DNA of 64,000 nt from contig NC_014376.1 in NCBI RefSeq assembly GCF_000144625.1, forward strand, positions 3,930,501 through 3,994,500, written 5' to 3'. A program made the position numbers and the translations under genes. The notes beneath the pieces are model-generated. The model saw only the letters and a program-made list of their open reading frames with translations. It was not told the origin of the DNA and ran no database searches. Source of the DNA: [Clostridium] saccharolyticum WM1. GTDB lineage: Bacteria > Bacillota > Clostridia > Lachnospirales > Lachnospiraceae. Below, piece after piece: positions 1-64,000 of the stretch (position 1 is its first letter; each line of letters begins with the position of its first letter).

Positions 1-21
1 TTGAAACTGCTGGGGAGGTAA
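1..21 (+). CDS. trpE: anthranilate synthase component I, last codons (partial)
   Basis: The first 21 bases read as seven in-frame codons (L-K-L-L-G-R-stop) that end just before trpG, with a GGAGG at 14-18 that serves trpG. In trp operons of this order the gene before trpG is trpE. Only the position supports the call; six residues are too few for homology. The frame could be fortuitous. Confidence 0.4.
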   Translation: MKLLGR

Positions 22-28
22 ATGACTG

Positions 29-613
29 ATGATTCTATTGATCGATAATTATGACAGCTTTTCCTACAACTTAGTCCAGATGTCCGGCGGCTTACATCCT
101 GATATCAGGGTCATACGAAACGATGAGATGACCGCAGAAGAAATCAGGGACCTCTCTCCCAGCCATATCATCCTCTCCCCGGGTCCCGGCTACCCAAAGA
201 ACGCCGGCGTATGCGAGGACGTGGTCAGGAAGCTTTCCGGAACAGTCCCCATCCTTGGGGTATGTCTGGGACACCAGGGAATCTGCGAGGTATTCGGAGC
301 AGAAATCATCCATGCAAAGAAGCTGATGCACGGAAAGCAGAGCCTTCTTACCATCAATGGTTCCGATCCTATCTTTCATGGGCTTCCGGAACAGATTCTG
401 GCAGCCAGGTATCACTCTCTTATTGCAGCAAAGGATACTCTCCCCGATTGTCTGATGGTTATCGGATCCGATGACATGGGGGAGGTCATGGCAGTAAAGC
501 ATAAGGAATATTCTCTTTACGGGCTTCAGTTCCATCCGGAATCCATCCTGACCCCCCAGGGAAAGACCATTCTTAAAAATTTCTTATCCATTCACAGAAA
601 GGAGGCGGAGTAA
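29..613 (+). CDS. trpG: anthranilate synthase component II (glutamine amidotransferase)
   Basis: Supplies ammonia from glutamine to TrpE for anthranilate synthesis, the first step of tryptophan biosynthesis. The 194-residue protein has the class I amidotransferase signature: N-terminal LIDNYDSFSYNL, oxyanion-loop SPGPGYP, nucleophile Cys in GVCLGHQ (about residue 78), and the His-Glu pair in FHPES near residue 168. The ATG at 29 follows GGAGG at 14-18. Its TAA (611-613) abuts the trpD ATG, so the two are translationally coupled. This is a stand-alone amidotransferase of normal length, not fused to trpD as in enterobacteria. Confidence 0.96.
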   Translation: MILLIDNYDSFSYNLVQMSGGLHPDIRVIRNDEMTAEEIRDLSPSHIILSPGPGYPKNAGVCEDVVRKLSGTVPILGVCLGHQGICEVFGAEIIHAKKLMHGKQSLLTINGSDPIFHGLPEQILAARYHSLIAAKDTLPDCLMVIGSDDMGEVMAVKHKEYSLYGLQFHPESILTPQGKTILKNFLSIHRKEAE

Positions 614-1633
614 ATGATTCAGCAGGCGATCCATGAAGTAATCTCAGGGCAGGATCTAAGCTTTGAGGCCGCAAAAGAGGTCATGAACGAGATCATGAGC
701 GGAGAAACCACCCCAGCCCAAATGGCTGCATTTTTAACAGGGCTTCGGATGAAAGGGGAAACCATTGACGAGATTACCGCCTGTGCCACGGTCATGCGGG
801 AAAAGGCCATAAGGCTGGAACCGGACTTTCCGGTCATTGATATTGTAGGCACAGGAGGCGACGAGGCAGGTACCTTTAACATTTCCACCACCACCGCATT
901 TGTGGTTGCCTCAGGAGGGGTTCCTGTGGCAAAGCACGGCAACCGCAGTGTTTCCAGCAAAAGCGGTGCTGCCGATGTGCTGGAACACCTGGGGGTGAAT
1001 TTAAACCTTACAGCCGAGCAATCCGGGGAGATCTTAAAGAAAACAGGCATGTGCTTCCTCTTTGCCCAGGCATACCATTCCTCCATGAAGTACGCCGGAC
1101 CGGTACGGAAAGAGCTTGGAGTCCGGACCATATTTAATATCCTTGGTCCTCTCTCCAATCCTGCAGGAGCTACCATGCAGCTTTTAGGGGTATACGACAG
1201 AAAGCTGGTGGAGCCCCTGGCCCAGGTATTAAGTAATCTGGGGGTTAAGCGGGGACTGGTGGTCTGCGGAGATGACGGACTTGATGAGGCGACTGTCACA
1301 GGCCCCAGCCATGTATGCGAAATCCGCTTCGGAACGCTGACTCCCTATGAGATTACACCGGAGCAGTTTTCCTTAAATCGGAGCAGCCTTTCATCGCTTG
1401 CCGGCGGCACTCCGGAAGAAAATGCCCGTATCACCAGGGATATCTTAAATGGAAGGCTCCATGGGCCAAAAAGGGATATTGTCCTCTTAAACGCTGCCTT
1501 AAGCCTGTACCTGGGAATTGATGACTGCACCATTTCCCAATGCATGGAAAAAGCGGCCTTCCTCATAGATTCAGGAAAGGCCGCCGATAAGCTGGAGGAA
1601 TTTGTGAAAGTGACCAATGAGGTGGTTTTATGA
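614..1633 (+). CDS. trpD: anthranilate phosphoribosyltransferase
   Basis: Transfers phosphoribose from PRPP to anthranilate (second committed step of Trp synthesis). The 339-residue protein has the family's glycine-rich PRPP loop GTGGDEAGTFNIST at about residues 79-92, the KHGNRSVSSKSGAADVLE segment, and the LGPLSNPAG motif near 180. The GGAGG at 601-605 lies inside the end of trpG. The gene overlaps trpC by four bases (ATGA, 1630-1633), typical of tight coupling in this operon. Length and motifs are standard. Confidence 0.97.
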   Translation: MIQQAIHEVISGQDLSFEAAKEVMNEIMSGETTPAQMAAFLTGLRMKGETIDEITACATVMREKAIRLEPDFPVIDIVGTGGDEAGTFNISTTTAFVVASGGVPVAKHGNRSVSSKSGAADVLEHLGVNLNLTAEQSGEILKKTGMCFLFAQAYHSSMKYAGPVRKELGVRTIFNILGPLSNPAGATMQLLGVYDRKLVEPLAQVLSNLGVKRGLVVCGDDGLDEATVTGPSHVCEIRFGTLTPYEITPEQFSLNRSSLSSLAGGTPEENARITRDILNGRLHGPKRDIVLLNAALSLYLGIDDCTISQCMEKAAFLIDSGKAADKLEEFVKVTNEVVL

Positions 1634-2424
1634 TACTTGATGTACTGGCTGACTCCTCCAGAAAACGGGTGGAGGCGGCAAAAGAAAAAATCTCTATGAA
1701 AACCATGGAGAAGCTGGCCTGTTCCGCTTTGGAAAAAACAAAGATAAAAGGTCTCTCCTTTGAGCAAAGCCTGTCTTCTCCAGGCATTTCCTTTATCTGT
1801 GAAGTAAAGCGGGCTTCTCCTTCCAAGGGCCTTATTGCTCCTGAATTCCCCTATGTGGAAATCGCAAAGGATTTCCAGGCGGCTGGGGCGGATGCCATTT
1901 CCGTCCTCACGGAACCGGAATACTTTCTGGGAAACAACAGCTATCTGACCGGGATCAGCCATGAAGTGGATCTCCCCCTTCTCAGAAAGGATTTTACAGT
2001 AGATCCCTACCAGATCTACGAGGCAAAGGTCATAGGCGCATCGGCGGTTCTTCTGATCTGTGCCCTCCTGGATCCAAAGGCTCTGAAAGAAGGAATCGAG
2101 CTGTGCAGCAGCCTTGGTTTAAGCGCCCTTGTGGAGGCCCATGACGAAGATGAGATCCATTCTGCCCTATGGGCAGGAGCCAGGATCATTGGAGTGAATA
2201 ACCGGAATTTAAAAACCTTTGAGGTGGATTTTAACAATTCCCTCCGTTTAAGGAGCATGGTCCCCTCTGAAGTGCTTTTCGTGGCAGAAAGCGGAATTAA
2301 AACAGAAGCAGATATCCGGCTTCTGCGGGAGGCAGGGGTTCATGGGGTTCTGATCGGGGAAAGCCTGATGCGCTCCCCGGATAAGAAGGAAATCATAAAC
2401 GGGTTAAAGAGGGCGTCCCAATGA
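1630..2424 (+). CDS. trpC: indole-3-glycerol phosphate synthase
   Basis: Closes the indole ring of CdRP to give indole-3-glycerol phosphate. The 264-residue TIM barrel shows the family signature CEVKRASPSKG (catalytic Lys, about residue 59), LLRKDFTVDPYQIYEA (second Lys), the VEAHDEDE and GVNNRNLKTF segments, and the phosphate-binding VAESGI and GVLIGESLM loops. It is monofunctional: trpF follows as a separate gene overlapping by four bases (2421-2424), unlike the fused TrpC-F of enterobacteria. Confidence 0.97.
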   Translation: MILDVLADSSRKRVEAAKEKISMKTMEKLACSALEKTKIKGLSFEQSLSSPGISFICEVKRASPSKGLIAPEFPYVEIAKDFQAAGADAISVLTEPEYFLGNNSYLTGISHEVDLPLLRKDFTVDPYQIYEAKVIGASAVLLICALLDPKALKEGIELCSSLGLSALVEAHDEDEIHSALWAGARIIGVNNRNLKTFEVDFNNSLRLRSMVPSEVLFVAESGIKTEADIRLLREAGVHGVLIGESLMRSPDKKEIINGLKRASQ

Positions 2425-3104
2425 ATGCCAAAGGAACACGGATTAAACTATGCGGGCTGATCCGAAGGGAAGATATCCTGGCGGTGAACCGCTGGAAGCC
2501 GGACTACGCAGGCTTTGTATTCGCTCCAGGCAAACGCTGCCTTACCGGGCAGGAGGCCAGGGAGCTAAAGAAGCTGCTGCTGCCGGAGATACCGGCAGTG
2601 GGGGTTTTTGTAAACAGCCCCATAGAGGAAATCCTGGCCCTGTCGGAGAATAAAACCATAGATCTTATCCAGCTTCACGGGGATGAAGACCGGAAATACA
2701 TCCTTGAATTAAAAAACCGCCTGGCCCGGAATGTTCCTGTCATAAAAGCCATAAGGGTCCGGCAGGTACAGGATATGAGGGAGGCTGAGGACCTTCCCGC
2801 AGATTTCCTGCTTTTTGATACTTATACCAAAGGCCTTTACGGCGGCAGCGGAAAGACCTTTGACTGGTCCATGATACCGGACATAAAAAAACCCTTTTTC
2901 CTGGCCGGCGGCATCGGTGCCTCAAACATAAAACAGGCCATGAAAACAGAAGCCTTTTGCCTGGATCTAAGCAGCTCCGTAGAAACGGAGGGCAAAAAAG
3001 ACCAGTCAAAAATAAAAGAAATCATACAAATAATAAGGAGTGAACAGCCATGTCAAAAGGAAAGTTTGGACAGCACGGAGGACAGTTTGTCCCGGAAACG
3101 CTGA
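2421..3104 (+). CDS. trpF: phosphoribosylanthranilate isomerase
   Basis: Amadori rearrangement of PRA to CdRP. The N-terminal [10 protein letters not shown] carries the catalytic Cys. The catalytic Asp is in LLFDTYTKG (about residue 135), and the phosphate loop is FFLAGGIG with the C-terminal [14 protein letters not shown]. Family proteins end about where this one reads IIQIIRS (near residue 206). Here the frame stays open for about 21 more residues and overlaps trpB by 55 bases. The tail is read from trpB sequence in another frame and is probably non-functional. Order C-F-B-A is canonical for Firmicutes. Confidence 0.94.
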
Positions 3105-4234
3105 TGAATGCAGTCAATGAGCTGGAAGAGGCTTATGAGAAGTACCGCCATGACCAGGAGTTTCTCGCAGAGCTTCAGGACCTTCACAATCAATATACCG
3201 GAAGGCCATCTCTGCTCTACTATGCTGAACGTATGACAAAGGATTTAGGCGGAGCAAAAATCTATTTAAAAAGGGAGGATCTCAACCACACCGGCTCCCA
3301 CAAAATCAACAACGCCCTGGGCCAGGTCCTTCTTGCAAAAAAAATGGGGAAGACCCGGGTCATCGCTGAAACAGGGGCCGGGCAGCACGGAGTTGCCACC
3401 GCTACTGCTGCCGCTCTCATGGGAATGGAATGTGAGGTCTTCATGGGAAAGGAGGATACGGACCGTCAGGCCTTAAACGTATTCCGTATGGAGCTTTTAG
3501 GTACAAAGGTTCACACAGTAACAAGCGGTACCCAGACCTTAAAGGATGCAGTCAATGAGACTATGAGGGAATGGACCAGCCGGGTGGCTGACACCCATTA
3601 TGTCTTAGGCTCTGTCATGGGACCTCATCCCTTTCCCACCATTGTAAGGGATTTTCAGAGCATCATCGGCAAGGAGGTCCGTACACAGCTAAAGGAAGCG
3701 GAAGGAAAGCTTCCTGACATGGTGATCGCCTGCGTGGGCGGAGGAAGCAATGCCATGGGAATCTTCCATGAGTTTGTAAATGAACCTTCCGTAAAGCTGG
3801 TGGGCTGCGAGGCCGCAGGGCACGGCATTGAAACAGGAAAGCACGCGGCTACCATTACCACAGGCTCTCTTGGAATCTTCCACGGCATGAAGTCCTATTT
3901 CTGCCAGGATGAATACGGCCAGATCGCCCCTGTATTCTCCATTTCCGCAGGACTTGACTATCCGGGCATCGGGCCGGAGCACGCAGCACTCCATGATTCG
4001 GGAAGAGCTGCCTACGTCTCTGTTACGGACCAGGAGGCTGTGGAAGCCTTTGAATACTTATCCCGTCTGGAAGGGATCATTCCGGCCATTGAAAGCGCCC
4101 ATGCGGTCGCCTATGCCAGAAAGATCGCACCTTCCATGGGAAAGGACAGTATCATAGTCATCAATTTATCCGGGCGGGGCGACAAGGATGTGGCAGCCAT
4201 CGCCCGTTACAAGGGGGTAGAAATCTATGAGTAG
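3050..4234 (+). CDS. trpB: tryptophan synthase beta chain
   Basis: PLP enzyme condensing indole with serine to give tryptophan, in a complex with TrpA. The protein (394 residues) opens with the typical [13 protein letters not shown]. The PLP Lys lies in [13 protein letters not shown] (about residue 85), the indole-site Glu in AETGAGQHG, the phosphate-binding GGGSNAMG near 230 and the SGRGDKD C-terminal motif. This is the standard TrpB1 type, not TrpB2. The start is set by AAGGAG at about 3034-3039. It lies inside trpF and overlaps trpA by eight bases. Confidence 0.97.
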
Positions 4235-5000
4235 AGTAAGCGAAGTATTTTCAAAGGGAAAGGCATTTATCCCATTTATTACGGCAGGGGATCCGGACCT
4301 TTCCATCACGGAAGAACTGGTTCCTGCCATGGCACAGGCCGGAGCGGATCTCATTGAGCTTGGAATTCCCTTTTCTGATCCCATTGCAGAGGGGATCGTG
4401 ATCCAGGAAGCGGATATGCGGGCTTTGGCTTCCGGAGTTACCACAGATAAACTTTTTGATTCTGTAAAGCGGATACGTCAAAAAACCGATGTTCCTCTGG
4501 CTTTTATGACTTATATCAACCCTGTTTTCGTCTATGGAAGCGAGAGGTTTATAAAAAATGCGGCAGAAAGCGGCATTGATGCCCTGATCGTGCCGGATAT
4601 GCCCTTTGAGGAACGGGAGGAACTGCTTCCCTTCTGCAGGAAATACGGGGTGGAACTGATTTCCCTCATAGCCCCCACTTCAAAGGAGCGCATACAGGCC
4701 ATTGCATCAGCATCGGAAGGATTTATCTACTGTGTCTCCTCCATGGGCGTGACCGGGGTGAGAACAGAAATCAACACGGACATTAGGGAAATGGTCGCCC
4801 TGGTAAAGGAGACAAAGGATATTCCCTGCGCCATTGGCTTTGGCATCTCCACGCCGGATCAGGCAAGGGAAATGAGCAAATACGCAGACGGCGTTATTGT
4901 GGGAAGTGCCATTGTGAAAATCGCAGCAAAATATGGAAAGGACTGTGTTGTTCCGGTCTGCGATTATGTTAGGGAAATGAAAGCTGCCATCACCGGCTGA
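4227..5000 (+). CDS. trpA: tryptophan synthase alpha chain
   Basis: Cleaves indole-3-glycerol phosphate and passes indole through the tunnel to TrpB. The 257-residue TIM barrel has [11 protein letters not shown], the catalytic Glu in [15 protein letters not shown] (about residue 47), the Asp in [11 protein letters not shown], the SSMGVTGVR loop and [10 protein letters not shown]. It is the last gene of the trp operon. The next promoter and TPP riboswitch begin about 20 bases downstream; no clear intrinsic terminator separates the two units. Confidence 0.97.
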
Positions 5001-5021
5001 AGCCGGGTACGGATGTTTTCC

Positions 5022-5050
5022 TTGACAAGAAGAAAGGGGAATGCTACACT
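5022..5050 (+). promoter_or_regulatory. promoter of the thi operon
   Basis: TTGACA at 5022-5027, a 17-base spacer and TACACT at 5045-5050 preceded by TG (extended -10). It sits just upstream of the TPP riboswitch, as expected for the thiamine operon. Confidence 0.8.
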
Positions 5051-5055
5051 AGTGC

Positions 5056-5141
5056 CACAAGAGGGAGCTCGTAGGCGGGCTGAGAGGAAGTCATCAACTT
5101 CGACCTTTATAACCTGATTTGGGTAATGCCAACGTAGGGAT
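5056..5141 (+). promoter_or_regulatory. TPP riboswitch (THI element)
   Basis: Conserved aptamer cores are visible: GGGAGCTC at about 5072, GGGCTGAGAGGAA (5078-5090), then ACCTGATTTGGGTAATGCC (5112-5130) and the closing AACGTAGGGA (5131-5140). These are the hallmark CUGAGA and ACCUGAUCUGGAUAAUGCCAGCGUAGGGA elements of thiamine-pyrophosphate riboswitches. It precedes an intrinsic terminator and thiC. TPP binding is therefore expected to favour termination. Confidence 0.95.
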
Positions 5142-5166
5142 TTATATGGGATGATTGTATATTTCC

Positions 5167-5202
5167 GAGCCTATACCTGTTGGTATGGGCTCTTTTTCTT
5201 TT
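5167..5202 (+). terminator. riboswitch-controlled intrinsic terminator
   Basis: GAGCCTATACC (5167-5177) pairs over a TGTT loop with GGTATGGGCTC (5182-5192), followed by TTTTTCTTTT. It lies between the TPP aptamer and thiC, the expected place for the expression platform. Confidence 0.9.
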
Positions 5203-5285
5203 CCAAAAGCCCTTGCAATCCCTCCGTTCACGAAGGGAAATACCCTTTGTATGTTTCACCCGTGTCAATCAAAAGGAGGAAAAAA

Positions 5286-6593
5286 ATGAATTATACCACA
5301 CAAATGGATGCCGCTAGAAAAGGCATTCTGACAAAGGAACTGATGGCAGTCGCCGGGCAGGAACAATGGGAGCCGGATAAGCTGCGGGAGCTGGTGGCGG
5401 AAGGAAAAGCCGCCATACCTGCCAACAAGAACCACACCTGTTTAAAGCCCAGCGGGATCGGCTCCATGCTGAAAACAAAGATCAATGTGAATCTGGGAAC
5501 TTCCAGGGATTTAAATGACCTGGACATGGAGCTTAAAAAAGTAAAAGATGCGGTCCTTATGGGGGCAGAATCCATTATGGATTTAAGCTCCTTTGGCGAT
5601 ACCCGGAGATTCCGCAGAAAGCTGACAGGGGAATGTCCGGCTATGATTGGCACGGTTCCGATCTACGATGCTGTGGTTTATTATCACAAGCCCCTTCGGG
5701 AAATCACCGCCGAGGAATGGATACGGATCGTGGAAATGCATGCGGAAGACGGGGTGGACTTTATGACCATTCACGTTGGAATCAATAAGCAGACGGCCAG
5801 ACGGTTCAAGGAAGCCAAACGGCTGACGAACATTGTTTCAAGAGGTGGGTCCATCATCTTTGCCTGGATGGAGATGACCGGGGAGGAAAATCCCTTTTAT
5901 GAGCATTATGACCGCATTCTGGAAATCTGTCAGAAGCATGACGTCACCTTAAGCCTGGGAGATGCCTGCCGGCCGGGATGCATTGAAGATGCTTCCGATA
6001 TTTCCCAGATTGAGGAGCTGGTGACTCTTGGGGAACTGACAAAAAGGGCATGGGAGAAAAATGTACAGGTAATTATTGAAGGCCCCGGCCATATGCCCTT
6101 GGATCAGATAGCCGCTAATATGAAAATACAGCAGACCATCTGCAAGGGTGCTCCTTTTTATGTTCTGGGACCGCTTGTCACAGATATTGCGCCGGGATAT
6201 GACCATATCACCGCTGCCATCGGAGGAGCGGTGGCGGCGGCTGCCGGAGCGGCATTTCTCTGCTATGTGACCCCTGCAGAGCATTTGAAGCTGCCGGATG
6301 GGGCTGATGTGAAAGAAGGAATCGTTGCCGCCCGGATTGCTGCCCATGCGGCTGATATTGCCAAAGGCATCAGGGGCGCCAGGGAGTGGGATCATAAGAT
6401 GAGTGACGCCAGAAAACGGCTGGATTGGGAAGCCATGTTCCAGTTATCCATTGACCCGGAAAAAGCCAGACGCTACCGGGCAGCATCAAAACCGGAAAAA
6501 GAAGATACCTGCTCCATGTGCGGCAATTTCTGCGCCATGAAAAATATGAACCGGATTTTGGACGGGGAAATTGTTAATATCTATGATGAATGA
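5286..6593 (+). CDS. thiC: phosphomethylpyrimidine synthase ThiC
   Basis: Radical-SAM-like enzyme converting AIR to HMP-phosphate, the pyrimidine half of thiamine. The start is the ATG at 5286 after AAAAGGAGG. An open frame reaches further upstream but runs through the riboswitch and terminator. This gives 435 residues, the short clostridial form lacking the N-terminal extension of proteobacterial ThiC. Motifs: [48 protein letters not shown] and the C-terminal cluster ligands CSMCGNFC. First gene of thiC-W-M-E-D under TPP control. Confidence 0.97.
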
Positions 6594-6650
6594 TGGATTA
6601 TGGATTATGGATTGTGAAAATTTAAAATTACATATACAGGAGGAATTTTC

Positions 6651-7205
6651 ATGAATGATCGAATATCACCTACTATTTGCAGCAATTCTTCTGATGCCTC
6701 CAGGGTACGGGTGAAAAAGCTGGTGGTCAGCGGAATGCTGACAGCCCTTACGGTAGCCCTCTCCGGCTTTTCCATTCCGGTGGGTGCGTCTAAATGCTTT
6801 CCAATACAGCATCTGGCTAATGTCCTGGCAGGAGTGTTCTTAGGACCTGTCTACGGCGTTTCCATGGCTTTCTCTGCTTCTCTTATACGGAATCTTATGG
6901 GGACCGGAAGCCTGCTGGCCTTTCCCGGAAGCATGGCAGGTGCATTTCTCGGGGCCTGTCTGTTTCAAAAAACCAGGAAGCTTTTGCCGGCTTATCTTGG
7001 GGAAGTGATTGGGACAGGGCTCATCGGAGGGCTGCTCTGCTATCCGGTGGCAGCCCTTCTCATGGGAAAAGATGTTGCCGTTTTTTTCTTTGTCGCTCCG
7101 TTTTTCATGAGCACCCTGGCTGGAACCATACTGGCTGCGGTCTTACTGGCAATGCTGCGCCGCCTTGGCCTGTTCTCCTATTTTGAACGGCTGATCAACG
7201 AATAG
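6651..7205 (+). CDS. thiW: ThiW, ECF-transporter S component for a thiamine precursor
   Basis: A 184-residue integral membrane protein with about five hydrophobic segments. The motifs FSIPVGASKCFPIQHLANV and RNLMGTGSLLAFPGSMAGA are typical of the ThiW family. ThiW is predicted to be the substrate-binding S subunit of an energy-coupling-factor transporter for the thiazole alcohol (HET), using shared EcfA/A'/T proteins encoded elsewhere. Position between thiC and thiM fits: the operon makes HMP and salvages HET. Start follows AGGAGG with 7-base spacing. Confidence 0.88.
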   Translation: MNDRISPTICSNSSDASRVRVKKLVVSGMLTALTVALSGFSIPVGASKCFPIQHLANVLAGVFLGPVYGVSMAFSASLIRNLMGTGSLLAFPGSMAGAFLGACLFQKTRKLLPAYLGEVIGTGLIGGLLCYPVAALLMGKDVAVFFFVAPFFMSTLAGTILAAVLLAMLRRLGLFSYFERLINE

Positions 7206-7218
7206 GGGGATGCTGAAT

Positions 7219-8106
7219 ATGAATAGGAAGTTTCATGATTCCCTGGCCGGGCTGGTCAGGGAAAAGCGGCCCATCGTCCACTGCATCACCAATTATGTGA
7301 CGGCAGGAGACGTGGCAAATATCATTCTGGCCTGCGGCGGTTCTCCCATTATGGCGGACCAGCCGGAAGAAGCTTCGGAAATATCTGCCCTGTCCGACTG
7401 TCTTCTTTTAAACATAGGAACCCCCAAAGAGACTACAAAAGACGCAATGATAAAAGCCGGGCTGGAAGCAAACCGGCGAAACCACGCCGTCATCTTTGAC
7501 CCGGTGGGGATTGGTGCATCCCGTTACAGGACCGAAATGGCTCTTTCCCTTTTAAAAGAGGTAAGGGCTGCCGTTATCCGGGGAAATGCGTCAGAGCTTC
7601 GGGTCCTGTTAAAGGAACTGACCGGAAAGAATGGAAAAAGCAGAAACAGCTCTGATTCCTCCGCCCGGGGAGTTGATGCTTCTTTTTCAGATGAAATAAG
7701 AGAAGATACCCTGGAGGCTCTTAAGGAAACAGCCAGGGCACTGAGTGCTGCAACCGGGGCTGTGGCCGTCATGACAGGAGCCATTGATATCGTGGCTTCC
7801 GGAAAAGAAGCCTGGCTGATCAGGAACGGCTGTCCCCAGATGGCCCGCATTACGGGCAGCGGCTGTATGCTGGACGGTATCATTGCCGCCTATGCGGCAT
7901 CCGCCGGGCCTGCTTCCTCCCAGCACGCCGTTTTCCAGGCAGCCGCTCTTGCCACGGCTGCCGCCGGCCTTTGCGGGGAGCGGGCGGCTAAAAAAGCAGA
8001 AACGTTCCAGGCCGGTACAGGCAGCTTCCGCTGCTGCTTTATTGACGAGGTAAGCCTTTTTAATGACAGCACCTTAAAAGGAGGGATTAACATTGAAGTT
8101 TCATAA
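7219..8106 (+). CDS. thiM: hydroxyethylthiazole kinase
   Basis: Phosphorylates salvaged thiazole alcohol (HET) with ATP. Motifs: PIVHCITNYVTAGDVANIIL at the N-terminus, GGSPIMADQPEE (substrate site), FDPVGIGASRYR and the C-terminal ATP/anion-hole TGSGCMLDG. The ATG at 7219 is preferred because the G-rich ribosome site (7204-7209) lies 9 bases upstream; an ATG at 7210 abuts it. At 295 residues it is longer than usual. A Ser/Asp-rich insert (about residues 137-158) between the conserved blocks accounts for much of this. Overlaps thiE by 14 bases. Confidence 0.95.
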   Translation: MNRKFHDSLAGLVREKRPIVHCITNYVTAGDVANIILACGGSPIMADQPEEASEISALSDCLLLNIGTPKETTKDAMIKAGLEANRRNHAVIFDPVGIGASRYRTEMALSLLKEVRAAVIRGNASELRVLLKELTGKNGKSRNSSDSSARGVDASFSDEIREDTLEALKETARALSAATGAVAVMTGAIDIVASGKEAWLIRNGCPQMARITGSGCMLDGIIAAYAASAGPASSQHAVFQAAALATAAAGLCGERAAKKAETFQAGTGSFRCCFIDEVSLFNDSTLKGGINIEVS

Positions 8107-8734
8107 AGACATGCTGCTCCTGTATGCGGTAACAGACCAGGCATATACAGGAGAAAAAACCTTAGCAGCCCAGATCGAAGAAGCTCTTTCTGCCGGGGTG
8201 ACCCTTCTCCAGCTCCGTGAAAAGCACATGGATAAAAACGCATTTCTGGAAGAGGCCCTTATGGTCCGCCAGATTACCAGGCGTTACGGGATCCCGCTGA
8301 TTATCAACGATGATGTGGAAACCGCTCTCAAGTGCGATGCAGACGGCGTACACGTAGGACAGGATGATTTGCCTCCGGCAGAGGTCCGGCGGCTCATCGG
8401 GCCGGACCGCATTCTGGGCGTGACTGCCAAAAACATCGATCAGGCGAAAAAGGCATGGTCCGACGGGGCTGATTATATCGGCGCTGGAGCCATATTCCCA
8501 AGTTCCACCAAAAAGGAGGCCATTCCCTTATCCCTGGAACAGCTGTCTGGAATCTGCCGATCTGTTCCGATTCCTGTAACGGCAATCGGAGGAATTACCG
8601 CAGAAAATGTCTCCATTCTGAAAGGAACCGGCGCAGCCGGGGCCGCGGTGGTTTCCGGTATATTCGGACAAAAGAATATTACCGAAGCCGTCCATTGTTT
8701 AAAAGAACAGCTTTTAAAGGTGGTGAGCCTATGA
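8093..8734 (+). CDS. thiE: thiamine-phosphate synthase
   Basis: Couples HMP-PP and thiazole phosphate to thiamine monophosphate. The 213-residue TIM barrel has YAVTDQAYTG, LLQLREKHMD (diphosphate contacts), PLIINDDVETAL, DGVHVGQDD, IGAGAIFPSSTK and the phosphate loop AIGGITAENV. The start is a TTG at 8093, chosen because AAAGGAGGG (8077-8085) lies 7-8 bases upstream and no later start fits. It overlaps the end of thiM and shares ATGA with thiD. Confidence 0.95.
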   Translation: MKFHKDMLLLYAVTDQAYTGEKTLAAQIEEALSAGVTLLQLREKHMDKNAFLEEALMVRQITRRYGIPLIINDDVETALKCDADGVHVGQDDLPPAEVRRLIGPDRILGVTAKNIDQAKKAWSDGADYIGAGAIFPSSTKKEAIPLSLEQLSGICRSVPIPVTAIGGITAENVSILKGTGAAGAAVVSGIFGQKNITEAVHCLKEQLLKVVSL

Positions 8735-9540
8735 GCCTGATTCTCCCTTCCTTCCTCACCATAGCAGGCACCGATCCCAGCGGCGGCGCCGGAATCCAGG
8801 CGGATTTAAAAACCGCAGCAGCTCTGGGTGTCTATGGCTCCAGCGTTGTTACTGCCCTGGTCGCACAAAATACCACAGGTGTTTTTCTGACGGAACCAGT
8901 TGGTCAGGAGATGCTTGCCGCCCAGCTTGAGGCCGTGTTTACCGATATTCCGCCGCAAGCTGTCAAAATCGGCATGGCCGGAACCTCCGTTTCGATAGAA
9001 ATCATTGCAGAAAAACTGAAAAAATATAACCAGGCTCCCGTGATCGTGGACCCGGTCATGGTATCCACCAGCGGACATTCCCTTTTAAACCCACAGGATG
9101 TTAAGGCTTTAACAAGCAGGCTGTTCCCACTGGCAACATTGGTTACCCCCAATATACCGGAAGCCGCCGCCCTTTTATCCACAAAAGGGCGGCGGCTATC
9201 CACGAGAAAAGATATGGAAGAAGCTGCTAAGGAGCTCTTCCAGGAATATCAGACTTCTTTCCTGTTAAAAGGGGGCCATAAGGACCAGGGAGCTGACGAT
9301 GTTCTATGCTGCAACGGGTCTATCACCTGGTTTCCCGGCGAACGGATCAGCAATCCAAATACCCACGGAACCGGGTGCACCCTGTCCTCTGCCATTGCCT
9401 GCGGACTGGCCAAGGGCATGGAGCTGGAAGAAAGCATCCGGAAGGCAAAGTCTTATCTCAACGGAGCACTAAAAGCCGGATTCAATCTGGGAAAAGGGCG
9501 GGGGCCTTTGTGGCACGGGTGGAATCATGAAGCTTATTGA
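8731..9540 (+). CDS. thiD: bifunctional HMP kinase / HMP-P kinase
   Basis: Phosphorylates HMP and HMP-phosphate to HMP-PP, the pyrimidine donor for ThiE. The 269-residue ribokinase-fold protein has TIAGTDPSGGAGIQADLK, VDPVMVSTSGH, LVTPNIPEA, SFLLKGGH and the C-terminal anion hole in NTHGTGCTLSSAIA. Start at 8731 follows AAAGGTGGTGAG and overlaps the thiE stop (ATGA). Last gene of the thi operon; a palindrome at 9589-9618 follows. Confidence 0.95.
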   Translation: MSLILPSFLTIAGTDPSGGAGIQADLKTAAALGVYGSSVVTALVAQNTTGVFLTEPVGQEMLAAQLEAVFTDIPPQAVKIGMAGTSVSIEIIAEKLKKYNQAPVIVDPVMVSTSGHSLLNPQDVKALTSRLFPLATLVTPNIPEAAALLSTKGRRLSTRKDMEEAAKELFQEYQTSFLLKGGHKDQGADDVLCCNGSITWFPGERISNPNTHGTGCTLSSAIACGLAKGMELEESIRKAKSYLNGALKAGFNLGKGRGPLWHGWNHEAY

Positions 9541-9588
9541 GCCGTGTGACAAAGGCGGTGCCGGCATTTCCTGGTCATAACCATCCAT

Positions 9589-9618
9589 AAGAGCCTGAGG
9601 CAGCTGCCGCAGGCTCTT
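9589..9618. terminator. palindromic terminator between convergent thi and PTS operons
   Basis: AAGAGCCTG (9589-9597) pairs with CAGGCTCTT (9610-9618), and the loop GGCAGCTGCC is itself self-complementary. The T-run is weak on both strands, so this is a candidate bidirectional terminator for two operons whose ends face each other. Confidence 0.5.
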
Positions 9619-9646
9619 GTAAACTCCATTCCTCATGATTTTATTG

Positions 9647-9949
9647 CTACCGTTTATACAGTTCCACCATCTCCCTGGCCAGGGCCGATGTGATCTCTGC
9701 TCCCATTAAGATATCTTCGCTGTGCACCAGGATCAGGCCGATCCTTTGAAGCTCTCCCCTTGCCTCTTTTGTGATTAAGCCGGTATGGATGTGATGCGCC
9801 GCCTGCAGCCGCTCCAATGATTCATTGAAGTAACTCTCCGCCTCTTCGAATCTTCCGTTCCGGGCGGATTCCAGCGCACACATACACTGGCTTCTGGCTT
9901 CTCCTGCATTGCTGATAACCTGCAGGCAGATCATTTCCAGTTCTTCCAT
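9647..9949 (-). CDS. PTS lactose/cellobiose-type IIA component
   Basis: Cytoplasmic phosphocarrier of a beta-glucoside phosphotransferase system; accepts phosphate from HPr and passes it to IIB. The 100-residue all-helical protein matches the Lac/Chb IIA family: NAGEARSQCMCALE, QAAHHIHTGLI and the phosphorylation-site block ILVHSEDILMGAE (His near residue 76). It is the last gene of a GH1-IIC-IIB-IIA operon, two bases after the IIB stop. Confidence 0.93.
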   Translation of the reverse strand: MEELEMICLQVISNAGEARSQCMCALESARNGRFEEAESYFNESLERLQAAHHIHTGLITKEARGELQRIGLILVHSEDILMGAEITSALAREMVELYKR

Positions 9950-9951
9950 TT

Positions 9952-10251
9952 TCAGTCACCCAATTCCTTTCTCACCTGTTCCAGAACCTTTTCCCCATTC
10001 ATGGTCCCGTAAGCCACAGGCTCAATGGAATATACGGGGCAGGTTACCTGGCGGCTGACAGTTCCCATCTGAAATCTGACCTGGGGGCCCATCAGGATCA
10101 GATCCGCATCCCTTCCTGTCTCCTCCGCGGAGGAAACGGGTGCTGCCGAAATCTCACACTCATAGGCTGCCGCTTCAGCAGCAGCTTTCATCTTCTTTAC
10201 CAGGATACCAGTGGATAGCCCCCCGTTGCATAGCAATACGATCTTTCTCAT
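9952..10251 (-). CDS. PTS cellobiose-type IIB component
   Basis: Receives phosphate from IIA on a Cys and transfers it to sugar bound by IIC. The 99-residue protein starts with RKIVLLCNGGLSTGILV, the Chb/Cel IIB P-loop-like motif with the phosphorylated Cys at about residue 8; LILMGPQVRFQ follows near 50. Two-base gaps separate it from IIC upstream and IIA downstream, so the three subunits are co-translated. Confidence 0.93.
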   Translation of the reverse strand: MRKIVLLCNGGLSTGILVKKMKAAAEAAAYECEISAAPVSSAEETGRDADLILMGPQVRFQMGTVSRQVTCPVYSIEPVAYGTMNGEKVLEQVRKELGD

Positions 10252-10253
10252 TC

Positions 10254-11570
10254 TTATGACCTCCTGTCATCTTCGTCAGATATTTCTCCCTGCTCCATTT
10301 CCACCATCTTTCTTTCATAGATCTTAAAGAAGGGGAAATACAAGATTCCATCCAGCAGGATTAAAACAATAATCAGTATGGGGGCTTTCCAATCCATAGT
10401 GGAGAAAAAGGCTCCCAGCACAGACGGCATCTGCCAGGAAAGCATGGCAAAGCTCTTTCCTATAAATCCTACCTTCATTAACAAAAAGGCAACCGTCCCA
10501 TTTAAGATGGAAGTGGACAAAAACGGGATAAAGAATATAGGATTTAACATTAAGGGCAGTCCAAAGATCACCGGTTCGGAAATGTTGAAAAACGCAGGGA
10601 TGATTCCCATCCTTCCAATGGTCTTTAGCTGCTTGGATTTTGACGTGGACAGCAGTACGGTCAGTGCCAGGACGGAACCGCATCCGCCGATCACCACAAA
10701 GTACACCCAGAACGGAGTGGTGAAAATGTTGGGCAGAGCCTGTCCTGCTGCATGGGCAGCCGCATTGAGGGATAGGTTTCCGTCACGGATAGGGGCCAGA
10801 ACACCGGACAGAGCTGCATCATGAATTCCGAAGAACCAGAATATATGTACCAGCAGGGTGATGATAATGGTAAATCCTAAGTTGTCCACTGCCGTTAAGG
10901 ATGGAGATATGGTATGATAAATCAGCTTTGGCAAGGTAGTCTCCAGCTTGTTCATGACCGCAAAGGTCAGGATGTATAAGCCCATGAGAACCGCTCCCGG
11001 TACAATAGAGGCAAATACATCGGACAAAGAAGCAGGAACCGTGTCAGGAAGGTTGATCTTTCCCAGCTCCCTCTTACGCATGTAGCAGTAAAGGTCAGCC
11101 GTAGCAATGGCGATTACCATGGCCGCAACAAGGCCCTTGCCATCCATAAAAGAAATCTCCGCTGTCTTTCCATCCCACCCCAGGGAAAGTGGTTCAGCAA
11201 TCAGCATTATAAATCCGCATACCCCCAGAAGAATCGGAAGAAATGATTCTACCTTTCTGCTTTTGCAAAGGAAGTGGATGATCCCAATGCAGATATAAAG
11301 GGACATGGCTCCCAGGGTTAAGGTATTGATCCAGGAAAAGATCATGGAGTTATCTGCCACAAACTTAGCCCACCCAAGAGTAAGTCCGCTCCCTGCACCC
11401 TCCACAGAGGGAGCGGAGCTAACGACGGCTGCAATTCCCCCGATGAATGTAATTGGAAGCAGTGACATAAACGCATCCCGTATGGCCCGCAAGTGGCATT
11501 CGTTTCCCATTTTATCAGCTACCGGCATCACATACTTTTCCATTGCTGTACTAATTGATTGTAAACCCAT
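10254..11570 (-). CDS. celB: PTS cellobiose/beta-glucoside IIC permease
   Basis: Membrane translocation subunit of the lactose/cellobiose PTS family, 438 residues with roughly ten hydrophobic segments. Typical elements are AIRDAFMSLLPITFIGG near the N-terminus, FWFFGIHDAALSGVLAPI mid-protein and ISEPVIFGLPLMLNP near residue 345. The start at 11570 is chosen for its AGGAGG six bases upstream; an in-frame upstream extension lies inside the GH1 gene and lacks a ribosome site. It overlaps the GH1 stop by 20 bases. Confidence 0.93.
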   Translation of the reverse strand: MGLQSISTAMEKYVMPVADKMGNECHLRAIRDAFMSLLPITFIGGIAAVVSSAPSVEGAGSGLTLGWAKFVADNSMIFSWINTLTLGAMSLYICIGIIHFLCKSRKVESFLPILLGVCGFIMLIAEPLSLGWDGKTAEISFMDGKGLVAAMVIAIATADLYCYMRKRELGKINLPDTVPASLSDVFASIVPGAVLMGLYILTFAVMNKLETTLPKLIYHTISPSLTAVDNLGFTIIITLLVHIFWFFGIHDAALSGVLAPIRDGNLSLNAAAHAAGQALPNIFTTPFWVYFVVIGGCGSVLALTVLLSTSKSKQLKTIGRMGIIPAFFNISEPVIFGLPLMLNPIFFIPFLSTSILNGTVAFLLMKVGFIGKSFAMLSWQMPSVLGAFFSTMDWKAPILIIVLILLDGILYFPFFKIYERKMVEMEQGEISDEDDRRS

Positions 11571-12975
11571 AAGATACCTCCTCATACGGTTCTCTCCTGA
11601 TTGAATTCCCCTTAGATTCAATCACCTCTTTGTACCATTCATAGCTCTTCTTCGGTTTACGGGCCAGACCGTTTTCATAGTCCACCGCTACCAGCCCATA
11701 CCGCTTCTCTGTTCCGTTTTTCCAGGAATACAGGTCAAAAGGCGACCATACATAAAATCCACGTACATCGCACCCCTCTTCTTTTGCATTGAGAACAGCA
11801 TTGATATGCTGGTTCATGAATTCGATCCGCTCCCTGTCGTCAATCTTCTCCTCTGCCCCATCCTCATAAAGGCCAATGCCGTTTTCTGTGATATAAATGG
11901 GGAGATGGTATTTTTTCCAGCAGCGGCGGATTCCTTCATAAAGACCCCGGGGGAATATCTCCGTATCCCATTCTGTGTAACGGCTTTCCTTTGGCCTTAC
12001 CTGTTCGAACCAGTCCTTAACAATGGTTTGGGACGTCCCCTTTTCCTTACTCCCCTTGTTGTTGACGATCAAAGTTGTCTCCCCTGTTTCATAAGGCTTA
12101 ATCATGACTCTTGCGTAATAATTCAGCCCTATGAAATCCACCGTATGCCTTTGCATCAGTTCCAAATCCTCAGGAAGCATCATGGATAAATCACAGCAAT
12201 CAGACAACTTGTCCAGCAAATCCCCAGGAATCTGCCCCATAGCGGCCACATCAAGGATCCAGTTGTTATAGAAATTCTCCGCATACCTCATGGCGATCTG
12301 GGTTTTTACGGTCATATCCACCCCATATACCGGGGAAAAGGAATGGACAATTCCGATCTTTCCGTCATAGGAACCTTCCCGATAAGCCTTTACCGTCATG
12401 GCAGATGCCAGCATCATGTAATATGAAGCGGTTACTGTCTCCTGAAGATTTTGATGTCCGGGAGGGTAATTGCCGATGAGATAGCCGCTAAAGGTATAAT
12501 AACGTGGTTCATTAAAGGTTGTCCAGAGCTTTACCCTGTCCCCGAACCGTTCAAAGCATACTTTTGCATAATGGGTATAGGCTTCACAGGTTTTCCTGTT
12601 CAGCCACCCGCTCTCATCCTCCAGATACTGAGGCAGATCCCAGTGAAAAATCGTCACCATGGGAACGATCTCATAAGAAAGGCAGGTATCAATCAGGCGG
12701 TTATAAAATGCTACTCCTTCCTCATTGACATCTCCCTTCCGGTTGGAAATGATTCTGGGCCAGGCGATGGAAAAGCGATAGCTGTTCTGCCCTCCCTCCT
12801 TCATCATACGAATGTCCTCTTCGTAGCGGTGATAATGATCGCATGCCACATCTCCGTTTTCCAGACCGTTTTCATGTAAGTATCTGTCCCAGTTGGAGGG
12901 AACCCTGTTTCCCTCCTGGAAACCGCCCTCGCATTGATAGGAAGCCGTTGCCCCTCCCCATAAAAATTCCTTCAC
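11551..12975 (-). CDS. GH1 6-phospho-beta-glucosidase
   Basis: Hydrolyses the phosphorylated beta-glucoside delivered by the PTS. The 474-residue glycoside hydrolase family 1 protein has WGGATASYQCEGG, the acid/base Glu in TFNEP and the nucleophile Glu in YITENG. The C-terminal Ser417-x6-Lys424-x-Tyr426 spacing matches the phosphate-binding triad of 6-phospho enzymes, supporting 6-phosphoglucosidase over plain beta-glucosidase. GTG start after AGGAGG. First gene of the operon, with the PTS genes behind it. Most likely substrate is cellobiose-6-P or an aryl-glucoside-6-P. Confidence 0.92.
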   Translation of the reverse strand: MKEFLWGGATASYQCEGGFQEGNRVPSNWDRYLHENGLENGDVACDHYHRYEEDIRMMKEGGQNSYRFSIAWPRIISNRKGDVNEEGVAFYNRLIDTCLSYEIVPMVTIFHWDLPQYLEDESGWLNRKTCEAYTHYAKVCFERFGDRVKLWTTFNEPRYYTFSGYLIGNYPPGHQNLQETVTASYYMMLASAMTVKAYREGSYDGKIGIVHSFSPVYGVDMTVKTQIAMRYAENFYNNWILDVAAMGQIPGDLLDKLSDCCDLSMMLPEDLELMQRHTVDFIGLNYYARVMIKPYETGETTLIVNNKGSKEKGTSQTIVKDWFEQVRPKESRYTEWDTEIFPRGLYEGIRRCWKKYHLPIYITENGIGLYEDGAEEKIDDRERIEFMNQHINAVLNAKEEGCDVRGFYVWSPFDLYSWKNGTEKRYGLVAVDYENGLARKPKKSYEWYKEVIESKGNSIRREPYEEVSYGFTIN

Positions 12976-13005
12976 ACGTTTCTCCTCCTGTATTTTGATG
13001 CTTTC

Positions 13006-13011
13006 ATTATA
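13006..13011 (-). promoter_or_regulatory. -10 box of the beta-glucoside operon
   Basis: On the minus strand TATAAT lies about 31 bases before the GH1 start. The -35 position reads TTTATT, a poor match, and falls inside the inverted repeat at 13027-13078. A weak -35 fits an activator-dependent promoter. Confidence 0.5.
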
Positions 13012-13026
13012 GCAACGGTTATCAAT

Positions 13027-13078
13027 AAAATAAAATCTGATTTTTCCGCTGTGTAACGGAAAAATCAGATTTTATTTT
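13027..13078 (-). terminator. 22-bp perfect inverted repeat between the activator and the beta-glucoside operon
   Basis: Bases 13027-13048 are perfectly complementary to 13057-13078 with an 8-base loop. The minus-strand transcript ends in T-rich sequence after the stem, so it can terminate the activator gene (ending 13112). The same repeat covers the -35 region of the GH1 promoter, so it could also be the activator's binding site. Confidence 0.7.
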
Positions 13079-13111
13079 ACGGAAGCAACCATCAAGAGAC
13101 AGGGAAGCCAT

Positions 13112-14968
13112 CTAGATGAGCAGATCCAGGAATTTCCTGCTGTCATTGATTTTAGCAAGCTTTTGAATGGTATTGGCTTTAAACAAATTATCAATCATCA
13201 CATTGTAAACCGGGATGATGGTATGGTTCCAGGTGGCGGCCATGGCAAAGAGAAAGATAATCTTTACATTGTGCTCTCCCCATGCCAGTTTATTTTTTAA
13301 AATGCAGACACAAACTGCCGTACACTCTGCATTGTTCTCCATGGCATGGGCAAATGCAAAGCCAGGTTCAAAGGCAGTCGGGGCGATTGCCTCCCGCTGC
13401 ATTACACTTTCGGCAAATGCCTCCCCAACGTATCCCTGCTCCTTAAGGTTTCTGCACATGAAGACGATGGCCTCCTCCTTTGAGTTAAATTCCATATCAG
13501 TAAAAAACAGGGTAGGCTTGAACAAAGTTTTAAAATAGGATTTAACACTGCTCACCTGGTTTTCACGGACCACGGTCAAAAGCTTTTCTTTCTCATGATA
13601 ATCCAGAAAATTCCTGCAGAGAATCACCGTAACACCGTCGGGAAGAGATGGCAGGGGAACGGTTGTCAGTACTGCGGTAATATCCTTTGGCATATCCTGG
13701 GGATAATGAAAAATGGAATAGCTGCAGGCAATCTTCAGACTGCATTCCCCTATTTCGGAAAGCCGTTTAATCATTAATTCCGTTATCTGTTTACCAAACG
13801 GATTGATGAGAACCACTTTTTTCTCCATCCGGCCCAGATTGGATTCCATCGCACGGATAAAATGAACAGTGATCATTCCGATCTCAAATTCACTGATTTC
13901 CACACCTGTAATCCGTTTAAAACGGTCAGCAAAAAATATGCTGATATCATATTCCAGAGGATATCGTGATTTGACCCGTGGAAGAACTGGATTGATCAAA
14001 TACTGTTCATTCCTGCTTCGTTGGAGAATTCCGTCCAACTGAGCCTCCAGCTCCTTCTGAAACTCCTCATCTTCTGTAAAATCAAAGCCGTATTCCACAT
14101 TGATCTCAACCAGTATCCGGGACAGAATGTCTTCAGCCTGACTTCCCTCTTCCTTAGCATAATAAAAATCATTGAGGAACAGCTTGCGGAAATACACGTT
14201 CTCATGGGAGGGCAGGGAAAGACCAAGCATATCCCCAAGTCCTGCAAGAATCTCCCCGATGGTATCCGTATCATTGCCAGAAAGCCTCCTTTCATCATCC
14301 ACTGTTTCCAGCTCATAACCGGCCGCTATTCTCTCAGCCGCCACCGCCGTATGAATCATCAGGCTTATGACTGTAGTATCATAATAGCGCTTTTCTTTGT
14401 GAATGCCACTTTTCAGGAGCAGCTCCTTCCATTCCAGCATGTTCACATATTCAAAAAACGGCTGATAGCTTCCCAGATCAAAATACTGGTCCAAATTGGA
14501 GATGATCACATAATGGCTGTAATAATCACGCTTTTCGCTTTCAGAAAGATCCAGCACCAAAAGGCCGTTTTTTTTGCATATCCTCCCACTGACATACTTA
14601 CGCTCCATGCTCCGGTTGATTTGACCCACCAGTTTGGCAAGCATGGAATCGCTGATGTAAAGCTCATCAGCAAGCTCCAAATATGAAACTGCTTTGTCAA
14701 ATAAAACTCTGCGGACGATTTCCCGTTTTAAATCCTCCTCCGACTCCAGATTAAAAGACGTCTCGCTGCCTTCCATTGGCTGATCCTTTAAATAATAACC
14801 TTGTCCCTTTCTTGACAGGATTCTCTCCAGCCCTGTCTCTCCATTGATTTCCCTGATGTCATTTCTCACTGTCCTGTCACTGACATGAAGCAGAGCTGCG
14901 ATTTTCTGAGAGGTAAGGAACTCATGCTCCGCCAGCAATTCCATAATTTTCTTTTGTCTTGATGTCAT
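13112..14968 (-). CDS. LicR/MtlR-type PRD transcriptional activator
   Basis: Predicted sugar-responsive activator of the beta-glucoside PTS operon. Domains in order: N-terminal winged HTH (MTSRQKKIMELLAEHEFL, about 1-60), two PTS regulation domains (roughly 90-410), a IIB-like stretch (KKVVLINPFGKQ, about 395-490) and a C-terminal fructose/mannitol-type IIA domain (about 480-618) with its His in FAFAHAME. PTS phosphorylation of these domains normally sets activity. The start at 14968 has GGAGGTGAG upstream; an in-frame extension of nine codons lacks a site. 618 residues, usual for the family. Confidence 0.9.
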   Translation of the reverse strand: MTSRQKKIMELLAEHEFLTSQKIAALLHVSDRTVRNDIREINGETGLERILSRKGQGYYLKDQPMEGSETSFNLESEEDLKREIVRRVLFDKAVSYLELADELYISDSMLAKLVGQINRSMERKYVSGRICKKNGLLVLDLSESEKRDYYSHYVIISNLDQYFDLGSYQPFFEYVNMLEWKELLLKSGIHKEKRYYDTTVISLMIHTAVAAERIAAGYELETVDDERRLSGNDTDTIGEILAGLGDMLGLSLPSHENVYFRKLFLNDFYYAKEEGSQAEDILSRILVEINVEYGFDFTEDEEFQKELEAQLDGILQRSRNEQYLINPVLPRVKSRYPLEYDISIFFADRFKRITGVEISEFEIGMITVHFIRAMESNLGRMEKKVVLINPFGKQITELMIKRLSEIGECSLKIACSYSIFHYPQDMPKDITAVLTTVPLPSLPDGVTVILCRNFLDYHEKEKLLTVVRENQVSSVKSYFKTLFKPTLFFTDMEFNSKEEAIVFMCRNLKEQGYVGEAFAESVMQREAIAPTAFEPGFAFAHAMENNAECTAVCVCILKNKLAWGEHNVKIIFLFAMAATWNHTIIPVYNVMIDNLFKANTIQKLAKINDSRKFLDLLI

Positions 14969-15155
14969 TGGCTCACCTCCATAAACAAATATCATAGCCG
15001 TTCAAATAAATTTCATCACATTATACCACACACGATCCACTTAAAGAAGCCTTAAATACTTTCATAGGTACCGGTCATGCGGTCTGGTTCTCATGTTTTT
15101 GTTTTCAAGTAATCCCCCTTCAAAACCCAAAAGGGTTCCGTAAGATTTTAATCCC

Positions 15156-15187
15156 TTGCATAGATGATGCAATATTAAAGCAAACTA
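15156..15187 (+). promoter_or_regulatory. possible sigma-G-like promoter and inverted repeat before ku
   Basis: TGCATA (15157-15162), an 18-base spacer and CAAACTA (15181-15187) resemble the forespore sigma-G consensus (TGAATA / CATACTA). The -35-like box is part of an inverted repeat TTGCAT-N5-ATGCAA (15156-15172). The transcript start would fall almost on the ribosome site, which weakens the case. Confidence 0.3.
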
Positions 15188-15207
15188 ATTCCAAAGGTGG
15201 TGATTAT

Positions 15208-15984
15208 ATGGCCGTAGCACACAAAAGTGCAATAAGCGTGGGCCTGCTTTATATACCGGTAGGTTTATATAAAACAACAAAAGATATATCCGTAAGCTTT
15301 AACCAGCTTTGCAAGGATACTCATGAAAGGGTAAAATATCAAAAAATATGTCCATCGTGCAATAAAGAGGTAAGCTCCGATGGGATTATCAAAGGATATG
15401 AATATGAAAAAGGTAAGTATGTGACATTTACAGAAGATGAACTTGAAAAAATAAAAACCAAAAAAGACAAAACCATTCACATTGAACACTTCGCGAAAAT
15501 GTCTGATGTGGATGAGATTTATTATGAAAAAAATTATTACGTTGTACCAGAGCCTGGAGCCGAAAAAGCATGTGAATTACTGCGTCAGGCAATGCTCTCC
15601 CAAAAGAAAGTCGGTATAGCAAAAACCGTAATAGGCACAACGGAAAATTTAATGGTATTGTACCCTGCAAAAGACGGTATTATAGCGAAAACTCTATTTT
15701 ATCAATCTGAAATCCAGGCGGTGCCAGTTGCAGTTGCTAAAGCAGAAGCATCACAGCCAGAGGTAGAAATGGCAATAACCATGATTGACTCCATGACCGC
15801 AACATTTGACCCCAGTATTTACCATGATGAATACCAGGAAAGGCTGCGTCAAGCGATCGAGAGTAAAATAGCAGGGAAAGAAATTGTCAGCGCAGATACA
15901 GAAAAACAAAATAATATTATAGACTTAATGGAAGCCATGAAGAAAACGGTTGAAATGACTAGGAGTAACAAAGGGTTGGCATGA
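15208..15984 (+). CDS. ku: non-homologous end-joining protein Ku
   Basis: Binds DNA double-strand ends and recruits the ligase encoded next. The 258-residue bacterial Ku opens with HKSAISVGLLYIPVGLYK and has the zinc-knuckle-like CPSCNKE pair near residue 49. It also carries the conserved VDEIYYEKNYYVVPE strand near 107 and the C-terminal YHDEYQERLRQAIE motif. AAAGGTGG precedes the ATG. The gene and ligD are visibly more A+T-rich than the flanking operons, suggesting acquisition. In Bacillus the homologous ykoV/ykoU pair protects germinating spores. Confidence 0.95.
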   Translation: MAVAHKSAISVGLLYIPVGLYKTTKDISVSFNQLCKDTHERVKYQKICPSCNKEVSSDGIIKGYEYEKGKYVTFTEDELEKIKTKKDKTIHIEHFAKMSDVDEIYYEKNYYVVPEPGAEKACELLRQAMLSQKKVGIAKTVIGTTENLMVLYPAKDGIIAKTLFYQSEIQAVPVAVAKAEASQPEVEMAITMIDSMTATFDPSIYHDEYQERLRQAIESKIAGKEIVSADTEKQNNIIDLMEAMKKTVEMTRSNKGLA

Positions 15985-16907
15985 TGGATCTGTTTGATTT
16001 GAAAAATGTAAGTCCCATGCTGATCTCGGAAATGGCCGATCCGTTTGATTCACCTGATCATATTTTTGAAATCAAATGGGATGGGATCAGATGCATATCC
16101 TTTTTAAATACGGAAACAGATATGAGGAATAAAAGAAATAAATTAATGATCCCCATCTTCCCCGAGCTTGCAAACCTCCACAAGCAAGTAAAGGAAAAGT
16201 GTATCCTTGACCACGAATTACTCGTAATTAAAAACGGTATCCCTGATTTTTATGAAGTGCAAAATCGTGCTTTGAGGACAAACTCTTTTAAAATAAAACT
16301 GGCGGCTGACAGATATCCGGCCAGCATCATTGCTTATGATATTTTATATTACAAAGATAAAGATATTACCATGCTCCCGCTTATGGAGCGTAAAAAGTAT
16401 CTTACCGATGTTGTAATTGAGAATCAATTAATTTCTGTTTCAAGATATGTAGAGAACGATGGAGTTAAATTATTTGAACTTGTAAAAGAAAAAAACCTGG
16501 AAGGGATCATAGCAAAAAGAAAAGATAGTCTGTACTGGCAGGGCAAACGTACGAGAGATTGGGTAAAATGCAAGATAATGTCCTCAGACGATTGTGTCAT
16601 CTGCGGATATATCCCAAAAGAAAATAATATGACGAGCCTTATCCTGGGACAATATGATGAAGATGTGCTTGTATATAAGGGCCATGTCACCCTTGGTGTT
16701 AGCCTTAGAATCCTTAATCAGCACAAATATAAAGTGATTGATTACTCACCTTTCGGTTATATACCCCATGGAAACGAGGAAGCCGTATGGCTGGCACCTG
16801 AGCTTGTTTGTATCGTAGAATCAATGCCGACCGAAAAAGAAACCTTCCGGCAGCCGGTATTCAAAGGAATTCGGGACGATAAATTAGCAATCGAATGCAA
16901 AATATAG
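15981..16907 (+). CDS. ligD: ATP-dependent DNA ligase, LigD-type ligase domain only
   Basis: Seals breaks in the NHEJ pathway with Ku. The 308-residue protein has nucleotidyltransferase motif I in FEIKWDGIR (adenylated Lys at about residue 32), motif III LDHELLVIKNG, motif IV LEGIIAKRKDS and motif V RDWVKCKI, followed by an OB-fold domain. There are no polymerase (PrimPol) or phosphoesterase domains, so this is a single-domain LigD. It overlaps ku by four bases; ATG at 15981 or 15984. Confidence 0.92.
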   Translation: MMDLFDLKNVSPMLISEMADPFDSPDHIFEIKWDGIRCISFLNTETDMRNKRNKLMIPIFPELANLHKQVKEKCILDHELLVIKNGIPDFYEVQNRALRTNSFKIKLAADRYPASIIAYDILYYKDKDITMLPLMERKKYLTDVVIENQLISVSRYVENDGVKLFELVKEKNLEGIIAKRKDSLYWQGKRTRDWVKCKIMSSDDCVICGYIPKENNMTSLILGQYDEDVLVYKGHVTLGVSLRILNQHKYKVIDYSPFGYIPHGNEEAVWLAPELVCIVESMPTEKETFRQPVFKGIRDDKLAIECKI

Positions 16908-16965
16908 GGGGCGGTCAGAAGATTGTACTGGCCTCCAAACAGCCGTATGGCCAGGCAGCCTCTTG

Positions 16966-17008
16966 GGACTGAGATCTGTTATGAACAGAACTCAGTCCTT
17001 TTCAGTTA
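16966..17008 (+). terminator. intrinsic terminator after ku-ligD
   Basis: Bases 16966-16980 pair with 16984-16998 (one A-A mismatch, ATG loop), then TTTTCAGTTATCTTTTC follows. Strong stem just after ligD. Confidence 0.8.
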
Positions 17009-17052
17009 TCTTTTCCCATAAGATTTAATCAATCATTGCTTTACTTAATATT

Positions 17053-18099
17053 TTAATTTGTATGAGCCATCTTTTTTAATTCATTAGTTAAAGCAAAAAC
17101 CTCTTCAACACTGGCAGTCGTTTCCTCAATCCCCGATGACTGCTGTTCCGTCTTTTTCATGGTAGAACTGGAAAACTGTAATGTTTTGCTGATTGATTTC
17201 TGAATGTCTTCCGTCAGCTGTACGACTTTCATTGCTGTATCTTTTGAATTCTGTGACAGCTTTTGGATTTCAGTGGCAACGACTGCAAAGCCTTTTCCTG
17301 CCTCACCTGCCCGTGCTGCTTCAATCGAAGCGTTAAGGCCTAACAGCTTCGTTTGATCTGCAATGCTCTTGATCGAATAGAGGATGGCATTGATCTGCTC
17401 TGATATTTGTTTCACATTTAAGATCTCTTTGTTCAGTTCATTCTGGTTTTCATTGACTGCTATGGATGATGCAGCGAGTTCCTCCATTGTTTCTTCTATA
17501 ATTGAAAATTGATCTACCAGATCCTTGCTCATAGTCTTTAATTTGTATTTATGATAACCGACCTGAGAAAGAGCATTGGCAACAATAAAAAGCACTTCCG
17601 CAGCTGCCCGGATATTTTTTTCTGTTGTAATGTTCACTTCATGGAGAGCATCAATATATTGATCTTCATTGACTCCGATTTCTCTTGCTACACGCCTGAA
17701 TTCCTCTTCATTTGGTTTCTTGCTTAAAATCTGCCCGCCCAGGATGGTTCCGATCAGTTCGCCTTCCACCATAATTGGAGCTGCAAAATCGATCAGTCCT
17801 GAATGGCATTGAAAGATATAGGGCCTTCCGGTTCTGGCTGCTTCCTCTCCGCCTCTTTTGTGGGAAGCGGCACACCGGTCATCTCCAGTTTTCGTCGAAT
17901 GCGTGTAATGTGCGCAAATTCTTGTGTACGAGCTTGGATTTGTAACAGGATTTCCCTCCCGGTCCACCGCAACGCTTGCCAGATTCATACCATCTGCAAA
18001 ATTATCAAGAAATTTTTGAAGCAGACTTATTTCCATCACATCTGAAAGATTGATTTCTGATAAAGTTTTGTATCCATTATCATTGTTGTCCATCTTCAT
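17053..18099 (-). CDS. soluble PocR-domain methyl-accepting chemotaxis-like protein
   Basis: Cytoplasmic sensor of 348 residues with no membrane segment. Residues about 15-190 form a PocR-type ligand-binding domain, with conserved Cys/His positions in [20 protein letters not shown] and the [14 protein letters not shown] segment. Residues about 200-345 are an MCP signalling domain with the hairpin-tip region [20 protein letters not shown] and [13 protein letters not shown]. PocR domains are associated with small hydrocarbon or one-carbon metabolite sensing. No chemotaxis operon is nearby. Starts after GGAGG. Confidence 0.88.
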
Positions 18100-18123
18100 A
18101 CTATGTCCTCCGTGAATGTTGAA

Positions 18124-18152
18124 ATTTTACAAAAACTGTCGATTTATGTCGA
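18124..18152 (-). promoter_or_regulatory. promoter of the PocR/MCP gene
   Basis: Minus strand: TCGACA (18147-18152), 17-base spacer, TAAAAT (18124-18129), about 25 bases before the start codon. TGTCGA occurs twice, ten bases apart, in this stretch. Confidence 0.5.
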
Positions 18153-18270
18153 ATGTGTTTCTATTATTTTACCACTTTTCTCCTAACTTGTACATATCAT
18201 TAACAAGTTAACCATAAGTTTCCAAAAGATATTAGGATATTACCAGAGGAGGCTGGAAGTGACGTGCATT

Positions 18271-18299
18271 TGACGATTCCCTTTTATATCGTTATAATA
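18271..18299 (+). promoter_or_regulatory. promoter of the prenyltransferase gene
   Basis: TTGACG (18271-18276), 17-base spacer and TATAAT (18294-18299): a near-consensus vegetative promoter about 100 bases before the start at 18397. Confidence 0.75.
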
Positions 18300-18396
18300 T
18301 TACCGTACACATGAAGGATTCCTGGGGGAATCAAGGGCTTTCCTATCCATTGATTTGATATTTTTAGAAGAGAAAATTATAGAAAAGAGGATTGCT

Positions 18397-19344
18397 ATGC
18401 AAACACAAACTGTTTTGGCGGACCATCCGTCCAAAATTAAAAAATTTCTTGAATTAGTAGAAATACGTACTAAGATCACAAGTCTGCTTCCGTTTCTCAT
18501 GTCTCTGGCTTACCTGTTTTACCGAAGGCAGCCGGTGAATACAGAGCGCACGCTTCTTTTTTTGGGCTCCATGTTCCTGTTTGACTTGACTACAACCGCA
18601 ATCAATAACTATATTGATACCAAAACCAACGGCCAGAAGCTTCCCTTCCCCCGTGGTTCGGCAAAGCTGATCATTTATTTGCTGTTGGGCGTAAGCACTG
18701 CTTTGGGCCTTACGCTGGCATACCGTACGGATCTGGTCGTACTGCTTCTTGGCGGGCTGTGCTTTCTCTGCGGAGTTTTCTACACCTGTGGGCCCATCCC
18801 CATTTCCCGTTTGCCTTTGGGAGAGATTTTTTCAGGACTGTTTTATGGTCTGTTTATCCCCTTTCTAATGCTTTACATGAACATGCCATCCGGAACCTTT
18901 CTGACTTTAACAGCGGATTGGCATGCCGTGCGGCTGGACTTAAAGCTTGGGCCTGTGCTTTCCCTGTTTTTATGTTCGGCGGGTCCGATCCTCGCCACTG
19001 CTGACATTATGCTGGCGAACAATATCTGCGATCTGGAAAAGGATATTGCTGTGGGAAGGTACACCCTGTCTTATTTTTTAGGAACGAAGGCGCTGTCCGT
19101 TTTTGCCGGACTATATTATATTACTTATTTGACATGGACGGTGTCCGTGGTATTAAATATCCTGTCTCCAGTCTGCCTGGGAGCGCTGCTTACCTTGATT
19201 CCTGTTCATAAAAACATCCTCCGCTTTAAAAAAGAGCAGATCAAAGAGAAAACCTTTGTCCTTTCGGTTCAGAATTATATTATCATTGTGGGAGCACAAA
19301 CCCTGATGATCTTGGTAAGCGGACTGATGGGCATCTCTTCCTGA
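18397..19344 (+). CDS. UbiA-family prenyltransferase (MenA-like)
   Basis: Integral membrane aromatic prenyltransferase of 315 residues with about eight or nine hydrophobic segments. The two Asp motifs for the Mg-diphosphate substrate are seen: NNYIDTKTNGQ (about residue 74) and NNICDLEKDIAVGRYTLSYF (about 208), the second very like MenA. The acceptor is uncertain: no menaquinone genes are nearby, so it may prenylate another quinone precursor. Start at 18397 follows AAGAGG; an upstream in-frame TTG at 18355 has no ribosome site. Confidence 0.85.
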   Translation: MQTQTVLADHPSKIKKFLELVEIRTKITSLLPFLMSLAYLFYRRQPVNTERTLLFLGSMFLFDLTTTAINNYIDTKTNGQKLPFPRGSAKLIIYLLLGVSTALGLTLAYRTDLVVLLLGGLCFLCGVFYTCGPIPISRLPLGEIFSGLFYGLFIPFLMLYMNMPSGTFLTLTADWHAVRLDLKLGPVLSLFLCSAGPILATADIMLANNICDLEKDIAVGRYTLSYFLGTKALSVFAGLYYITYLTWTVSVVLNILSPVCLGALLTLIPVHKNILRFKKEQIKEKTFVLSVQNYIIIVGAQTLMILVSGLMGISS

Positions 19345-19350
19345 TCATCA

Positions 19351-19389
19351 GAAGAATCAGGCCGATCTGGCCGGCTTATCTGATTCTTC
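19351..19389. terminator. inverted repeat between convergent genes
   Basis: GAAGAATCAG (19351-19360) pairs with CTGATTCTTC (19380-19389), with an inner GCCG/CGGC stem. It overlaps the end of the minus-strand gene. No strong T-run, so termination is plausible but not certain. Confidence 0.45.
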
Positions 19390-19642
19390 CGTTCAGAAGG
19401 GCATTTGCTTTATCATAATCTGTCTTCTTAACATAAATAATATATTCATACTCCAGCTGAAGGTTTTCCCCAAATGTCCCAGTCCGCGCCCGGGAACCTG
19501 CTTCAAAAATTGATGGACTTTTTCTGTTGATTACCTTAATGGAATAAGGTATCTTATTTTGCGCCATTAGTTCCCGTACTTCAGCCTGTTTTCTCATTTC
19601 ATAAGTAATGAACAATTCTTTGCGATTGAATATTGAGATCAT
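19376..19642 (-). CDS. small conserved protein of unknown function
   Basis: An 88-residue protein starting MISIFNRKELFITYEM, then a basic Arg/Thr turn (AGSRARTGTFG) and a beta-rich YEYIIYVKKTDYDKA end. The layout, a short alpha/beta fold ending in a strand and a DYxKA helix, recalls small DUF2007-like signal-transducing proteins, but that is only a resemblance. The start at 19642 is chosen for AGGAAG upstream; nine in-frame codons lie further upstream. Stand-alone gene. Confidence 0.65.
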   Translation of the reverse strand: MISIFNRKELFITYEMRKQAEVRELMAQNKIPYSIKVINRKSPSIFEAGSRARTGTFGENLQLEYEYIIYVKKTDYDKANALLNGRIR

Positions 19643-19724
19643 TTTTTCTTCCTTTCCTATTTTCATCATGTCAGCCTATCCCAAAGCAACCGGCCAGCAA
19701 TACAGGACCGGGGCCAACAGCCGG

Positions 19725-19757
19725 AAAATCCCTGACAGACTATATTCTGCAGGGACT
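19725..19757 (-). terminator. possible terminator of frlR
   Basis: On the minus strand TCCCTGCAG (19747-19755 region) pairs with CTG-T-CAGGGA (19729-19738, one bulge) and is followed by TTTTCC. It lies just after the frlR stop codon. Stem is good, T-run short. Confidence 0.4.
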
Positions 19758-19772
19758 TTCTTCCGTTCTATT

Positions 19773-20537
19773 CTATATCTTCCAGCTTATGCCCACATGG
19801 TTCATCCGGTCATCCTCATCACTGGATATGATATAGGATGTATTCTCGCTCTTTAGTACACTGATGGCTATATGCTGGGGAACCCCTTCTGCATTATAGG
19901 TGATCTTAAAAAGATCAAACAAAGGTTCTCCCATATGGCACTGTAAATATCCGGAAATTTCCTTTGTGGCTCTCCGAACCTTTAATACCTTATAATATCG
20001 TTTCAAATTGGCATGGTAATCATTCTCCAGAATCCGGAACACAGAAAAGTCCCCTGTCATCCGGTCAACGATCCCCGGAAAACGCTTCAAAGGAAGGTAG
20101 CACATATCCACCATCATAGGAATATCATCTGCATACATAATACGCTTAAGATATACCACATCGTCATCAGCTCCGATCTGCAGATCTTCCGCATAGGAAG
20201 CTTTTACATGAATGATTGATTTTTCCAAAACTTCCGTTCTGACCTTCCTTCCCTGGCTTTCCATGGAATCATGGAAACCTCCCAGCCGGTCAATCCGGCT
20301 TTTTAAGCCTGTATTCAATACAAACGTTCCTTTTCCCTGTTTACGAACAAGAATTTCCTCTTCGCACAGCTCCTTTACTGCTCTCCTGACAGTGATACGG
20401 CTTACCTGGTACTTTTCCTCAAGCTCAACCTCACTGGGCATCCGGTCACCAGGACAGTATATCTTTGCCTTGATATCCTCTTTAATTGCATCCTTCAGTT
20501 GTTCGTAAAGCGGAACCAACGCATTCTGATCCAGCAT
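19773..20537 (-). CDS. frlR: GntR/HutC-family regulator of fructosamine use
   Basis: Predicted ligand-responsive repressor of the adjacent frl operon. The 254-residue protein has an N-terminal winged HTH (PLYEQLKDAIKEDI, CPGDRMPSEVELEEKYQVSR, about 1-75) and a C-terminal UTRA effector domain (about 95-245). The order frlB-O-N-M-D-R matches the Bacillus subtilis fructosamine locus, where FrlR senses a phosphorylated sugar-amine. It has its own promoter overlapping a 20-bp palindrome at 20657-20676. Confidence 0.85.
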   Translation of the reverse strand: MLDQNALVPLYEQLKDAIKEDIKAKIYCPGDRMPSEVELEEKYQVSRITVRRAVKELCEEEILVRKQGKGTFVLNTGLKSRIDRLGGFHDSMESQGRKVRTEVLEKSIIHVKASYAEDLQIGADDDVVYLKRIMYADDIPMMVDMCYLPLKRFPGIVDRMTGDFSVFRILENDYHANLKRYYKVLKVRRATKEISGYLQCHMGEPLFDLFKITYNAEGVPQHIAISVLKSENTSYIISSDEDDRMNHVGISWKI

Positions 20538-20656
20538 AAAAGTTTCTCCTAAATTTTATTTTCTATAATGTCCAGGATATTTATGAAAACGGGGTCGCAG
20601 ATGAGAAGGCTCCTTACACCCGGCCGGATTCCCTCTCATCATAACCCGGCTTCATA

Positions 20657-20694
20657 TATTATATAATTATATAATACAAAAATTCTGAAAGCAA
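20657..20694 (-). promoter_or_regulatory. frlR promoter with 20-bp palindrome
   Basis: Minus strand: TTGCTT (20689-20694), 17-base spacer, TATAAT (20666-20671). The -10 lies inside a perfect 20-bp palindrome at 20657-20676 built of TTATAT/ATATAA half-sites, a likely autoregulatory operator. AT-richness makes chance palindromes more likely. Confidence 0.5.
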
Positions 20695-20733
20695 CCCCTT
20701 TAGCCAGATAAGGCTGTGTAAAGCTTCCCTTCC

Positions 20734-20773
20734 AGTCCCTGTTAGTCCCTGTTAGTCCCTGTTAGTCCCTGTA
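20734..20773. repeat. four tandem copies of a 10-bp unit at the end of frlD
   Basis: AGTCCCTGTT occurs at 20734, 20744 and 20754, and AGTCCCTGTA at 20764. The first in-gene unit supplies the last codons and stop of frlD (minus strand); the remaining copies are 3' to it. Likely slippage-prone. Confidence 0.9.
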
Positions 20774-21580
20774 AGGATGAGGATGTCCAAAACCCCCATG
20801 GAACGTACATGTGACAGCGGAGCGCTGGGCAGCGCATGCAAGAGAATCCTCCATTGTTTTTCCGTCGGCATAGGCAGTCAGAAATCCGGCAATAAAGCTG
20901 TCTCCGGCTCCCATGGTGTCAATGACGTGTATTTTTATAATTCCCTGACGGTAAAATTCCTTTCCGTCATAAAAGATTGCCCCCTTGGCCCCTCTTGTTA
21001 CGCCGGCTGTTTTCACTCCCAGCTTATGGACCTGCTTTAACAGTTCCCGGCATTCCTCCTCTTCCATATCAGAACCGGAAAAAAATGCAAATGTAAGGTA
21101 TGGACAGGTTCTTTCCAGATATTCTTTCTCATGCCTGTCTGAAAAATCAAAGGATATCCTGCATTTTTCATGAAGCTTTGGAAGCTCATATTCCAGGTTG
21201 GAATAGCAGCTGGTATGGCATATGTCAAATCCCCCGATGATGTCTAAATCTTCTTTTCCTATTTTAATGGAAAATAAATGCTGGCAGCTATCTCTGGGCC
21301 CCGGTGCAAATACACGGTCCCCATCCTTTAAATAAACCCTTGGCTGGGCTGTGTGGGCGTATACCTTTCTGGAGCGCTCATAGGAAACCCCTTCCTCAGC
21401 CAGGCACTTCTTAATGTAGTCCGCCGGTTCATCATCTCCAAAAACCCCAAGGTAATGTACTTTTTCTGCACCGTTCCGTTTGCAGTTAACAGCCACATTG
21501 ACAGCATTTCCTCCTGGATAATAAACTCCTTCCTCTATGTAGCAGTCCGTTACATTATCGCCGATTGCAATGATCTTCAT
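20762..21580 (-). CDS. frlD: fructosamine (fructoselysine) 6-kinase
   Basis: PfkB-family kinase expected to phosphorylate C6 of an imported fructosamine such as fructoselysine. The protein (272 residues) starts MKIIAIGDNVTDCYIEEG and has the N-terminal YPGGNAVNVAVN and the C-terminal catalytic DTMGAGDSFIAGFL. Start at 21580 is preferred for the upstream GAAAGG; an ATG at 21589 overlaps the frlM stop (ATGA) and is possible. The last codons fall in a 10-bp tandem repeat. The SIS deglycase FrlB then cleaves the product. Confidence 0.88.
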   Translation of the reverse strand: MKIIAIGDNVTDCYIEEGVYYPGGNAVNVAVNCKRNGAEKVHYLGVFGDDEPADYIKKCLAEEGVSYERSRKVYAHTAQPRVYLKDGDRVFAPGPRDSCQHLFSIKIGKEDLDIIGGFDICHTSCYSNLEYELPKLHEKCRISFDFSDRHEKEYLERTCPYLTFAFFSGSDMEEEECRELLKQVHKLGVKTAGVTRGAKGAIFYDGKEFYRQGIIKIHVIDTMGAGDSFIAGFLTAYADGKTMEDSLACAAQRSAVTCTFHGGFGHPHPYRD

Positions 21581-21585
21581 CCTTC

Positions 21586-22434
21586 TCATCCTTTCACCGC
21601 ACCCGCGGTCATTCCTCTTACAAAACTCTTCTGCATTGTTAAAAATAATACAATAATAGGCAGGCAGGAAATGACCATACCTGCAAGAACCACTCCCCAC
21701 TCTGTCATAAGCCCGTCACGGAAGGTCATAAGTCCCACAGGAATCGTCCGCAGCTTTGAGCTGTCAACAAAAATTGTTGCAAAGACAAATTCATTCCATG
21801 CATAGTAGGCTGTCATGATGACCACCGTAGAGATTATGGGCTTGGAAAGTGGCAGATAGATATTCCGGTAAATCTGCATCAGTGTTGCACCGTCAATGGT
21901 GGCAGCCTCCTCCATTTCCCTTGAGATCCCAATAAAGAAGGACCGGACCAGCATAATGGATACAGGAAGGCGGAACGCAATATAGGGGAGGATCATGGCC
22001 AGCAGGGTATTTTTAAGCTTCAGTGATTTTAACAACATGAAAAGAGGAAGCAAACATACCTGAGGGGACAGCAAAAGGCCACACATACAGAAAAGAAAAA
22101 CCAAATTCCCAAGTTTCCCTTTCATCTGGCAGATACCGAAAGCAGAAAAAGTCGATAAAAAGACAACTCCAACCAGAGTACACACGGTAACTGCCCCACT
22201 GTTCATAAAATACCGGGAAATCCCCTTATGCCAGGCCGTTGCATAGTTCTCTATATGCCATAGATCCGGAAATCCCCATACATCTCCGTAGATTCCATTG
22301 TAATTTTTAAAAGAAGACATGAGTATCCACAACAGCGGATACAATATCAGAGCAGCCAGTAGAAACAATACTGCAAGCCAAACCATTTCCCAAGGACCAT
22401 ATGCCATTCTCTTTCTTACAACTTGCTTTATCAT
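21586..22434 (-). CDS. frlM: fructosamine ABC transporter permease 2
   Basis: MalG-type inner-membrane permease, 282 residues with six predicted helices. The EAA loop reads EMEEAATIDGATLMQIYRNI (about residues 190-209), the contact for the ATPase. It shares ATGA with frlN upstream. No ATPase gene lies in the operon; as in Bacillus frl, a shared MsmX-type ATPase is presumably supplied in trans. Confidence 0.87.
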   Translation of the reverse strand: MIKQVVRKRMAYGPWEMVWLAVLFLLAALILYPLLWILMSSFKNYNGIYGDVWGFPDLWHIENYATAWHKGISRYFMNSGAVTVCTLVGVVFLSTFSAFGICQMKGKLGNLVFLFCMCGLLLSPQVCLLPLFMLLKSLKLKNTLLAMILPYIAFRLPVSIMLVRSFFIGISREMEEAATIDGATLMQIYRNIYLPLSKPIISTVVIMTAYYAWNEFVFATIFVDSSKLRTIPVGLMTFRDGLMTEWGVVLAGMVISCLPIIVLFLTMQKSFVRGMTAGAVKG

Positions 22435-23324
22435 GTCCGTTCCTCCTTATCCGTCCCGTAAGTGAAGAACTGCACGGAAGACAGCACTGCAGTAATCACA
22501 AAAATCAACATGGCAATGGTGGACGCATATCCCATGTTATTTTTAACAAATCCAGTCTGATACATATGAAGAGACAGCACCATGGTTGATGTACCAGGAC
22601 CTCCCCCAGTCAGTATGTACGGTTCATTAAATACGGTAAACGCCCCTACCACCGTAAGAATCATGGTTACAAAGAACATCTGCCGGACCTGCGGAACCGT
22701 TATATAAAAGAAGCGTTTGAACTTACCTGCTCCATCCACCTCTGCCGATTCATATAATTCTGTGGGTATCTTCTGAATCGCCACAATAAACAGCATGGCA
22801 ACATAACCGGTACTCTGCCATTGGGATACGGCGATCACCGCATACATTGCCGTCTTTTTACTCCCCAGCCATATGTGGGCCAATTGATCCAGCCCCAACA
22901 GATTCAGAAAACTGTTTAGCAGCCCCATCTGCGGGTTATATATGAAGTCAAAAAGAAGACATACCACCGTCATGGAGATCACCGTAGGAATAAAATAGAT
23001 GCTGCGCAATGCAGGCGCAACCTTCCGAAACGCCACATCTTCCAATACGGCCGCCAGTATAAGACCAAAGCCTACCTGGATCAAAATGGATATGACCGCA
23101 TACAGGAAATTATTTTTCAGGCTTACAAATATGATCTTATCATGAAACAACTGCCTGTAATTGGCTAGCCCCACCCATTCTTTTGTAATATCTGACAGCG
23201 TAAAAGACTGGAAGCTGTAAACGATGTTCTTGAACAGTGGATAATACACAAAGATTCCAAGAATCAAAATCCCTGGAAACACAAAAGCAAATGCCTGTAA
23301 ATTTCTTTTTCTCTCTCTTTTCAA
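22431..23324 (-). CDS. frlN: fructosamine ABC transporter permease 1
   Basis: MalF/UgpA-type permease, 297 residues with six predicted helices and a positively charged N-terminus (MKRERKRN). The EAA loop reads YESAEVDGAGKFKRFFYITV near residue 190. Forms the channel with FrlM for the substrate bound by FrlO. Separated from frlO by 59 bases that contain a 14-bp stem-loop, so it may be expressed at lower level than the binding protein. Confidence 0.87.
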   Translation of the reverse strand: MKRERKRNLQAFAFVFPGILILGIFVYYPLFKNIVYSFQSFTLSDITKEWVGLANYRQLFHDKIIFVSLKNNFLYAVISILIQVGFGLILAAVLEDVAFRKVAPALRSIYFIPTVISMTVVCLLFDFIYNPQMGLLNSFLNLLGLDQLAHIWLGSKKTAMYAVIAVSQWQSTGYVAMLFIVAIQKIPTELYESAEVDGAGKFKRFFYITVPQVRQMFFVTMILTVVGAFTVFNEPYILTGGGPGTSTMVLSLHMYQTGFVKNNMGYASTIAMLIFVITAVLSSVQFFTYGTDKEERT

Positions 23325-23346
23325 ACCAACACCATCCCATCCATTT

Positions 23347-23377
23347 GAGATAAGAGGCCGAAACGGCCTCTTATCTC
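23347..23377 (-). other. intercistronic stem-loop between frlO and frlN
   Basis: A perfect 14-bp stem (23347-23360 with 23364-23377) and a three-base loop, no T-run after it. Such hairpins behind binding-protein genes usually protect the upstream mRNA from 3' decay and raise the binding protein to permease ratio. It may also be a partial terminator. Confidence 0.7.
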
Positions 23378-23383
23378 CAGTCT

Positions 23384-24745
23384 TTATTTATGCAAAGCGG
23401 CGGCGGCCTCCTTTACCTGTTCCATAACGCTCTCAGGTGTTTCATCGCCTATGGCTATTGCCTGCGCCCCCTGCCCATACACCGTGTAAATGGAAGCATC
23501 GCAGGCATTGTCAAACCACGGAACCAATACTGACGCAGATTTAATCATTTCCATTGCTTCCAGCTGGGCCGGCAATGCATTTGTTTCGTCCACCGCACCT
23601 GCCACGCTGGAAATATCGCCGCATTTTGTTGTGAGGGCTTCCCCGCCTTTCTTGCTTACAAGCCATTTTAAGAATTTAATGCATTCCTCAGGATTCCTGG
23701 CCTTATTGCTGATCATGAAGCCTTCCGGTGCGCCGGTCAATCCCTGGGGGTCTCCCTTTCCCTCTTCAAAAGCAGGGAAATTAAAGAAGCCATATTCAAA
23801 ATCATCCGGCAATGCTTTTTCCAGCATTGGAATCTCGGCAAACTGCAAGTACATGATGGGAGCCTTTCCTGCGGCAAAATATGTATTTCTGGCTGTTTCA
23901 TGGTCGATTGCCACACAGGTTTCACCCATGTAGGAGGTGAGCTGCTGCCACTTCTTTAGGACCTCCACATAAGCCGGATCCTTAAATTCTCCGGACGACG
24001 GATCATAATCCTTTGAAAGGACACCGGGATCCACCATTCTCTGATTCATCGTACCAAGATAATGAAGAACTGCCCAACTGTCTGAAAGGCCTTCTACGAT
24101 TGGAGTTTCATATCCGGCCGCCTTTAAGGAATCCAGCACGGAAATAAACTCATTCCAGGTCTTTGGAATCTCCAGATGATTGTCTGCAAAAATCTTCTTG
24201 TTGTAGTAGAACACCTTTCCATCCTGAGACCAGGGAACTCCATAGACCTTACCGTCAAAGGTAAAGCCATCCACACTGGCCTTGGCAAGCTGAGAGGACC
24301 ATTCCTTATTCTGCTCATAAATATCATTTAATTCCATGACATTGCCGGAATTGATCATTTCTTTTGCAAAGGTCCCTGACCAGGAGGAAAACACGTCAGG
24401 AACTTCATCAGTAGCAACAACCATACGGATCTTTTCCTTATACTGGTCGTTTAATATGCAATCCATCTGTATGGTCACATTGGGATTCTCATCCATATAT
24501 TCCTTTATCAGTTCCTGGAACATGGAGTTTTTCGGATCGTTTGGCCAGCGATGGAAGAAATGAATCACAACCTTTTCTCCATTTGCACCTCCGCCGGCTT
24601 CCGACCCGGCCTGAGCCGTACCTTCCTTGCTTTCTGGGCCGGCGTTGACATTTGTTTGGTTGCTTCCGCTACCGCAGGCAGTTAATGATAATCCCATAGC
24701 AGCCGCTGATAATAATGCAATCACTTTCCTGGCACTTTTTTTCAT
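23384..24745 (-). CDS. frlO: fructosamine-binding lipoprotein
   Basis: Extracellular solute-binding protein of the sugar ABC family 1 type, 453 residues. The lipoprotein signal peptide MKKSARKVIALLSAAAMG ends in lipobox LTAC (Cys about residue 23), followed by a Gly/Ser/Asn-rich linker. The mature domain has the HFFHRWPNDPKNSMFQELI start and VYGVPWSQDGKVFYYNKKIF hinge typical of the family. Second gene of the frl operon, 33 bases after frlB. Confidence 0.88.
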   Translation of the reverse strand: MKKSARKVIALLSAAAMGLSLTACGSGSNQTNVNAGPESKEGTAQAGSEAGGGANGEKVVIHFFHRWPNDPKNSMFQELIKEYMDENPNVTIQMDCILNDQYKEKIRMVVATDEVPDVFSSWSGTFAKEMINSGNVMELNDIYEQNKEWSSQLAKASVDGFTFDGKVYGVPWSQDGKVFYYNKKIFADNHLEIPKTWNEFISVLDSLKAAGYETPIVEGLSDSWAVLHYLGTMNQRMVDPGVLSKDYDPSSGEFKDPAYVEVLKKWQQLTSYMGETCVAIDHETARNTYFAAGKAPIMYLQFAEIPMLEKALPDDFEYGFFNFPAFEEGKGDPQGLTGAPEGFMISNKARNPEECIKFLKWLVSKKGGEALTTKCGDISSVAGAVDETNALPAQLEAMEMIKSASVLVPWFDNACDASIYTVYGQGAQAIAIGDETPESVMEQVKEAAAALHK

Positions 24746-24778
24746 TCTGCTTCCTCCTTTTAAAAACAGCCTTTCGGT

Positions 24779-25759
24779 TTAATATTCCATTCTCCACATA
24801 TAACGGCGGACACTTAAATCGTGTCCTCTCTGATAAGCAAATTCATCTGCAAGGGAACGAAGTACGGCTCCCGCCAGCAGGGGGGCAAAATATTCCCGGA
24901 CCTGGTCATCAATGCCGGTCATATCAAATTCCATCTCATCTACTACCATGAGTTTCTCTGAATATTTCCTGCAGAAATCATAGGCTCTTTCATCCAAAGG
25001 TCTTGTGGCACCTATGCCTTTTATCATAATAAACGGAACATCATAATCCGTTACCTCAAAGGGTCCATGGAAATATTCACCGGAATGAATGGCATTGGAA
25101 TGAATCCACTGCATTTCCATCAGCAGACAAATGGCAAAAGAATAGGCCTCTCCATAATTGGCACCGCTGCCCATGGTGTAGATCAGCTTTTCTCTTTTAT
25201 ACTGCTTTCCCCACTCTTTTACAATACCGGCATACTGTGTTTTTACTTTTTCTATTGCATCGTTCAATCCGGCAACCGCTTCCATTCCCTTCCGGTACTT
25301 TTCCCTAGGGCTGACTGCATGCAGCACACTGAAAATAAGATAATACAGGACACCCTTATTTAAATCACTGGCATCTGCTTCTTTTCCCCAGTCATAATGA
25401 ATGGGATATTCCGCTGCCTTCCATAGTGGTGAATCCTCGACATTTGACAGGGCTATGGTGGTTGCGCCCTTTTCTCTTGCAAACTCTGTTGCCTTTACCG
25501 TCTCCGGAGTATTACCGGAATGGGAACAGGTGATTACAACAGAATCCTGCCCCAGTGCCTTTGGCACCCTATGTACAAATTCATTGGAGCTGTATATACT
25601 GGCCGGCGTTTCTATCTCTCTGTCAAAAAGATATTGGGCTGGCATCATAAACGCCTGAGAACCGCCGCAGGCTACAAAATAAAAATGATTGATCCTGTTC
25701 TTCTCAGCCACTGCTGCAACTGCTGCTCCGATCTGTTGAATGTGTTCTTGTTTCATCAT
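24779..25759 (-). CDS. frlB: fructosamine deglycase (SIS domain)
   Basis: Predicted to split 6-phosphofructosamine into glucose-6-phosphate and the amino acid. The 326-residue protein contains two SIS sugar-isomerase domains: FYFVACGGSQAFM with VVITCSHSGNTPETV (first), and IYTMGSGANYGEAY (second). It ends in the FrlB-like DLSVRRYMWRMEY tail. First gene of the operon behind a consensus promoter. ATG at 25759 or 25756 after CGGAGG. Confidence 0.88.
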   Translation of the reverse strand: MMKQEHIQQIGAAVAAVAEKNRINHFYFVACGGSQAFMMPAQYLFDREIETPASIYSSNEFVHRVPKALGQDSVVITCSHSGNTPETVKATEFAREKGATTIALSNVEDSPLWKAAEYPIHYDWGKEADASDLNKGVLYYLIFSVLHAVSPREKYRKGMEAVAGLNDAIEKVKTQYAGIVKEWGKQYKREKLIYTMGSGANYGEAYSFAICLLMEMQWIHSNAIHSGEYFHGPFEVTDYDVPFIMIKGIGATRPLDERAYDFCRKYSEKLMVVDEMEFDMTGIDDQVREYFAPLLAGAVLRSLADEFAYQRGHDLSVRRYMWRMEY

Positions 25760-25789
25760 AATTCCTCCGTTTTATTTTATTATGTTATT

Positions 25790-25843
25790 ATATAACGTTA
25801 TATCACTTTTTCACATTATAATATATAACATCTTCTATGTCAA
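25790..25843 (-). promoter_or_regulatory. frl operon promoter and operator palindrome
   Basis: Minus strand: TTGACA (25838-25843), 17-base spacer and TATAAT (25815-25820), a full consensus promoter. A perfect 14-bp palindrome ATATAACGTTATAT (25790-25803) follows at about the +5 to +18 position, ideal for repression by FrlR. Confidence 0.8.
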
Positions 25844-25932
25844 TATTTTTTACAAGTCTTTGTTATTTGGGAAAACCATATGGTACCACCAAGCAATTTC
25901 CTCCTTGATGGTTTTTCATTCCCTCGTTGAAA

Positions 25933-25961
25933 TGGACTTTTTCCTGAAATATTGATATAAT
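25933..25961 (+). promoter_or_regulatory. probable promoter of the DOPA-dioxygenase-like gene
   Basis: TGGACT (25933-25938), 17-base spacer, TATAAT (25956-25961), 41 bases before the ATG. The -35 is weak. Confidence 0.45.
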
Positions 25962-26002
25962 CAACTCAAAATCATTCACATTGCCTTCAAGGAGGTATCG
26001 AT

Positions 26003-26770
26003 ATGCAAAAAATGCCGGTATTATTTATTGGACATGGCTCACCCATGAATGCGATTGAGGAAAACCGGTTTTCTGCCCAATGGAAGCAGCTTCCTACCCG
26101 GATCCCCAGGCCTCAGGCCATCCTTTCTATTTCAGCCCATTGGTTTACGTCTGGTACTAAGGTTACGGATTCCTCTGCCCCGAAAATGATCTATGATATG
26201 TATGGCTTTCCTGACGAGCTGTACCAGGTTGCCTACAATGCACCTGGTTCGCCGCATTTTGCTGCGGTGACAAAGGAGCTGCTCAAGGACAGGGTGCAGC
26301 TTGACAATACCTGGGGCCTGGACCATGGCTCCTGGTCTGTCCTGCGCCATATTTATCCTCATGCCGATGTCCCTGTATTCCAGCTTAGTGTGGACAGGCT
26401 GGCTTCTGCCAAAACCCATTATGAAATCGGCCGTAAGCTGCGTACCCTTCGCGAACAGGGAGTTCTCATTTTGGGTAGCGGAAATATCGTACATAACCTT
26501 GCCAGAGTAACTTGGGATATGGATGGGGGATATCATTGGGCAGAGGAGTTTGACCTTTATATCAAGAACAGGATTCTGAAACGAAACTTGGAAGATGTGA
26601 TTCACTTTGAACGGGCCGGTACATCGTCAGCCTTTGCCTTTTCCACATTGGATCATTTTGCCCCGCTGCTATATATTTTAGGAGCCTCTGACGAGAATGA
26701 TACTGTTTCCGTCTTCAATGATTCCTGTGTACTTGGCGCTCTGTCCATGACCAGCTACCTGTTTGGATAA
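26003..26770 (+). CDS. ygiD: 4,5-DOPA dioxygenase extradiol-like protein
   Basis: Class III (LigB-type) extradiol dioxygenase family, 255 residues. The metal-site blocks are visible: PVLFIGHGSPMNAIE (His about 11), ILSISAHWFT (His about 47), WGLDHGSWSVLRHIYP (His about 107) and LGSGNIVHNL (His about 164). YgiD/DodA proteins open catechol rings of DOPA-like compounds. In an anaerobe the oxygen-dependent reaction may not be physiological. Single gene with AAGGAGG six to eight bases before the ATG. Confidence 0.88.
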   Translation: MQKMPVLFIGHGSPMNAIEENRFSAQWKQLPTRIPRPQAILSISAHWFTSGTKVTDSSAPKMIYDMYGFPDELYQVAYNAPGSPHFAAVTKELLKDRVQLDNTWGLDHGSWSVLRHIYPHADVPVFQLSVDRLASAKTHYEIGRKLRTLREQGVLILGSGNIVHNLARVTWDMDGGYHWAEEFDLYIKNRILKRNLEDVIHFERAGTSSAFAFSTLDHFAPLLYILGASDENDTVSVFNDSCVLGALSMTSYLFG

Positions 26771-26870
26771 CAAAAGAGGTTTATTGCCGGAACAATTGCA
26801 GCGTATTCATTCCACTCCTGCCAACTCACTTTATCTTCCAAATGCTGCTTTTCATTCCATTTATTATATA

Positions 26871-26899
26871 TTACAATTCTATTACATAAGTGTTACAAT
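26871..26899 (+). promoter_or_regulatory. candidate promoter of the microprotein gene
   Basis: TTACAA (26871-26876), 17-base spacer and TACAAT (26894-26899) preceded by TG one base upstream (extended -10). It sits about 45 bases before the 22-codon gene. Confidence 0.5.
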
Positions 26900-26945
26900 G
26901 AACTTGTTCCAAAGGAATCTAAAAAAAATAAGGAGGTTACGTATC

Positions 26946-27014
26946 ATGTTTTTTGACTTAAGCTCATGTAACTTTAGCGATTTATTAGATTTAATTTCTC
27001 AGTTCTGCAAATAA
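26946..27014 (+). CDS. 22-residue microprotein of unknown function
   Basis: A 22-codon ORF starting MFFDLSSCNFSD and ending SQFCK, with a strong AAGGAGG (26930-26936) nine bases before the ATG. It has its own candidate promoter, and a T8 intrinsic terminator begins 11 bases after the stop. The peptide is hydrophobic and acidic, with two Cys 13 residues apart and one Lys, at the end. The promoter, ribosome site, short ORF and terminator make a compact unit of about 150 bases. I recognise no family. It could be a peptide gene or a small RNA with a fortuitous ORF. Confidence 0.55.
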   Translation: MFFDLSSCNFSDLLDLISQFCK

Positions 27015-27024
27015 TGACCGAAAG

Positions 27025-27055
27025 AAGGTTCCCCCCTGGGCGGAACCTTTTTTTT
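27025..27055 (+). terminator. intrinsic terminator of the microprotein unit
   Basis: GGTTCC (27027-27032) pairs with GGAACC (27042-27047), preceded by AA and followed by TTTTTTTT. Strong terminator. Confidence 0.88.
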
Positions 27056-27151
27056 GTCTGACGCTTCTATGGATAAATTCCAAAAGAGAATCACGCTCGT
27101 CCCCGGGCCTGCATATGATATAACAACAGAAAAGGCAAAGGAGTTTCTTTT

Positions 27152-27448
27152 ATGTGCTGCCCAGGCAATTTTACCTACTACCGCGATGTAAACTGCAAAG
27201 ACCTGGCGATCTTCCATGAAGCCACCAGGGAATTACGGGGCGCTACCTACAAGCCCTATTTGGTAGCCACTCAGGAAGCCAGGGGAATCAACTTCCACTT
27301 TATCTGCAATTCCTTCACAATGACCCGCCCGCCCCAGAATGCCATCACTATGGTATCCATTTTCAAACCCTTTTGCAAAGATTCTGAGAAGGAGAAGGTT
27401 CGGGCGGTCGTAACGAATATATGTAAAATGGGATGCTATAAAGGTTAA
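27152..27448 (+). CDS. small cystatin-like protein
   Basis: A 98-residue protein with AAAGGAG eight bases before its ATG. A helix-like segment (FHEATRELRGATYKPYLV) is followed by TQEARGINFHFICNS, which resembles the cystatin QxVxG loop and strand, then alternating beta strands and a CKMGCYKG end. Five or six Cys are present and there is no signal peptide. The cystatin-like reading is my inference from this motif and the helix-then-sheet order. Function is unknown; it could be a scaffold rather than a protease inhibitor. Single gene. Confidence 0.6.
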   Translation: MCCPGNFTYYRDVNCKDLAIFHEATRELRGATYKPYLVATQEARGINFHFICNSFTMTRPPQNAITMVSIFKPFCKDSEKEKVRAVVTNICKMGCYKG

Positions 27449-28033
27449 GTGAAGTTTTGCAAAAATATCAATCTGTTTTTTCCGCTTTGCCTTGCTGCAG
27501 AACAGAAGGGCAGGGTGATCCTATAGGTCATGTAAGGCCATATTTAAAAAGTTACAATGATACGTGTCAGGAAGCCAGAGTTAAAATCGGAGATCGGATA
27601 TTATCCTGTCCCGGTTTTCTTTCATTAGGGACCATGCCGCTCCGGACTTATCCGGATTCAGGCAAGAACAAAGATAAAGAAACGGCCTGCCCGGCCATTA
27701 CGAAACGGTATGAAGGAAGCATTATAAGGCTTGATTCAACCCGTTTTCTTAGGATCCGGGCAGGCGTTTTTTATGCAGCCATAAACAAATAAGCCGGATT
27801 CCGGCCTGCAACAATCCTGAAACACTCTTCCATTCTGTTTTTTTCATATTTTTATTACCTTTTGCATATCTTATATAGGAAAGCCTTAGAACCTGCTTTC
27901 TTTTTTCATATGTATCCATTAGGAAACCAGACTCACCTGGGAGCTCATCGAACGGCTGATTTACTGCATTCAGACCGGGCCTGGCTTGCCTTTATAAAGT
28001 AAATCATGCCATGGAATGACAAGGAGAACGCTT
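27449..28033 (+). other. intergenic region with a long nested stem-loop
   Basis: No supported gene in about 585 bases. An open frame at 27457-27792 has no ribosome site or family resemblance. The notable part is 27685-27772. GCCTGCCCGG (27685-27694) pairs with CCGGGCAGGC (27756-27765), followed by GTTTTTT. Inside is a second stem AAACGG/CCGTTT (27703-27708, 27741-27746) and a small AAGC/GCTT tip. This reads as an extended terminator or the end of a structured RNA. Confidence 0.5.
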
Positions 28034-29200
28034 ATGAACCTATTTAAAAAAGATATCAGACTTTCCCATGTGCCAGGACATCACATCATCATTTACATAG
28101 AAGTCATTATTCTGGTATTTCTGCTGGTTTCCCTATTTTTCATATCCCCTGGCGGAAGACTTACATTTCCGGTTATCAATCAGGATGGAAACGCCAGTCC
28201 CTCGGAAGCAAAAAAATATATTAAATGGGTGGATTTTGACGTGACCGCAAGAGCCATGCAGGAGGCCTTCCGGTATGACGTCAACACCTGCCAGTCTGAA
28301 CCTCACTTAAACTGGGTGGATCTTCTTTCTTACCTTGGAGCAAAATACGGAGGAGACTTTTCCAGATATTCCACCAAAGACTTAGACTGGCTGGCGGAAC
28401 AGCTTCTGGCGGGGAAAACCATGGAAGAGATGACGGTAAAAATGAGTCATTATTCCTATTACAGAGAAGCCTACGGGGCTGTGCTGGATGGCCTTGTGGG
28501 CCAGTATGAAATTCAGATTTCCTCTGAAAATGCGCCTCTCTACGCCACCCCTGCTCTCTTGGAAGACGGCAGCCTGGACCCGGATAAGGTATGGGTTAAA
28601 AAATATGGACTGAAAAGCTTTTCCCCCATAGCCAAGGGCTTTCCCTATAATGACTTCGACGACTTTGGGGTGGCCCGCTCCTATGGTTACAGACGGCAGC
28701 ACCTTGGGCATGATATGATGGGCCAGGTGGGAACTCCCGTAATAGCGGTGGAAAGCGGCTATGTGGAAGCCATTGGCTGGAACCAGTACGGTGGATGGCG
28801 TTTGGGAATCCGCAGCTTTGATGGAAAGCGGTATTATTATTACGCCCATTTGAGAAAAAACTATCCTTATCATAAATCCTTAAACCAGGGCAGTATTGTC
28901 ACGGCTGGGGATGTGATCGGTTACCTGGGGCGTACCGGGTACAGCCGGAACGAAAATACCAATAATATTAATGAACCTCACCTCCATTTTGGGCTGCAGC
29001 TGATTTTTGATGAGTCCCAGAAGGAAGGCAACAACGAGATCTGGATCAGCTGTTATGAACTCACCAAGTTCCTTACGATGAACCGTTCGCAAACCCTTAA
29101 AAATCAGGAGACAAAGGAGTATAACCGGGTGTATGATATGAAGGATCCGGGAATCCCTGAAAATTTTGTCCCGCCGGAGCCTCCGAAAGAAGAAAATTGA
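28034..29200 (+). CDS. membrane-anchored M23 family metallopeptidase
   Basis: Predicted cell-wall endopeptidase, 388 residues. One N-terminal transmembrane helix (about 20-42, IYIEVIILVFLLVSLFFI) anchors a long helical linker domain. The C-terminal LytM/M23 domain (about 215-345) has the zinc site HLGHDMMG (HxxxD) and the HLHFG motif, plus GYVEAIGWNQYGG and YYAHL. The catalytic ligands are all present, so it is likely active. Start at 28034 is set by AAGGAG nine bases upstream. A terminator follows. Confidence 0.88.
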   Translation: MNLFKKDIRLSHVPGHHIIIYIEVIILVFLLVSLFFISPGGRLTFPVINQDGNASPSEAKKYIKWVDFDVTARAMQEAFRYDVNTCQSEPHLNWVDLLSYLGAKYGGDFSRYSTKDLDWLAEQLLAGKTMEEMTVKMSHYSYYREAYGAVLDGLVGQYEIQISSENAPLYATPALLEDGSLDPDKVWVKKYGLKSFSPIAKGFPYNDFDDFGVARSYGYRRQHLGHDMMGQVGTPVIAVESGYVEAIGWNQYGGWRLGIRSFDGKRYYYYAHLRKNYPYHKSLNQGSIVTAGDVIGYLGRTGYSRNENTNNINEPHLHFGLQLIFDESQKEGNNEIWISCYELTKFLTMNRSQTLKNQETKEYNRVYDMKDPGIPENFVPPEPPKEEN

Positions 29201-29213
29201 TGTTAACACAGCC

Positions 29214-29246
29214 CAGGGGCTGTTGCGGCAAGTGCAACAGCCCCTG
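29214..29246 (+). terminator. intrinsic terminator after the M23 gene
   Basis: A perfect 13-bp stem (29214-29226 with 29234-29246) with a seven-base loop; the T-tract is short (TAATTTG). Confidence 0.65.
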
Positions 29247-29282
29247 TAATTTGCATACATTCGAGGAGATTTTGGCAATGCT

Positions 29283-29417
29283 CTATTTTACTTTTGGCTG
29301 TGGCTGAGTGATGCAGTGGATATTTCCGCCCCCAAATGCAACCTCTTCGGTACGTACCCCAACCACTTTACGGTCCGGATACATTTCCTGGACTCTACCG
29401 AAGGGAGCAGCTAAAAA
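29283..29417 (-). pseudogene. aguA: C-terminal remnant of agmatine deiminase
   Basis: On the minus strand an open frame ends at 29283 and encodes RKVVGVRTEEVAFGGGNIHC followed by ITQPQP. This is the highly conserved C-terminal catalytic end of agmatine deiminase (GGGNIHCITQ, with the nucleophile Cys). Only about 45 residues remain: the frame is cut by the terminator of the neighbouring operon at about 29424 and there is no start. It is a deletion relic of a lost agmatine (putrescine pathway) gene. Confidence 0.75.
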
Positions 29418-29423
29418 AAGAGC

Positions 29424-29473
29424 CTGAAAAAGAAACGCCGTCCCTATTAGGTTTCACCTGCCGGGGACGGCGT
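29424..29473 (-). terminator. terminator of the leu-ilv-ser operon
   Basis: ACGCCGTCCC (29435-29444) pairs with GGGACGGCGT (29464-29473). Read on the minus strand the stem is followed by TTTCTTTTTC. It lies about 12 bases beyond the last gene. Confidence 0.75.
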
Positions 29474-29484
29474 GTTTTGCTTTG

Positions 29485-30720
29485 TTACAATAGATGGAGA
29501 AATAATCCGCTGCGAAGCTTAGGCTCGAACCATGTGGATTTTGGAGGCATCAAAAGCCCTGCATCTGCCACAGAAAACAATTCCTCTATGGATGTGGGAT
29601 ACATGGAAAATGCCACCGCCATATCCTGGCTGCACCGCTTTTCCAGCTCCTTAAGACCCCGGATTCCTCCGATAAAATCAATTCTCTTATCTGTTCTGGG
29701 ATCTCCGATTCCCAAAACAGGACCTAACAGACGGTCCTGAAGAATGGATACATCCAGGCCCATTACCGGATCAGAGGATTTTAAAGAATTAAATGCCTTT
29801 AAGCAGTACCACTTCTGATTTAAATACATCCCAAAGGTTCCTTTTTCCATCGGAGCATAGGCTTCTGTTCCCATACCGTCCACCTCAAAGGACTGCCCTA
29901 TCTTTCGAAGGAATTCTTCCTCAGAATGGCCATTTAAATCCTTTACCACCCGGTTATAGGGCATGATCATAAGCTGATCGTCAGGAAACAGCACGGAAAG
30001 AAAATAGTTAAAAGGCTCTTCCCCCGTATATCCGGGATTTTCCTCCCGCCTTTTAAGGCCCACCTTTACGGCGGAAGCCGCCCTGTGATGGCCGTCCGCA
30101 ATATAAGTACAAGGGATCCCGCCAAAAGCCTGCTGAATCAGGGATATCCTGTCTTCCTCAAGGATCTGCCATACCCTGTGGCTGATTCCGTCTTCTGCTA
30201 CAAAATCATAAAAAGGCGGTGTGACCGTTACGGAATTCACAATTCCATTGATCTCATCATTGGACCGGTAAGCCAGGAAAATCGGTCCGGTCTGGGCATT
30301 CGTGGTATCCACATGGCGGATCCGGTCCACTTCCTTTTCTTCTCTGGTATTTTCATGTTTTTTAATAATCCCATTTCCATAATCATCGATGGAAGAGCAG
30401 GCCACGATCCCGGTCTGACGCCTTCCATTCATAGTCAATTCATAGATATAATAGCCTTCCTGAGGATCTTTCTGAAAAATCCCTTCCTTTATCCAGCCTT
30501 TCAGCATTTCCCCGGCTTTTTCATAAACACGGTCATCGTAGATGTCTACATCATGGGAAAACTGGGTTTCCGGCCTGTCAATGTTTAAAAACGACCTTGG
30601 GTTGGCTGCCGTCACCTCACAGGCCTCCTTACGGCTGTAAACGTCGTAGGGAAGGGCGGCCACCTGAGGGGCATACCCTGGTTCCGGCCTGACGCAGCGA
30701 AATGGTTTTACAATCGCCAT
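29485..30720 (-). CDS. DUF1015 family protein (SerK/ParB-like)
   Basis: A 411-residue member of the DUF1015 family, starting MAIVKPFRCVRPEPG. Conserved blocks include ALPYDVYSRKEA, NPRSFLNIDRPE, the YIADGHHRAASA motif (about residue 225) and KHENTREEKEVDR. The ADGHHR element resembles the ParB/SerK nucleotide-site, and archaeal SerK is a free-serine kinase. Its place as last gene after serC and serA supports a serine-related job; the biochemical function in bacteria is not established. Start at 30720 after GGAG. Confidence 0.82.
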   Translation of the reverse strand: MAIVKPFRCVRPEPGYAPQVAALPYDVYSRKEACEVTAANPRSFLNIDRPETQFSHDVDIYDDRVYEKAGEMLKGWIKEGIFQKDPQEGYYIYELTMNGRRQTGIVACSSIDDYGNGIIKKHENTREEKEVDRIRHVDTTNAQTGPIFLAYRSNDEINGIVNSVTVTPPFYDFVAEDGISHRVWQILEEDRISLIQQAFGGIPCTYIADGHHRAASAVKVGLKRREENPGYTGEEPFNYFLSVLFPDDQLMIMPYNRVVKDLNGHSEEEFLRKIGQSFEVDGMGTEAYAPMEKGTFGMYLNQKWYCLKAFNSLKSSDPVMGLDVSILQDRLLGPVLGIGDPRTDKRIDFIGGIRGLKELEKRCSQDMAVAFSMYPTSIEELFSVADAGLLMPPKSTWFEPKLRSGLFLHLL

Positions 30721-30805
30721 AGTATCTCCTTTATATGCTCTCCGTTCAGTCATGCAGAAGCATTTCTATCCGCCATAGGATGAATGCCATGGCTGAACCC
30801 TGACT

Positions 30806-31969
30806 TTATTTAACGATTCTTACCCGCAGTACACCTTTAATGGCTTTTAGCTTTTGAATGCTTTCTTCATCCGGAACGCTTTCTAAATCAAGCAGGGTAT
30901 AAGCATACTTTTCACGGCTCTTGTTGGTCATGTCGGAAATGTTCACATCTCCTGCCGCCAGGGTTCCTGAGATCTGACCGATCATATTGGGGATATTTAA
31001 ATGAAGCACTGCAATACGGCTGGCGGCTTTGCATATTCCCATGTCGCAGTACGGGAAGTTCACGGAATTGCGGATGTTGCCGTTATCAATATAATCCATG
31101 ATTTCCTCTACCGCCATCTTTGCGCAGTTGTCTTCGGATTCTTCCGTAGAAGCACCCAGATGAGGGATTACAATGGATCCTTCCATATGGACGGACTTTG
31201 GATTTGGGAAATCAGTCACATATTTCTTTACCTTGCCGGACTGCAAAGCCTTTGCCATGTCATCCTCGTTGACCAGGACATCTCTTGCAAAATTTAAGAT
31301 CACAACGCCGTCCTTCATTTGGTCAAGAACCGACTGATTCACCATTCCCTTTGTGGAATCAACCAGGGGAATATGAAGGGTTATGTAATCGCACTCCTGG
31401 TAAATCGTATCTGCAGAGGTGATGTGCTTAATATTTCTGGAAAGCTTCCACGCCGCATTTACAGAAATAAACGGGTCATATCCATAAACGTCCATCCCTA
31501 AGGAAGAACAGGCATTGGCCACTTCCGTACCAATGGCACCAAGGCCGATGACTCCCAGCTTCTTCCCCCTGATCTCACATCCTCCAAAGGCCTTTTTGGC
31601 CTTTTCTGCGGATTTTGCAATGTTTTCATCGTCCTTATTGTCCTTACACCAGCAAATACCGCCTTCAATATCCCTGGAAGCCAACATAAGCCCTGCAATG
31701 ACCAGTTCCTTCACTCCGTTGGCATTGGCTCCTGGGGTATTGAACACCACGATCCCCTTTGAGGCACATTCATCCAGGGGGATGTTGTTGACTCCGGCCC
31801 CGGCCCTCGCAATGGCTAAAAGGCCCTCAGGGAATTCCAGCTCGTGCATGGAAGCGCTTCGGACCAAAACGCCGTCTGCTTCATTTATGTAATCGGTTAA
31901 TGCATAGTCTTCTGTCAGCAATGCTGTCCCGCACCCGGAAACCGCATTAAGGCAATATATTTTTTTCAT
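30806..31969 (-). CDS. serA: D-3-phosphoglycerate dehydrogenase
   Basis: First step of serine synthesis: oxidises 3-phosphoglycerate with NAD. The 387-residue protein has the substrate-domain RAGAGVNNIPLDECASKGI, the NAD loop GKKLGVIGLGAIGTEVAN and the catalytic His in VIPHLGASTEESE. A short C-terminal ACT domain (about 315-387, NIPNMIGQISGTLAAGDVNI) probably gives serine feedback. ATG at 31969 is chosen for GGAG spacing (a second ATG lies one codon upstream). Co-transcribed with serC, 25 bases apart. Confidence 0.95.
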   Translation of the reverse strand: MKKIYCLNAVSGCGTALLTEDYALTDYINEADGVLVRSASMHELEFPEGLLAIARAGAGVNNIPLDECASKGIVVFNTPGANANGVKELVIAGLMLASRDIEGGICWCKDNKDDENIAKSAEKAKKAFGGCEIRGKKLGVIGLGAIGTEVANACSSLGMDVYGYDPFISVNAAWKLSRNIKHITSADTIYQECDYITLHIPLVDSTKGMVNQSVLDQMKDGVVILNFARDVLVNEDDMAKALQSGKVKKYVTDFPNPKSVHMEGSIVIPHLGASTEESEDNCAKMAVEEIMDYIDNGNIRNSVNFPYCDMGICKAASRIAVLHLNIPNMIGQISGTLAAGDVNISDMTNKSREKYAYTLLDLESVPDEESIQKLKAIKGVLRVRIVK

Positions 31970-31994
31970 CATGTCTCCTCTCTTGACCGTAGAA

Positions 31995-33080
31995 TCATTT
32001 TCCATACTTTGCTTCAAATTCTTTCATAAAGGAAACCAGCTTTTCCACACCTTCCATAGGCATGGCATTGTAGATGCTGGCCCGCATACCGCCTACGCTT
32101 CTGTGGCCCTTTAAGTTTTCAAGGCCTGCTGCCTTTGATTCCTTTACAAACAAAGCATCCAGTTCTTCCTTACCGGTGACAAAGGGAACATTCATCAGGG
32201 AACGGTCCTCCTTTACCACGGTACCGGAAAACATCCGGCTCTGGTCCAGATAATCATAAAGAAGGGCCGCTTTCTTTTCATTGAATTCCTTCATGGCTTC
32301 TAAGCCGCCACGCTTCTTTAACCACTGGAATACCTTGCCGCAGATATAGATCCCGTAAGCCGGCGGGGTATTATATAGTGATTTCTCATCAGCATGGGTC
32401 TTATAACGGAGCATGGTAGGAGTACCCGGAAGCACATCTTCCGTGATTAAGTCCTCCCGGATGATGGCGATAACTACGCCTGCAGGCCCTACATTTTTCT
32501 GAGCCCCTGCGAAAATCAATCCATACTTTGAGACGTCAATCGGTTCCGACAAGAAACAGGAGGAGAGATCAGCTACCAGTGTTTTTCCTTTTGTATTGGG
32601 TAATGTTTTGTACTTTGTACCGTAAATTGTGTTGTTTTCACAGATATAAACGTAATCCGCATTTTCGGAAACAGGCAGATCCGAAACATCCGGGATATAG
32701 CTGAAGGTTTTATCAGCGCTTGAAGCAACTGCATTGGCCGTGCCGTAAAGCTTAGCTTCCTGATAAGCCTTTTTTGCCCACTGTCCGGTGATGATGTAGT
32801 CTCCCACACGGTTCTTAAATAAGTTCATGGGAACCATGGCAAACTGCTGGGAAGCACCTCCCTGTAAAAACAACACCTTGTAATTGTCCGGAATCCCCAA
32901 TAAATCCCGCAGATCCTTCTCTGCGTCATTGATGATAGACTCAAACATCTTAGACCTGTGGCTCATCTCCATAACGGACATGCCGCAGCCTCTATAATCC
33001 ATCATCTCTTCTGCAGCCTCTCTCAGGACGTCCTCCGGCAGTACGGCCGGTCCTGCGGAAAAATTGTACACTCTGCTCAT
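31995..33080 (-). CDS. serC: phosphoserine aminotransferase
   Basis: PLP transaminase converting 3-phosphohydroxypyruvate to phosphoserine. The 361-residue protein shows YNFSAGPAVLPEDVL at the N-terminus, MEMSHRSKMF, LFLQGGASQQFAMVPMNL (cofactor phosphate) and the PLP Lys in IFAGAQKNVGPAG (about residue 191). The C-terminal GHRSVGGMRASIYNAMP binds substrate phosphate. Normal length. Lies between ilvB and serA. No serB phosphatase is present in the window. Confidence 0.96.
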   Translation of the reverse strand: MSRVYNFSAGPAVLPEDVLREAAEEMMDYRGCGMSVMEMSHRSKMFESIINDAEKDLRDLLGIPDNYKVLFLQGGASQQFAMVPMNLFKNRVGDYIITGQWAKKAYQEAKLYGTANAVASSADKTFSYIPDVSDLPVSENADYVYICENNTIYGTKYKTLPNTKGKTLVADLSSCFLSEPIDVSKYGLIFAGAQKNVGPAGVVIAIIREDLITEDVLPGTPTMLRYKTHADEKSLYNTPPAYGIYICGKVFQWLKKRGGLEAMKEFNEKKAALLYDYLDQSRMFSGTVVKEDRSLMNVPFVTGKEELDALFVKESKAAGLENLKGHRSVGGMRASIYNAMPMEGVEKLVSFMKEFEAKYGK

Positions 33081-33105
33081 ATCTCTTCCTCCTCATATTT
33101 TTGTC

Positions 33106-34785
33106 TTAAATCTTTAAGTCTTCTGCGTCAAACGCATCCTGAATGGGTGCTCCCGGAGATACCATGGGGAATACCTTGTCATCACAATGGATCTGACAAT
33201 CTATCACAACAGGAACGTTTAACTCTATGGCTTCTCTGAGGACAGGCTCAAATTCGTCCTTGCCGGTCACCCGGTAGGCTTTGGCCCCCAGTCCCTCTGC
33301 TACCTTTACAAAATCCACCTGGTCATTCAACACTGTATGGGAATACCGTTTTCCATAGAACAGGGTCTGCCACTGTCGGACCATGCCCAGTACCTGATTG
33401 TTTAGAATTACTTGAATGATGGGGATATTGTATCGGGTCGCCGTGGCGATCTCATTCATGTTCATGCGGAAACAGCCGTCCCCTGCCACGTTAATGACCA
33501 CCTTATCCTTACAGCCCAGCTTTGCTCCTAGGGAGGCTCCCAGGCCGTAGCCCATGGTTCCGAGGCCGCCGGAGGAAAGAAAGCTTCTGGGGTATTTATA
33601 CTGATAGAACTGGGCCGCCCACATCTGATGCTGGCCTACCTCCGTTGTAATGATGGCATCTCCCTGGGTGATATCATAAATCTTTTCAATGATATAGGGA
33701 CCGGTAAGCGTGCTTTTGTCAAAACGCATGGGATACATATCCTTTAACCGGTCAATGTGGGCCAGCCATTCTTCATGGTTAATGGGATCCAGACGGGCAT
33801 TCAGCTTTTTTAAAATCACTTTTACATCACCCACCACACTGGCAAATGCCTTTACGTTTTTATTGATCTCTGCCGGATCCACATCAAACTGAAGAATCTT
33901 CGCCTTTCTCGCAAACTTGGCTGCATTTCCTGTCACCCGGTCACTGAACCTGGCACCGATTACGATCAACAGGTCACACTCGGTGATTCCGAAATTAGAT
34001 GTCTTGGTTCCGTGCATTCCCACCATTCCGGTATACAGTTCATCGGTTCCGTTAAAGGCCCCTTTTCCCATGAGACTGTCTGCCACCGGAGCCTGGATCT
34101 TATGGGCAAAGGAGAAAAGCTCATCTGAGGCATTGGCTGCAACCGCACCTCCTCCTACGAAAATATACGGCTTCTGGGATTTCCGGATAAGCTGCAGCGC
34201 AGTTTCTAAATCCTCCTCCGTGATCGTATCCTCCTGCCTCTTAATGGGCTCCGGGTTCACATACTCATAGTCAAAGTTTGCTGCGGTCACATCCTTTGTA
34301 ATATCCACCAGTACAGGGCCGGGTCTGCCGGTCTGCGCAATCCGGAATGCCCGGCGGATGGTATCTGCCAGCTTTGTTATATCTTTAACAATAAAGTTGT
34401 ATTTTGTAATAGGCATGGTTACTCCGGTGATATCCACCTCCTGGAAGCTGTCACGTCCAAGAAGATTAACCGCTACGTTGCAGGTAATGGCTACCATTGG
34501 GATGGAATCCATAAAAGCGGTGGCAATTCCGGTTACTAAATTGGTGGCTCCCGGTCCTGAGGTAGCCAGACAAACGCCCACCCTTCCGGTGGCTCTCGCA
34601 TAGCCGTCAGCCGCATGGGCTGCCCCCTGTTCATGGGAAGTCAGGATATGGGTTATCTCATCCTGATGCTTATAAAGAGCATCGTATATATTCAGGATTG
34701 TACCGCCCGGATACCCAAAAACAGTATCAACCCCCTGCTCTTTCAGGCATTCGATTACAATCTCTGCTCCATTTAATGTTTTCAT
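33106..34785 (-). CDS. ilvB: acetolactate synthase, catalytic subunit
   Basis: TPP- and FAD-dependent enzyme making acetolactate or acetohydroxybutyrate for Val/Leu/Ile. The 559 residues include the catalytic Glu region SHEQGAAHAADGYARA (about 50), GPGATNLVTGIA, DSFQEVDITG, and the TPP motif GDGCFRMNMNEIATATRYN with VLNNQVLGMVRQWQ. The length and QEVDITG match anabolic AHAS large subunits rather than catabolic AlsS. No regulatory small subunit (ilvN) is adjacent; it must be elsewhere or absent. Confidence 0.94.
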   Translation of the reverse strand: MKTLNGAEIVIECLKEQGVDTVFGYPGGTILNIYDALYKHQDEITHILTSHEQGAAHAADGYARATGRVGVCLATSGPGATNLVTGIATAFMDSIPMVAITCNVAVNLLGRDSFQEVDITGVTMPITKYNFIVKDITKLADTIRRAFRIAQTGRPGPVLVDITKDVTAANFDYEYVNPEPIKRQEDTITEEDLETALQLIRKSQKPYIFVGGGAVAANASDELFSFAHKIQAPVADSLMGKGAFNGTDELYTGMVGMHGTKTSNFGITECDLLIVIGARFSDRVTGNAAKFARKAKILQFDVDPAEINKNVKAFASVVGDVKVILKKLNARLDPINHEEWLAHIDRLKDMYPMRFDKSTLTGPYIIEKIYDITQGDAIITTEVGQHQMWAAQFYQYKYPRSFLSSGGLGTMGYGLGASLGAKLGCKDKVVINVAGDGCFRMNMNEIATATRYNIPIIQVILNNQVLGMVRQWQTLFYGKRYSHTVLNDQVDFVKVAEGLGAKAYRVTGKDEFEPVLREAIELNVPVVIDCQIHCDDKVFPMVSPGAPIQDAFDAEDLKI

Positions 34786-34802
34786 AGGCTGCTCCTTTTC
34801 TT

Positions 34803-36464
34803 TTATAGTTCAAGAATTGCTCCGCGGCTTGCCGGGGCTGCCATAGCAGCATACCGTGCCAGATAGCCTGTGGTCACCTGAGGTTTCCTTGGCTGCCAAC
34901 TGGCCTTTCTTTTTTCCATCTCGGCTTCAGATATATTGACATCCAGCCTGTGGTTGTCAATATCTATGGAAATGATGTCTCCCTCTTCCACCAGGGCTAT
35001 GGGGCCTCCCACCGCTGCCTCCGGACAAGCGTGCCCAATGGAAGCGCCTCTGGAAGCACCGCTGAAACGGCCGTCGGTAATAAGGGCCACCGTAGACCCA
35101 AGGCCCATGCCTGCAATGGCTGATGTGGGGTTTAACATCTCCCTCATGCCGGGGCCTCCCTTAGGGCCTTCGTAGCGGATGACCACTACGTCTCCAGCCA
35201 CGATTTTCCCCCCTTTAATGGCTGCAATGGCATCCTCCTCGCAGTCAAACACTCTTGCAGGACCTTCATGCTTCAGCATCTCAGGCGCAACGGCAGAGCG
35301 CTTCACCACTGCGGAGTCCGGTGCCAGATTTCCCTTTAATATGGCAATACCGCCGGTTTGGCTGTAAGGATTTTCCACCGTACGGATCACCTCAGGGTTT
35401 TTATTTGCACAGTTCTTTATATTTTCTCCAACCGTCTTTCCCGTTACGGTCATAACGTCTAATTCCAGAAGTCCCAGCTTGCTGATCTCATTCATAACAG
35501 CGTAGATACCGCCGGCTTCGTTTAAATCTTCTATATAAGTCGGCCCTGCCGGAGCCAGGTGGCAAAGGTTAGGAGTCTTTGCACTGATTTCATTGGCAAT
35601 CTCCAGATTTAAATCCACGCCGGCCTCATAGGCGATGGCCGGAAGATGAAGCATGCTGTTGGTACTGCATCCCAGGGCCATATCCATGGTCAGAGCATTG
35701 CGGAAGGCTTTCTCCGTCATGATATCCCGTGGGCAGATGTTCTTCTTAAGCATTTCCATAACAGCCATTCCAGCATGCTTTGCCAGTTTCAGTCGTTCTG
35801 AATAAACCGCCGGAATGGTTCCGTTGCCTTTCAGCCCCATGCCCAGAACCTCGGTCAGGCAGTTCATGCTGTTGGCCGTATACATACCGGAGCAGGATCC
35901 GCAGGTAGGGCACGCCTTCTCCTCGTATTCCCTTACATCCTCTTCAGTCATGTTTCCTGCGGTATAGGCTCCTACCGCTTCGAACATGCTGGAAAGGCTG
36001 GTCTTATGGCCTTGCACACGCCCAGCTAACATTGGTCCGCCACTGACGAACACTGTGGGTATATTAATACGGGCGGCTGCCATTAAGAGTCCGGGTACAT
36101 TCTTATCACAGTTAGGTACCATGACCAGTGCGTCAAAGGCGTGGGCCTTTGCAAGGCATTCTGTGGAATCCGCAATCAGGTCCCTGGTGACCAGAGAGTA
36201 TTTCATGCCGATATGCCCCATGGCAATCCCATCGCATACCGCTATGGCCGGTACCATTACCGGTGTGCCTCCTGCCATGGCAACTCCCATTTTCACCGCA
36301 TCCACTATTTTGTCCAGGTTCATATGTCCAGGTACGATTTCATTATAAGAACTGACAATACCGATCAGAGGCCTTTCCATCTCTTCCTCCGTCATTCCCA
36401 GCGCGTGAAACAGGGAACGGTGAGGCGCCTGCTGCATCCCTTTTTTTACAGAATCACTTTTCAT
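34803..36464 (-). CDS. ilvD: dihydroxy-acid dehydratase
   Basis: Iron-sulfur dehydratase of branched-chain amino acid synthesis, 553 residues. Cluster Cys are seen in [10 protein letters not shown] (about residue 114) and [18 protein letters not shown] (about 182-199). Further motifs are [15 protein letters not shown] and the C-terminal [20 protein letters not shown]. Start at 36464 has AGGAGG nine bases upstream and overlaps the leuB stop by 11 bases. An in-frame extension upstream is unlikely to be used. Confidence 0.95.
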
Positions 36465-37569
36465 ATGCTGCATCCTCCTGTTCTTTTCCAATCCGTTTCG
36501 CAATCAAATCTCCCATTTCTGCGGTGGTCACTTTTTTACATCCTTCCGAATAAATGTCTGCCGTCCGGTATCCTTCTTTCAGCACCTGTTCCACCGCCGA
36601 CTCCACGGCAGATGCTTCCATATCTAAATCAAAGGAATAGCGGAGCATCATCGCGGCGGAAAGGATGGTGGCAATGGGGTTTGCAATATTTTTTCCTGCA
36701 ATATCCGGGGCAGAACCATGGCTGGGTTCATACATTCCAAATTTACTTTCATTCATGCTGGCCGAGGATAGCATCCCAATGGAGCCTGTGATCATGCTGG
36801 CTTCATCAGATAGGATATCACCAAACATGTTTTCCGTCAGGATCACGTCAAATTGTCCCGGATTCATCACTAGCTGCATAGCACAGTTATCCACCAGCAT
36901 ATGGGACAGCATCACCTGGGGATAATCCTTTGCCACCTCTTCCACCACGCTTCTCCAAAGCCTGGAGGAATCCAGCACATTTGCCTTATCCACGCTGGTC
37001 ACCTTTTTCCGTCGTTTCATGGCAATATCAAAAGCCTTAACGGCGATTCTTCTTATTTCATTTTCATTATAGGTAAGGGTATCCACGGCAGTCATTACGC
37101 CATCCACCTCTTTGGTATGCCGTTCTCCGAAATACAGACCGCCTGTCAGTTCTCTCATGATGACCATGTCAAACCCATCTCCAATGATCTCCTGCTTTAA
37201 AGGGCAGGCATCGGATAGCTCTTTATACAAATAGGCAGGACGGATATTGGCAAATAAATTAAGACCTTTACGGATGGCCAGCAGCCCCGCTTCAGGTCTC
37301 AGATTCGGTGCCACATCGTACCATTTTGAATTTCCCACATCTCCGCCAACTGCTCCAAGGAGAACGGAATCACTGTTTTTCGCTGTTTCAAGGGCTTCAT
37401 CTGTTAAAGGAACGCCGTGGGTATCAATCGAAATACCGCCCATTAATACATTTGTATACTGGAAATCATGACCGTATACCATTCCCACTTTATCAAGGAC
37501 CTTTCTCGCTTCTCCAATGATTTCAGGCCCGATCCCGTCGCCGGGAATCACTGCAATGTTGTATTTCAT
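36454..37569 (-). CDS. leuB: 3-isopropylmalate dehydrogenase
   Basis: Oxidative decarboxylation of 3-isopropylmalate in leucine synthesis, 371 residues. N-terminal [13 protein letters not shown], the [14 protein letters not shown] loop, [12 protein letters not shown] substrate site, [14 protein letters not shown] (catalytic Lys), and the C-terminal [20 protein letters not shown] with [13 protein letters not shown]. First gene of leuB-ilvD-ilvB-serC-serA-DUF1015; leuA, leuC, leuD are not in this window. The upstream leader has two hairpins and a consensus-like promoter. Confidence 0.95.
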
Positions 37570-37611
37570 CTCTTCCTCTCCCTCTATATCACTGTACTAT
37601 GCTAATATAAC

Positions 37612-37658
37612 TTATCAGAAACCGTTTTTTCTGATAAAAGGCAGTATTTTTTACTGCC
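37612..37658 (-). other. two adjacent hairpins in the leuB leader
   Basis: GGCAGTA/TACTGCC (37640-37646 with 37652-37658) and a 10-bp stem TTATCAGAAA (37612-37621 with 37628-37637) lie in the 135-base leader. The first stem is followed by TTTTATC on the minus strand. They may attenuate or stabilise the operon mRNA; no T-box core or clear leader peptide was found. Confidence 0.5.
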
Positions 37659-37710
37659 GTCCATCCGATGATCAAAGGCACTTTATGCTTTCGATCATAT
37701 ATTTCTTCTC

Positions 37711-37739
37711 ATAATAGAACATTTATCGGGATTTTTCAA
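37711..37739 (-). promoter_or_regulatory. promoter of the leu-ilv-ser operon
   Basis: Minus strand: TTGAAA (37734-37739), 17-base spacer, TATTAT (37711-37716). Confidence 0.75.
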
Positions 37740-37751
37740 CTAAAATAAAAT

Positions 37752-37766
37752 AATTTTCGGGAAAAG
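37752..37766 (-). promoter_or_regulatory. CodY-box-like sequence upstream of the leuB promoter
   Basis: AATTTTCGGGAAAAG matches 11 of 14 defined positions of the CodY consensus AATTTTCNGAAAATT and ends 13 bases before the -35 box. CodY commonly represses branched-chain amino acid genes in Firmicutes. The match is in AT-rich DNA, so chance is possible. Confidence 0.4.
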
Positions 37767-37850
37767 AATATATAAGAATGGAATTGATACCATAAATCCT
37801 AGTTATGAAAGAGACTATAATCCATGAATTCAGGTACTTGGAAAGAAAGA

Positions 37851-37881
37851 AGAGGAGGAAAGGCCAGACCTTTCCTCCTCT
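37851..37881. terminator. terminator of the ABC/DUF4340 operon
   Basis: AGAGGAGGAAAGG (37851-37863) pairs with CCTTTCCTCCTCT (37869-37881). On the minus strand the stem is followed by TCTTTCTTTCC; on the plus strand by TTATTTTTA, so it may work both ways. Confidence 0.7.
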
Positions 37882-37887
37882 TTATTT

Positions 37888-38868
37888 TTATGATATTCCC
37901 TTGTCCACTGTCAGGCATTTTTCGATGGAAGCCTTATCAATTTCATTTACATTGGAGGAATGACCGGTACGGGTGTAATAGCAGCTGGAATCACTGTTTA
38001 AAGATCCAATGGACAGGGTAAAGGTTTCTTCCGAACCGTTTTTATCGTACGTGTAAGTAATGACCGCAGAAGGCTGCTTAAGGCCGTAGCCTTCCAGCTC
38101 CTCTTCCTTCACCTTATAATTGGGACAGCTTTTCACTTTTAGGCTGCTTAAAGAATCTGCCAGAACATTTAAACCGGAATTGTCGGAAAGCTTGTTGTCC
38201 GGTGAATCCGCAGAATCGCGGTACCACTCCACGGTCTCTGCTTTATTATCTGCTTTCTTTTTTATATAATGCTGGCTGGTACCGGCTTTCGTTACCGTAA
38301 TGCTGTTTATGTCGGCTCCGGAAACAGCAGGAAACTCTTCCAGGGCCATGAGATCCGTAAGACTTTTGTTTGTCTCGTTGTACAGGGCGGAGCTGATGAG
38401 ATAGGGCGTACCCTGGCCCTCCACTGCAGCATAATAATCTCCATCCCCGGTGGCATTGCCAAGGATAATCACAGACCTGGTCCCATCCTCTGAGGCTGCG
38501 GTGATCTTCCTGATGGGTTGATCCAGTCCATAGGCGCTCAGGCTGTCTCCTCCTTCCAGTTTCCGCAGGGCCTCAAGCTTTGAAACCGTGGAAGCAACGG
38601 ATTCCACTTCTGACTGTTTTACCGGGAACAAGTCATCTCCGTCATACTTCCATTCCCCATCTTTTTTTGTAAAGGACAGCTCCTGGTCATTTAAGTTATA
38701 GGAAACAGAGGAAACATTGGAAAGAGCGGTGAGATAAGCCTTATCCCCCTCCATCTTCTGCTCCGCCTGTTCCTGGGAGCGGGCCATATACCGGCCCACT
38801 CCCCCGTAGATTACGCACAGAACCGCCAGGGCGGTTATTCCGTATATAAGACCTCTTTTCTTTTTCAT
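37888..38868 (-). CDS. DUF4340 domain-containing membrane-anchored protein
   Basis: A 326-residue protein with one N-terminal transmembrane helix (about 5-24) and an outward domain of repeated beta units. DUF4340 hallmarks are present: ELSFTKKDGEWKYDGDD, KLEALRKLEGGDSLSAYGLD and later EELEGYGLKQPSAVITY. Last gene of an ABC-ATPase / permease / GldG-like / DUF4340 operon. In bacteria this set is regularly linked; a role in moving or organising an envelope component is suspected but not established. Confidence 0.85.
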   Translation of the reverse strand: MKKKRGLIYGITALAVLCVIYGGVGRYMARSQEQAEQKMEGDKAYLTALSNVSSVSYNLNDQELSFTKKDGEWKYDGDDLFPVKQSEVESVASTVSKLEALRKLEGGDSLSAYGLDQPIRKITAASEDGTRSVIILGNATGDGDYYAAVEGQGTPYLISSALYNETNKSLTDLMALEEFPAVSGADINSITVTKAGTSQHYIKKKADNKAETVEWYRDSADSPDNKLSDNSGLNVLADSLSSLKVKSCPNYKVKEEELEGYGLKQPSAVITYTYDKNGSEETFTLSIGSLNSDSSCYYTRTGHSSNVNEIDKASIEKCLTVDKGIS

Positions 38869-38881
38869 GTCTTGCCTCCTT

Positions 38882-40258
38882 CTACAGACGCCTGCGCTTC
38901 AGCCAGATCACAAGTCCTGCCGCCAGCGTCACCACCGGAATGACAAATATAAACAGGATTCCCCACATGCCCCCATGGGTGACGGTATTATAGGTCACTT
39001 CCAGGCTCTTTGATGGAATGGATACATTGGAAACATCATCGAAGTTGGTTGTAACTGCGTTCATGAAAAGCGTTAAGTTGGTTAAGTTGGTAAAGCTGGT
39101 ATTCAGCCCCTCATCAATGAGAGAAGGAGTACTGAACACGGTCAGACGGGCCGTTCCCGAGCTTAAGGTCTTTTCTGATACCGCTCCCAGGATATAGGTT
39201 CCCTGAGTCTGCTTATCGGCGGTTACCACCATACCTCCGTCGCTGGTCTCCATAAACGGTGTCACTTCCACGCCTTCCGGCAGCCCCTCTTTCTGGGTCA
39301 GGGCGGCGGACTGTAGGACAAGGGCTGCACTTTTGCCGTCAATGCCGTTTGTCACTTCGCTTCCTGCCTGGATGGTGGGAAAAATATAATAAGGATTGTT
39401 CTGGTAAAACTTCTTGGTATCTGCTGCAAGTCCGTTTTCCAGATTCAGACCGTAATCATTCATAAGGGCATTGAGATTGGGCCGGTCCTTTTCGGAATAC
39501 CCGGCAAGGATCATAACCCTTCCGCCTCCATCCAGATAATCAGAGATCATCTTCTTTTCATCATTGGCCAGGTCTGACGCAGGAGCATTCATAAGCAGAA
39601 GCTGGCAGTCTTTGGGGATGCTGCCTCCTGTCAGAAGATTTACCGTGTTCACGGTCAGATTGGACTTTTTCAGCATATCGGAAGCCGTAGCGCCCAAAGC
39701 TGCTTCTCCGTGGCCTTCCGTAAAGTAAACTGTTTTCTCCGCGTCGTTGATCACATGGGATATGGCTCCGGTTAACTGTCCTTCTCCGTCAAATTCTGTT
39801 TCCTTGGACTGCCCATAGTAATAATAGGACATTTCATCCATTTTAATAATATCCGCAAGGGCAATGGATTCTGTCCTGCCTGTAGAATCACAGCTTACAA
39901 GAAGGGTGTTATCCTGCGCCTTCAGTTTTTTTACCTCATCCGGATGAAGAACAGAATCCACGGTCACCACCTTGATGCAGTCAGATAAGTCTTCATACCT
40001 TTTTACAAAACTTGTGATCCTCTTATCCACAGAATCCGGGTCTGCCACCACATAGATCGTAACATCCCGATCAAGGGACCTCAAAAGATCCTGTGTGGTT
40101 CCTCCCAGAGTGTAGATCTGGCTGCTGCTCATATCCCACTGCCGCACTTTCTCAGGAAGACGTCCTACAATCAAGTTCAATAGTACCACGGCAGCTATAA
40201 CGATTACCGAAAGAATCGCCGTGTAACCGCCTTTTTTTAATTTTCTGGTCATTTCCAT
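38882..40258 (-). CDS. GldG-like ABC-type auxiliary membrane protein
   Basis: A 458-residue protein with transmembrane helices at both ends (about 12-31 and 430-450) and a large extracytoplasmic domain between. The segment WDMSSSQIYTLGGTTQDLLR near residue 39, YFTEGHGEAALG near 175 and LMNAPASDLANDEKKMISDY with LDGGGRVMILAG (about 220-250) are typical of the GldG/DUF4350-like family. It works with the ATPase and permease upstream; partner of the Gld-type ABC exporter. Cargo unknown. Confidence 0.82.
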   Translation of the reverse strand: MEMTRKLKKGGYTAILSVIVIAAVVLLNLIVGRLPEKVRQWDMSSSQIYTLGGTTQDLLRSLDRDVTIYVVADPDSVDKRITSFVKRYEDLSDCIKVVTVDSVLHPDEVKKLKAQDNTLLVSCDSTGRTESIALADIIKMDEMSYYYYGQSKETEFDGEGQLTGAISHVINDAEKTVYFTEGHGEAALGATASDMLKKSNLTVNTVNLLTGGSIPKDCQLLLMNAPASDLANDEKKMISDYLDGGGRVMILAGYSEKDRPNLNALMNDYGLNLENGLAADTKKFYQNNPYYIFPTIQAGSEVTNGIDGKSAALVLQSAALTQKEGLPEGVEVTPFMETSDGGMVVTADKQTQGTYILGAVSEKTLSSGTARLTVFSTPSLIDEGLNTSFTNLTNLTLFMNAVTTNFDDVSNVSIPSKSLEVTYNTVTHGGMWGILFIFVIPVVTLAAGLVIWLKRRRL

Positions 40259-40262
40259 CCTC

Positions 40263-41129
40263 CTAACTCCATCTGCGTTTCTCTATGGACTGCACCGTTA
40301 AAAATATCAGCAGGAAAATGATGCTGATATAATAAACCAGGCCGCCTGCATCAAAGATGTAATGACTGGCAAAGTTTTGGAACACCTCCGTTATCCCAAT
40401 CTTTTCCAATACATTTGTCAGGGCTCGGTCAAAAAGGTCTTTTTTTACAAGGTATAAAGCAATGATGCAAAGGACCCCTGCCCCCTCCAAAGCAGCGGAA
40501 AGAGGACCGTGGCCTGTAATGCGGGAAACGGCAATAACCACTCCGGTCCAGAGGACCAGAAATCCTATGGCAGAACCGGCGGCTGAGGTGGGTAAAAATC
40601 CCACCAGATTGGGCCATAAAAGCAGCAAAAGAATGATCCCAAAGGTGCCTACGGCTGCTATGATCTGGCTTTCTGTTAAGGAGGAAATGAACATTCCAAC
40701 TGCAATGTAAACACAGCCCAGTAGGAAAAAGGCCAGTATTGCCGCATAGTCCGCCTTTAAATTGGCGTTTCCATTAAGCTTGATGATAAGAGGGCATATG
40801 CCGGAAAGCAGCACCGGAACGGCATATACGGTTATCATGGAAAAATATTTGCCAAGGACCATCTGGGTGACGGATACCGGAGAAGTAAGCAGAAGCTGGT
40901 CTGTCTTCGTCTTCCTGTCATCGGCAAAGCTTCTCATGGTAAGCACCGGAATGCCGATCATGATAATGGTTACCATACCGGACAGCGAAAAGGAAAAGTA
41001 GGGATATCCGCTCATCATGTTATAGGCCATAAAGTAAATCCCTATAAACAGCACCATAAAGGCGATAAATACATATCCGGTCATGGTTTGAAAATAGGCT
41101 TTCAGTTCTCTTCTATAAATAGCCGCCAT
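40263..41129 (-). CDS. ABC transporter permease, GldF/ABC-2 type
   Basis: A 288-residue integral membrane protein with six or seven hydrophobic segments, starting MAAIYRRELKAYFQTMTGYV as in ABC-2/GldF permeases. The FADDRKTKTDQLLLTSPVS loop after the second helix is conserved in the family. Start and ATPase stop share one base (TAATG), so the two are coupled. Four bases separate it from the GldG-like gene. Confidence 0.87.
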   Translation of the reverse strand: MAAIYRRELKAYFQTMTGYVFIAFMVLFIGIYFMAYNMMSGYPYFSFSLSGMVTIIMIGIPVLTMRSFADDRKTKTDQLLLTSPVSVTQMVLGKYFSMITVYAVPVLLSGICPLIIKLNGNANLKADYAAILAFFLLGCVYIAVGMFISSLTESQIIAAVGTFGIILLLLLWPNLVGFLPTSAAGSAIGFLVLWTGVVIAVSRITGHGPLSAALEGAGVLCIIALYLVKKDLFDRALTNVLEKIGITEVFQNFASHYIFDAGGLVYYISIIFLLIFLTVQSIEKRRWS

Positions 41130-42310
41130 TATTCTTTATCCCCCTCTCTGTCTCCAGCCTCTTTCTTAAAGACTTCGTCCTGCACATATTCCTTTCTATC
41201 ATCCGAATCAAAGTCTTCGCCAGATAAGCCTCTGCCTGTCATTTCCCTATATGTCTCTTCACTGTTTGTCACTTCACTGTCTGTCTTTCCACTGTCTGTG
41301 TCTTTACTACCTGTTTCTTCGCCGTCTGTCTCTTCGCCGTCTGCCTCTTTGCTGTCTGTTTCCGCCTCTGCGGTCAATTCAAGGAATACCTCCTCCAAAG
41401 AGACCTTTGTAGCCTTCATGGAAAGGATGGGGAGTCTCTGATCTGCAAAGGCAAAGAAAATAGTTTCCCGGATATCTGTCCCGTCTTCATCCTCTTTTCC
41501 AGAGATGCAAAACGATATCCTGCTGATCCCCTCTTCCCCGCTTTCCTCCAAAGACACATCAGCCGCCTGGGGAATGGCTTCCAGAATCCTCAGGATCTGT
41601 TCTTTCTCCCCCCTGATTAGTAGTTCCATTCCCGCTTTTCCGGCCATTTGAAGCTCCAGGTTCTCCGGCGTATCGCTGGCGATCAGCCTGCCCTTGTCAA
41701 TGATCATAATGTGATCACACACTGCGCTGACCTCGGAAAGAATATGGGAGCTTAAAATAACCGTGTGCTTTTGTCCCAGCTTACGGATGGTATCCCGGAT
41801 TTCAATGATCTGCTTTGGATCCAGCCCTACGGTGGGTTCATCCAGAATGATGACAGGAGGAAACCCTAACACTGCCTGAGCCAGGCCCACACGCTGCCGG
41901 TAGCCCTTTGACAGATTGCGGATCAAACGGCCCTGCACCTCCTTAAGCCTGGCAAGCTCCATAACTTCATGAACAGCTTCCTCCCTTTCTTTTTTGGGTA
42001 TTTTCTTTAATTCCGCAGCAAACAGCAGCTGCTCCTTTACCGTCATATCCACATATAGGGGCGGCAGCTCCGGCAAATAGCCAATGCATTTCTTTGCTTT
42101 CTCCCCATCCTCCAGTATGTTATGACCATTGATCAGAACATCGCCCTCCGTTGCGCCTATGTACCCGGTCATAATGTTCATCGTCGTGGACTTTCCTGCG
42201 CCGTTTGGTCCCAAAAAACCATAGATCTGGCCATCATCAATGGTAAAGCTTAAATGGTCTACGGCCAGATGGCCGCCGTAATCCTTTACCAGGTTCCTGA
42301 CTTCAATCAA
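41129..42310 (-). CDS. ABC transporter ATP-binding protein with acidic repeat tail
   Basis: GldA-like ATPase driving the downstream permease. Walker A GPNGAGKST (about residue 35), signature LSKGYRQRVGLAQA, Walker B VIILDEPTVGLDP and the His switch ILSSHILSE are intact within residues 1-230. A domain of about 85 residues follows. The last 78 residues are an unusual acidic, Thr/Ser/Asp/Glu-rich tail containing seven pentapeptide repeats. TTG start after GGAGG. The 393-residue length exceeds the family norm because of the tail. Confidence 0.92.
   Translation of the reverse strand: MIEVRNLVKDYGGHLAVDHLSFTIDDGQIYGFLGPNGAGKSTTMNIMTGYIGATEGDVLINGHNILEDGEKAKKCIGYLPELPPLYVDMTVKEQLLFAAELKKIPKKEREEAVHEVMELARLKEVQGRLIRNLSKGYRQRVGLAQAVLGFPPVIILDEPTVGLDPKQIIEIRDTIRKLGQKHTVILSSHILSEVSAVCDHIMIIDKGRLIASDTPENLELQMAGKAGMELLIRGEKEQILRILEAIPQAADVSLEESGEEGISRISFCISGKEDEDGTDIRETIFFAFADQRLPILSMKATKVSLEEVFLELTAEAETDSKEADGEETDGEETGSKDTDSGKTDSEVTNSEETYREMTGRGLSGEDFDSDDRKEYVQDEVFKKEAGDREGDKE
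41237..41341 (-). repeat. seven pentapeptide repeats in the ABC ATPase tail
   Basis: Residues 324-358 of the ATPase read as DGEET DGEET GSKDT DSGKT, then DSEVT NSEET YREMT: a degenerate 15-base period with Thr fixed at position 5. The DNA shows the matching CTGTxT-rich periodicity. Confidence 0.85.
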
Positions 42311-42374
42311 CTCTCTCTCCTCCTGTTCATTTTTAAGTGATACATCCTTACTAAGGGTAAAAGGGAATTGTGAA

Positions 42375-42408
42375 AATTGTGTGATATAATTTTGTTAATT
42401 GTGTGATA
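42375..42408. repeat. 12-bp direct repeat upstream of the ABC operon
   Basis: AATTGTGTGATA occurs at 42375-42386 and 42397-42408, start points 22 bases apart (about two helical turns). It lies 65-100 bases before the ATPase start, where a regulator could bind two sites on one DNA face. Confidence 0.6.
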
Positions 42409-42440
42409 AAAGTATGAAACTTTTCGACACGGCGAAATAC

Positions 42441-42469
42441 AAAAACCCGGGCAGCTTCCGCCGCCCGGG
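42441..42469 (-). terminator. terminator of the ogg gene
   Basis: On the minus strand CCCGGGCGGC pairs over GGAA with GCTGCCCGGG (42446-42469), followed by TTTTTG. Confidence 0.85.
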
Positions 42470-42498
42470 CAATGAGTACAAAGAATCTTTCTGCAAGT

Positions 42499-43380
42499 TT
42501 AAATACTCCCCAGCTTGCCCCGGGGTATTTTATTAACCTTATAATAAAACATATACTGCTGGAGGATCCCCGCATATTCCTGATACCGCTCCAGAGGAAA
42601 GCCCTGGGGGTAATGAACCTCTAAAATCTGCCTCACGTGCGTATCCACCGGAAAAGCCCCCACATGATGAAGCCCGAACAGGCAGATGCAGTCCGCCACC
42701 TTTCTTCCGATCCCATACTGCTCCATCAGAAGACTGTGAGCGCTTGTATAATCCGCTTCTTTTAAGCGCAAGAGCCATTCCCGACCCTCCGGCCCGCTGC
42801 AGGCCTTTGCAATGGACAGGATATACTTATCCCGGTACCCCAGACCAAGGCCTGCCAGTCCCCTAAGGCCTGCCGAAGAAAGGTCCTCCGGTTCCGGAAA
42901 GGCATCATAGCTTTTTGAACGTTCTACCCAGCCTCCGTCAGAAGACACGGCAAGGCCCAATCCTATTCTTTTTTCACCGAACCGTTTGCATATTTCCTTC
43001 ACACTGCCAGTGATCCGGGTGATGTTGTTATTCTGGGAAATCAGAAAGGTTACCAGCATTTCCCATAAATCCTGTCGGAGAATGCGTACCCCCCACCCCC
43101 ATTCCATGGCTTCCTTAAGATAAGAATCCTCAGAGTCCACACGTTTTTTAAAGCCCCCATAATCAGTCTGTAAGTCAAAATAACCGGCCCACATATCCTG
43201 AAACTCCTTCTCCCCGCAGGAAAACAGGAAGACGTCATCCTCCTTCACCGCTTCCACATATCTCCCCGATGCGGCGATCCTCCACACCCCGTGTTCTTCC
43301 TCATTTGGTTCCATGCGGAAGCACTGGCCGGATCTGGCGATCTGTTCAAAATCCATATCCTTTATCTGAATCCGGTACAT
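42499..43380 (-). CDS. ogg: 8-oxoguanine DNA glycosylase (OGG1 type)
   Basis: Excises 8-oxoguanine in base-excision repair. The 293-residue protein has the SQNNNITRITG helix (about 119), the helix-hairpin-helix YGIGRKVADCICLFGL with the catalytic Lys (about 228), and the Asp in AFPVDTHVRQIL (about 247). This Lys/Asp pair marks a bifunctional glycosylase/AP lyase of the eukaryote-like OGG1 family. The N-terminal DFEQIARSGQCFRM is also typical. Single gene with its own terminator. Confidence 0.9.
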   Translation of the reverse strand: MYRIQIKDMDFEQIARSGQCFRMEPNEEEHGVWRIAASGRYVEAVKEDDVFLFSCGEKEFQDMWAGYFDLQTDYGGFKKRVDSEDSYLKEAMEWGWGVRILRQDLWEMLVTFLISQNNNITRITGSVKEICKRFGEKRIGLGLAVSSDGGWVERSKSYDAFPEPEDLSSAGLRGLAGLGLGYRDKYILSIAKACSGPEGREWLLRLKEADYTSAHSLLMEQYGIGRKVADCICLFGLHHVGAFPVDTHVRQILEVHYPQGFPLERYQEYAGILQQYMFYYKVNKIPRGKLGSI

Positions 43381-43439
43381 AATAAGCCTTTCTCCATTCC
43401 ATAGCGCCAGCCGGAAAACCTTATGGTTTCAGACTGCTT

Positions 43440-44054
43440 TCAGCGATCCTTGATGTGGTCTAAATATTCCTTCAGCCGGTTCACATTTCCGTCAGCATAA
43501 CAGTACCCATCCATACCGCAGGCCCTGGCTCCTTCAATGTTCATGGCCATGTCATCAATAAAAAAGCATTCCTCCGGTTTTAGACGGAACCGTTCAAATA
43601 AATGACCGTACATTTCCTTCTGAGGCTTTAAGCATTTCACCTCTGCAGAAAATAAGATCCCGTCAAAATATTCGATTCCCGGAATGATCTTGTAGCACGT
43701 CAGCAGGCGGAGGGAGGCATTGGAACAAAGATAGATGCCGTAGCCTTCCTCTTTAAGCTGCCTGACCACCTCTCCCATCTCTTTATCCGGCCACATGTTA
43801 TATTCGTGCCAGTGCTTTAAGCAAAGAGCGGCCATGTCCTTTGCATGCCGGGTATCCAGACGTGCCTGCATCTTCTTTAAAGCTTCTTCCTCTGTCATAA
43901 GTCCCATGTCCAGAAACAGCCACTCCTGAGACTCAAACACAGCCATCCTTACCGCCTTCCGCTCTGCCTCATCCTCTATAAAATGGCGGCAGACCATATC
44001 TCCGTCGTAATGGACCAATACTCTTCCCATGTCAAATACTATATTTTTAATCAT
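43440..44054 (-). CDS. HAD-superfamily phosphatase (subfamily IA)
   Basis: A 204-residue HAD hydrolase. Motif I is FDMGRVLVHYD (nucleophile Asp about 8; the second Asp of DxD is Gly, as in the YihX-like group), motif II LCSNAS, motif III Lys in VKCLKPQKEMY and motif IV FFIDDMAMNIEGA. A helical cap lies between motifs I and II. It may act on a sugar phosphate such as glucose-1-phosphate, but substrate cannot be read from sequence. Confidence 0.85.
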   Translation of the reverse strand: MIKNIVFDMGRVLVHYDGDMVCRHFIEDEAERKAVRMAVFESQEWLFLDMGLMTEEEALKKMQARLDTRHAKDMAALCLKHWHEYNMWPDKEMGEVVRQLKEEGYGIYLCSNASLRLLTCYKIIPGIEYFDGILFSAEVKCLKPQKEMYGHLFERFRLKPEECFFIDDMAMNIEGARACGMDGYCYADGNVNRLKEYLDHIKDR

Positions 44055-44129
44055 TGCTTTTCTCCTGTAATAAACTGTTTTTCTTATTAAACCAGAAATA
44101 ATATCATATCATCCCGCTCTTTTGGCGTC

Positions 44130-44633
44130 TCAATAGCTTCTCAGCTTGTCACTGCCGTCATCCTTCGTATTTTCCAAACGCTTCACCACTACGTAGTAGC
44201 CCGTTTTTTCATTGACCCTTACATAGACCCGGTCGCCTACCCTGTGACCCATAATGGCCTTACCCAACGGAGATTCCGAGGTAATAAGGCCTTTCATGGA
44301 GTTTCCCCGGACAGTGGTCACAAGCTTGTAAGTCTCCTCCTCATCCTCATCCTCAAAGTATAAGTCCACCGTATTATACAGCCCGATCTCATCATCTTTG
44401 GATTCATCTGATATGATCTGGGCGGTTTTGATCATCTTTTCCAGATATCTGATCCTGCTTTCGTTCTGGTTTTTATCCTTTTTTGCTGCATGGTATTCAA
44501 AGTTTTCACTTAAATCTCCATGAGCTCTTGCCTCTTTTACAGCTTCCAGTGCTTCCTTGCGGACCACCAGCTTCCTGTAATCAATTTCTTCCTGCATTTT
44601 TTTAATATCATTTTCCGTTAACTTATCAAACAT
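44130..44633 (-). CDS. greA: transcription elongation factor GreA family
   Basis: Rescues backtracked RNA polymerase by stimulating transcript cleavage. The 167-residue protein has the N-terminal coiled coil with the catalytic acidic tip GDLSENFEYHAAKKDKNQ (about residues 42-60) and the C-terminal FKBP-like domain with SPLGKAIMGHRVGDRVYV. Start at 44633 follows GGAGG. The acidic DEDEEET insert between domains differs from canonical GreA, so it may be a second, paralogous GreA. Confidence 0.9.
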   Translation of the reverse strand: MFDKLTENDIKKMQEEIDYRKLVVRKEALEAVKEARAHGDLSENFEYHAAKKDKNQNESRIRYLEKMIKTAQIISDESKDDEIGLYNTVDLYFEDEDEEETYKLVTTVRGNSMKGLITSESPLGKAIMGHRVGDRVYVRVNEKTGYYVVVKRLENTKDDGSDKLRSY

Positions 44634-44715
44634 TCTATCCTCCTTCTTCCTTTTGTTTGATAAACCGTCTGCCTTAACAGGAGGCGGTATGTATGTTGTA
44701 AAAATGCCTTTTCTA

Positions 44716-45699
44716 TCATTCCTTTTTACGGGCAATAACTTCAAGCCGGCCGGAGGCAGTCCCCACGTGGCGGTATGTTCTTACGGAAAGTCCGCATTTA
44801 TCCGCCAGTGCATGGATTCCCCTGTCCGTTAAGCAGACTTCTGCCGCCTCACCCTTCCACATGGAAGCTCCCTTTTTCTCCAGATTTTTAATGGATCTGT
44901 CCAGATCCGGCCCGTCAAACCAGAGAATTCCGTCTTCTGCCAGGTATTCCGCCGCCCTGGTCAGGATCAGCTTCATATCCTGGGTGCGGGGTATCCGGTC
45001 AATCAGAACGATCCGGTATGTACCCTTTCCGCCCTCTTTCCGGTTTCCTGCTTCCTCCAGAGACATTGCCTGGAGATCATACCCTGCCTTTCTCGCTTCT
45101 TTATATAATTGGCTTTTCTCATCTCCAATCAATAACATGGTTCCTTCTGACGCAAATTCACCGATATGGGCCAAAAGCCGTTCACATCTTGCCTTTGTAC
45201 GCTGGGGAGTCTTTTTTCCATTGGGCAGCCCCCGTTCTTCCTTTGCAAGATAATAATTTCCGCAGTCCCGGCACTTCATAAAGACCCGGATTGGCTCCAG
45301 CACATATTGATCCGATTCTCCGCCTTCCCTATAGAACACCGCTCCGTAGTGGGGAACGCCTTTCCCGGAGCAAACGGGACACCGCTCTATTTCTGCCGTC
45401 ATCAGGTTCCGAAGCTCCTTTAAGGCTGAAAAATACCAGCGGTACAGCCTGTTTTTAAATTCCTGGTCAAAAACGAACAGCCAGTTCCTTATGACTTCCG
45501 CCATCCATCTGGTTTCATGAATCACGGAATTATCCGCCTTAAATCCCTTTAAATTTTCCTCCAGAGTGAGAAGCCCTGTGACTGCATCCTCTTTCAGGCG
45601 TTCATTCTTCTCATATGCCATAAGGTGTTCGATCCCTTCCACAACACTGCTGCATAAATTGACCATTACTACAAGCTGATTCATTCTGCCTGTTGCCAT
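44716..45699 (-). CDS. zinc-ribbon protein with a methyltransferase-like C-terminus
   Basis: I do not recognise a named family. The 327-residue protein has an N-terminal helical part (about 1-100), then CPVC and CRDC pairs 44 residues apart (about 108 and 149), which look like a zinc ribbon. The C-terminal half resembles a class I methyltransferase fold (TMLLIGDEKSQLYKEARKAG, YRIVLIDRIPRTQD, AEDGILWFDGPD) but lacks a clear glycine-rich SAM loop. Start at 45699 is set by AAAGGA. Follows the sensory hydrogenase gene but is separated by a terminator. Confidence 0.55.
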   Translation of the reverse strand: MATGRMNQLVVMVNLCSSVVEGIEHLMAYEKNERLKEDAVTGLLTLEENLKGFKADNSVIHETRWMAEVIRNWLFVFDQEFKNRLYRWYFSALKELRNLMTAEIERCPVCSGKGVPHYGAVFYREGGESDQYVLEPIRVFMKCRDCGNYYLAKEERGLPNGKKTPQRTKARCERLLAHIGEFASEGTMLLIGDEKSQLYKEARKAGYDLQAMSLEEAGNRKEGGKGTYRIVLIDRIPRTQDMKLILTRAAEYLAEDGILWFDGPDLDRSIKNLEKKGASMWKGEAAEVCLTDRGIHALADKCGLSVRTYRHVGTASGRLEVIARKKE

Positions 45700-45811
45700 A
45701 ACCATTTCCTTTCTTCCAGTTGCCTGTCTCGTCCGTCCATTCTCTTTTATATTAGCATTTTTAATGGGGGAAAAGCAAGATGCAATCACCCCATATCCTG
45801 ATTTCAGGAGA

Positions 45812-45863
45812 AAAAGCAAAAATCAGTACATGGGAGCCGCCTGCTGCGATTCCCGTGTACTGA
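45812..45863 (-). terminator. terminator after the hydrogenase-like gene
   Basis: TCAGTACATGGGA (45823-45835) pairs with TCCCGTGTACTGA (45851-45863, one wobble). On the minus strand TTTTTGCTTTTT follows. Confidence 0.75.
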
Positions 45864-45913
45864 CCCAGTTAAAATCGGTTCCTACATGATTACAGCAAGG
45901 AAACCGGTCTTCC

Positions 45914-47158
45914 TTACGTAATATTTCTGCTGAAAAGTTCAGTTTCTTCCAGCAGACTTTCAATGCTGTCTAAATTCAGGCGGTGCAGCAGCTCGATCAC
46001 ATATGGATTTTCAGCCGGATGACCATAGGTGGCCTTTTCTCCATAATCATTGACCAGTTCTGTTCCCTGCTCCACTCCTAAAATGGATCTCGGTCCGCCC
46101 ACACAGCCGCCAACGCATCCCATGCCTTCGTAAAAGTTAGCCTCAATCCTCCCCTCCATAATGTCCTGGATCATTTTCCTGCAGGCAGGCACTCCATCCG
46201 CCTGTTTGGTGCGGATTTCCGTCTTTTTTTGAGGATTAATGGCTCTTACGGTGTTTTCCACGGCTTCACTGACTCCGCCTTTTCTGGCATAAATCCTTCC
46301 TGCCTTTGAGGAATGGTCCTTTTCACTCTCTTCCATAACAGCCGGATCTATTCCCAGGGCGTCAAATATATTTTTTACTTCCTGAAAGGTGAGTACATAA
46401 TCAACAGCACCCGCCAGATCCTTTTCCCGGGCTTCTGCCTTTTTGGCAAGACATGGCCCAATAAATACAGTCAGGGCATCCGGATGCAACGCCTTTACCA
46501 CTCTTGCACAGGCAACCATTGGGGAAACAGAACCAGGCACGTGGGGAATCAGCTGGTGATAAACCTTACGGATCATACCGATCCACATGGGGCAGCAGCA
46601 GCTGGTCAGCTGGTAATCGTCAGCATCGTTGATGTTCTTATCAAATTCAAGAGCTTCCTTTAATGTAAGAATGTCCGCAAACAAGGCAACCTCAAGCATT
46701 CCGTCAAAACCCACGGTCTTTAATGCCGTCCTCAGCTTTCCCGGGGTGACATCCTTGGAAAACTGGCCTAAAAAAGCGGGAGCTATCATTGCATATACCA
46801 GTCCCTTGGAGCTTCTCACCGCTTTCAGAGCCGGGATAATGTCTGTGCTGGCCTTAAGCTTTTCCGGTGCGCAGCCTTCAATACACTTTTCACAGCCCAG
46901 GCACAGTTCCGGATTAACGGCGATCCCGTCCTTTTTGATTTCCAACGCTCCAAACGGACACCGCTTTAAGCACTCCTCCTGATCCTCTTTGGAACAGGAA
47001 CAGGCTCCGGTACGGATCACCACCGGATGCTTCTTGGGATTTAAAAGACAGTCCAGATGATGAGGATCATAGGAGATCTCCAAGTCCTTCTCCGGATCCA
47101 AATCATTATTTAATACAGATTTCACCATACTTTCATACAACTGCTTAAATGTCTGCAT
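45914..47158 (-). CDS. [FeFe]-hydrogenase-like sensory protein
   Basis: A 414-residue iron-sulfur protein. N-terminal cluster Cys are in ACSCSKEDQEECLKRCPFG (about 52-70) and CLGCEKCIEGC (about 86-96). The H-cluster motifs are TSCCCPMW (185-192), FIGPCLAKKAEA (about 232) and EGMGCVGGCVGG near 350. The second motif lacks the Met of prototypical MPC, as in putative H2-sensing (group C/D) proteins. Likely a redox or hydrogen sensor rather than a bulk catalyst; no PAS or kinase domain is fused. AGG GAGG-type site precedes the ATG. Confidence 0.85.
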   Translation of the reverse strand: MQTFKQLYESMVKSVLNNDLDPEKDLEISYDPHHLDCLLNPKKHPVVIRTGACSCSKEDQEECLKRCPFGALEIKKDGIAVNPELCLGCEKCIEGCAPEKLKASTDIIPALKAVRSSKGLVYAMIAPAFLGQFSKDVTPGKLRTALKTVGFDGMLEVALFADILTLKEALEFDKNINDADDYQLTSCCCPMWIGMIRKVYHQLIPHVPGSVSPMVACARVVKALHPDALTVFIGPCLAKKAEAREKDLAGAVDYVLTFQEVKNIFDALGIDPAVMEESEKDHSSKAGRIYARKGGVSEAVENTVRAINPQKKTEIRTKQADGVPACRKMIQDIMEGRIEANFYEGMGCVGGCVGGPRSILGVEQGTELVNDYGEKATYGHPAENPYVIELLHRLNLDSIESLLEETELFSRNIT

Positions 47159-47345
47159 AAGGTACCTCCCGCATTATGTTTTAATTTTCTTTGCAGTACT
47201 TTGCTTTCATCAGTTAAAGTGATTCTATGATCTTTCTATTATAATACGTTTACTCCATCCTTACCATACCATTCATGGAACAGATGATAATTTTTACCTG
47301 ACGGCTGCGTCTTATCCATCTTCGCTTTTTACGGCATCTCCTGAT

Positions 47346-48671
47346 TTAAGGGATCAGCCGGTGAATATCTCTTGGAAACAAGGTAGAAAGCCTGACATTA
47401 TCCTGCTCCAGCAGCTTTCCTGTAAACCGTTCCAGGCCTAAACCTAACCCGCCATGAGGAGGCATCCCATATTTATGCATCATGAGATAGGTATCAAACA
47501 GCTCCGCATTCATTCCCCTGTATTCCATTTTAGCGATCTGTTCTTTATATTTGTGGATCCTCTGACCGCCAGTGGTTATTTCCAGTCCACGGAACAAAAG
47601 GTCGAAGCTTAAGGTCTCTTCCTGATTTTCTCCGCTGTCTTTGGCGTAAAATGGTCTTTTCCTGCTTGGATAATGGGTCACGAATACAAATTCGCTCCCT
47701 GTTTTCTGCTTGACCAGCTCATAAAGCAGCCTTTCTTCTTCCGGCTCAAAATCATCAAAATCCTTTACCGGCCTCCGATAATCTAAGGAAATCATTTCTT
47801 TTGCTTCCTTAAATTTTATTGCCGGAATCTCATCAATCACCGGAAGCTTGGCATTTAACAGCCTGATTTCGTTTTCATATTGTTCCTTCAAATATACCAT
47901 CACATGCCGGAGCATCATGGTTTCCATCTGCATAATATCTTCAAAACTGTCAATATACCCCATTTCAAAATCTACGCTGGTATATTCATTTAAGTGCCTG
48001 GAAGTATCATGTTTTTCTGCCCGGAAAACAGGTGCGATCTCAAACACTCTTTCATAAACCCCTACCATCATCTGTTTATAAAACTGAGGGCTTTGAGCCA
48101 AATAAGCCTCTTTGCCAAAATAGTTAAGACAAAATATATTAGCTCCCCCTTCGGCACCGGCATAAACGATTTTAGGCGTATGGACCTCCGTAAATCGTTC
48201 CTGTTTTAAAAACTCACGTATTCCACAGGTGATCCCTTCCTGTAATTTAAAAATGGCCCGCTCTCTTTCATTGCGCAGCGTCAACGGCCTGAAATTAAGC
48301 AGGGTTTCCATAGAAGCATCAACCCGCTTGTTATTGATTACGACCGGACTTGGCTCTTCCGGCCATGATAGAGTTTCTATCTTGATCATCTGAAGATCAT
48401 AGCCTGTTTTTGATCTTTCTTCTGCCTTAACATGGGCGGTTACAATGACACAGCTTTCTTCTGTTATCTCACTAAGGGAAAACCCGGAAAATTCCGCTGA
48501 ATATATACACTGGACAACATTTCTTTTTGTTCTTAATAGTACAAAAGCAAAATCGCTCATTGTTCTGATTTTATAAATACTTCCATGGATCTGCACATTT
48601 TCTCCAATATGGTTTCCCAACTCTTCTGCTTCAACCGTTTTCTTTTCCATGGTCCCTGTAATATTCTTCAT
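47346..48671 (-). CDS. aspS: aspartate--tRNA(Asp/Asn) ligase, archaeal type
   Basis: Class II synthetase of 441 residues: N-terminal OB fold (about 15-115, HGSIYKIRTMSDFAFVLLRT) and a catalytic core with motif 2 FRAEKHDTSRHLNEYTSVD (about 216-236) and motif 3 GLGLGLERF (about 415). It lacks the GAD insertion of bacterial AspRS, so it is the AspS2 form, usually non-discriminating and paired with GatCAB for Asn-tRNA. A 400-base leader with an Asn/Asp-rich leader peptide and terminator precedes it. Confidence 0.9.
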   Translation of the reverse strand: MKNITGTMEKKTVEAEELGNHIGENVQIHGSIYKIRTMSDFAFVLLRTKRNVVQCIYSAEFSGFSLSEITEESCVIVTAHVKAEERSKTGYDLQMIKIETLSWPEEPSPVVINNKRVDASMETLLNFRPLTLRNERERAIFKLQEGITCGIREFLKQERFTEVHTPKIVYAGAEGGANIFCLNYFGKEAYLAQSPQFYKQMMVGVYERVFEIAPVFRAEKHDTSRHLNEYTSVDFEMGYIDSFEDIMQMETMMLRHVMVYLKEQYENEIRLLNAKLPVIDEIPAIKFKEAKEMISLDYRRPVKDFDDFEPEEERLLYELVKQKTGSEFVFVTHYPSRKRPFYAKDSGENQEETLSFDLLFRGLEITTGGQRIHKYKEQIAKMEYRGMNAELFDTYLMMHKYGMPPHGGLGLGLERFTGKLLEQDNVRLSTLFPRDIHRLIP

Positions 48672-48691
48672 TATTTGCCTCCTAATGATTT

Positions 48692-48717
48692 AAGCGGATA
48701 TGCTTGTATATCCGCTT
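48692..48717 (-). other. hairpin just before the aspS ribosome site
   Basis: AAGCGGATAT (48692-48701) pairs with ATATCCGCTT (48708-48717), ending nine bases before AGGAGG. Two further stems (48733-48757 and around 48780-48815) precede it in the leader. Confidence 0.6.
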
Positions 48718-48863
48718 GATTCCCAACCTCAAGGTTGAAATACGTTTTCTTTCAACCTCTTTTCTCCTGGATGATAGTATCAATTTCCTTTCCTGAGGAA
48801 TCTATCCATGAGGACATCATCAATATGTCCCATACGATCACAACCTTTCTCATTCCCGTATGG

Positions 48864-48909
48864 GTAAAAAAATAGAACCACACGAGTAAATTATATTTAC
48901 CAATGTGGT
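48864..48909 (-). terminator. attenuator terminator in the aspS leader
   Basis: On the minus strand a 15-bp stem with one mismatch (48895-48909 with 48877-48891) is followed by TCTATTTTTTT. It lies about 80 bases after the leader-peptide stop and about 190 bases before aspS, so most transcripts could stop here. A TGTGTGG upstream (about 48925-48932) can pair with its CCACA arm as an antiterminator. Confidence 0.8.
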
Positions 48910-48947
48910 CCGTCAGAAAAATCTATCCACACAGGCACAACGCATCT

Positions 48948-48985
48948 AGCGCTTGCACCTATGATTCATCACAGATACAAGCGCT
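48948..48985 (-). other. 18-bp hairpin directly after the leader peptide
   Basis: AGCGCTTG and CAAGCGCT form the base and TATCTGTGAT/ATCATAGGTG the upper stem (with G-U pairs), loop GA. It begins one base beyond the leader stop, where a stalled ribosome would prevent its folding. Confidence 0.75.
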
Positions 48986-48986
48986 G

Positions 48987-49034
48987 CTAATCGTCGTCCC
49001 TATTCAGCTTTTTAAGCTGTTGATACTGATTCAT
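48987..49034 (-). CDS. aspS leader peptide rich in Asn and Asp
   Basis: A 15-codon ORF encoding MNQYQQLKKLNRDDD, with GGAGG (49043-49047) eight bases before its ATG and a strong promoter just upstream. The last five codons are Asn-Arg-Asp-Asp-Asp, i.e. the amino acids of the downstream AspRS/non-discriminating synthetase. A hairpin starts one base after the stop and a terminator lies further on. The arrangement is that of trp- or his-type ribosome-mediated attenuation. Too short for homology support; the case is architectural. Confidence 0.7.
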   Translation of the reverse strand: MNQYQQLKKLNRDDD

Positions 49035-49063
49035 GGCGGCTGCCTCCATTTATAATTTGATTC

Positions 49064-49092
49064 AGATTATCATAAAGATCGGATTTTGTCAA
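49064..49092 (-). promoter_or_regulatory. promoter of the aspS leader transcript
   Basis: Minus strand: TTGACA (49087-49092), 17-base spacer, TAATCT (49064-49069); transcript start about 49057, just before the leader peptide ribosome site. Confidence 0.8.
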
Positions 49093-49101
49093 ATATTTTG
49101 C

Positions 49102-49284
49102 TTAAAATTTTAAAGGGCTTTTTTCTGAAATAAGGATCAAATAAACCGACCGATTATCGGCTCCGGTAAGATATGCTTGATAATATCCGGCGGAATCTGA
49201 TCTGAAAAGATAACTCATTACATTCAGTAATGTGGTGGGACCGCAGTCGTATTCCGTGACCTGATAGTTTAATGGATTTTTCAT
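49102..49284 (-). pseudogene. frameshifted N-terminal fragment of a C39-like peptidase
   Basis: The start MKNPLNYQVTEYDCGPTTLL is the conserved active-site region of C39-like (papain-fold) peptidases, with its Cys. After SYLF the frame goes wrong. Reading another frame from about 49205 gives QIPPDIIKHIL, which is how this family continues. The rest of the protein is missing. So a one-frame indel at about 49200-49206 and a 3' deletion have destroyed the gene; the aspS promoter now lies at its end. Confidence 0.65.
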
Positions 49285-49301
49285 GTTGGGTCTGGTCAAA
49301 A

Positions 49302-50009
49302 TTATCCTTTAATAAATCTCATCATCTTTTTCTGGTCAGCCTCTTGGTTCAGTGCATCAATTTGCTTCGCTATTTTTTCAATGGCTTCAGCCTTTTCTAT
49401 CTTTTCAGATTCTCTGAATATTTCCTCGCCCCAATACCTTTCAGTGGTGCAGAACACCGTGGAAGACCAGCCGTATTCTTCGCCCTTGCTGGAAATCTTT
49501 TGCTGCCTTCCGCACATGGTCAGATACAGTTTCATTTGAAGTTCCGTCAAAGCCCGGTCAAATTGGCTTTTCTCCTCTTTTCCGAATCCGGCAAGCTGTT
49601 TGATCTCATGCAGAGGCAGTACTTCATGTCCGGCAACAACATTGTATATTCGCTTGGCATAATTGCTGATCAAACCTTCTTCATAGGCTTCTTCAAAAAG
49701 CGTATTGTCACGCCGGGCTGCGAGAAAATAAGGAATCCATTGTTTCGTAATGTAGCCGCTTTTCTTGAAAAAAAATTTCCCATAAGCGATATCATCACGC
49801 TCGTCCAACACCCGCATTCGCCATTCCCATGGATCGGTTTCAGGATCACCGGTATGCCAGCAAACCGGGGTGTCATAGGGTGGCTGTTCCTCCCAATTCC
49901 AGGTAATTATAGAAAAAACGCCCTCACTGTTTCCGCCTCCCATTGAAAATCCCGCTTCCAGCAATGCAGATACAAAATCGTTATAATTTTTTATTATCAT
50001 TTGATTCAA
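49302..50009 (-). CDS. AlkZ-like protein
   Basis: A 235-residue protein with Trp-rich conserved blocks (ITWNWEEQPPYDTPVCWHTG, DPWEWRMRVLDERDDIAYGK) and a C-terminal winged-helix-like region (LPLHEIKQLAGFGKEEKSQF, LQMKLYLTMCGRQQK). It resembles clostridial proteins labelled AlkZ-related, which share the winged-helix core of the AlkZ DNA glycosylase family. The activity is unproven. A TTG start at 50009 is chosen because AGGAGG lies eight bases upstream. The next gene upstream is a WYL regulator, a probable partner. Confidence 0.5.
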   Translation of the reverse strand: MNQMIIKNYNDFVSALLEAGFSMGGGNSEGVFSIITWNWEEQPPYDTPVCWHTGDPETDPWEWRMRVLDERDDIAYGKFFFKKSGYITKQWIPYFLAARRDNTLFEEAYEEGLISNYAKRIYNVVAGHEVLPLHEIKQLAGFGKEEKSQFDRALTELQMKLYLTMCGRQQKISSKGEEYGWSSTVFCTTERYWGEEIFRESEKIEKAEAIEKIAKQIDALNQEADQKKMMRFIKG

Positions 50010-50068
50010 CTTTGACTCCTCCTTTTCCTCCATCGTATCATAAGCAACCGGACAACTGCCTGTCTTGT

Positions 50069-50974
50069 TTAAGAATAGATCCCTAATATTTCCGCCGCTA
50101 TCCGCTTTATTTCATTTGCAATGTCTGCTGGCTCAAGTATTTTAACCTTTGCTCCAAATCTGAGCAGCCAGGCTATGATATATTCCCGGTTGGTATATCC
50201 TATTTCAGCTCGAAGCAAGCCTTCCTCTGTCACTGTGAAACAATCAAACCCATACGTTTCAATGAGCTGATACTTTAATGAAGGATCAAACAATGCCACC
50301 AGAATTTTATCATCTGGAAGACATGAGTGAAAGTCTCGCTTTTCAGGTGGGACTTCTCTTTCTCTGAAGATTTCATCACAGAGCCTTAAATCCCATAATC
50401 GTTGAAGCTTAAACAGCCTGAAATCCTGACGAAGGGTGCAAAAGCCAAATACATACCAAGATGACCAGTAAAAAATCACAAAAGCAGGCTCAATGTGACG
50501 GTGGGAAACGCCTTTTTCATAATAATAATCAAACTCAATGAGCCGTTTTTCATGAATGGCTTTTTTGATTTGTTCAATTTTTTGCGTCAGGTCACCTTTG
50601 TAATGAGAGGCAAGATCAATCACTATTGGTTCTGTGAGAGACATAACAACCTCAGTGCCAGGAGAGAGCTTGTCAAGGGTCTTTTCTAATTGTGATTTTT
50701 CTGATACACTTCCAATGCCTTTAAGTGCTGCAAGGATGCCGGAAAGCTCATCAGATGTTAATATGCTTTTATCCAGTTTATAGCCTTCCGCAATGGATAT
50801 GCCGCCTCCGCTGCCCTGATAGGTGATAATTGGTATTCCTGCCCTGCAGAGTGCATCAATATCTCTCCCAATGGTGCGGCGGGAAACTTCAAATTTCCCG
50901 GCAAGATATGGTGCGTTTGTTCGCTCATTTCGCAGCAGTACGGTAAGTATGCCCAAAAGGCGGTCAAGCTTCAT
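50069..50974 (-). CDS. YafY-family HTH/WYL transcriptional regulator
   Basis: A 301-residue regulator: N-terminal HTH_11 winged helix (MKLDRLLGILTVLLRNE, TAPYLAGKFEVSRRTIGRDI; about 1-60) and a WYL domain (about 130-220, IEFDYYYEKGVSHRHIEPAF and WYVFGFCTLRQDFR) plus a WCX-type C-terminus. WYL domains bind small molecules or nucleic acids, often in DNA-damage or defence contexts. Sits just upstream of the AlkZ-like gene on the same strand. Confidence 0.88.
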   Translation of the reverse strand: MKLDRLLGILTVLLRNERTNAPYLAGKFEVSRRTIGRDIDALCRAGIPIITYQGSGGGISIAEGYKLDKSILTSDELSGILAALKGIGSVSEKSQLEKTLDKLSPGTEVVMSLTEPIVIDLASHYKGDLTQKIEQIKKAIHEKRLIEFDYYYEKGVSHRHIEPAFVIFYWSSWYVFGFCTLRQDFRLFKLQRLWDLRLCDEIFREREVPPEKRDFHSCLPDDKILVALFDPSLKYQLIETYGFDCFTVTEEGLLRAEIGYTNREYIIAWLLRFGAKVKILEPADIANEIKRIAAEILGIYS

Positions 50975-51026
50975 TCAGCACCTCCAAATTCCTTTCATGT
51001 AGCCTCTGGGGCTTTTTTGCTCTTTT

Positions 51027-51761
51027 TTATGTAATACTTTCCCACTCTTCTATATCGTGAAACGTTCCACTAAAAGTCACATGAATACTTGGCTTTTCAT
51101 CATTATATGATGTAAACAAATAATACTTTTGCAGGGTTTTATATTTGTTATTCAATAAATCTTGATAGTGAATTTCTAAATATCCATCAACTCGGGTAAT
51201 TTGCAGGTTATAATCCTTTTCAATAAACATCGGCCAATTTACTATACCTGTTGATTCATTCGGAGGCAGAACATTATCCCAAACACGCCTGGTATTATTT
51301 TTCTTACTATATTTTGGTTCTTTTAATTTTTCTTTATCTATTACAAACTTTTCTTCATTTAACCATACGACTTTAGGTATCCATGTTATATTAACTTCAA
51401 ATGCAGTGCCATTTCCATAGTTTCTTAAAACACCGAAAGTATTTATTGTCTTTTTATCCGTTATAGAGATATCTCTTAATATGGATATTGCATTATCTGG
51501 TATATCTTTCAGTTCAGCTTCTATATAAGCAGGGGCAAATCCTGGACTTCTCTTACCTATTCTTTCAAACTTCACTTTATCCGGATAGCCACCTACTTGA
51601 AACATTAGAAATGGCTTTTGAGAAAAAATTCTATCTTTTTTTATTTCCCTTAAAGTTTTAATAGATATATAAAAAGAAAATAAAATACCTATACTGGTAA
51701 TAATTGGGCTAATAATATTAAAAATGTAATAGTATGTTATTAGTTTTTCCTGTGTCACCAT
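51027..51761 (-). CDS. AT-rich membrane-anchored orphan protein
   Basis: A 244-residue protein, not recognised. One N-terminal transmembrane helix (about 10-33, YYIFNIISPIITSIGILFSF) is followed by a basic turn (KTLREIKKDR). A beta-rich domain of about 200 residues with several Trp and Tyr and few Cys follows. The gene is far more A+T-rich than its neighbours, a sign of transfer, and lies at the boundary of the integrase region, so it may be cargo of this or an older element. No enzyme motif seen. Confidence 0.6.
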   Translation of the reverse strand: MVTQEKLITYYYIFNIISPIITSIGILFSFYISIKTLREIKKDRIFSQKPFLMFQVGGYPDKVKFERIGKRSPGFAPAYIEAELKDIPDNAISILRDISITDKKTINTFGVLRNYGNGTAFEVNITWIPKVVWLNEEKFVIDKEKLKEPKYSKKNNTRRVWDNVLPPNESTGIVNWPMFIEKDYNLQITRVDGYLEIHYQDLLNNKYKTLQKYYLFTSYNDEKPSIHVTFSGTFHDIEEWESIT

Positions 51762-52177
51762 AGAAGTTTCCTTTCACACATTCGAATATTGAAACTATTA
51801 AAATATTCTAACATAAATCTTAGATTTTTTGAATCTAAAAACATGTTTCGTTATAGTAATATTACTTATTTCATCTTCAAAACTGCTCTAATTACTAAAA
51901 TGGAACAGGATTCTGATGAATCCCGCCCCGGCTATTGAAAAAAAAGCCCAACAAAAGAACCCAGCAAAATTAAACATTTGCTGGGTTCTTGATTTGTTTG
52001 TATTGTGTGTCTTTTTATCGCTTGGAGAACTGCGGAGCACGACGAGCTGACTTTAAGCCGTATTTCACGAAACCGAAGCTCAATTTTGCTTGATTTTACG
52101 CGGTTTTTCAAGCCTTTTGCTCTTCGTCCACCAGTTCTTAAACCCACGATTTTGTGGGCTTTTGTCGGATTTTAACC
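51762..52177 (-). other. intergenic left end of the mobile element
   Basis: No gene supported. AGAACCCAGCAAA (51956-51968) pairs with TTTGCTGGGTTCT (51977-51989). Read on the minus strand it is followed by TTTGTTGGGCTTTTTTTT (to about 51936), a terminator for the integrase genes. A second short stem CCCAC/GTGGG lies at about 52144-52160. A 71-codon minus-strand frame at 51932-52147 spans the terminator and has no ribosome site. The left attachment site may lie here. Confidence 0.6.
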
Positions 52178-53386
52178 CTAATCTTTTTTTGATGTGTCGA
52201 TTGCTCTGTTGATCACCCCATGTAATTGGGCAGGTTTATTATACTTGACTTTGGCGTAAATATCCATAGTCACCTTGCTGTTTTCGTGTCCGGCAAGATA
52301 CTGTACGGTTTTAGGATCAACCGAAGCATAAATCAGGTTCGTGATATAAGTGTGACGCAATTGATGCGGTGTCACTTGAAAATCCATCGTATATACCAAC
52401 TTCGGATTGTTCGACTGATGCTCACCAAGTTTCGGCTTAACAACATGCTTAATCTTCTGCCCATTCACATAGGTGTAATAGCAGCGTTCTTCCGTAGAAC
52501 GAACTGCTATGTACTTCCATACCCTCACGAACTGGGATTCAGCCAAAGCATTACCATTCCTGTCCGAGATCACATATTCCGATTTTGACTTTTCCTTTGC
52601 CTCTTTCAAACATTCCACCAACTTGCCCGGAATGGGAATGTCCCTTTTGGCTGCTGGCGTTTTTAATTCTGTTGAAATTACCGGACGATTATTTACAGAA
52701 CGCCATGCTCGCCTTACCGATATATATGGGGTGGCACCATCCAGGAAAACACAATCCCATCGCAGTGCAAGAATTTCTTCCCGCCTCAACCCTGCGTATA
52801 ACCCAATCATTACGAAAACATACGGTGGTAATCCCCTGATGGTATCCAGAAGAATTTTCACCTGCTCATCCGTCAATGCCTTCTTTTCCTGCTTTGGTGT
52901 TCCGCCTTTTGCAGAAAGCGACGCAGCCGGATTACAACTGATGATTTTGCTTTCTTCTGCTGAATAGAAAACACATTTGATCAGCATATTCATTTTGCTG
53001 TACAGGGAAGCTGATTGCTTGGAGATTGGCACCAGCAGCAAGCGAAGGTCATCGGTCGTCACTTCGTCCATATACATATCTCCAATAGCTCCAATAATGT
53101 ATTTTCTTATCGTGCGCTCATATCCGCTCAATGTGTTTTCTCGCACACTCGCCGAGCGCATCTTCAACCATTTTTCGCAATACTCAGCTACTGTCGGATT
53201 ATTCTTCCGGAATATTTCATCCTCAATACTGCGCTTCATCTCAATGGATTTATCGTACAGCTCTTCAGGAGTCTGTGCATATAGCGAAATCCATTTTCCA
53301 TCTGCATCCTGCATTCGTGTTCTGTAATATTGAACGCCCCTCTTCATAATTGTTCCATATTCCGGCACTACTTTTTTTCTTGCCAT
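52178..53386 (-). CDS. tyrosine-type site-specific integrase 1
   Basis: Phage/ICE-type recombinase, 402 residues. N-terminal AP2-like arm-binding and SAM-like core-binding domains (PTVAEYCEKWLKMR) are followed by the catalytic domain with Arg in GLYAGLRREEILALRWD, His-x-x-Arg in TPHQLRHTYITN and the Tyr in KVTMDIYAKVKY. Start at 53386 follows GGAGG. Very similar to the second integrase just upstream (53539-54753), apparently a tandem duplication with divergence. Nearest to the element's left end. Confidence 0.93.
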   Translation of the reverse strand: MARKKVVPEYGTIMKRGVQYYRTRMQDADGKWISLYAQTPEELYDKSIEMKRSIEDEIFRKNNPTVAEYCEKWLKMRSASVRENTLSGYERTIRKYIIGAIGDMYMDEVTTDDLRLLLVPISKQSASLYSKMNMLIKCVFYSAEESKIISCNPAASLSAKGGTPKQEKKALTDEQVKILLDTIRGLPPYVFVMIGLYAGLRREEILALRWDCVFLDGATPYISVRRAWRSVNNRPVISTELKTPAAKRDIPIPGKLVECLKEAKEKSKSEYVISDRNGNALAESQFVRVWKYIAVRSTEERCYYTYVNGQKIKHVVKPKLGEHQSNNPKLVYTMDFQVTPHQLRHTYITNLIYASVDPKTVQYLAGHENSKVTMDIYAKVKYNKPAQLHGVINRAIDTSKKD

Positions 53387-53538
53387 TATTGCTTCCTCCA
53401 TTTTCTTGATATATCCAAATTGATCTTTGCTCTTTAATTATCCAGAATGCTGCTCCGGTTCTCAAGGATGTCGGCTATATGTAAAAAGAGCAGGGATTAT
53501 CCCTACTCTTTTTGATCTCATTCATGAAACTGTCTGGC

Positions 53539-54753
53539 CTATTCTGCATCCCACAGTGTAAAGGTATCCTCTAATATACCCGCCAGTTCATCCGGTCGGT
53601 TATACTTAGCTTTTGCATAAATGTCCATCGTTATCTTGCTGTTCTCATGACCGGCAAGATATTGAACTGTTTTAGGATCAACCGATGCGTGAATAAGATT
53701 TGTAATATAAGTATGCCGCAGCAAATGTGGTGTCACTTCAAAGTCTAAGCTATAAACCACCTTTCCATTATGCGCAGCTCTTTCGCCCAGCACCGGTTTC
53801 ACCGTATGCTTCACTCGTTTTCCATTCTCATAACGGTAGTAGCTCCGTTCCTTTACAGTTCTGGTCACAATATACTGCCAGAGCCTCTTAAACTGCGTAT
53901 ATGAAAGCGGTTCACCCTCGCTGTTTGCAACAACATAGTCTGATGTGGAATTCTCCTTTGCTTCTCTCAGGCATTTCGCCAGGCAATCAGGAAGCGGTAC
54001 ATCTCGATGAGCAGCCTTTGTTTTCAGTTCAGACATTATTACCGGTCGATTGTGCTCTGTATGCCAAGCTCTGCACACTGTCAAATACGGTGCTGCTTCA
54101 TCCAGAAAAACTGAATCCCACTGTAATGCAAGAATTTCTTCTCGCCGAAGCCCCGCATACAGACCAAGCATCACAAATACATACGGTGGTAATCCTCTTA
54201 TCGCATCCAGCAATCTCTCCACCTGATCATCAGTCAAAGGGTTTTTCTCTTTTTGAGGAACGCCCCCGTTCTTTCCAGACAAATAAATTGTAGGATTGTC
54301 CTGAATCACTTTGCTTTCCTTTGCCGCCGCAAAAATGCTCTTATAAAGTATATTGACCGATTTGTACACAGACGCTGATTTTTTGGATACCGGAACCAGT
54401 GCCAGACGAATATCATCCGCTGTAACATCTGCTATATTCATATGACCCAGAGGCTTTATAATATGCCGGTTTACTTTCGATGTGTAATCCGTCAACGTAG
54501 TGGCTCTTACCTGTGCGGATTGTAACAACAGCCACTTTTCGCAATACTCCTTTACTGTGGGGGATGATCTGCGAAATGTATTATCCTCAATCTGCTCTCT
54601 CGCTTCGAGCACCTTATCATATAATTCTTCACGGGTTCTGCCATACAACGCCACCCGCTTTCCATCAGCATCCTCAATTCGAGTCCGGTAATATTCCTTA
54701 CCCGCCATGATGACGGTTCCGTACTGAGGAATCGCATATCTTTTTCTTGCCAT
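53539..54753 (-). CDS. tyrosine-type site-specific integrase 2
   Basis: A 404-residue paralogue of the adjacent integrase: PTVKEYCEKWLLLQSAQ core-binding region, catalytic Arg in GLYAGLRREEILALQWD, HLLRHTYITN and Tyr in KITMDIYAKAKY, all intact. Start at 54753 follows GGAGG with 8-base spacing; an in-frame extension of 21 codons has no site. Excisionase lies 60 bases upstream. Which of the two acts on the element's own attachment site cannot be told. Confidence 0.93.
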   Translation of the reverse strand: MARKRYAIPQYGTVIMAGKEYYRTRIEDADGKRVALYGRTREELYDKVLEAREQIEDNTFRRSSPTVKEYCEKWLLLQSAQVRATTLTDYTSKVNRHIIKPLGHMNIADVTADDIRLALVPVSKKSASVYKSVNILYKSIFAAAKESKVIQDNPTIYLSGKNGGVPQKEKNPLTDDQVERLLDAIRGLPPYVFVMLGLYAGLRREEILALQWDSVFLDEAAPYLTVCRAWHTEHNRPVIMSELKTKAAHRDVPLPDCLAKCLREAKENSTSDYVVANSEGEPLSYTQFKRLWQYIVTRTVKERSYYRYENGKRVKHTVKPVLGERAAHNGKVVYSLDFEVTPHLLRHTYITNLIHASVDPKTVQYLAGHENSKITMDIYAKAKYNRPDELAGILEDTFTLWDAE

Positions 54754-54812
54754 CTTCGACACCTCCAAACTTTTAGCTGATATATTCATTATTGCGAATA
54801 ACCTGCCAATAC

Positions 54813-55061
54813 TCAACGATGTCGAATTTCGCTCCTGGCTGTTCTCTTCTTTCGGAACGTCGGATTGTTATCCTTCGGCCTTGCACGATGTGTAGACCTT
54901 GCAATATACTCCTGAAGTCCAACTTCAGTAAAATAAACACAGCCATTCTCAACATACTGAACGTAAGTGATCAGCCCTTCCATTCTTGCATGATCCAAGG
55001 TGTCCAGGCTAATCCCCAACATCTCAGCGGCTTCTTTACGCTTAATCAATTTATCCACCAT
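54813..55061 (-). CDS. excisionase / MerR-like HTH protein
   Basis: An 82-residue winged-helix protein of the excisionase family: LIKRKEAAEMLGISLDTLDH (about 5-24) is the DNA-binding helix-turn-helix, followed by a wing and a basic tail (RPKDNNPTFRKKRTARSE). It probably directs excision with the integrases downstream. The ATG at 55061 has AAGGAAGTG upstream and lies inside the end of the MazF gene (11-base overlap), so the two are coupled. Confidence 0.8.
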   Translation of the reverse strand: MVDKLIKRKEAAEMLGISLDTLDHARMEGLITYVQYVENGCVYFTEVGLQEYIARSTHRARPKDNNPTFRKKRTARSEIRHR

Positions 55062-55473
55062 CAAAATTCACTTCCTTTCGGCATTTGCCTTGTCTTTTTT
55101 TCTCCGCCTGTTCCGGAATATAATATCCAAGCTGCACTTTCACAGCTTCATCAATTCCGCGCATCTGTCCCTTACTTACCTTGCCGAGATACCGAATCAC
55201 ACAGGTCTTATCACATGTATCAAGCTGCTCCGCCAATACCATCGAAGATCTTGCCAGCCCTTTTGCCTTCCGAAGGAAATAATGTGTTGGCTGGCTTCTT
55301 TTCTTTTGAATCTTCGTTGTCAGAGGAGCAACCGTAATCGTCGGCGAATAAAAGTTGCCGACATCGTTCTGAAGAACCACTACCGGACGAACACCGCCCT
55401 GCTTTGATCCTATCGGAACACCAAGATTGGCAAGGTAAATATCTCCTCGCCGGTAAACCCAGTTTTCTTTCAT
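55051..55473 (-). CDS. PemK/MazF-family toxin
   Basis: A 140-residue MazF-like endoribonuclease: YRRGDIYLANLGVPIGSKQG with GVRPVVVLQNDVGN (catalytic Arg and the beta-barrel core) and TITVAPLTTK. The C-terminal MRGIDEAVKVQLG helix is usual. No MazE/PemI antitoxin is adjacent: the gene upstream is 470 bases away and the next is excisionase. It may be a solitary MazF whose product regulates element mRNA, or the antitoxin may be unrecognised. GGAGG seven bases before the ATG. Confidence 0.85.
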   Translation of the reverse strand: MKENWVYRRGDIYLANLGVPIGSKQGGVRPVVVLQNDVGNFYSPTITVAPLTTKIQKKRSQPTHYFLRKAKGLARSSMVLAEQLDTCDKTCVIRYLGKVSKGQMRGIDEAVKVQLGYYIPEQAEKKRQGKCRKEVNFDGG

Positions 55474-55945
55474 CTGGTTGCCTCCAATCCCATAATCATC
55501 TATGGATAAAAGCTGACAGAAAATAATACAACTGCTTTATTCTGACAGCTTTTCTTAAAATATGGTTTCTCTGTACTTTTTCTTGGCACCCCAGAGATCG
55601 GGGATTTCTCACAAGCGGCAGTGTGCTTCACTGCTCCATTGGAATTTAACCATCCCGCCTTCTTTATGGCCGGACCGCGAATTACGGAAGTATCATTGTC
55701 CCTGACAGGCTTTTACACCACCGTCGGTTGCAATCCGACATTTGCTGCTGCGATTCCGCTTCGCCCCTGTTGGGCATCATGGCGTGCAGTCGAAGGCTCG
55801 TTCTGTCAGTAATGTACTTGGAGAATGAGTATTCAATTTTCATAGTTCATCAGCCTTGTTGCCTTAGCTGTAAAGTAAGTATAAAAGAATGCGGTTTTAC
55901 ATAACACGCCGGAAACTGCGACTTTGCCCACCTAATTTTGCGAGT
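55474..55945. other. unexplained intergenic region before mazF
   Basis: No supported gene. An inverted repeat AAAAGCTGACAGAA (55508-55521) with TTCTGACAGCTTTT (55540-55553, one mismatch) lies just upstream of mazF. The middle part (about 55570-55815) is G+C-richer and has many short self-complementary blocks (for example CCCCAGAGATCGGGG). Open frames here look like chance translations. A structured RNA or an old gene relic is possible. Confidence 0.5.
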
Positions 55946-56227
55946 TCACATCAGTGCTTCCTGAAGCTGCGTAATGGCATCCTGCACTCTCTTTTTCAAC
56001 GCATCCACATCCTGTCTCTTGCCAATGATCAGATAATCCAGCGTTACTCCAAAGAATTCCGAAAACAGAATCATGTCGTTATAAGATGCCGATATTACTC
56101 CGCGTTCAATTTTTGAAATGCGTTTTGCATCAATATCAATCGCCTCAGCCAGAGCCTCCTGCGTATACCCTTTTGATTTGCGCAGCTCCTGAATTCTTGC
56201 TCCACATACATGCTGATCGTAATACAT
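55946..56227 (-). CDS. XRE-family HTH regulator
   Basis: A 93-residue Cro/CI-type protein: RIQELRKSKGYTQEALAEAI and DAKRISKIERGVISASY form the helix-turn-helix (about 11-60), then FSEFFGVTLDYLI and a helical tail. Start at 56227 follows AGGAG; a longer in-frame extension crosses a terminator-like hairpin. Likely represses genes of the element and pairs functionally with the ImmA/IrrE protease encoded upstream (56703-57434). Confidence 0.85.
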   Translation of the reverse strand: MYYDQHVCGARIQELRKSKGYTQEALAEAIDIDAKRISKIERGVISASYNDMILFSEFFGVTLDYLIIGKRQDVDALKKRVQDAITQLQEALM

Positions 56228-56275
56228 ACGTTTCTCCTTCCGCACAGCCGGTACAGAACCGGACCAGCGGAAGGT

Positions 56276-56392
56276 CAAAAAAGGAGCCGCATGACGGTGA
56301 AGAAAAAATCCTGTGCCGATAAAACAGAACATGGGGTATCCCATAATTCTGTCTCATGCGGCATTCGGAAGACTTCGCCTGTCAGCGGCTCC
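56276..56392 (-). terminator. terminator with two alternative 5' arms
   Basis: On the minus strand the 3' arm TCATGCGGCTCC (56283-56294) is followed by TTTTTT. It can pair with GCCGCATGA (56354-56362) or, overlapping, with GGAGCCGC (56385-56392). An inner ATGGG/CCCAT hairpin lies between. It separates the zinc-ribbon gene from the XRE regulator and could be a regulated attenuator. Confidence 0.5.
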
Positions 56393-56445
56393 ACAGCACA
56401 GCTATGACTTATAAAATTGTGTTAATAGGGTTATTTATTGTCATC

Positions 56446-56706
56446 TCAACCATTCAGAGACGAATAGTAGAGCTGCAATCTCCGTAATCTTCTCATCTCC
56501 AAAACATTGAAGACGGTCTCACGTCCGCAGGCCTTGCATTTGGTCTGCACATGTCCTCTGGTATCCTCAAAGACGATGATTGAATTATGTCGGCAATAAG
56601 GACACCTGACAGTCCTGGGCTTTTGGGAAGCGATTGCATCCTTTGCCCGGATGATTTTAATCTGCATTTCCGCAGATGGTTCCGATACTCTGATATTCCT
56701 GCTCAT
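56446..56706 (-). CDS. small zinc-ribbon protein
   Basis: An 86-residue protein with CPYC (about 36) and CKAC (about 58) pairs forming a zinc ribbon, and a basic C-terminal helix (EMRRLRRLQLYY). Probably a DNA- or protein-binding accessory of the element; exact family not recognised. ATG at 56706 overlaps the stop of the ImmA/IrrE gene (ATGA) and has GGAGG seven bases upstream, so it is co-translated with it. Confidence 0.7.
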   Translation of the reverse strand: MSRNIRVSEPSAEMQIKIIRAKDAIASQKPRTVRCPYCRHNSIIVFEDTRGHVQTKCKACGRETVFNVLEMRRLRRLQLYYSSLNG

Positions 56707-57434
56707 GGCCACACCTCCAATGGATCACGATATTCATAATCCTTTTTCCGGTTCAGATAGCCAAGTTGTTCCAAGCGGATAGCTGCTGCTGATCTCGAAA
56801 CACCAAAGACACCACAGAAAGTATCTATCTTCACCTGGTCACTGTCGTAAAAACGCCATCCATAACAGGTCAGAGGCTTTCTGCTGTTAATGAACCACAT
56901 CGCCCGATCTACTTCTGACTGAGGCATCAGAATGGCAGCTCCCAGCGTATTGGCCTGCCATTCGTTCCAATCTTCCTGCGTTCTCAGGACGCGGGAACCA
57001 TTTCCCCGCGCTTCCGGTCTCTTATGGCAGGCTATCTTTCGGTCATCGGAATCCAGCTGAAACAGTATCTGGTGAGCGCACTCATGCGCCAGCGTAAATC
57101 TGCGTTTTCCGCAGAGTTTCCGAATATTCGCTGGTTCAATGAAACTCTTGTCCAGAACCACATCATTGGTTTTCAGGAAGATGCTCCTCTGATTTCCATC
57201 AATCTCTATCTGATATTCTGTATCCACATACGCGGTCAGACCATAGATGCTTCCGTCCGAGGACAACTTTTGAAATGACACCTTCAGGTTCAGATAATCG
57301 GATGCAAACTGGTCAATGGGTGTCGGAAGTGCGAATCTTGCCGGATCATCTGCTTCGCTGCCGAAAAAGGACTTTTGAAAATCTCTTATCACTGCAACAG
57401 CGATTTCTTCTATGTTTTTCTGCGAAAGGATCAT
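56703..57434 (-). CDS. ImmA/IrrE-family metallopeptidase 1
   Basis: A 243-residue zinc protease: FTLAHECAHQIL (HExxH, about residue 117) and a downstream Glu in WNEWQANTLGAAILMP, followed by a C-terminal winged-helix-like part (DTFCGVFGVSRSAAAIRL). ImmA/IrrE proteins cleave HTH repressors to induce mobile elements or stress genes. The likely target is the XRE regulator at 55946. ATGA overlaps on both sides couple it to the 86-residue gene and the zinc-ribbon gene. Confidence 0.88.
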   Translation of the reverse strand: MILSQKNIEEIAVAVIRDFQKSFFGSEADDPARFALPTPIDQFASDYLNLKVSFQKLSSDGSIYGLTAYVDTEYQIEIDGNQRSIFLKTNDVVLDKSFIEPANIRKLCGKRRFTLAHECAHQILFQLDSDDRKIACHKRPEARGNGSRVLRTQEDWNEWQANTLGAAILMPQSEVDRAMWFINSRKPLTCYGWRFYDSDQVKIDTFCGVFGVSRSAAAIRLEQLGYLNRKKDYEYRDPLEVWP

Positions 57435-57691
57435 AGGCACGGCTCCTTTGCTTCAACGAACCATTTTTCATCTTCGTTGTACAGGAAACTCTCATGCCCA
57501 CCGATCATGACCGTATAGCGGATTCCGCAGCCACCCACCTTCGTGGAAGCAGCCCGACACTTATGCTTCAATCGGTCGATCTCATACACCCGTCCGTCAA
57601 TCCACCGAATCAGACGCGGACGGATATTTCCCTCTGCATCCACATCTAAATTCACAGGTACATATACTTTTCTACATTTCTGTTCCGACAT
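57431..57691 (-). CDS. small protein encoded next to DinB
   Basis: An 86-residue protein: VYVPVNLDVDAEGNIRPRLI, WIDGRVYEIDRLKHKCRA and a KWFVEAK end. The plan of a short beta-rich protein with RPxxIRWxDGRxYxI resembles small proteins encoded beside DinB/ImuB-type polymerases in other Gram-positives. Function unknown. GGAGGAG before the ATG; coupled to ImmA/IrrE by an ATGA overlap. The DinB gene ends 81 bases upstream. Confidence 0.65.
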   Translation of the reverse strand: MSEQKCRKVYVPVNLDVDAEGNIRPRLIRWIDGRVYEIDRLKHKCRAASTKVGGCGIRYTVMIGGHESFLYNEDEKWFVEAKEPCL

Positions 57692-57772
57692 ATTCTACGC
57701 TCCTCCTCTGTAAACCGGCGAATGTGTTGACTTCTTTTAGCAAAGAACTCACCAGATTCTGCCGGTGCTGTA

Positions 57773-59009
57773 TTAACCAATCATTCCTGTCGGCATAACC
57801 AAATCCACTTTTCGCTCTGTCGGCATCTTGCTTTTCTGAAAAAGTACCCCATTTTTAATCGCATCTTTCCCGAATCGGAATCGAATCTGCTCAATCGCTG
57901 CGTCCAAGCGTTCCTGGCGATCCAGTGATTTCACATCAGTGAATAGGTCGTATTGTATCGGACAATCCTCTTCAAACAGGTTGATTGCCCGAACTGTCAC
58001 CGAACGAATCGGGTGTTCCCACTGATAATTCTTATCAAACAGAGCAAATGCGGTTTTCGCCAGATAGGTGGGGCTTTGTGTCGGAATGCTAATCCGGCAC
58101 TGCCACTCCTTCGTGAAAAGCTCATTGTTGCGGATGGAAATCGCTATTCCGCCCGCTTTTCTTCTTATGTGTTCGTAGCTTGGTTCCAATCTCCTGCACC
58201 AGCTCCAGCATGACACACCAGACTTCGGCGTTATTCTCCAAATCCTGCATGGTCGTTATCCCGTGTCCGATGCTCTTTACCGGAGAAACATAATCGGAAA
58301 GCATAACCGGCGAATCATCCAGCCCATTGGCATATTTCTTAATCGCCAGTCCATTCTTTCCAAGGCGGCACTTCAAGAAATCATCCGATGTTGCAGCAAG
58401 CTCTCCAATGGTATGAATCCCATAACCGGATAGAACCTTCTCGGTCGCTCTGCCGACTCCAAGCAAGTCAGAGGCAGGAAGACACCAAATCTTCTCACGG
58501 AATGAATCTGCTTCGATGCAGGTAATCGCATCCGGCTTTTTCATATCCGACCCAAGCTTGGCAAAAATCTTGTTGAAGCTCACTCCTGCGGAAATCGTAA
58601 GGCCCAGTTCAAACTTAACGGTTCTGCGAATCTCATCTGCGATTTCAAATCCAGTTCCCATGCAGCCGCTTCCGGTCACATCCAGCCAGCATTCGTCCAT
58701 CCCGTAAGGTTCAATCTGGTCAGTATAACGACCGTATATCTCACGGGCTAATTTTGAAAACTTCATATATTGCTCATAATGCGGCTTCACGATCACAAGA
58801 TCCTGGCACTTCTGTTTTGCCTGCCAGATTGCCTCTCCCGTGGAAACGCCAAACGCCTTTGCTGCATAGTTCTTCGCAAGTACGATACCATGCCGTTCCT
58901 CCACAGAACCACACACTGCCACCGGCTTGTTCTTCAGTTCCGGGTTCAGCATACACTCAACAGAAGCATAGAAATTATTCATATCACAGTGAAGAATCAC
59001 TCTTTGCAT
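57773..59009 (-). pseudogene. dinB: frameshifted Y-family DNA polymerase (DinB/UmuC)
   Basis: Translesion polymerase with catalytic Asp in HCDMNNFYASVE (about 8), YGMDECWLDVTGSG (Asp/Glu about 103) and ISAGVSFNKIFAKLGSDMKK. The frame is intact from 59009 to about 58161, then shifts at an AAAA run (58157-58160). Removing one A joins LRTHKKK to AGGIAISIRNNE and the normal C-terminal little-finger domain to 57773. As written the first frame ends at 58122, so only the palm, fingers and thumb are made. It may be a true inactivation, phase variation, or a sequencing error in the homopolymer. Confidence 0.8.
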
Positions 59010-59062
59010 CCCGTATTCCTCCTCTCCGTTCGTGAAAACACGAACAACTTTTCACGAACGCA

Positions 59063-59091
59063 TTGACACACAGCATTTCTTGTGATACTAT
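59063..59091 (+). promoter_or_regulatory. promoter of the XRE repressor/ImmA operon
   Basis: TTGACA (59063-59068), 17-base spacer, TACTAT (59086-59091), with TATAAT nearby in an alternative register. CACGAA half-sites flank it, so the repressor probably autoregulates. Confidence 0.6.
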
Positions 59092-59125
59092 AATTACACG
59101 AATTGTATTTCGTGTTTTCATCGTC

Positions 59126-59154
59126 ATTATAGCAAGCACAATTTTTCGTGTCAA
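59126..59154 (-). promoter_or_regulatory. promoter of dinB
   Basis: Minus strand: TTGACA (59149-59154), 17-base spacer, TATAAT (59126-59131), full consensus. A TTCGTG half-site (59145-59150) overlaps the -35, and ACACGAA-N6-TTCGTGT covers the transcript start, consistent with tight repression. Confidence 0.75.
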
Positions 59155-59210
59155 TAGATTTTTATGAAAAAGTGTTCGTGTTCGTCATCAAAAAAGAAAG
59201 AGGTATTCCT

Positions 59211-59627
59211 ATGGTCTTCAAAGAAAGGTTGAAAGAAAAAAGAACAGAAGCCAATTTAACTCAGGTAGAACTTGCAGAGAAGGCCGGTGTAACCGCCCGC
59301 ACAATTCAGAATTATGAGCTTGGCAGCCGCAAACCATCCAATATGGTCACGATCCAGAAGATTGCAGATGCGCTGAATACTACTACCGAGTACCTGCTGG
59401 GAAGCAGCGGCACCTATGTCGTAGAAGCTCATGAAAAAGGCGGCGCAAAAGCAGCGAAAGATATTGAAGAACTGGTCAGCGAGGTGACCGGTATGTTCGC
59501 TGGCGGCGAATTAAGCGAAGATGCCATCGAAGGAGCTTATAAAGCTCTGACCGATGCCTACTGGATTGCCAAAGAGAACAATAAAAAATACGCCCCGAAA
59601 ACGAGGCGTAAAAAATCCGATCAGTGA
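59211..59627 (+). CDS. XRE-family repressor of the dinB switch
   Basis: A 138-residue regulator with an N-terminal Cro/CI helix-turn-helix (FKERLKEKRTEANLTQVELA, GVTARTIQNYELGSRKPSN; about 2-60) and a helical C-terminal part (DIEELVSEVTGMFAGGELSE) probably for dimerisation. Start at 59211 follows AAAGAGG; in-frame codons upstream (to 59148) are not preceded by a site. It shares the control region with dinB and is followed by an ImmA/IrrE protease, so it is probably cleaved or sequestered on DNA damage. Confidence 0.87.
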   Translation: MVFKERLKEKRTEANLTQVELAEKAGVTARTIQNYELGSRKPSNMVTIQKIADALNTTTEYLLGSSGTYVVEAHEKGGAKAAKDIEELVSEVTGMFAGGELSEDAIEGAYKALTDAYWIAKENNKKYAPKTRRKKSDQ

Positions 59628-59672
59628 TATTTATCGTACACACTTTTCGCTATACTGTAAACTGGAGGTGGT

Positions 59673-60185
59673 ATGATGAATGCGGAACAGCTTTCACGGG
59701 TCGGTGAGAAACTGGTAAAACGCTGCGGTTCCAGAGACCCTTTTGAAATTGCAAGGCAGCTTGGTATCAATGTCATGCTTTGCGAAAATTTTGGTTCCCT
59801 GAAGGGAATGTACCGGGTAATTAAGCGGAATCGCTTTATTTTCCTGAATAACAGTCTGGATGAAAATATGCTGCGCATCGTGTGCGCACATGAATTAGGG
59901 CATGACCAGCTTCACCGGAATATGGCGAAAACCACCCCGATTCATGAGTTCATGCTCTATGACATGAAATCCAAACCGGAATATGAAGCCAACATCGTAG
60001 CAGCGGAGATTCTGATGGACAGCGATGAAGTTCTTCGCTACATCTATGAGTATGGATATACAGCCGAGCAGATCGCCAGTGCGATGTCCACCGACATCAA
60101 TCTGGTTGCGCTGAAGGTAGCACACCTGGCCACACTTGGATATAATCTGCACGCACTGGAACATAAAAGCAATTTTTTGAAATAA
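59673..60185 (+). CDS. ImmA/IrrE-family metallopeptidase 2
   Basis: A 170-residue zinc protease with VCAHELGHDQLH (HExxH, about residue 71) and a downstream Glu in EYEANIVAAEILM. The N-terminal GSRDPFEIARQLGINVML and the short C-terminal winged helix are usual for phage/ICE anti-repressors. It sits 45 bases behind the XRE repressor, its probable substrate. GGAGG lies just before two ATGs (59673, 59676). A terminator follows at 60195-60222. Confidence 0.88.
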   Translation: MMNAEQLSRVGEKLVKRCGSRDPFEIARQLGINVMLCENFGSLKGMYRVIKRNRFIFLNNSLDENMLRIVCAHELGHDQLHRNMAKTTPIHEFMLYDMKSKPEYEANIVAAEILMDSDEVLRYIYEYGYTAEQIASAMSTDINLVALKVAHLATLGYNLHALEHKSNFLK

Positions 60186-60194
60186 CGTACCTTC

Positions 60195-60222
60195 GAGGAG
60201 CCTTAACCGGCTCCTCTTTTTT
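60195..60222 (+). terminator. intrinsic terminator after ImmA/IrrE 2
   Basis: GAGGAGCC (60195-60202) pairs with GGCTCCTC (60209-60216), followed by TTTTTT. Confidence 0.9.
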
Positions 60223-60228
60223 GTTGCA

Positions 60229-60255
60229 AATTGTGCAGATGCCGTCTGCACAATT
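60229..60255. repeat. interrupted palindrome TTGTGCA-N9-TGCACAA, copy 1
   Basis: AATTGTGCAGA (60229-60239) pairs perfectly with TCTGCACAATT (60245-60255). It lies at the 3' end of the minus-strand defence gene cluster. The core (60231-60253) has the same arms and the same 9-base spacing as the palindrome at 61117-61139. Confidence 0.8.
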
Positions 60256-60256
60256 A

Positions 60257-60688
60257 TCAGCCTAACATCTGCATGTGATAGAGCTTAACTTTTTCCTCGA
60301 ACGGAAGTCCCGGATCAATGCCGACTTCTTCCCACATCACACCATACGGTGCGCCGCCATCTGTATATCCAGCGATAAAAGCAAAACGACCATCGCAGTC
60401 CTTATACAGTTCTGCCAGCCGCTCCCGTTCCTTCGCTTCCCGCTCCATTCTCCGCTGCCGGAGCCGCTGTTCTTCGGCCCGTTTAATCTGGTCAAGCTGC
60501 TCCTGTGTATAATTGACCCCCAGCTCCTGCAAATCTTTAGCAGCCGTCACAGCATCCACATGAAAGCGTTCCCGATAATGCTTGTTCATCTTTTTCGGTG
60601 AGCCGGTATAGGTGAGCAGCCACTGCTTGCCTTTTCGGAGGCGGGCTTCCTTTCGCTCAGCCGTCGTCAGTTTCTTTTTCTTTGCCAT
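60257..60688 (-). CDS. coiled-coil protein of unknown function
   Basis: A 143-residue protein. A basic N-terminus (MAKKKKLTTAERKEARLRKG) leads to a charged helix (about 60-95, rich in Glu/Arg, probably coiled coil) and a conserved-looking end FAFIAGYTDGGAPYGVMWEE. No family name recognised; the GYTxGGxPYGVxWEE element looks like a conserved binding patch. It overlaps the YjbR-like gene by 32 bases, and the pair sits between two matching palindromes. Confidence 0.6.
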   Translation of the reverse strand: MAKKKKLTTAERKEARLRKGKQWLLTYTGSPKKMNKHYRERFHVDAVTAAKDLQELGVNYTQEQLDQIKRAEEQRLRQRRMEREAKERERLAELYKDCDGRFAFIAGYTDGGAPYGVMWEEVGIDPGLPFEEKVKLYHMQMLG

Positions 60689-61085
60689 TTGCGGAATCTC
60701 CCGGATTTTTTGCTGATAATTTTGAGTTGCGCTTTTTCGGTGCTGTCAGCTCATAGCTCAAAGAAAGCAGGTCTTTGATGGCATCATCCAGCTCCGGTTT
60801 GCCAAGCTGAATACTGAGCCATTTTTCCTTATTCATGTGATAGGCCGGAAAATAGCCATCCTGCCCACGCAGAGAGCCAATCAGCAACGGATCACTTTTC
60901 ACATTAAGGACATCAACGATGCCTGCCTCCGGCAATCCCAACTTATCAGCAGATACTTCCAGAACCACACCATACCATTTGTTATTATCGTTGTGCCGCA
61001 GCACAGCATTCCAGTCATGCCAGGGGTATTCCGGCTCTGTGCCGTACTGCTGACGTATCCATGTAAATAATTCTTGTCGTGTCAC
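60657..61085 (-). CDS. MmcQ/YjbR-family protein
   Basis: A 142-residue member of the YjbR (double-wing DNA-binding-like fold) family: MTRQELFTWIRQQYGTEPEY at the start, NAVLRHNDNNKWYGVVLEV, DVLNVKSDPLLIGSLRG and the AYHMNKEKWLSIQLG motif. The C-terminus adds a charged, probably flexible tail (about 120-142). A GTG at 61085 is taken as start because family members begin MTRQEL. The role in the element is unknown. Confidence 0.8.
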   Translation of the reverse strand: MTRQELFTWIRQQYGTEPEYPWHDWNAVLRHNDNNKWYGVVLEVSADKLGLPEAGIVDVLNVKSDPLLIGSLRGQDGYFPAYHMNKEKWLSIQLGKPELDDAIKDLLSLSYELTAPKKRNSKLSAKNPGDSANGKEKETDDG

Positions 61086-61115
61086 TCCATCGCTTCCCAA
61101 CTATTTTATGTGTGG

Positions 61116-61140
61116 TTTGTGCAACGACCTGTTGCACAAA
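61116..61140. repeat. interrupted palindrome TTGTGCA-N9-TGCACAA, copy 2
   Basis: TTTGTGCAAC (61116-61125) pairs perfectly with GTTGCACAAA (61131-61140) across GACCT. Core arms and spacing match copy 1 (60231-60253). It lies between the YjbR-like gene and the 103-residue gene. Confidence 0.8.
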
Positions 61141-61176
61141 TTCTTGCCTCAGATAACTCTCCGCAATGCATTCATA

Positions 61177-61488
61177 TCAGAAATCATCCAGCGCAGCATC
61201 AATCTCTTCCAGCCGATCAATCCAGCCCAGGTCAGATTTCTTCTTGGTTGCTGGTCTTTTCTTATCACCACCAACCATTTCAAACCGTTTCTCTTCTGTC
61301 CCGAACAAACCTTTTACCTGAATTCTGAAATCCGGCTTGTTGTTGGTCAGTCCTTGCATGAGCTGCACATTCTTGTATCTTGGCAGGAGGATTTGACAAA
61401 TAGCCTGAATGTCTTGCTCCTTAATACACGGTGCCGCCATGAACTTTTTTGTTATGTAAGGCTTCATATCTGCCAGTACCTTCGACAT
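61177..61488 (-). CDS. small protein downstream of the CD-NTase
   Basis: A 103-residue protein, not recognised. It starts MSKVLADMKPYITKKFM, has a helix-strand pattern (DIQAICQILLPRYKNVQLM, PDFRIQVKGLFGTEEKRFEM) and a charged linker before a helical end (WIDRLEEIDAALDDF). No zinc or nuclease motif. It is 74 bases after the CD-NTase stop and on the same strand, so it could be a third component of the CBASS-like module or an unrelated passenger. Ribosome site weak. Confidence 0.5.
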   Translation of the reverse strand: MSKVLADMKPYITKKFMAAPCIKEQDIQAICQILLPRYKNVQLMQGLTNNKPDFRIQVKGLFGTEEKRFEMVGGDKKRPATKKKSDLGWIDRLEEIDAALDDF

Positions 61489-61562
61489 AGAGGCTTTCTT
61501 TCGAGTATCAGTCGTAACAATTCCTCCTTCCCACTGATTTTTGTCATTATCCCTTGCTATAT

Positions 61563-62387
61563 TTAATCAGCAATATATCTAAGAACTTTACCCAGGCAAT
61601 CTCTGCTGTTATCCGTAGACACCTGTTGATTACTTCCTGGTGCGCTAAGAGGCATTGCTCCCCACATAAAGTGCTGATTATAACAATCTAAAAGAATCCT
61701 CTCGTATGTACCTGCTGCTGAAGTTGAACTTTCTCCAGAGGAAAGCCATCTCCAATTTCCTATTGCTTGATAAACGAAGCTGTCAATAACGATTCCTGAC
61801 AAATGGTAGCTTCTAAAATAGTTATCTCGCACATATCGTAGATGCTTGCAAGTGTCAAAAAGCAGTCCATTACTGCTTATATTTTTGTTTTTCATGGCAT
61901 CCTGTTCTGCTTTTGGATTAGTTGAACGCCAATTCCCACCCATATTTGTATCTGGATATCTGTATGAGCCATCCCAATTTCTGAATGCCGGCAGAATTTC
62001 AAAGAACATTCCATCTGAAAAATTGATCTTCACAACCTGTCCATCTGCTCTTACTTCACTTCTTGGATACGGAACAAGAATAGCCTGTCTAACTGCTTGC
62101 AGAAGACGAGATTGACCATTCCCATAAACAGAGTTGAACTGGTTGTAATATGATTCCGGCAAGGACATCAAAATATCAATATCACTTGTATCTATCGCAG
62201 TTCCCCTTCCATAGGAGCCAACATATATACTATTTTGTCTATCGCTTGTTATATTCCAAAACTCACGGTTCATTGCTGATGTTACAGTGCAATATCTTTT
62301 TGAAATAAGAGAACGGCTGTCAGCTGATATTACCTCTCCATTTCTTTGAACATACAAACTCAATGTGTTCATCCCCCATTTACTCAT
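61563..62387 (-). CDS. SMODS-type CD-NTase (cGAS/DncV-like nucleotidyltransferase)
   Basis: Predicted to make a cyclic oligonucleotide signal on phage infection. The 274-residue protein has the nucleotidyltransferase motif GSYGRGTAIDTSDIDILM (GS about 57, Asp69 and Asp71 for metal) and a third acidic position in FFEILPAF (about 130). The C-terminal helical domain (about 165-272) follows. It overlaps the SLATT gene by eight bases (ATGAGTAA), strong coupling. Such SMODS+SLATT pairs are known as CBASS-like defence; the nucleotide product is not predictable here. ATG at 62372 is an alternative start. Confidence 0.87.
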   Translation of the reverse strand: MSKWGMNTLSLYVQRNGEVISADSRSLISKRYCTVTSAMNREFWNITSDRQNSIYVGSYGRGTAIDTSDIDILMSLPESYYNQFNSVYGNGQSRLLQAVRQAILVPYPRSEVRADGQVVKINFSDGMFFEILPAFRNWDGSYRYPDTNMGGNWRSTNPKAEQDAMKNKNISSNGLLFDTCKHLRYVRDNYFRSYHLSGIVIDSFVYQAIGNWRWLSSGESSTSAAGTYERILLDCYNQHFMWGAMPLSAPGSNQQVSTDNSRDCLGKVLRYIAD

Positions 62388-62943
62388 TTTTTCTCAAATG
62401 CGCCGGAAGCATCTTGTTTAATTCCTCCTGCGTAAAGAATTGCTCTTCATTTGTTTTGAGTGCAGCTTGGGCGGCAGCATAACTTTTCCCATCAGTTAAA
62501 GGTGCAGCACCGTAGATTTCCGAACTTTCATCCAACAGTTCATCTCTTTTGCGCACTATCTCTTCAATACTGATTTCGTCAAAATCTGTCAAAAGTGACA
62601 GATATTTTTCTCTAACCTTCCACAGCTTATTCGCAGTCTTAATATGATCGGTTTTTTCAGTGGAAATATCCTTATCCTTCAGATAGCTTGTTAGGGCAAG
62701 GAGTGCTGTCGAACATAGTCCACCAGCCCATAACAGTATCTGTTTATTTGAAATGAGCACTCCCAAGAAGCCACCTGTCGATATTGCTGATAGCCCAATT
62801 TGTCCCCATTTTATCCAAAAATTACGCTTACTCAACCGATCAGCCATCTTAAAATGACATGTATAGGTATATACAAGTTTCCCATATTCTTCTTGTATTT
62901 GAGAATATAGTTTTTTACGGTAATCCAACGAACTATTCTCCAT
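62380..62943 (-). CDS. SLATT-domain two-transmembrane effector
   Basis: A 187-residue membrane protein of SLATT type: N-terminal helix (about 5-45), two transmembrane helices (about 48-64, IGLSAISTGGFLGVLI, and 69-88, ILLWAGGLCSTALLALTSYL), then a long charged helical C-terminus. SLATT domains are pore-forming effectors found with SMODS CD-NTases: the nucleotide signal is thought to open them and kill the infected cell. Directly upstream of the CD-NTase and overlapping it; 27 bases after brxL. Confidence 0.82.
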   Translation of the reverse strand: MENSSLDYRKKLYSQIQEEYGKLVYTYTCHFKMADRLSKRNFWIKWGQIGLSAISTGGFLGVLISNKQILLWAGGLCSTALLALTSYLKDKDISTEKTDHIKTANKLWKVREKYLSLLTDFDEISIEEIVRKRDELLDESSEIYGAAPLTDGKSYAAAQAALKTNEEQFFTQEELNKMLPAHLRKNE

Positions 62944-62970
62944 TGGCGCATTTCCTCCGTACCTTTAGTA

Positions 62971-64000
62971 TTACTCTACCCCCAACGCCTTAAACACCGC
63001 ATCTTCCGCACTGCTGTAGAAAATCAGATTAAAACTGCCCACCAGCTCCGGCGGCACGGTGCCAAGGTCTGCTGCACTGGTAATCGGAAGCAGCACTTTC
63101 TTTGCTCCGCTATCGAGGCACACCTGCAAACTATTGGCAAGCTCGTCCACTTTCAGAATCGTGCCGCTAATACTGATTTCTCCCAGCACGGCAAGTGTAC
63201 TGACCGTAGGCCGTCCAAGAGCGATGCTGCATAGTGCAATCAATGTAGGCAATGCCAGCTTTCCGGTCATGCCAATGCCCTGTAAATCCTGATAGTTGAT
63301 GATGTAATCCCGCATCGTGGTGCTGATGCTACCACTGATTCGATTTCCGTTTGCTTTCAGGAAATTGAACGCCGTATTCGTGGATTCCTTGCAGTCACGG
63401 TCGCTGCCAAGACCAGTGCGTTCAAATTTTCCGTTACCGGGCAGCATCTGGCTTTCAAGGCGGAATACGCCGATCATGCCGGATTTGCCCTGACTTACGG
63501 TATATACCTGTCCAGGATTGCAGATGCCATCGGGGATGAGCTTTCCACCGCCCTGCTCTGGCACGGAAACAAATTTTTCTTCAAAGGTATCAAGGTCGAT
63601 GTAGCTAAAGTTCACATCATAGAACTCCATTCCACCCAGCTTTTTCAGCTGTTCCTTGACACGACGGCGCATTTCCAGCGCAAATACAAGAATTTCTTCA
63701 ATCTGTTCCTTCGTGAACTCTCCATCGGGATAAAGCAATTTCACATAGCCGCCTACAATCTTGCGGACAGCAATCGTATCGCGCTGGTTCAGGTTCTTTC
63801 CAAGGCGGAAATACTTATCCAACGCATCACCATACTGTTCTTTCCGCAGTTCTCGGATAAACTCTGCCAGATAATCCGTGATAAATCCGTAGTCGTTGGT
63901 AAAATGCTCCGGACGGAACTTCGGAATCTCCCAGCCTGGAATGTAGCAATGCAGACGGTCAAGAAAAGCGGTGTCCGTTCCCATCTCCGGCGGGAACGGA
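62971..64000 (-). CDS. brxL: BREX protein BrxL, C-terminal part (runs off the window)
   Basis: The open frame continues past base 64000, so the N-terminus is missing. About 342 residues are seen: PPEMGTDTAFLDRLHCYIPG, the YGFITDYLAEFIRELRK segment, and a C-terminal Lon-protease-like domain (about 210-340, LQGIGMTGKLALPTLIALCS, VLGEISISGTILKVDELANS). BrxL is the Lon-like AAA+ component of type 1 BREX phage defence. The other BREX genes should lie to the right. The catalytic Ser/Lys dyad of Lon cannot be confirmed. Confidence 0.88.
   Translation of the reverse strand, partial: PFPPEMGTDTAFLDRLHCYIPGWEIPKFRPEHFTNDYGFITDYLAEFIRELRKEQYGDALDKYFRLGKNLNQRDTIAVRKIVGGYVKLLYPDGEFTKEQIEEILVFALEMRRRVKEQLKKLGGMEFYDVNFSYIDLDTFEEKFVSVPEQGGGKLIPDGICNPGQVYTVSQGKSGMIGVFRLESQMLPGNGKFERTGLGSDRDCKESTNTAFNFLKANGNRISGSISTTMRDYIINYQDLQGIGMTGKLALPTLIALCSIALGRPTVSTLAVLGEISISGTILKVDELANSLQVCLDSGAKKVLLPITSAADLGTVPPELVGSFNLIFYSSAEDAVFKALGVE

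Follow-up and report, generated by a model that had tools for sequence, protein, structure and literature searches.

A putative Asp-codon leader-peptide attenuator upstream of a clostridial aspS gene and its possible codon-swapped relatives

The window, which is the whole stretch of 64,000 nucleotides that we analyzed, comes from a genome of 4,662,871 bases in a single contig. On its (-) strand lies aspS (47346..48671), which encodes a non-discriminating archaeal-type aspartyl-tRNA synthetase (AspRS), an aspartate--tRNA(Asn) ligase by family model: the product matches the NCBIfam models PRK05159 (560 bits) and aspS_nondisc (375.6 bits), both over the cut-off. The same genome encodes a second archaeal-type non-discriminating AspRS (55% identity) and AsnRS. 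By similarity, it probably also encodes a bacterial-type AspRS (29-34%, as two matches in one long frame, L004 and L006).

An earlier sequence-only reading of this DNA had proposed a leader-peptide attenuator upstream of aspS; its parts all lie on the (-) strand. The candidate promoter (49066..49092) reads as TTGACA at 49092-49087, a spacer of 15 nt, and GATAAT at 49071-49066. It had been called strong. Both hexamers are present, and TTGACA is without variation in 15 aligned leaders, but the strength is only plausible: a consensus promoter scan that required a spacer of 16-18 nt did not list this promoter. The ribosome-binding site GGAGG (49047-49043) and the 15-codon leader peptide ORF, MNQYQQLKKLNRDDD (49034-48987 with its stop; codons at 49034-48990 and TAG at 48989-48987), are both present as claimed. 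The sensor codons Asn Arg Asp Asp Asp make up segment 0 (48990..49004), which could pair with segment C. Hairpin 1 (48985-48948) starts one base past the stop of the ORF, as had been described, but it has 17 pairs, not 18. Its 5' arm is segment A (48970..48985) and its 3' arm is segment B (48948..48963), and covariation indicates both A:B and the alternative B:C. Segment C (48927..48941) has 0, B, or D as putative partners, as judged from covariation, permutation, and ribosome-blocked folds. The intrinsic terminator (48866..48911) was absent from the list of a simple terminator scan and was recovered by folding. The T7 of the earlier description is there, as a U tract at 48872-48866, but the stem (48911-48875) has 16 pairs with one mismatch rather than 15 pairs; it contains segments D (48908-48895) and E (48891-48878). 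The candidate antiterminator would pair 48941-48927 with 48908-48895, also as first read. The fold of the 389-nt leader has a z-score of -7.7, and none of 100 shuffles was as stable. Just upstream of the leader promoter is a short ORF with NYQVTEYDCGPTT (49102-49299, (-) strand), which looks like the truncated remnant of a longer protein.

The genes for clostridial tRNA synthetases are often controlled by T-boxes. We rejected a T-box for this leader: there is no T-box core on the leader strand and no Rfam match, and on reinspection the window's only core match is near 49234 on the other (+) strand. When we searched 48500-49400 against Rfam up to E 10, the only match was to an IRES model (E 3.9). 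At the gathering threshold, the leader did not match any known Rfam amino-acid leader (His, Thr, Trp, Leu, or Phe). At that threshold none of 20 sources matched, although ten of them contain a T-box core; since the gathering threshold misses even the T-boxes of the sister group of AspRS (see below), absence at that level proves little. Elsewhere in the window, only two elements scored above gathering: a TPP riboswitch (5051-5158, (+) strand) and a pemK RNA (55636-55699, (-) strand).

The leader is conserved well beyond this genome. A search with its DNA matched 22 of 61 genomes. Among the same-genus genomes, 16 of 24 match over at least 200 nt (from a table that was read by eye); two others match over a short part only (G011 and G017), one matches the repeat only (G002), and five have no match. 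The leader blocks of G001 and Clostridium sp. Marseille-P2415 are identical. A protein search with AspRS against 397 genomes of the family, with a threshold of E 1e-100, gave matches in 126. All of the top 18 (L001 and L037-L053; 59-100% identity), which were picked by protein score alone and so independently of the leader, have the leader. Because the elements of the window's leader are conserved in other genera, they are more than chance. Two loci were not counted: L026, where the terminator and the second element adjoin an unrelated fragment, and L027 (in G017), where the start of the leader is followed only by short remnants of aspS and the gene was apparently lost. L028 matched in promoter bases only.

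The Asp codons are conserved along with the RNA. Across 91 Asp-class leaders, the sensor reads DDD in 88, DND in two, and DED in one, so the short Asp-codon ORF of the sequence-only reading held up. The residue two before DDD is Asn in 81, His in five, Gln in two, Arg in two, and Lys in one. The Arg of the sensor stretch may become Trp with GG kept (L008, L010, and L011). In 84 of 90 leaders, 14 nt separate the first Asp codon from the first paired base of hairpin 1, and in the other six the spacing is 13 nt, while the stop codon may lie as much as 5 nt ahead of the start of hairpin 1 or 19 nt past it (n = 126). Because the spacing from sensor to hairpin is fixed and the stop is variable, the RNA is tuned to the sensor codons and not to the end of the ORF.

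To examine the pairings, we used an alignment of 25 Asp-class blocks and an alignment of 23 Asp, Asn, and His blocks, which is without L107 and without the Pro class (found later). A:B and B:C are mutually exclusive, and both show compensatory changes. Two-sided changes occur in 6 of the 15 A:B pairs and 5 of the 11 B:C pairs in the Asp-class alignment, and in 10 of 15 and 7 of 11, respectively, across all classes. In the 23 blocks, 94.2% of the cells of A:B and 96.0% of the cells of B:C are paired; slid controls reach at most 49.9% and 54.5%. For 0:C, 91% of the cells are paired within the Asp class, with zero two-sided changes. Permuted partners never equaled the native ones for 0:C (0/20000 across classes and 0/5000 within classes) or for C:D (0/20000), but these permutations used 86 cluster representatives that are still related, so the significance of the shuffles and permutations is overstated. 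The hairpin and the terminator that had been described are both there, but the switch would comprise five segments with a relay hairpin, and its scaffold is not limited to aspS.

In the switch that we propose, segment C would decide the outcome. While the leader carries no ribosome, 0 would pair with C, A:B would stand, and the D:E terminator would form. A ribosome that completes the ORF would cover the foot of A and release B, which would capture C, so D:E would form again. A ribosome that is held up within the Asp codons, most effectively at the first of them, would stop just before hairpin 1, mask 0, and leave A:B intact; C could then pair with D while E has yet to be synthesized, and RNA polymerase would read through into aspS. 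We infer three of these elements, namely stalling by uncharged tRNA, kinetic antitermination, and induction of aspS.

Folding of the window's leader with blocked ribosomes is largely consistent with this three-state logic, but not cleanly. The block was the size of a ribosome and reached from 21 nt behind the first base of the A-site codon to 12 nt ahead of it. For a transcript that ends at C, the expected pairs without a ribosome are 9.9 for 0:C and 15.9 for A:B; with Asp13 in the A site, A:B has 15.9; and with the stop codon there, B:C has 11.9. For a transcript that ends at D, C:D has 10.5 expected pairs with Asp13 in the A site, and a block at Asn11 or Asp13 (footprint +12) gives A:B plus C:D. 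Other states are less clear. With the ribosome at the stop codon and the transcript extended to D, the prediction is mixed for a footprint of +12 (7.5 expected pairs for B:C and 5.4 for C:D), and for a footprint of +11, C:D prevails (9.6 versus 2.8), which is the wrong direction. With a block at the third Asp codon and a transcript that ends at C, B:C (8.5) is already above A:B (3.7). At equilibrium, the full-length transcript favors D:E in every ribosome state, so read-through must be kinetic.

We also looked for a switch signature in the other leaders, that is, C less paired with the ribosome at the first sensor codon than either without a ribosome or at the stop, by a margin of 0.2 and for a transcript that ends at C. 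This signature appears in 58 of 97 Asp/Asn leaders, 1 of 24 His leaders, and 1 of 4 Pro leaders. In most His leaders, B:C is long and C is paired in every state; either the order of synthesis decides or the on-state of His leaders differs. As most His and Pro leaders failed, we no longer take equilibrium folding to prove the switch in general.

Overall, by comparative evidence the attenuator is real, and it most likely works as first proposed, with Asp as its main signal. We consider it very probable that the window's leader senses charged tRNA(Asp) and acts by ribosome-mediated attenuation of transcription.

The sister group of AspRS appears to use a different sensor. Our sample of this group comprised 13 loci (L002 and L054-L065, one of the sampled loci being in the window's genome) and two more genomes, G094 and G162. 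All 15 that we read have a T-box core upstream and no Asp-codon attenuator. The proteins from G094 and G162 have 59% and 58% identity over about 375 residues; with this partial identity they are not among the 18 best matches, and they too have the T-box core without an Asp-codon leader. Three sister-group leaders that were compared to Rfam up to E 1 all matched T-box at 59.5-65.1 bits, where the gathering score is 93. In a protein tree, 27 leader-bearing and 12 T-box-bearing AspRS are split by one branch with support 100/100, in a tree whose rows were chosen by hand, whose bootstrap is not quite settled, and many of whose inner branches are without resolution. Two related AspRS genes in one genome thus have two unrelated sensors of what is presumably the same signal. 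Because the type of sensor tracks the protein tree, it becomes possible to ask what a ribosome-based sensor offers over direct binding of tRNA.

Both sensors can also stand in series. At five distinct loci, a T-box core lies between an attenuator that has Asn/Asp codons and a bacterial-type aspS (L096, L097, L098, L166, and L177; L097 is the same place as L114). These are of the Ruminiclostridium type, plus one Eubacterium MAG. Four tandem loci were compared to Rfam and all four matched T-box with E 4e-17 or better; their scores of 84-90 bits do not reach the gathering score of 93.

We searched for further relatives with covariance models and with a pattern. R1, which was built on the Asp class, matched 29 of 397 genomes of the family and 14 of 391 genomes of the class at E 0.01 or better, chance matches included. 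A scan for the B-C pattern, with one genome per species and no ORF required, found 72 loci, and all of them were also recovered by a second model, R2 (E 0.001). R2 contains a few bases of the codon stretch, which gives it a slight bias towards GAT. At E 0.01 it matched 17 of 295 genomes of the order, at E 1e-4 it matched 16 of 391 genomes of the class, and at E 0.001 it matched 14 of the 22 genomes from a further family, again with some chance matches. On reading, we discarded the weak model matches L089, L090, L091, L094, L100, L101, L103, L105, L189-L198, L201, L205, L206, and L233 as chance matches. Opposite-strand matches over true leaders were discarded as echoes of a near-palindromic hairpin. 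After merging 12 duplicates, we tabulated 128 distinct attenuators, the weakest of which is L107 (27.8 bits). Nearly all are in named Clostridia, either Lachnospiraceae or others; L111 is titled only "bacterium." A script detected a terminator-like hairpin in 116 of the 128.

The codons of these leaders agree with the genes that follow. For the 113 leaders with both a codon class and a synthetase or his gene assigned, the class corresponds to the gene in every case, with no mismatches: Asp leaders before aspS (83), mixed Asn/Asp leaders before aspS (7), His leaders before hisS (12), hisZ (6), or hisG (2), which makes 20, and Pro leaders before proS (3). True mixtures of Asn and Asp are found at few loci, mostly with a bacterial-type aspS. 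The remaining 15 comprise three leaders before other genes, two unclassed aspS loci, and ten without a recognized gene, given a reference set of aspS, asnS, hisS, hisZ, hisG, proS, and the proteins of those three other genes, so that any further gene would score as none. Of those ten, seven have less than 400 nt of sequence downstream, while at least 1500 nt are available for L142, L215, and L216. The two aspS loci lack a usable ORF call: L153 reads LNRDDDM and L156 is cut by the end of a contig. The reference genes were confirmed by NCBIfam. Some gene matches are short despite 2600 nt of available sequence (73 residues of hisS at L120 and 79 residues of aspS at L165), the match at L161 is fragmented, and those at L144, L157, and L119 lie at the edge of the available DNA.

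The scaffold was also seen in other settings: with LNGNNN before a methylthioadenosine/SAH nucleosidase (L086), with FFNNHFR before a sodium-dependent transporter (L107), and with NPHHPHSL where an amino-acid ABC binding protein is 598 nt away (L199). Scaffolds with Pro codons (NCPSPS, SCPSPS, or SCPGPS) occur at L225, L230, L231, and L232; three of these precede proS, and the record of the other stops before any gene.

The sequence of about 200 nt between the T7 of the terminator and aspS holds two more features. The second element (48804..48849, (-) strand) has an extended Shine-Dalgarno sequence, GAAAGGTTGTGAT, a start codon, a small hairpin, and Asp codons. ORF2, MGHIDDVLMDRFLRKGN, begins inside it and has 17 codons (48833-48780 including the stop, (-) strand). 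The 46-nt element scores at least 32/46 in 67 of 80 nd_b aspS leaders. In bacterial-type aspS leaders, 2 of 12 score 31 and 32; L098 scores 23, and its block looks like the second element with a one-base shift. Scores in his and proS leaders are at most 22/46, so the element was seen with aspS leaders only. Its small hairpin covaries, and the six pairs are kept in 343 of 360 cells, against 197 for slid versions. Among 60 distinct elements, an Asp codon (GAC or GAT) stands at codon 5 of ORF2 in 59 and at codon 10 in 58; codon 4 varies freely, and in two elements ATT takes the place of the normal start. Our guess is that the element is either a strong ribosome site that stabilizes the mRNA or a second sensor of Asp. 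The other feature is a dispersed repeat of about 86 bp with two hairpins (48672..48756, (-) strand). It was inserted between the original Shine-Dalgarno sequence and aspS, carries its own Shine-Dalgarno sequence at its end, and supplies the ribosome-binding site of aspS. The repeat is not in the other 14 of 15 aligned leaders. It has 22 matches in the genome (for instance G000:C1:1411716-1412052), some of which are the same place on the other strand. Many of the copies that we examined lie directly before the start codons of unrelated genes, and some do not; at two places they are in tandem.

Several other explanations need to be weighed against a sensor of charged tRNA(Asp). The leader might be an RNA-only switch, such as a metabolite riboswitch or a protein-bound leader (for example, autoregulation by AspRS), with the ORF as a by-product of the conserved RNA. 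The primary sequence of hairpin 1 and segment C is indeed strongly conserved across classes, the sensor bases also pair with C, and the change from Arg to Trp keeps GG. However, the Asp, His, or Pro codons that stand in frame fit the downstream gene, the leader has no Rfam match, and both synonymous sensor codons are used (for Asp, 167 GAC and 100 GAT; for His, 64 CAT and 29 CAC). Furthermore, an ORF with an ATG start reaches the sensor in 125 of the 126 leaders (of 128) that were measured, and a lenient test found a Shine-Dalgarno 4-mer in 101, a 3-mer in 24, and none in one, although these counts are partly due to choice because the script that picked the ORFs prefers ATG starts with a Shine-Dalgarno sequence. 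We consider an RNA-only switch to be very improbable. It is hardly credible that the leader senses its acidic nascent peptide, or general translation stress (ribosomes slowed by drugs, or low Mg2+), instead of charged tRNA. Acidic runs near the start of a nascent chain can destabilize ribosomes. The ermC leader is said to sense a global slowdown of translation (PMC2965389). But the N-terminal part of the leader peptides varies freely, and His, Pro, and Asn codons are also found on this scaffold, with the match to the gene at 113/113 of those assigned.

Which amino acid is sensed is a narrower question, and the earlier reading had named Asp and Asn together. Sensing of Asn, or of both equally, might be expected as the enzyme is non-discriminating: it matches PRK05159, an aspartate--tRNA(Asn) ligase, an Asn codon stands two residues before DDD in 81 of 91 leaders, and some Ruminiclostridium leaders have LNNGYNI or LNHGDNI. 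Yet Asn is replaced in 10 of the 91, so it is non-essential, while DDD is retained in 88; and the first Asp codon is nearer to hairpin 1 than the Asn codon by six bases. The replaceable Asn codon weakens the case for Asn as the main signal, which we regard as unlikely. Since Asn is common but replaceable, Asp is the conserved signal. A more serious alternative concerns the wider family: the Asp, His, and Pro attenuators might have arisen independently, with convergent hairpins, and there would be no family with swappable codons. The His leaders fold differently under the ribosome block, R1 matches the His leaders (before hisG and hisS) only weakly (E 0.003-0.009), and repeated emergence of short leader frames has been suggested (PMC2965389). 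On the other side, R1 matches the His leaders at all, and it matches Asn-type leaders at E about 1e-10; the core sequence of hairpin 1 and C is common to the classes; and the frames are alike (KLNRDDDR, KLHHHHRK, and KLNNGYNI). The last sensor codon is also at a similar distance from hairpin 1: about 8-9 nt for Asp, 9-10 nt for Pro, and mostly 9 nt for His (9 of 24, with four at -2 that reflect a failure of the hairpin finder or of the choice of sensor). Independent origins are therefore a doubtful but real possibility. We lean, with modest confidence, towards one inherited, codon-programmable family of attenuators in Clostridia, in which one RNA core would have spread among aspS, hisS, hisZ-hisG, and proS while its sensor codons (Asp, Asn/Asp, His, or Pro) were exchanged. 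Its relay hairpin would translate the position of the ribosome into the choice of terminator, and the attenuator sometimes stands in series with a T-box.

If such a family exists, it would be a peptide-coding counterpart of the T-box. The match of codon to gene over Asp, Asn, His, and Pro offers a natural swap series for testing whether codons can be exchanged freely, and the covariance model can annotate leaders that match no Rfam family here.

Our literature searches did not find a leader-peptide attenuator of aspS or proS, which is not proof of absence as most subscription journals were outside their reach. The closest known systems differ from the window's leader in various ways. The T-box (RF00230) of aspS and asnS shares the gene family, the presumed signal (tRNA charging), and the output, but the leader has no T-box core, and the T-box belongs to the sister group of AspRS. 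In C. acetobutylicum, one of three aspS genes is reported to have a T-box (PMC2494555). Ribosome-mediated attenuators of the trp/his type have been described for leuS and trpS2 in Streptomyces (PMC1262725) and for cysS in alpha-proteobacteria (PMC8632094). They are alike in having a short ORF with regulatory codons, an antiterminator, an intrinsic terminator, and a synthetase as the target; compared by description and not by sequence, they are unlike this leader, which has aspS and Asp, is found in Clostridia, and has a relay hairpin in which B captures C. The leucine-rich attenuator of ilv in S. aureus, which is reported to have experimental support (PMC5794164), is also a leader-peptide attenuator of a Firmicute, but it controls a biosynthetic operon and has Leu codons. 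Further parallels are for His: leader attenuators of hisS*/hisZ in bacilli (PMC2965389) and of his operons in the B. cereus group, in Peptostreptococcaceae with Lutispora, and in Erysipelotrichales (PMC9413887). These likewise have a run of His codons before a terminator and antiterminator, a likeness of description and not of RNA, and some of our His members may be the same as the printed ones. The mechanism here is very probably ribosome-mediated attenuation, not a T-box, and Firmicutes His versions of it are already in print; of wider interest is a common scaffold with swapped codons.
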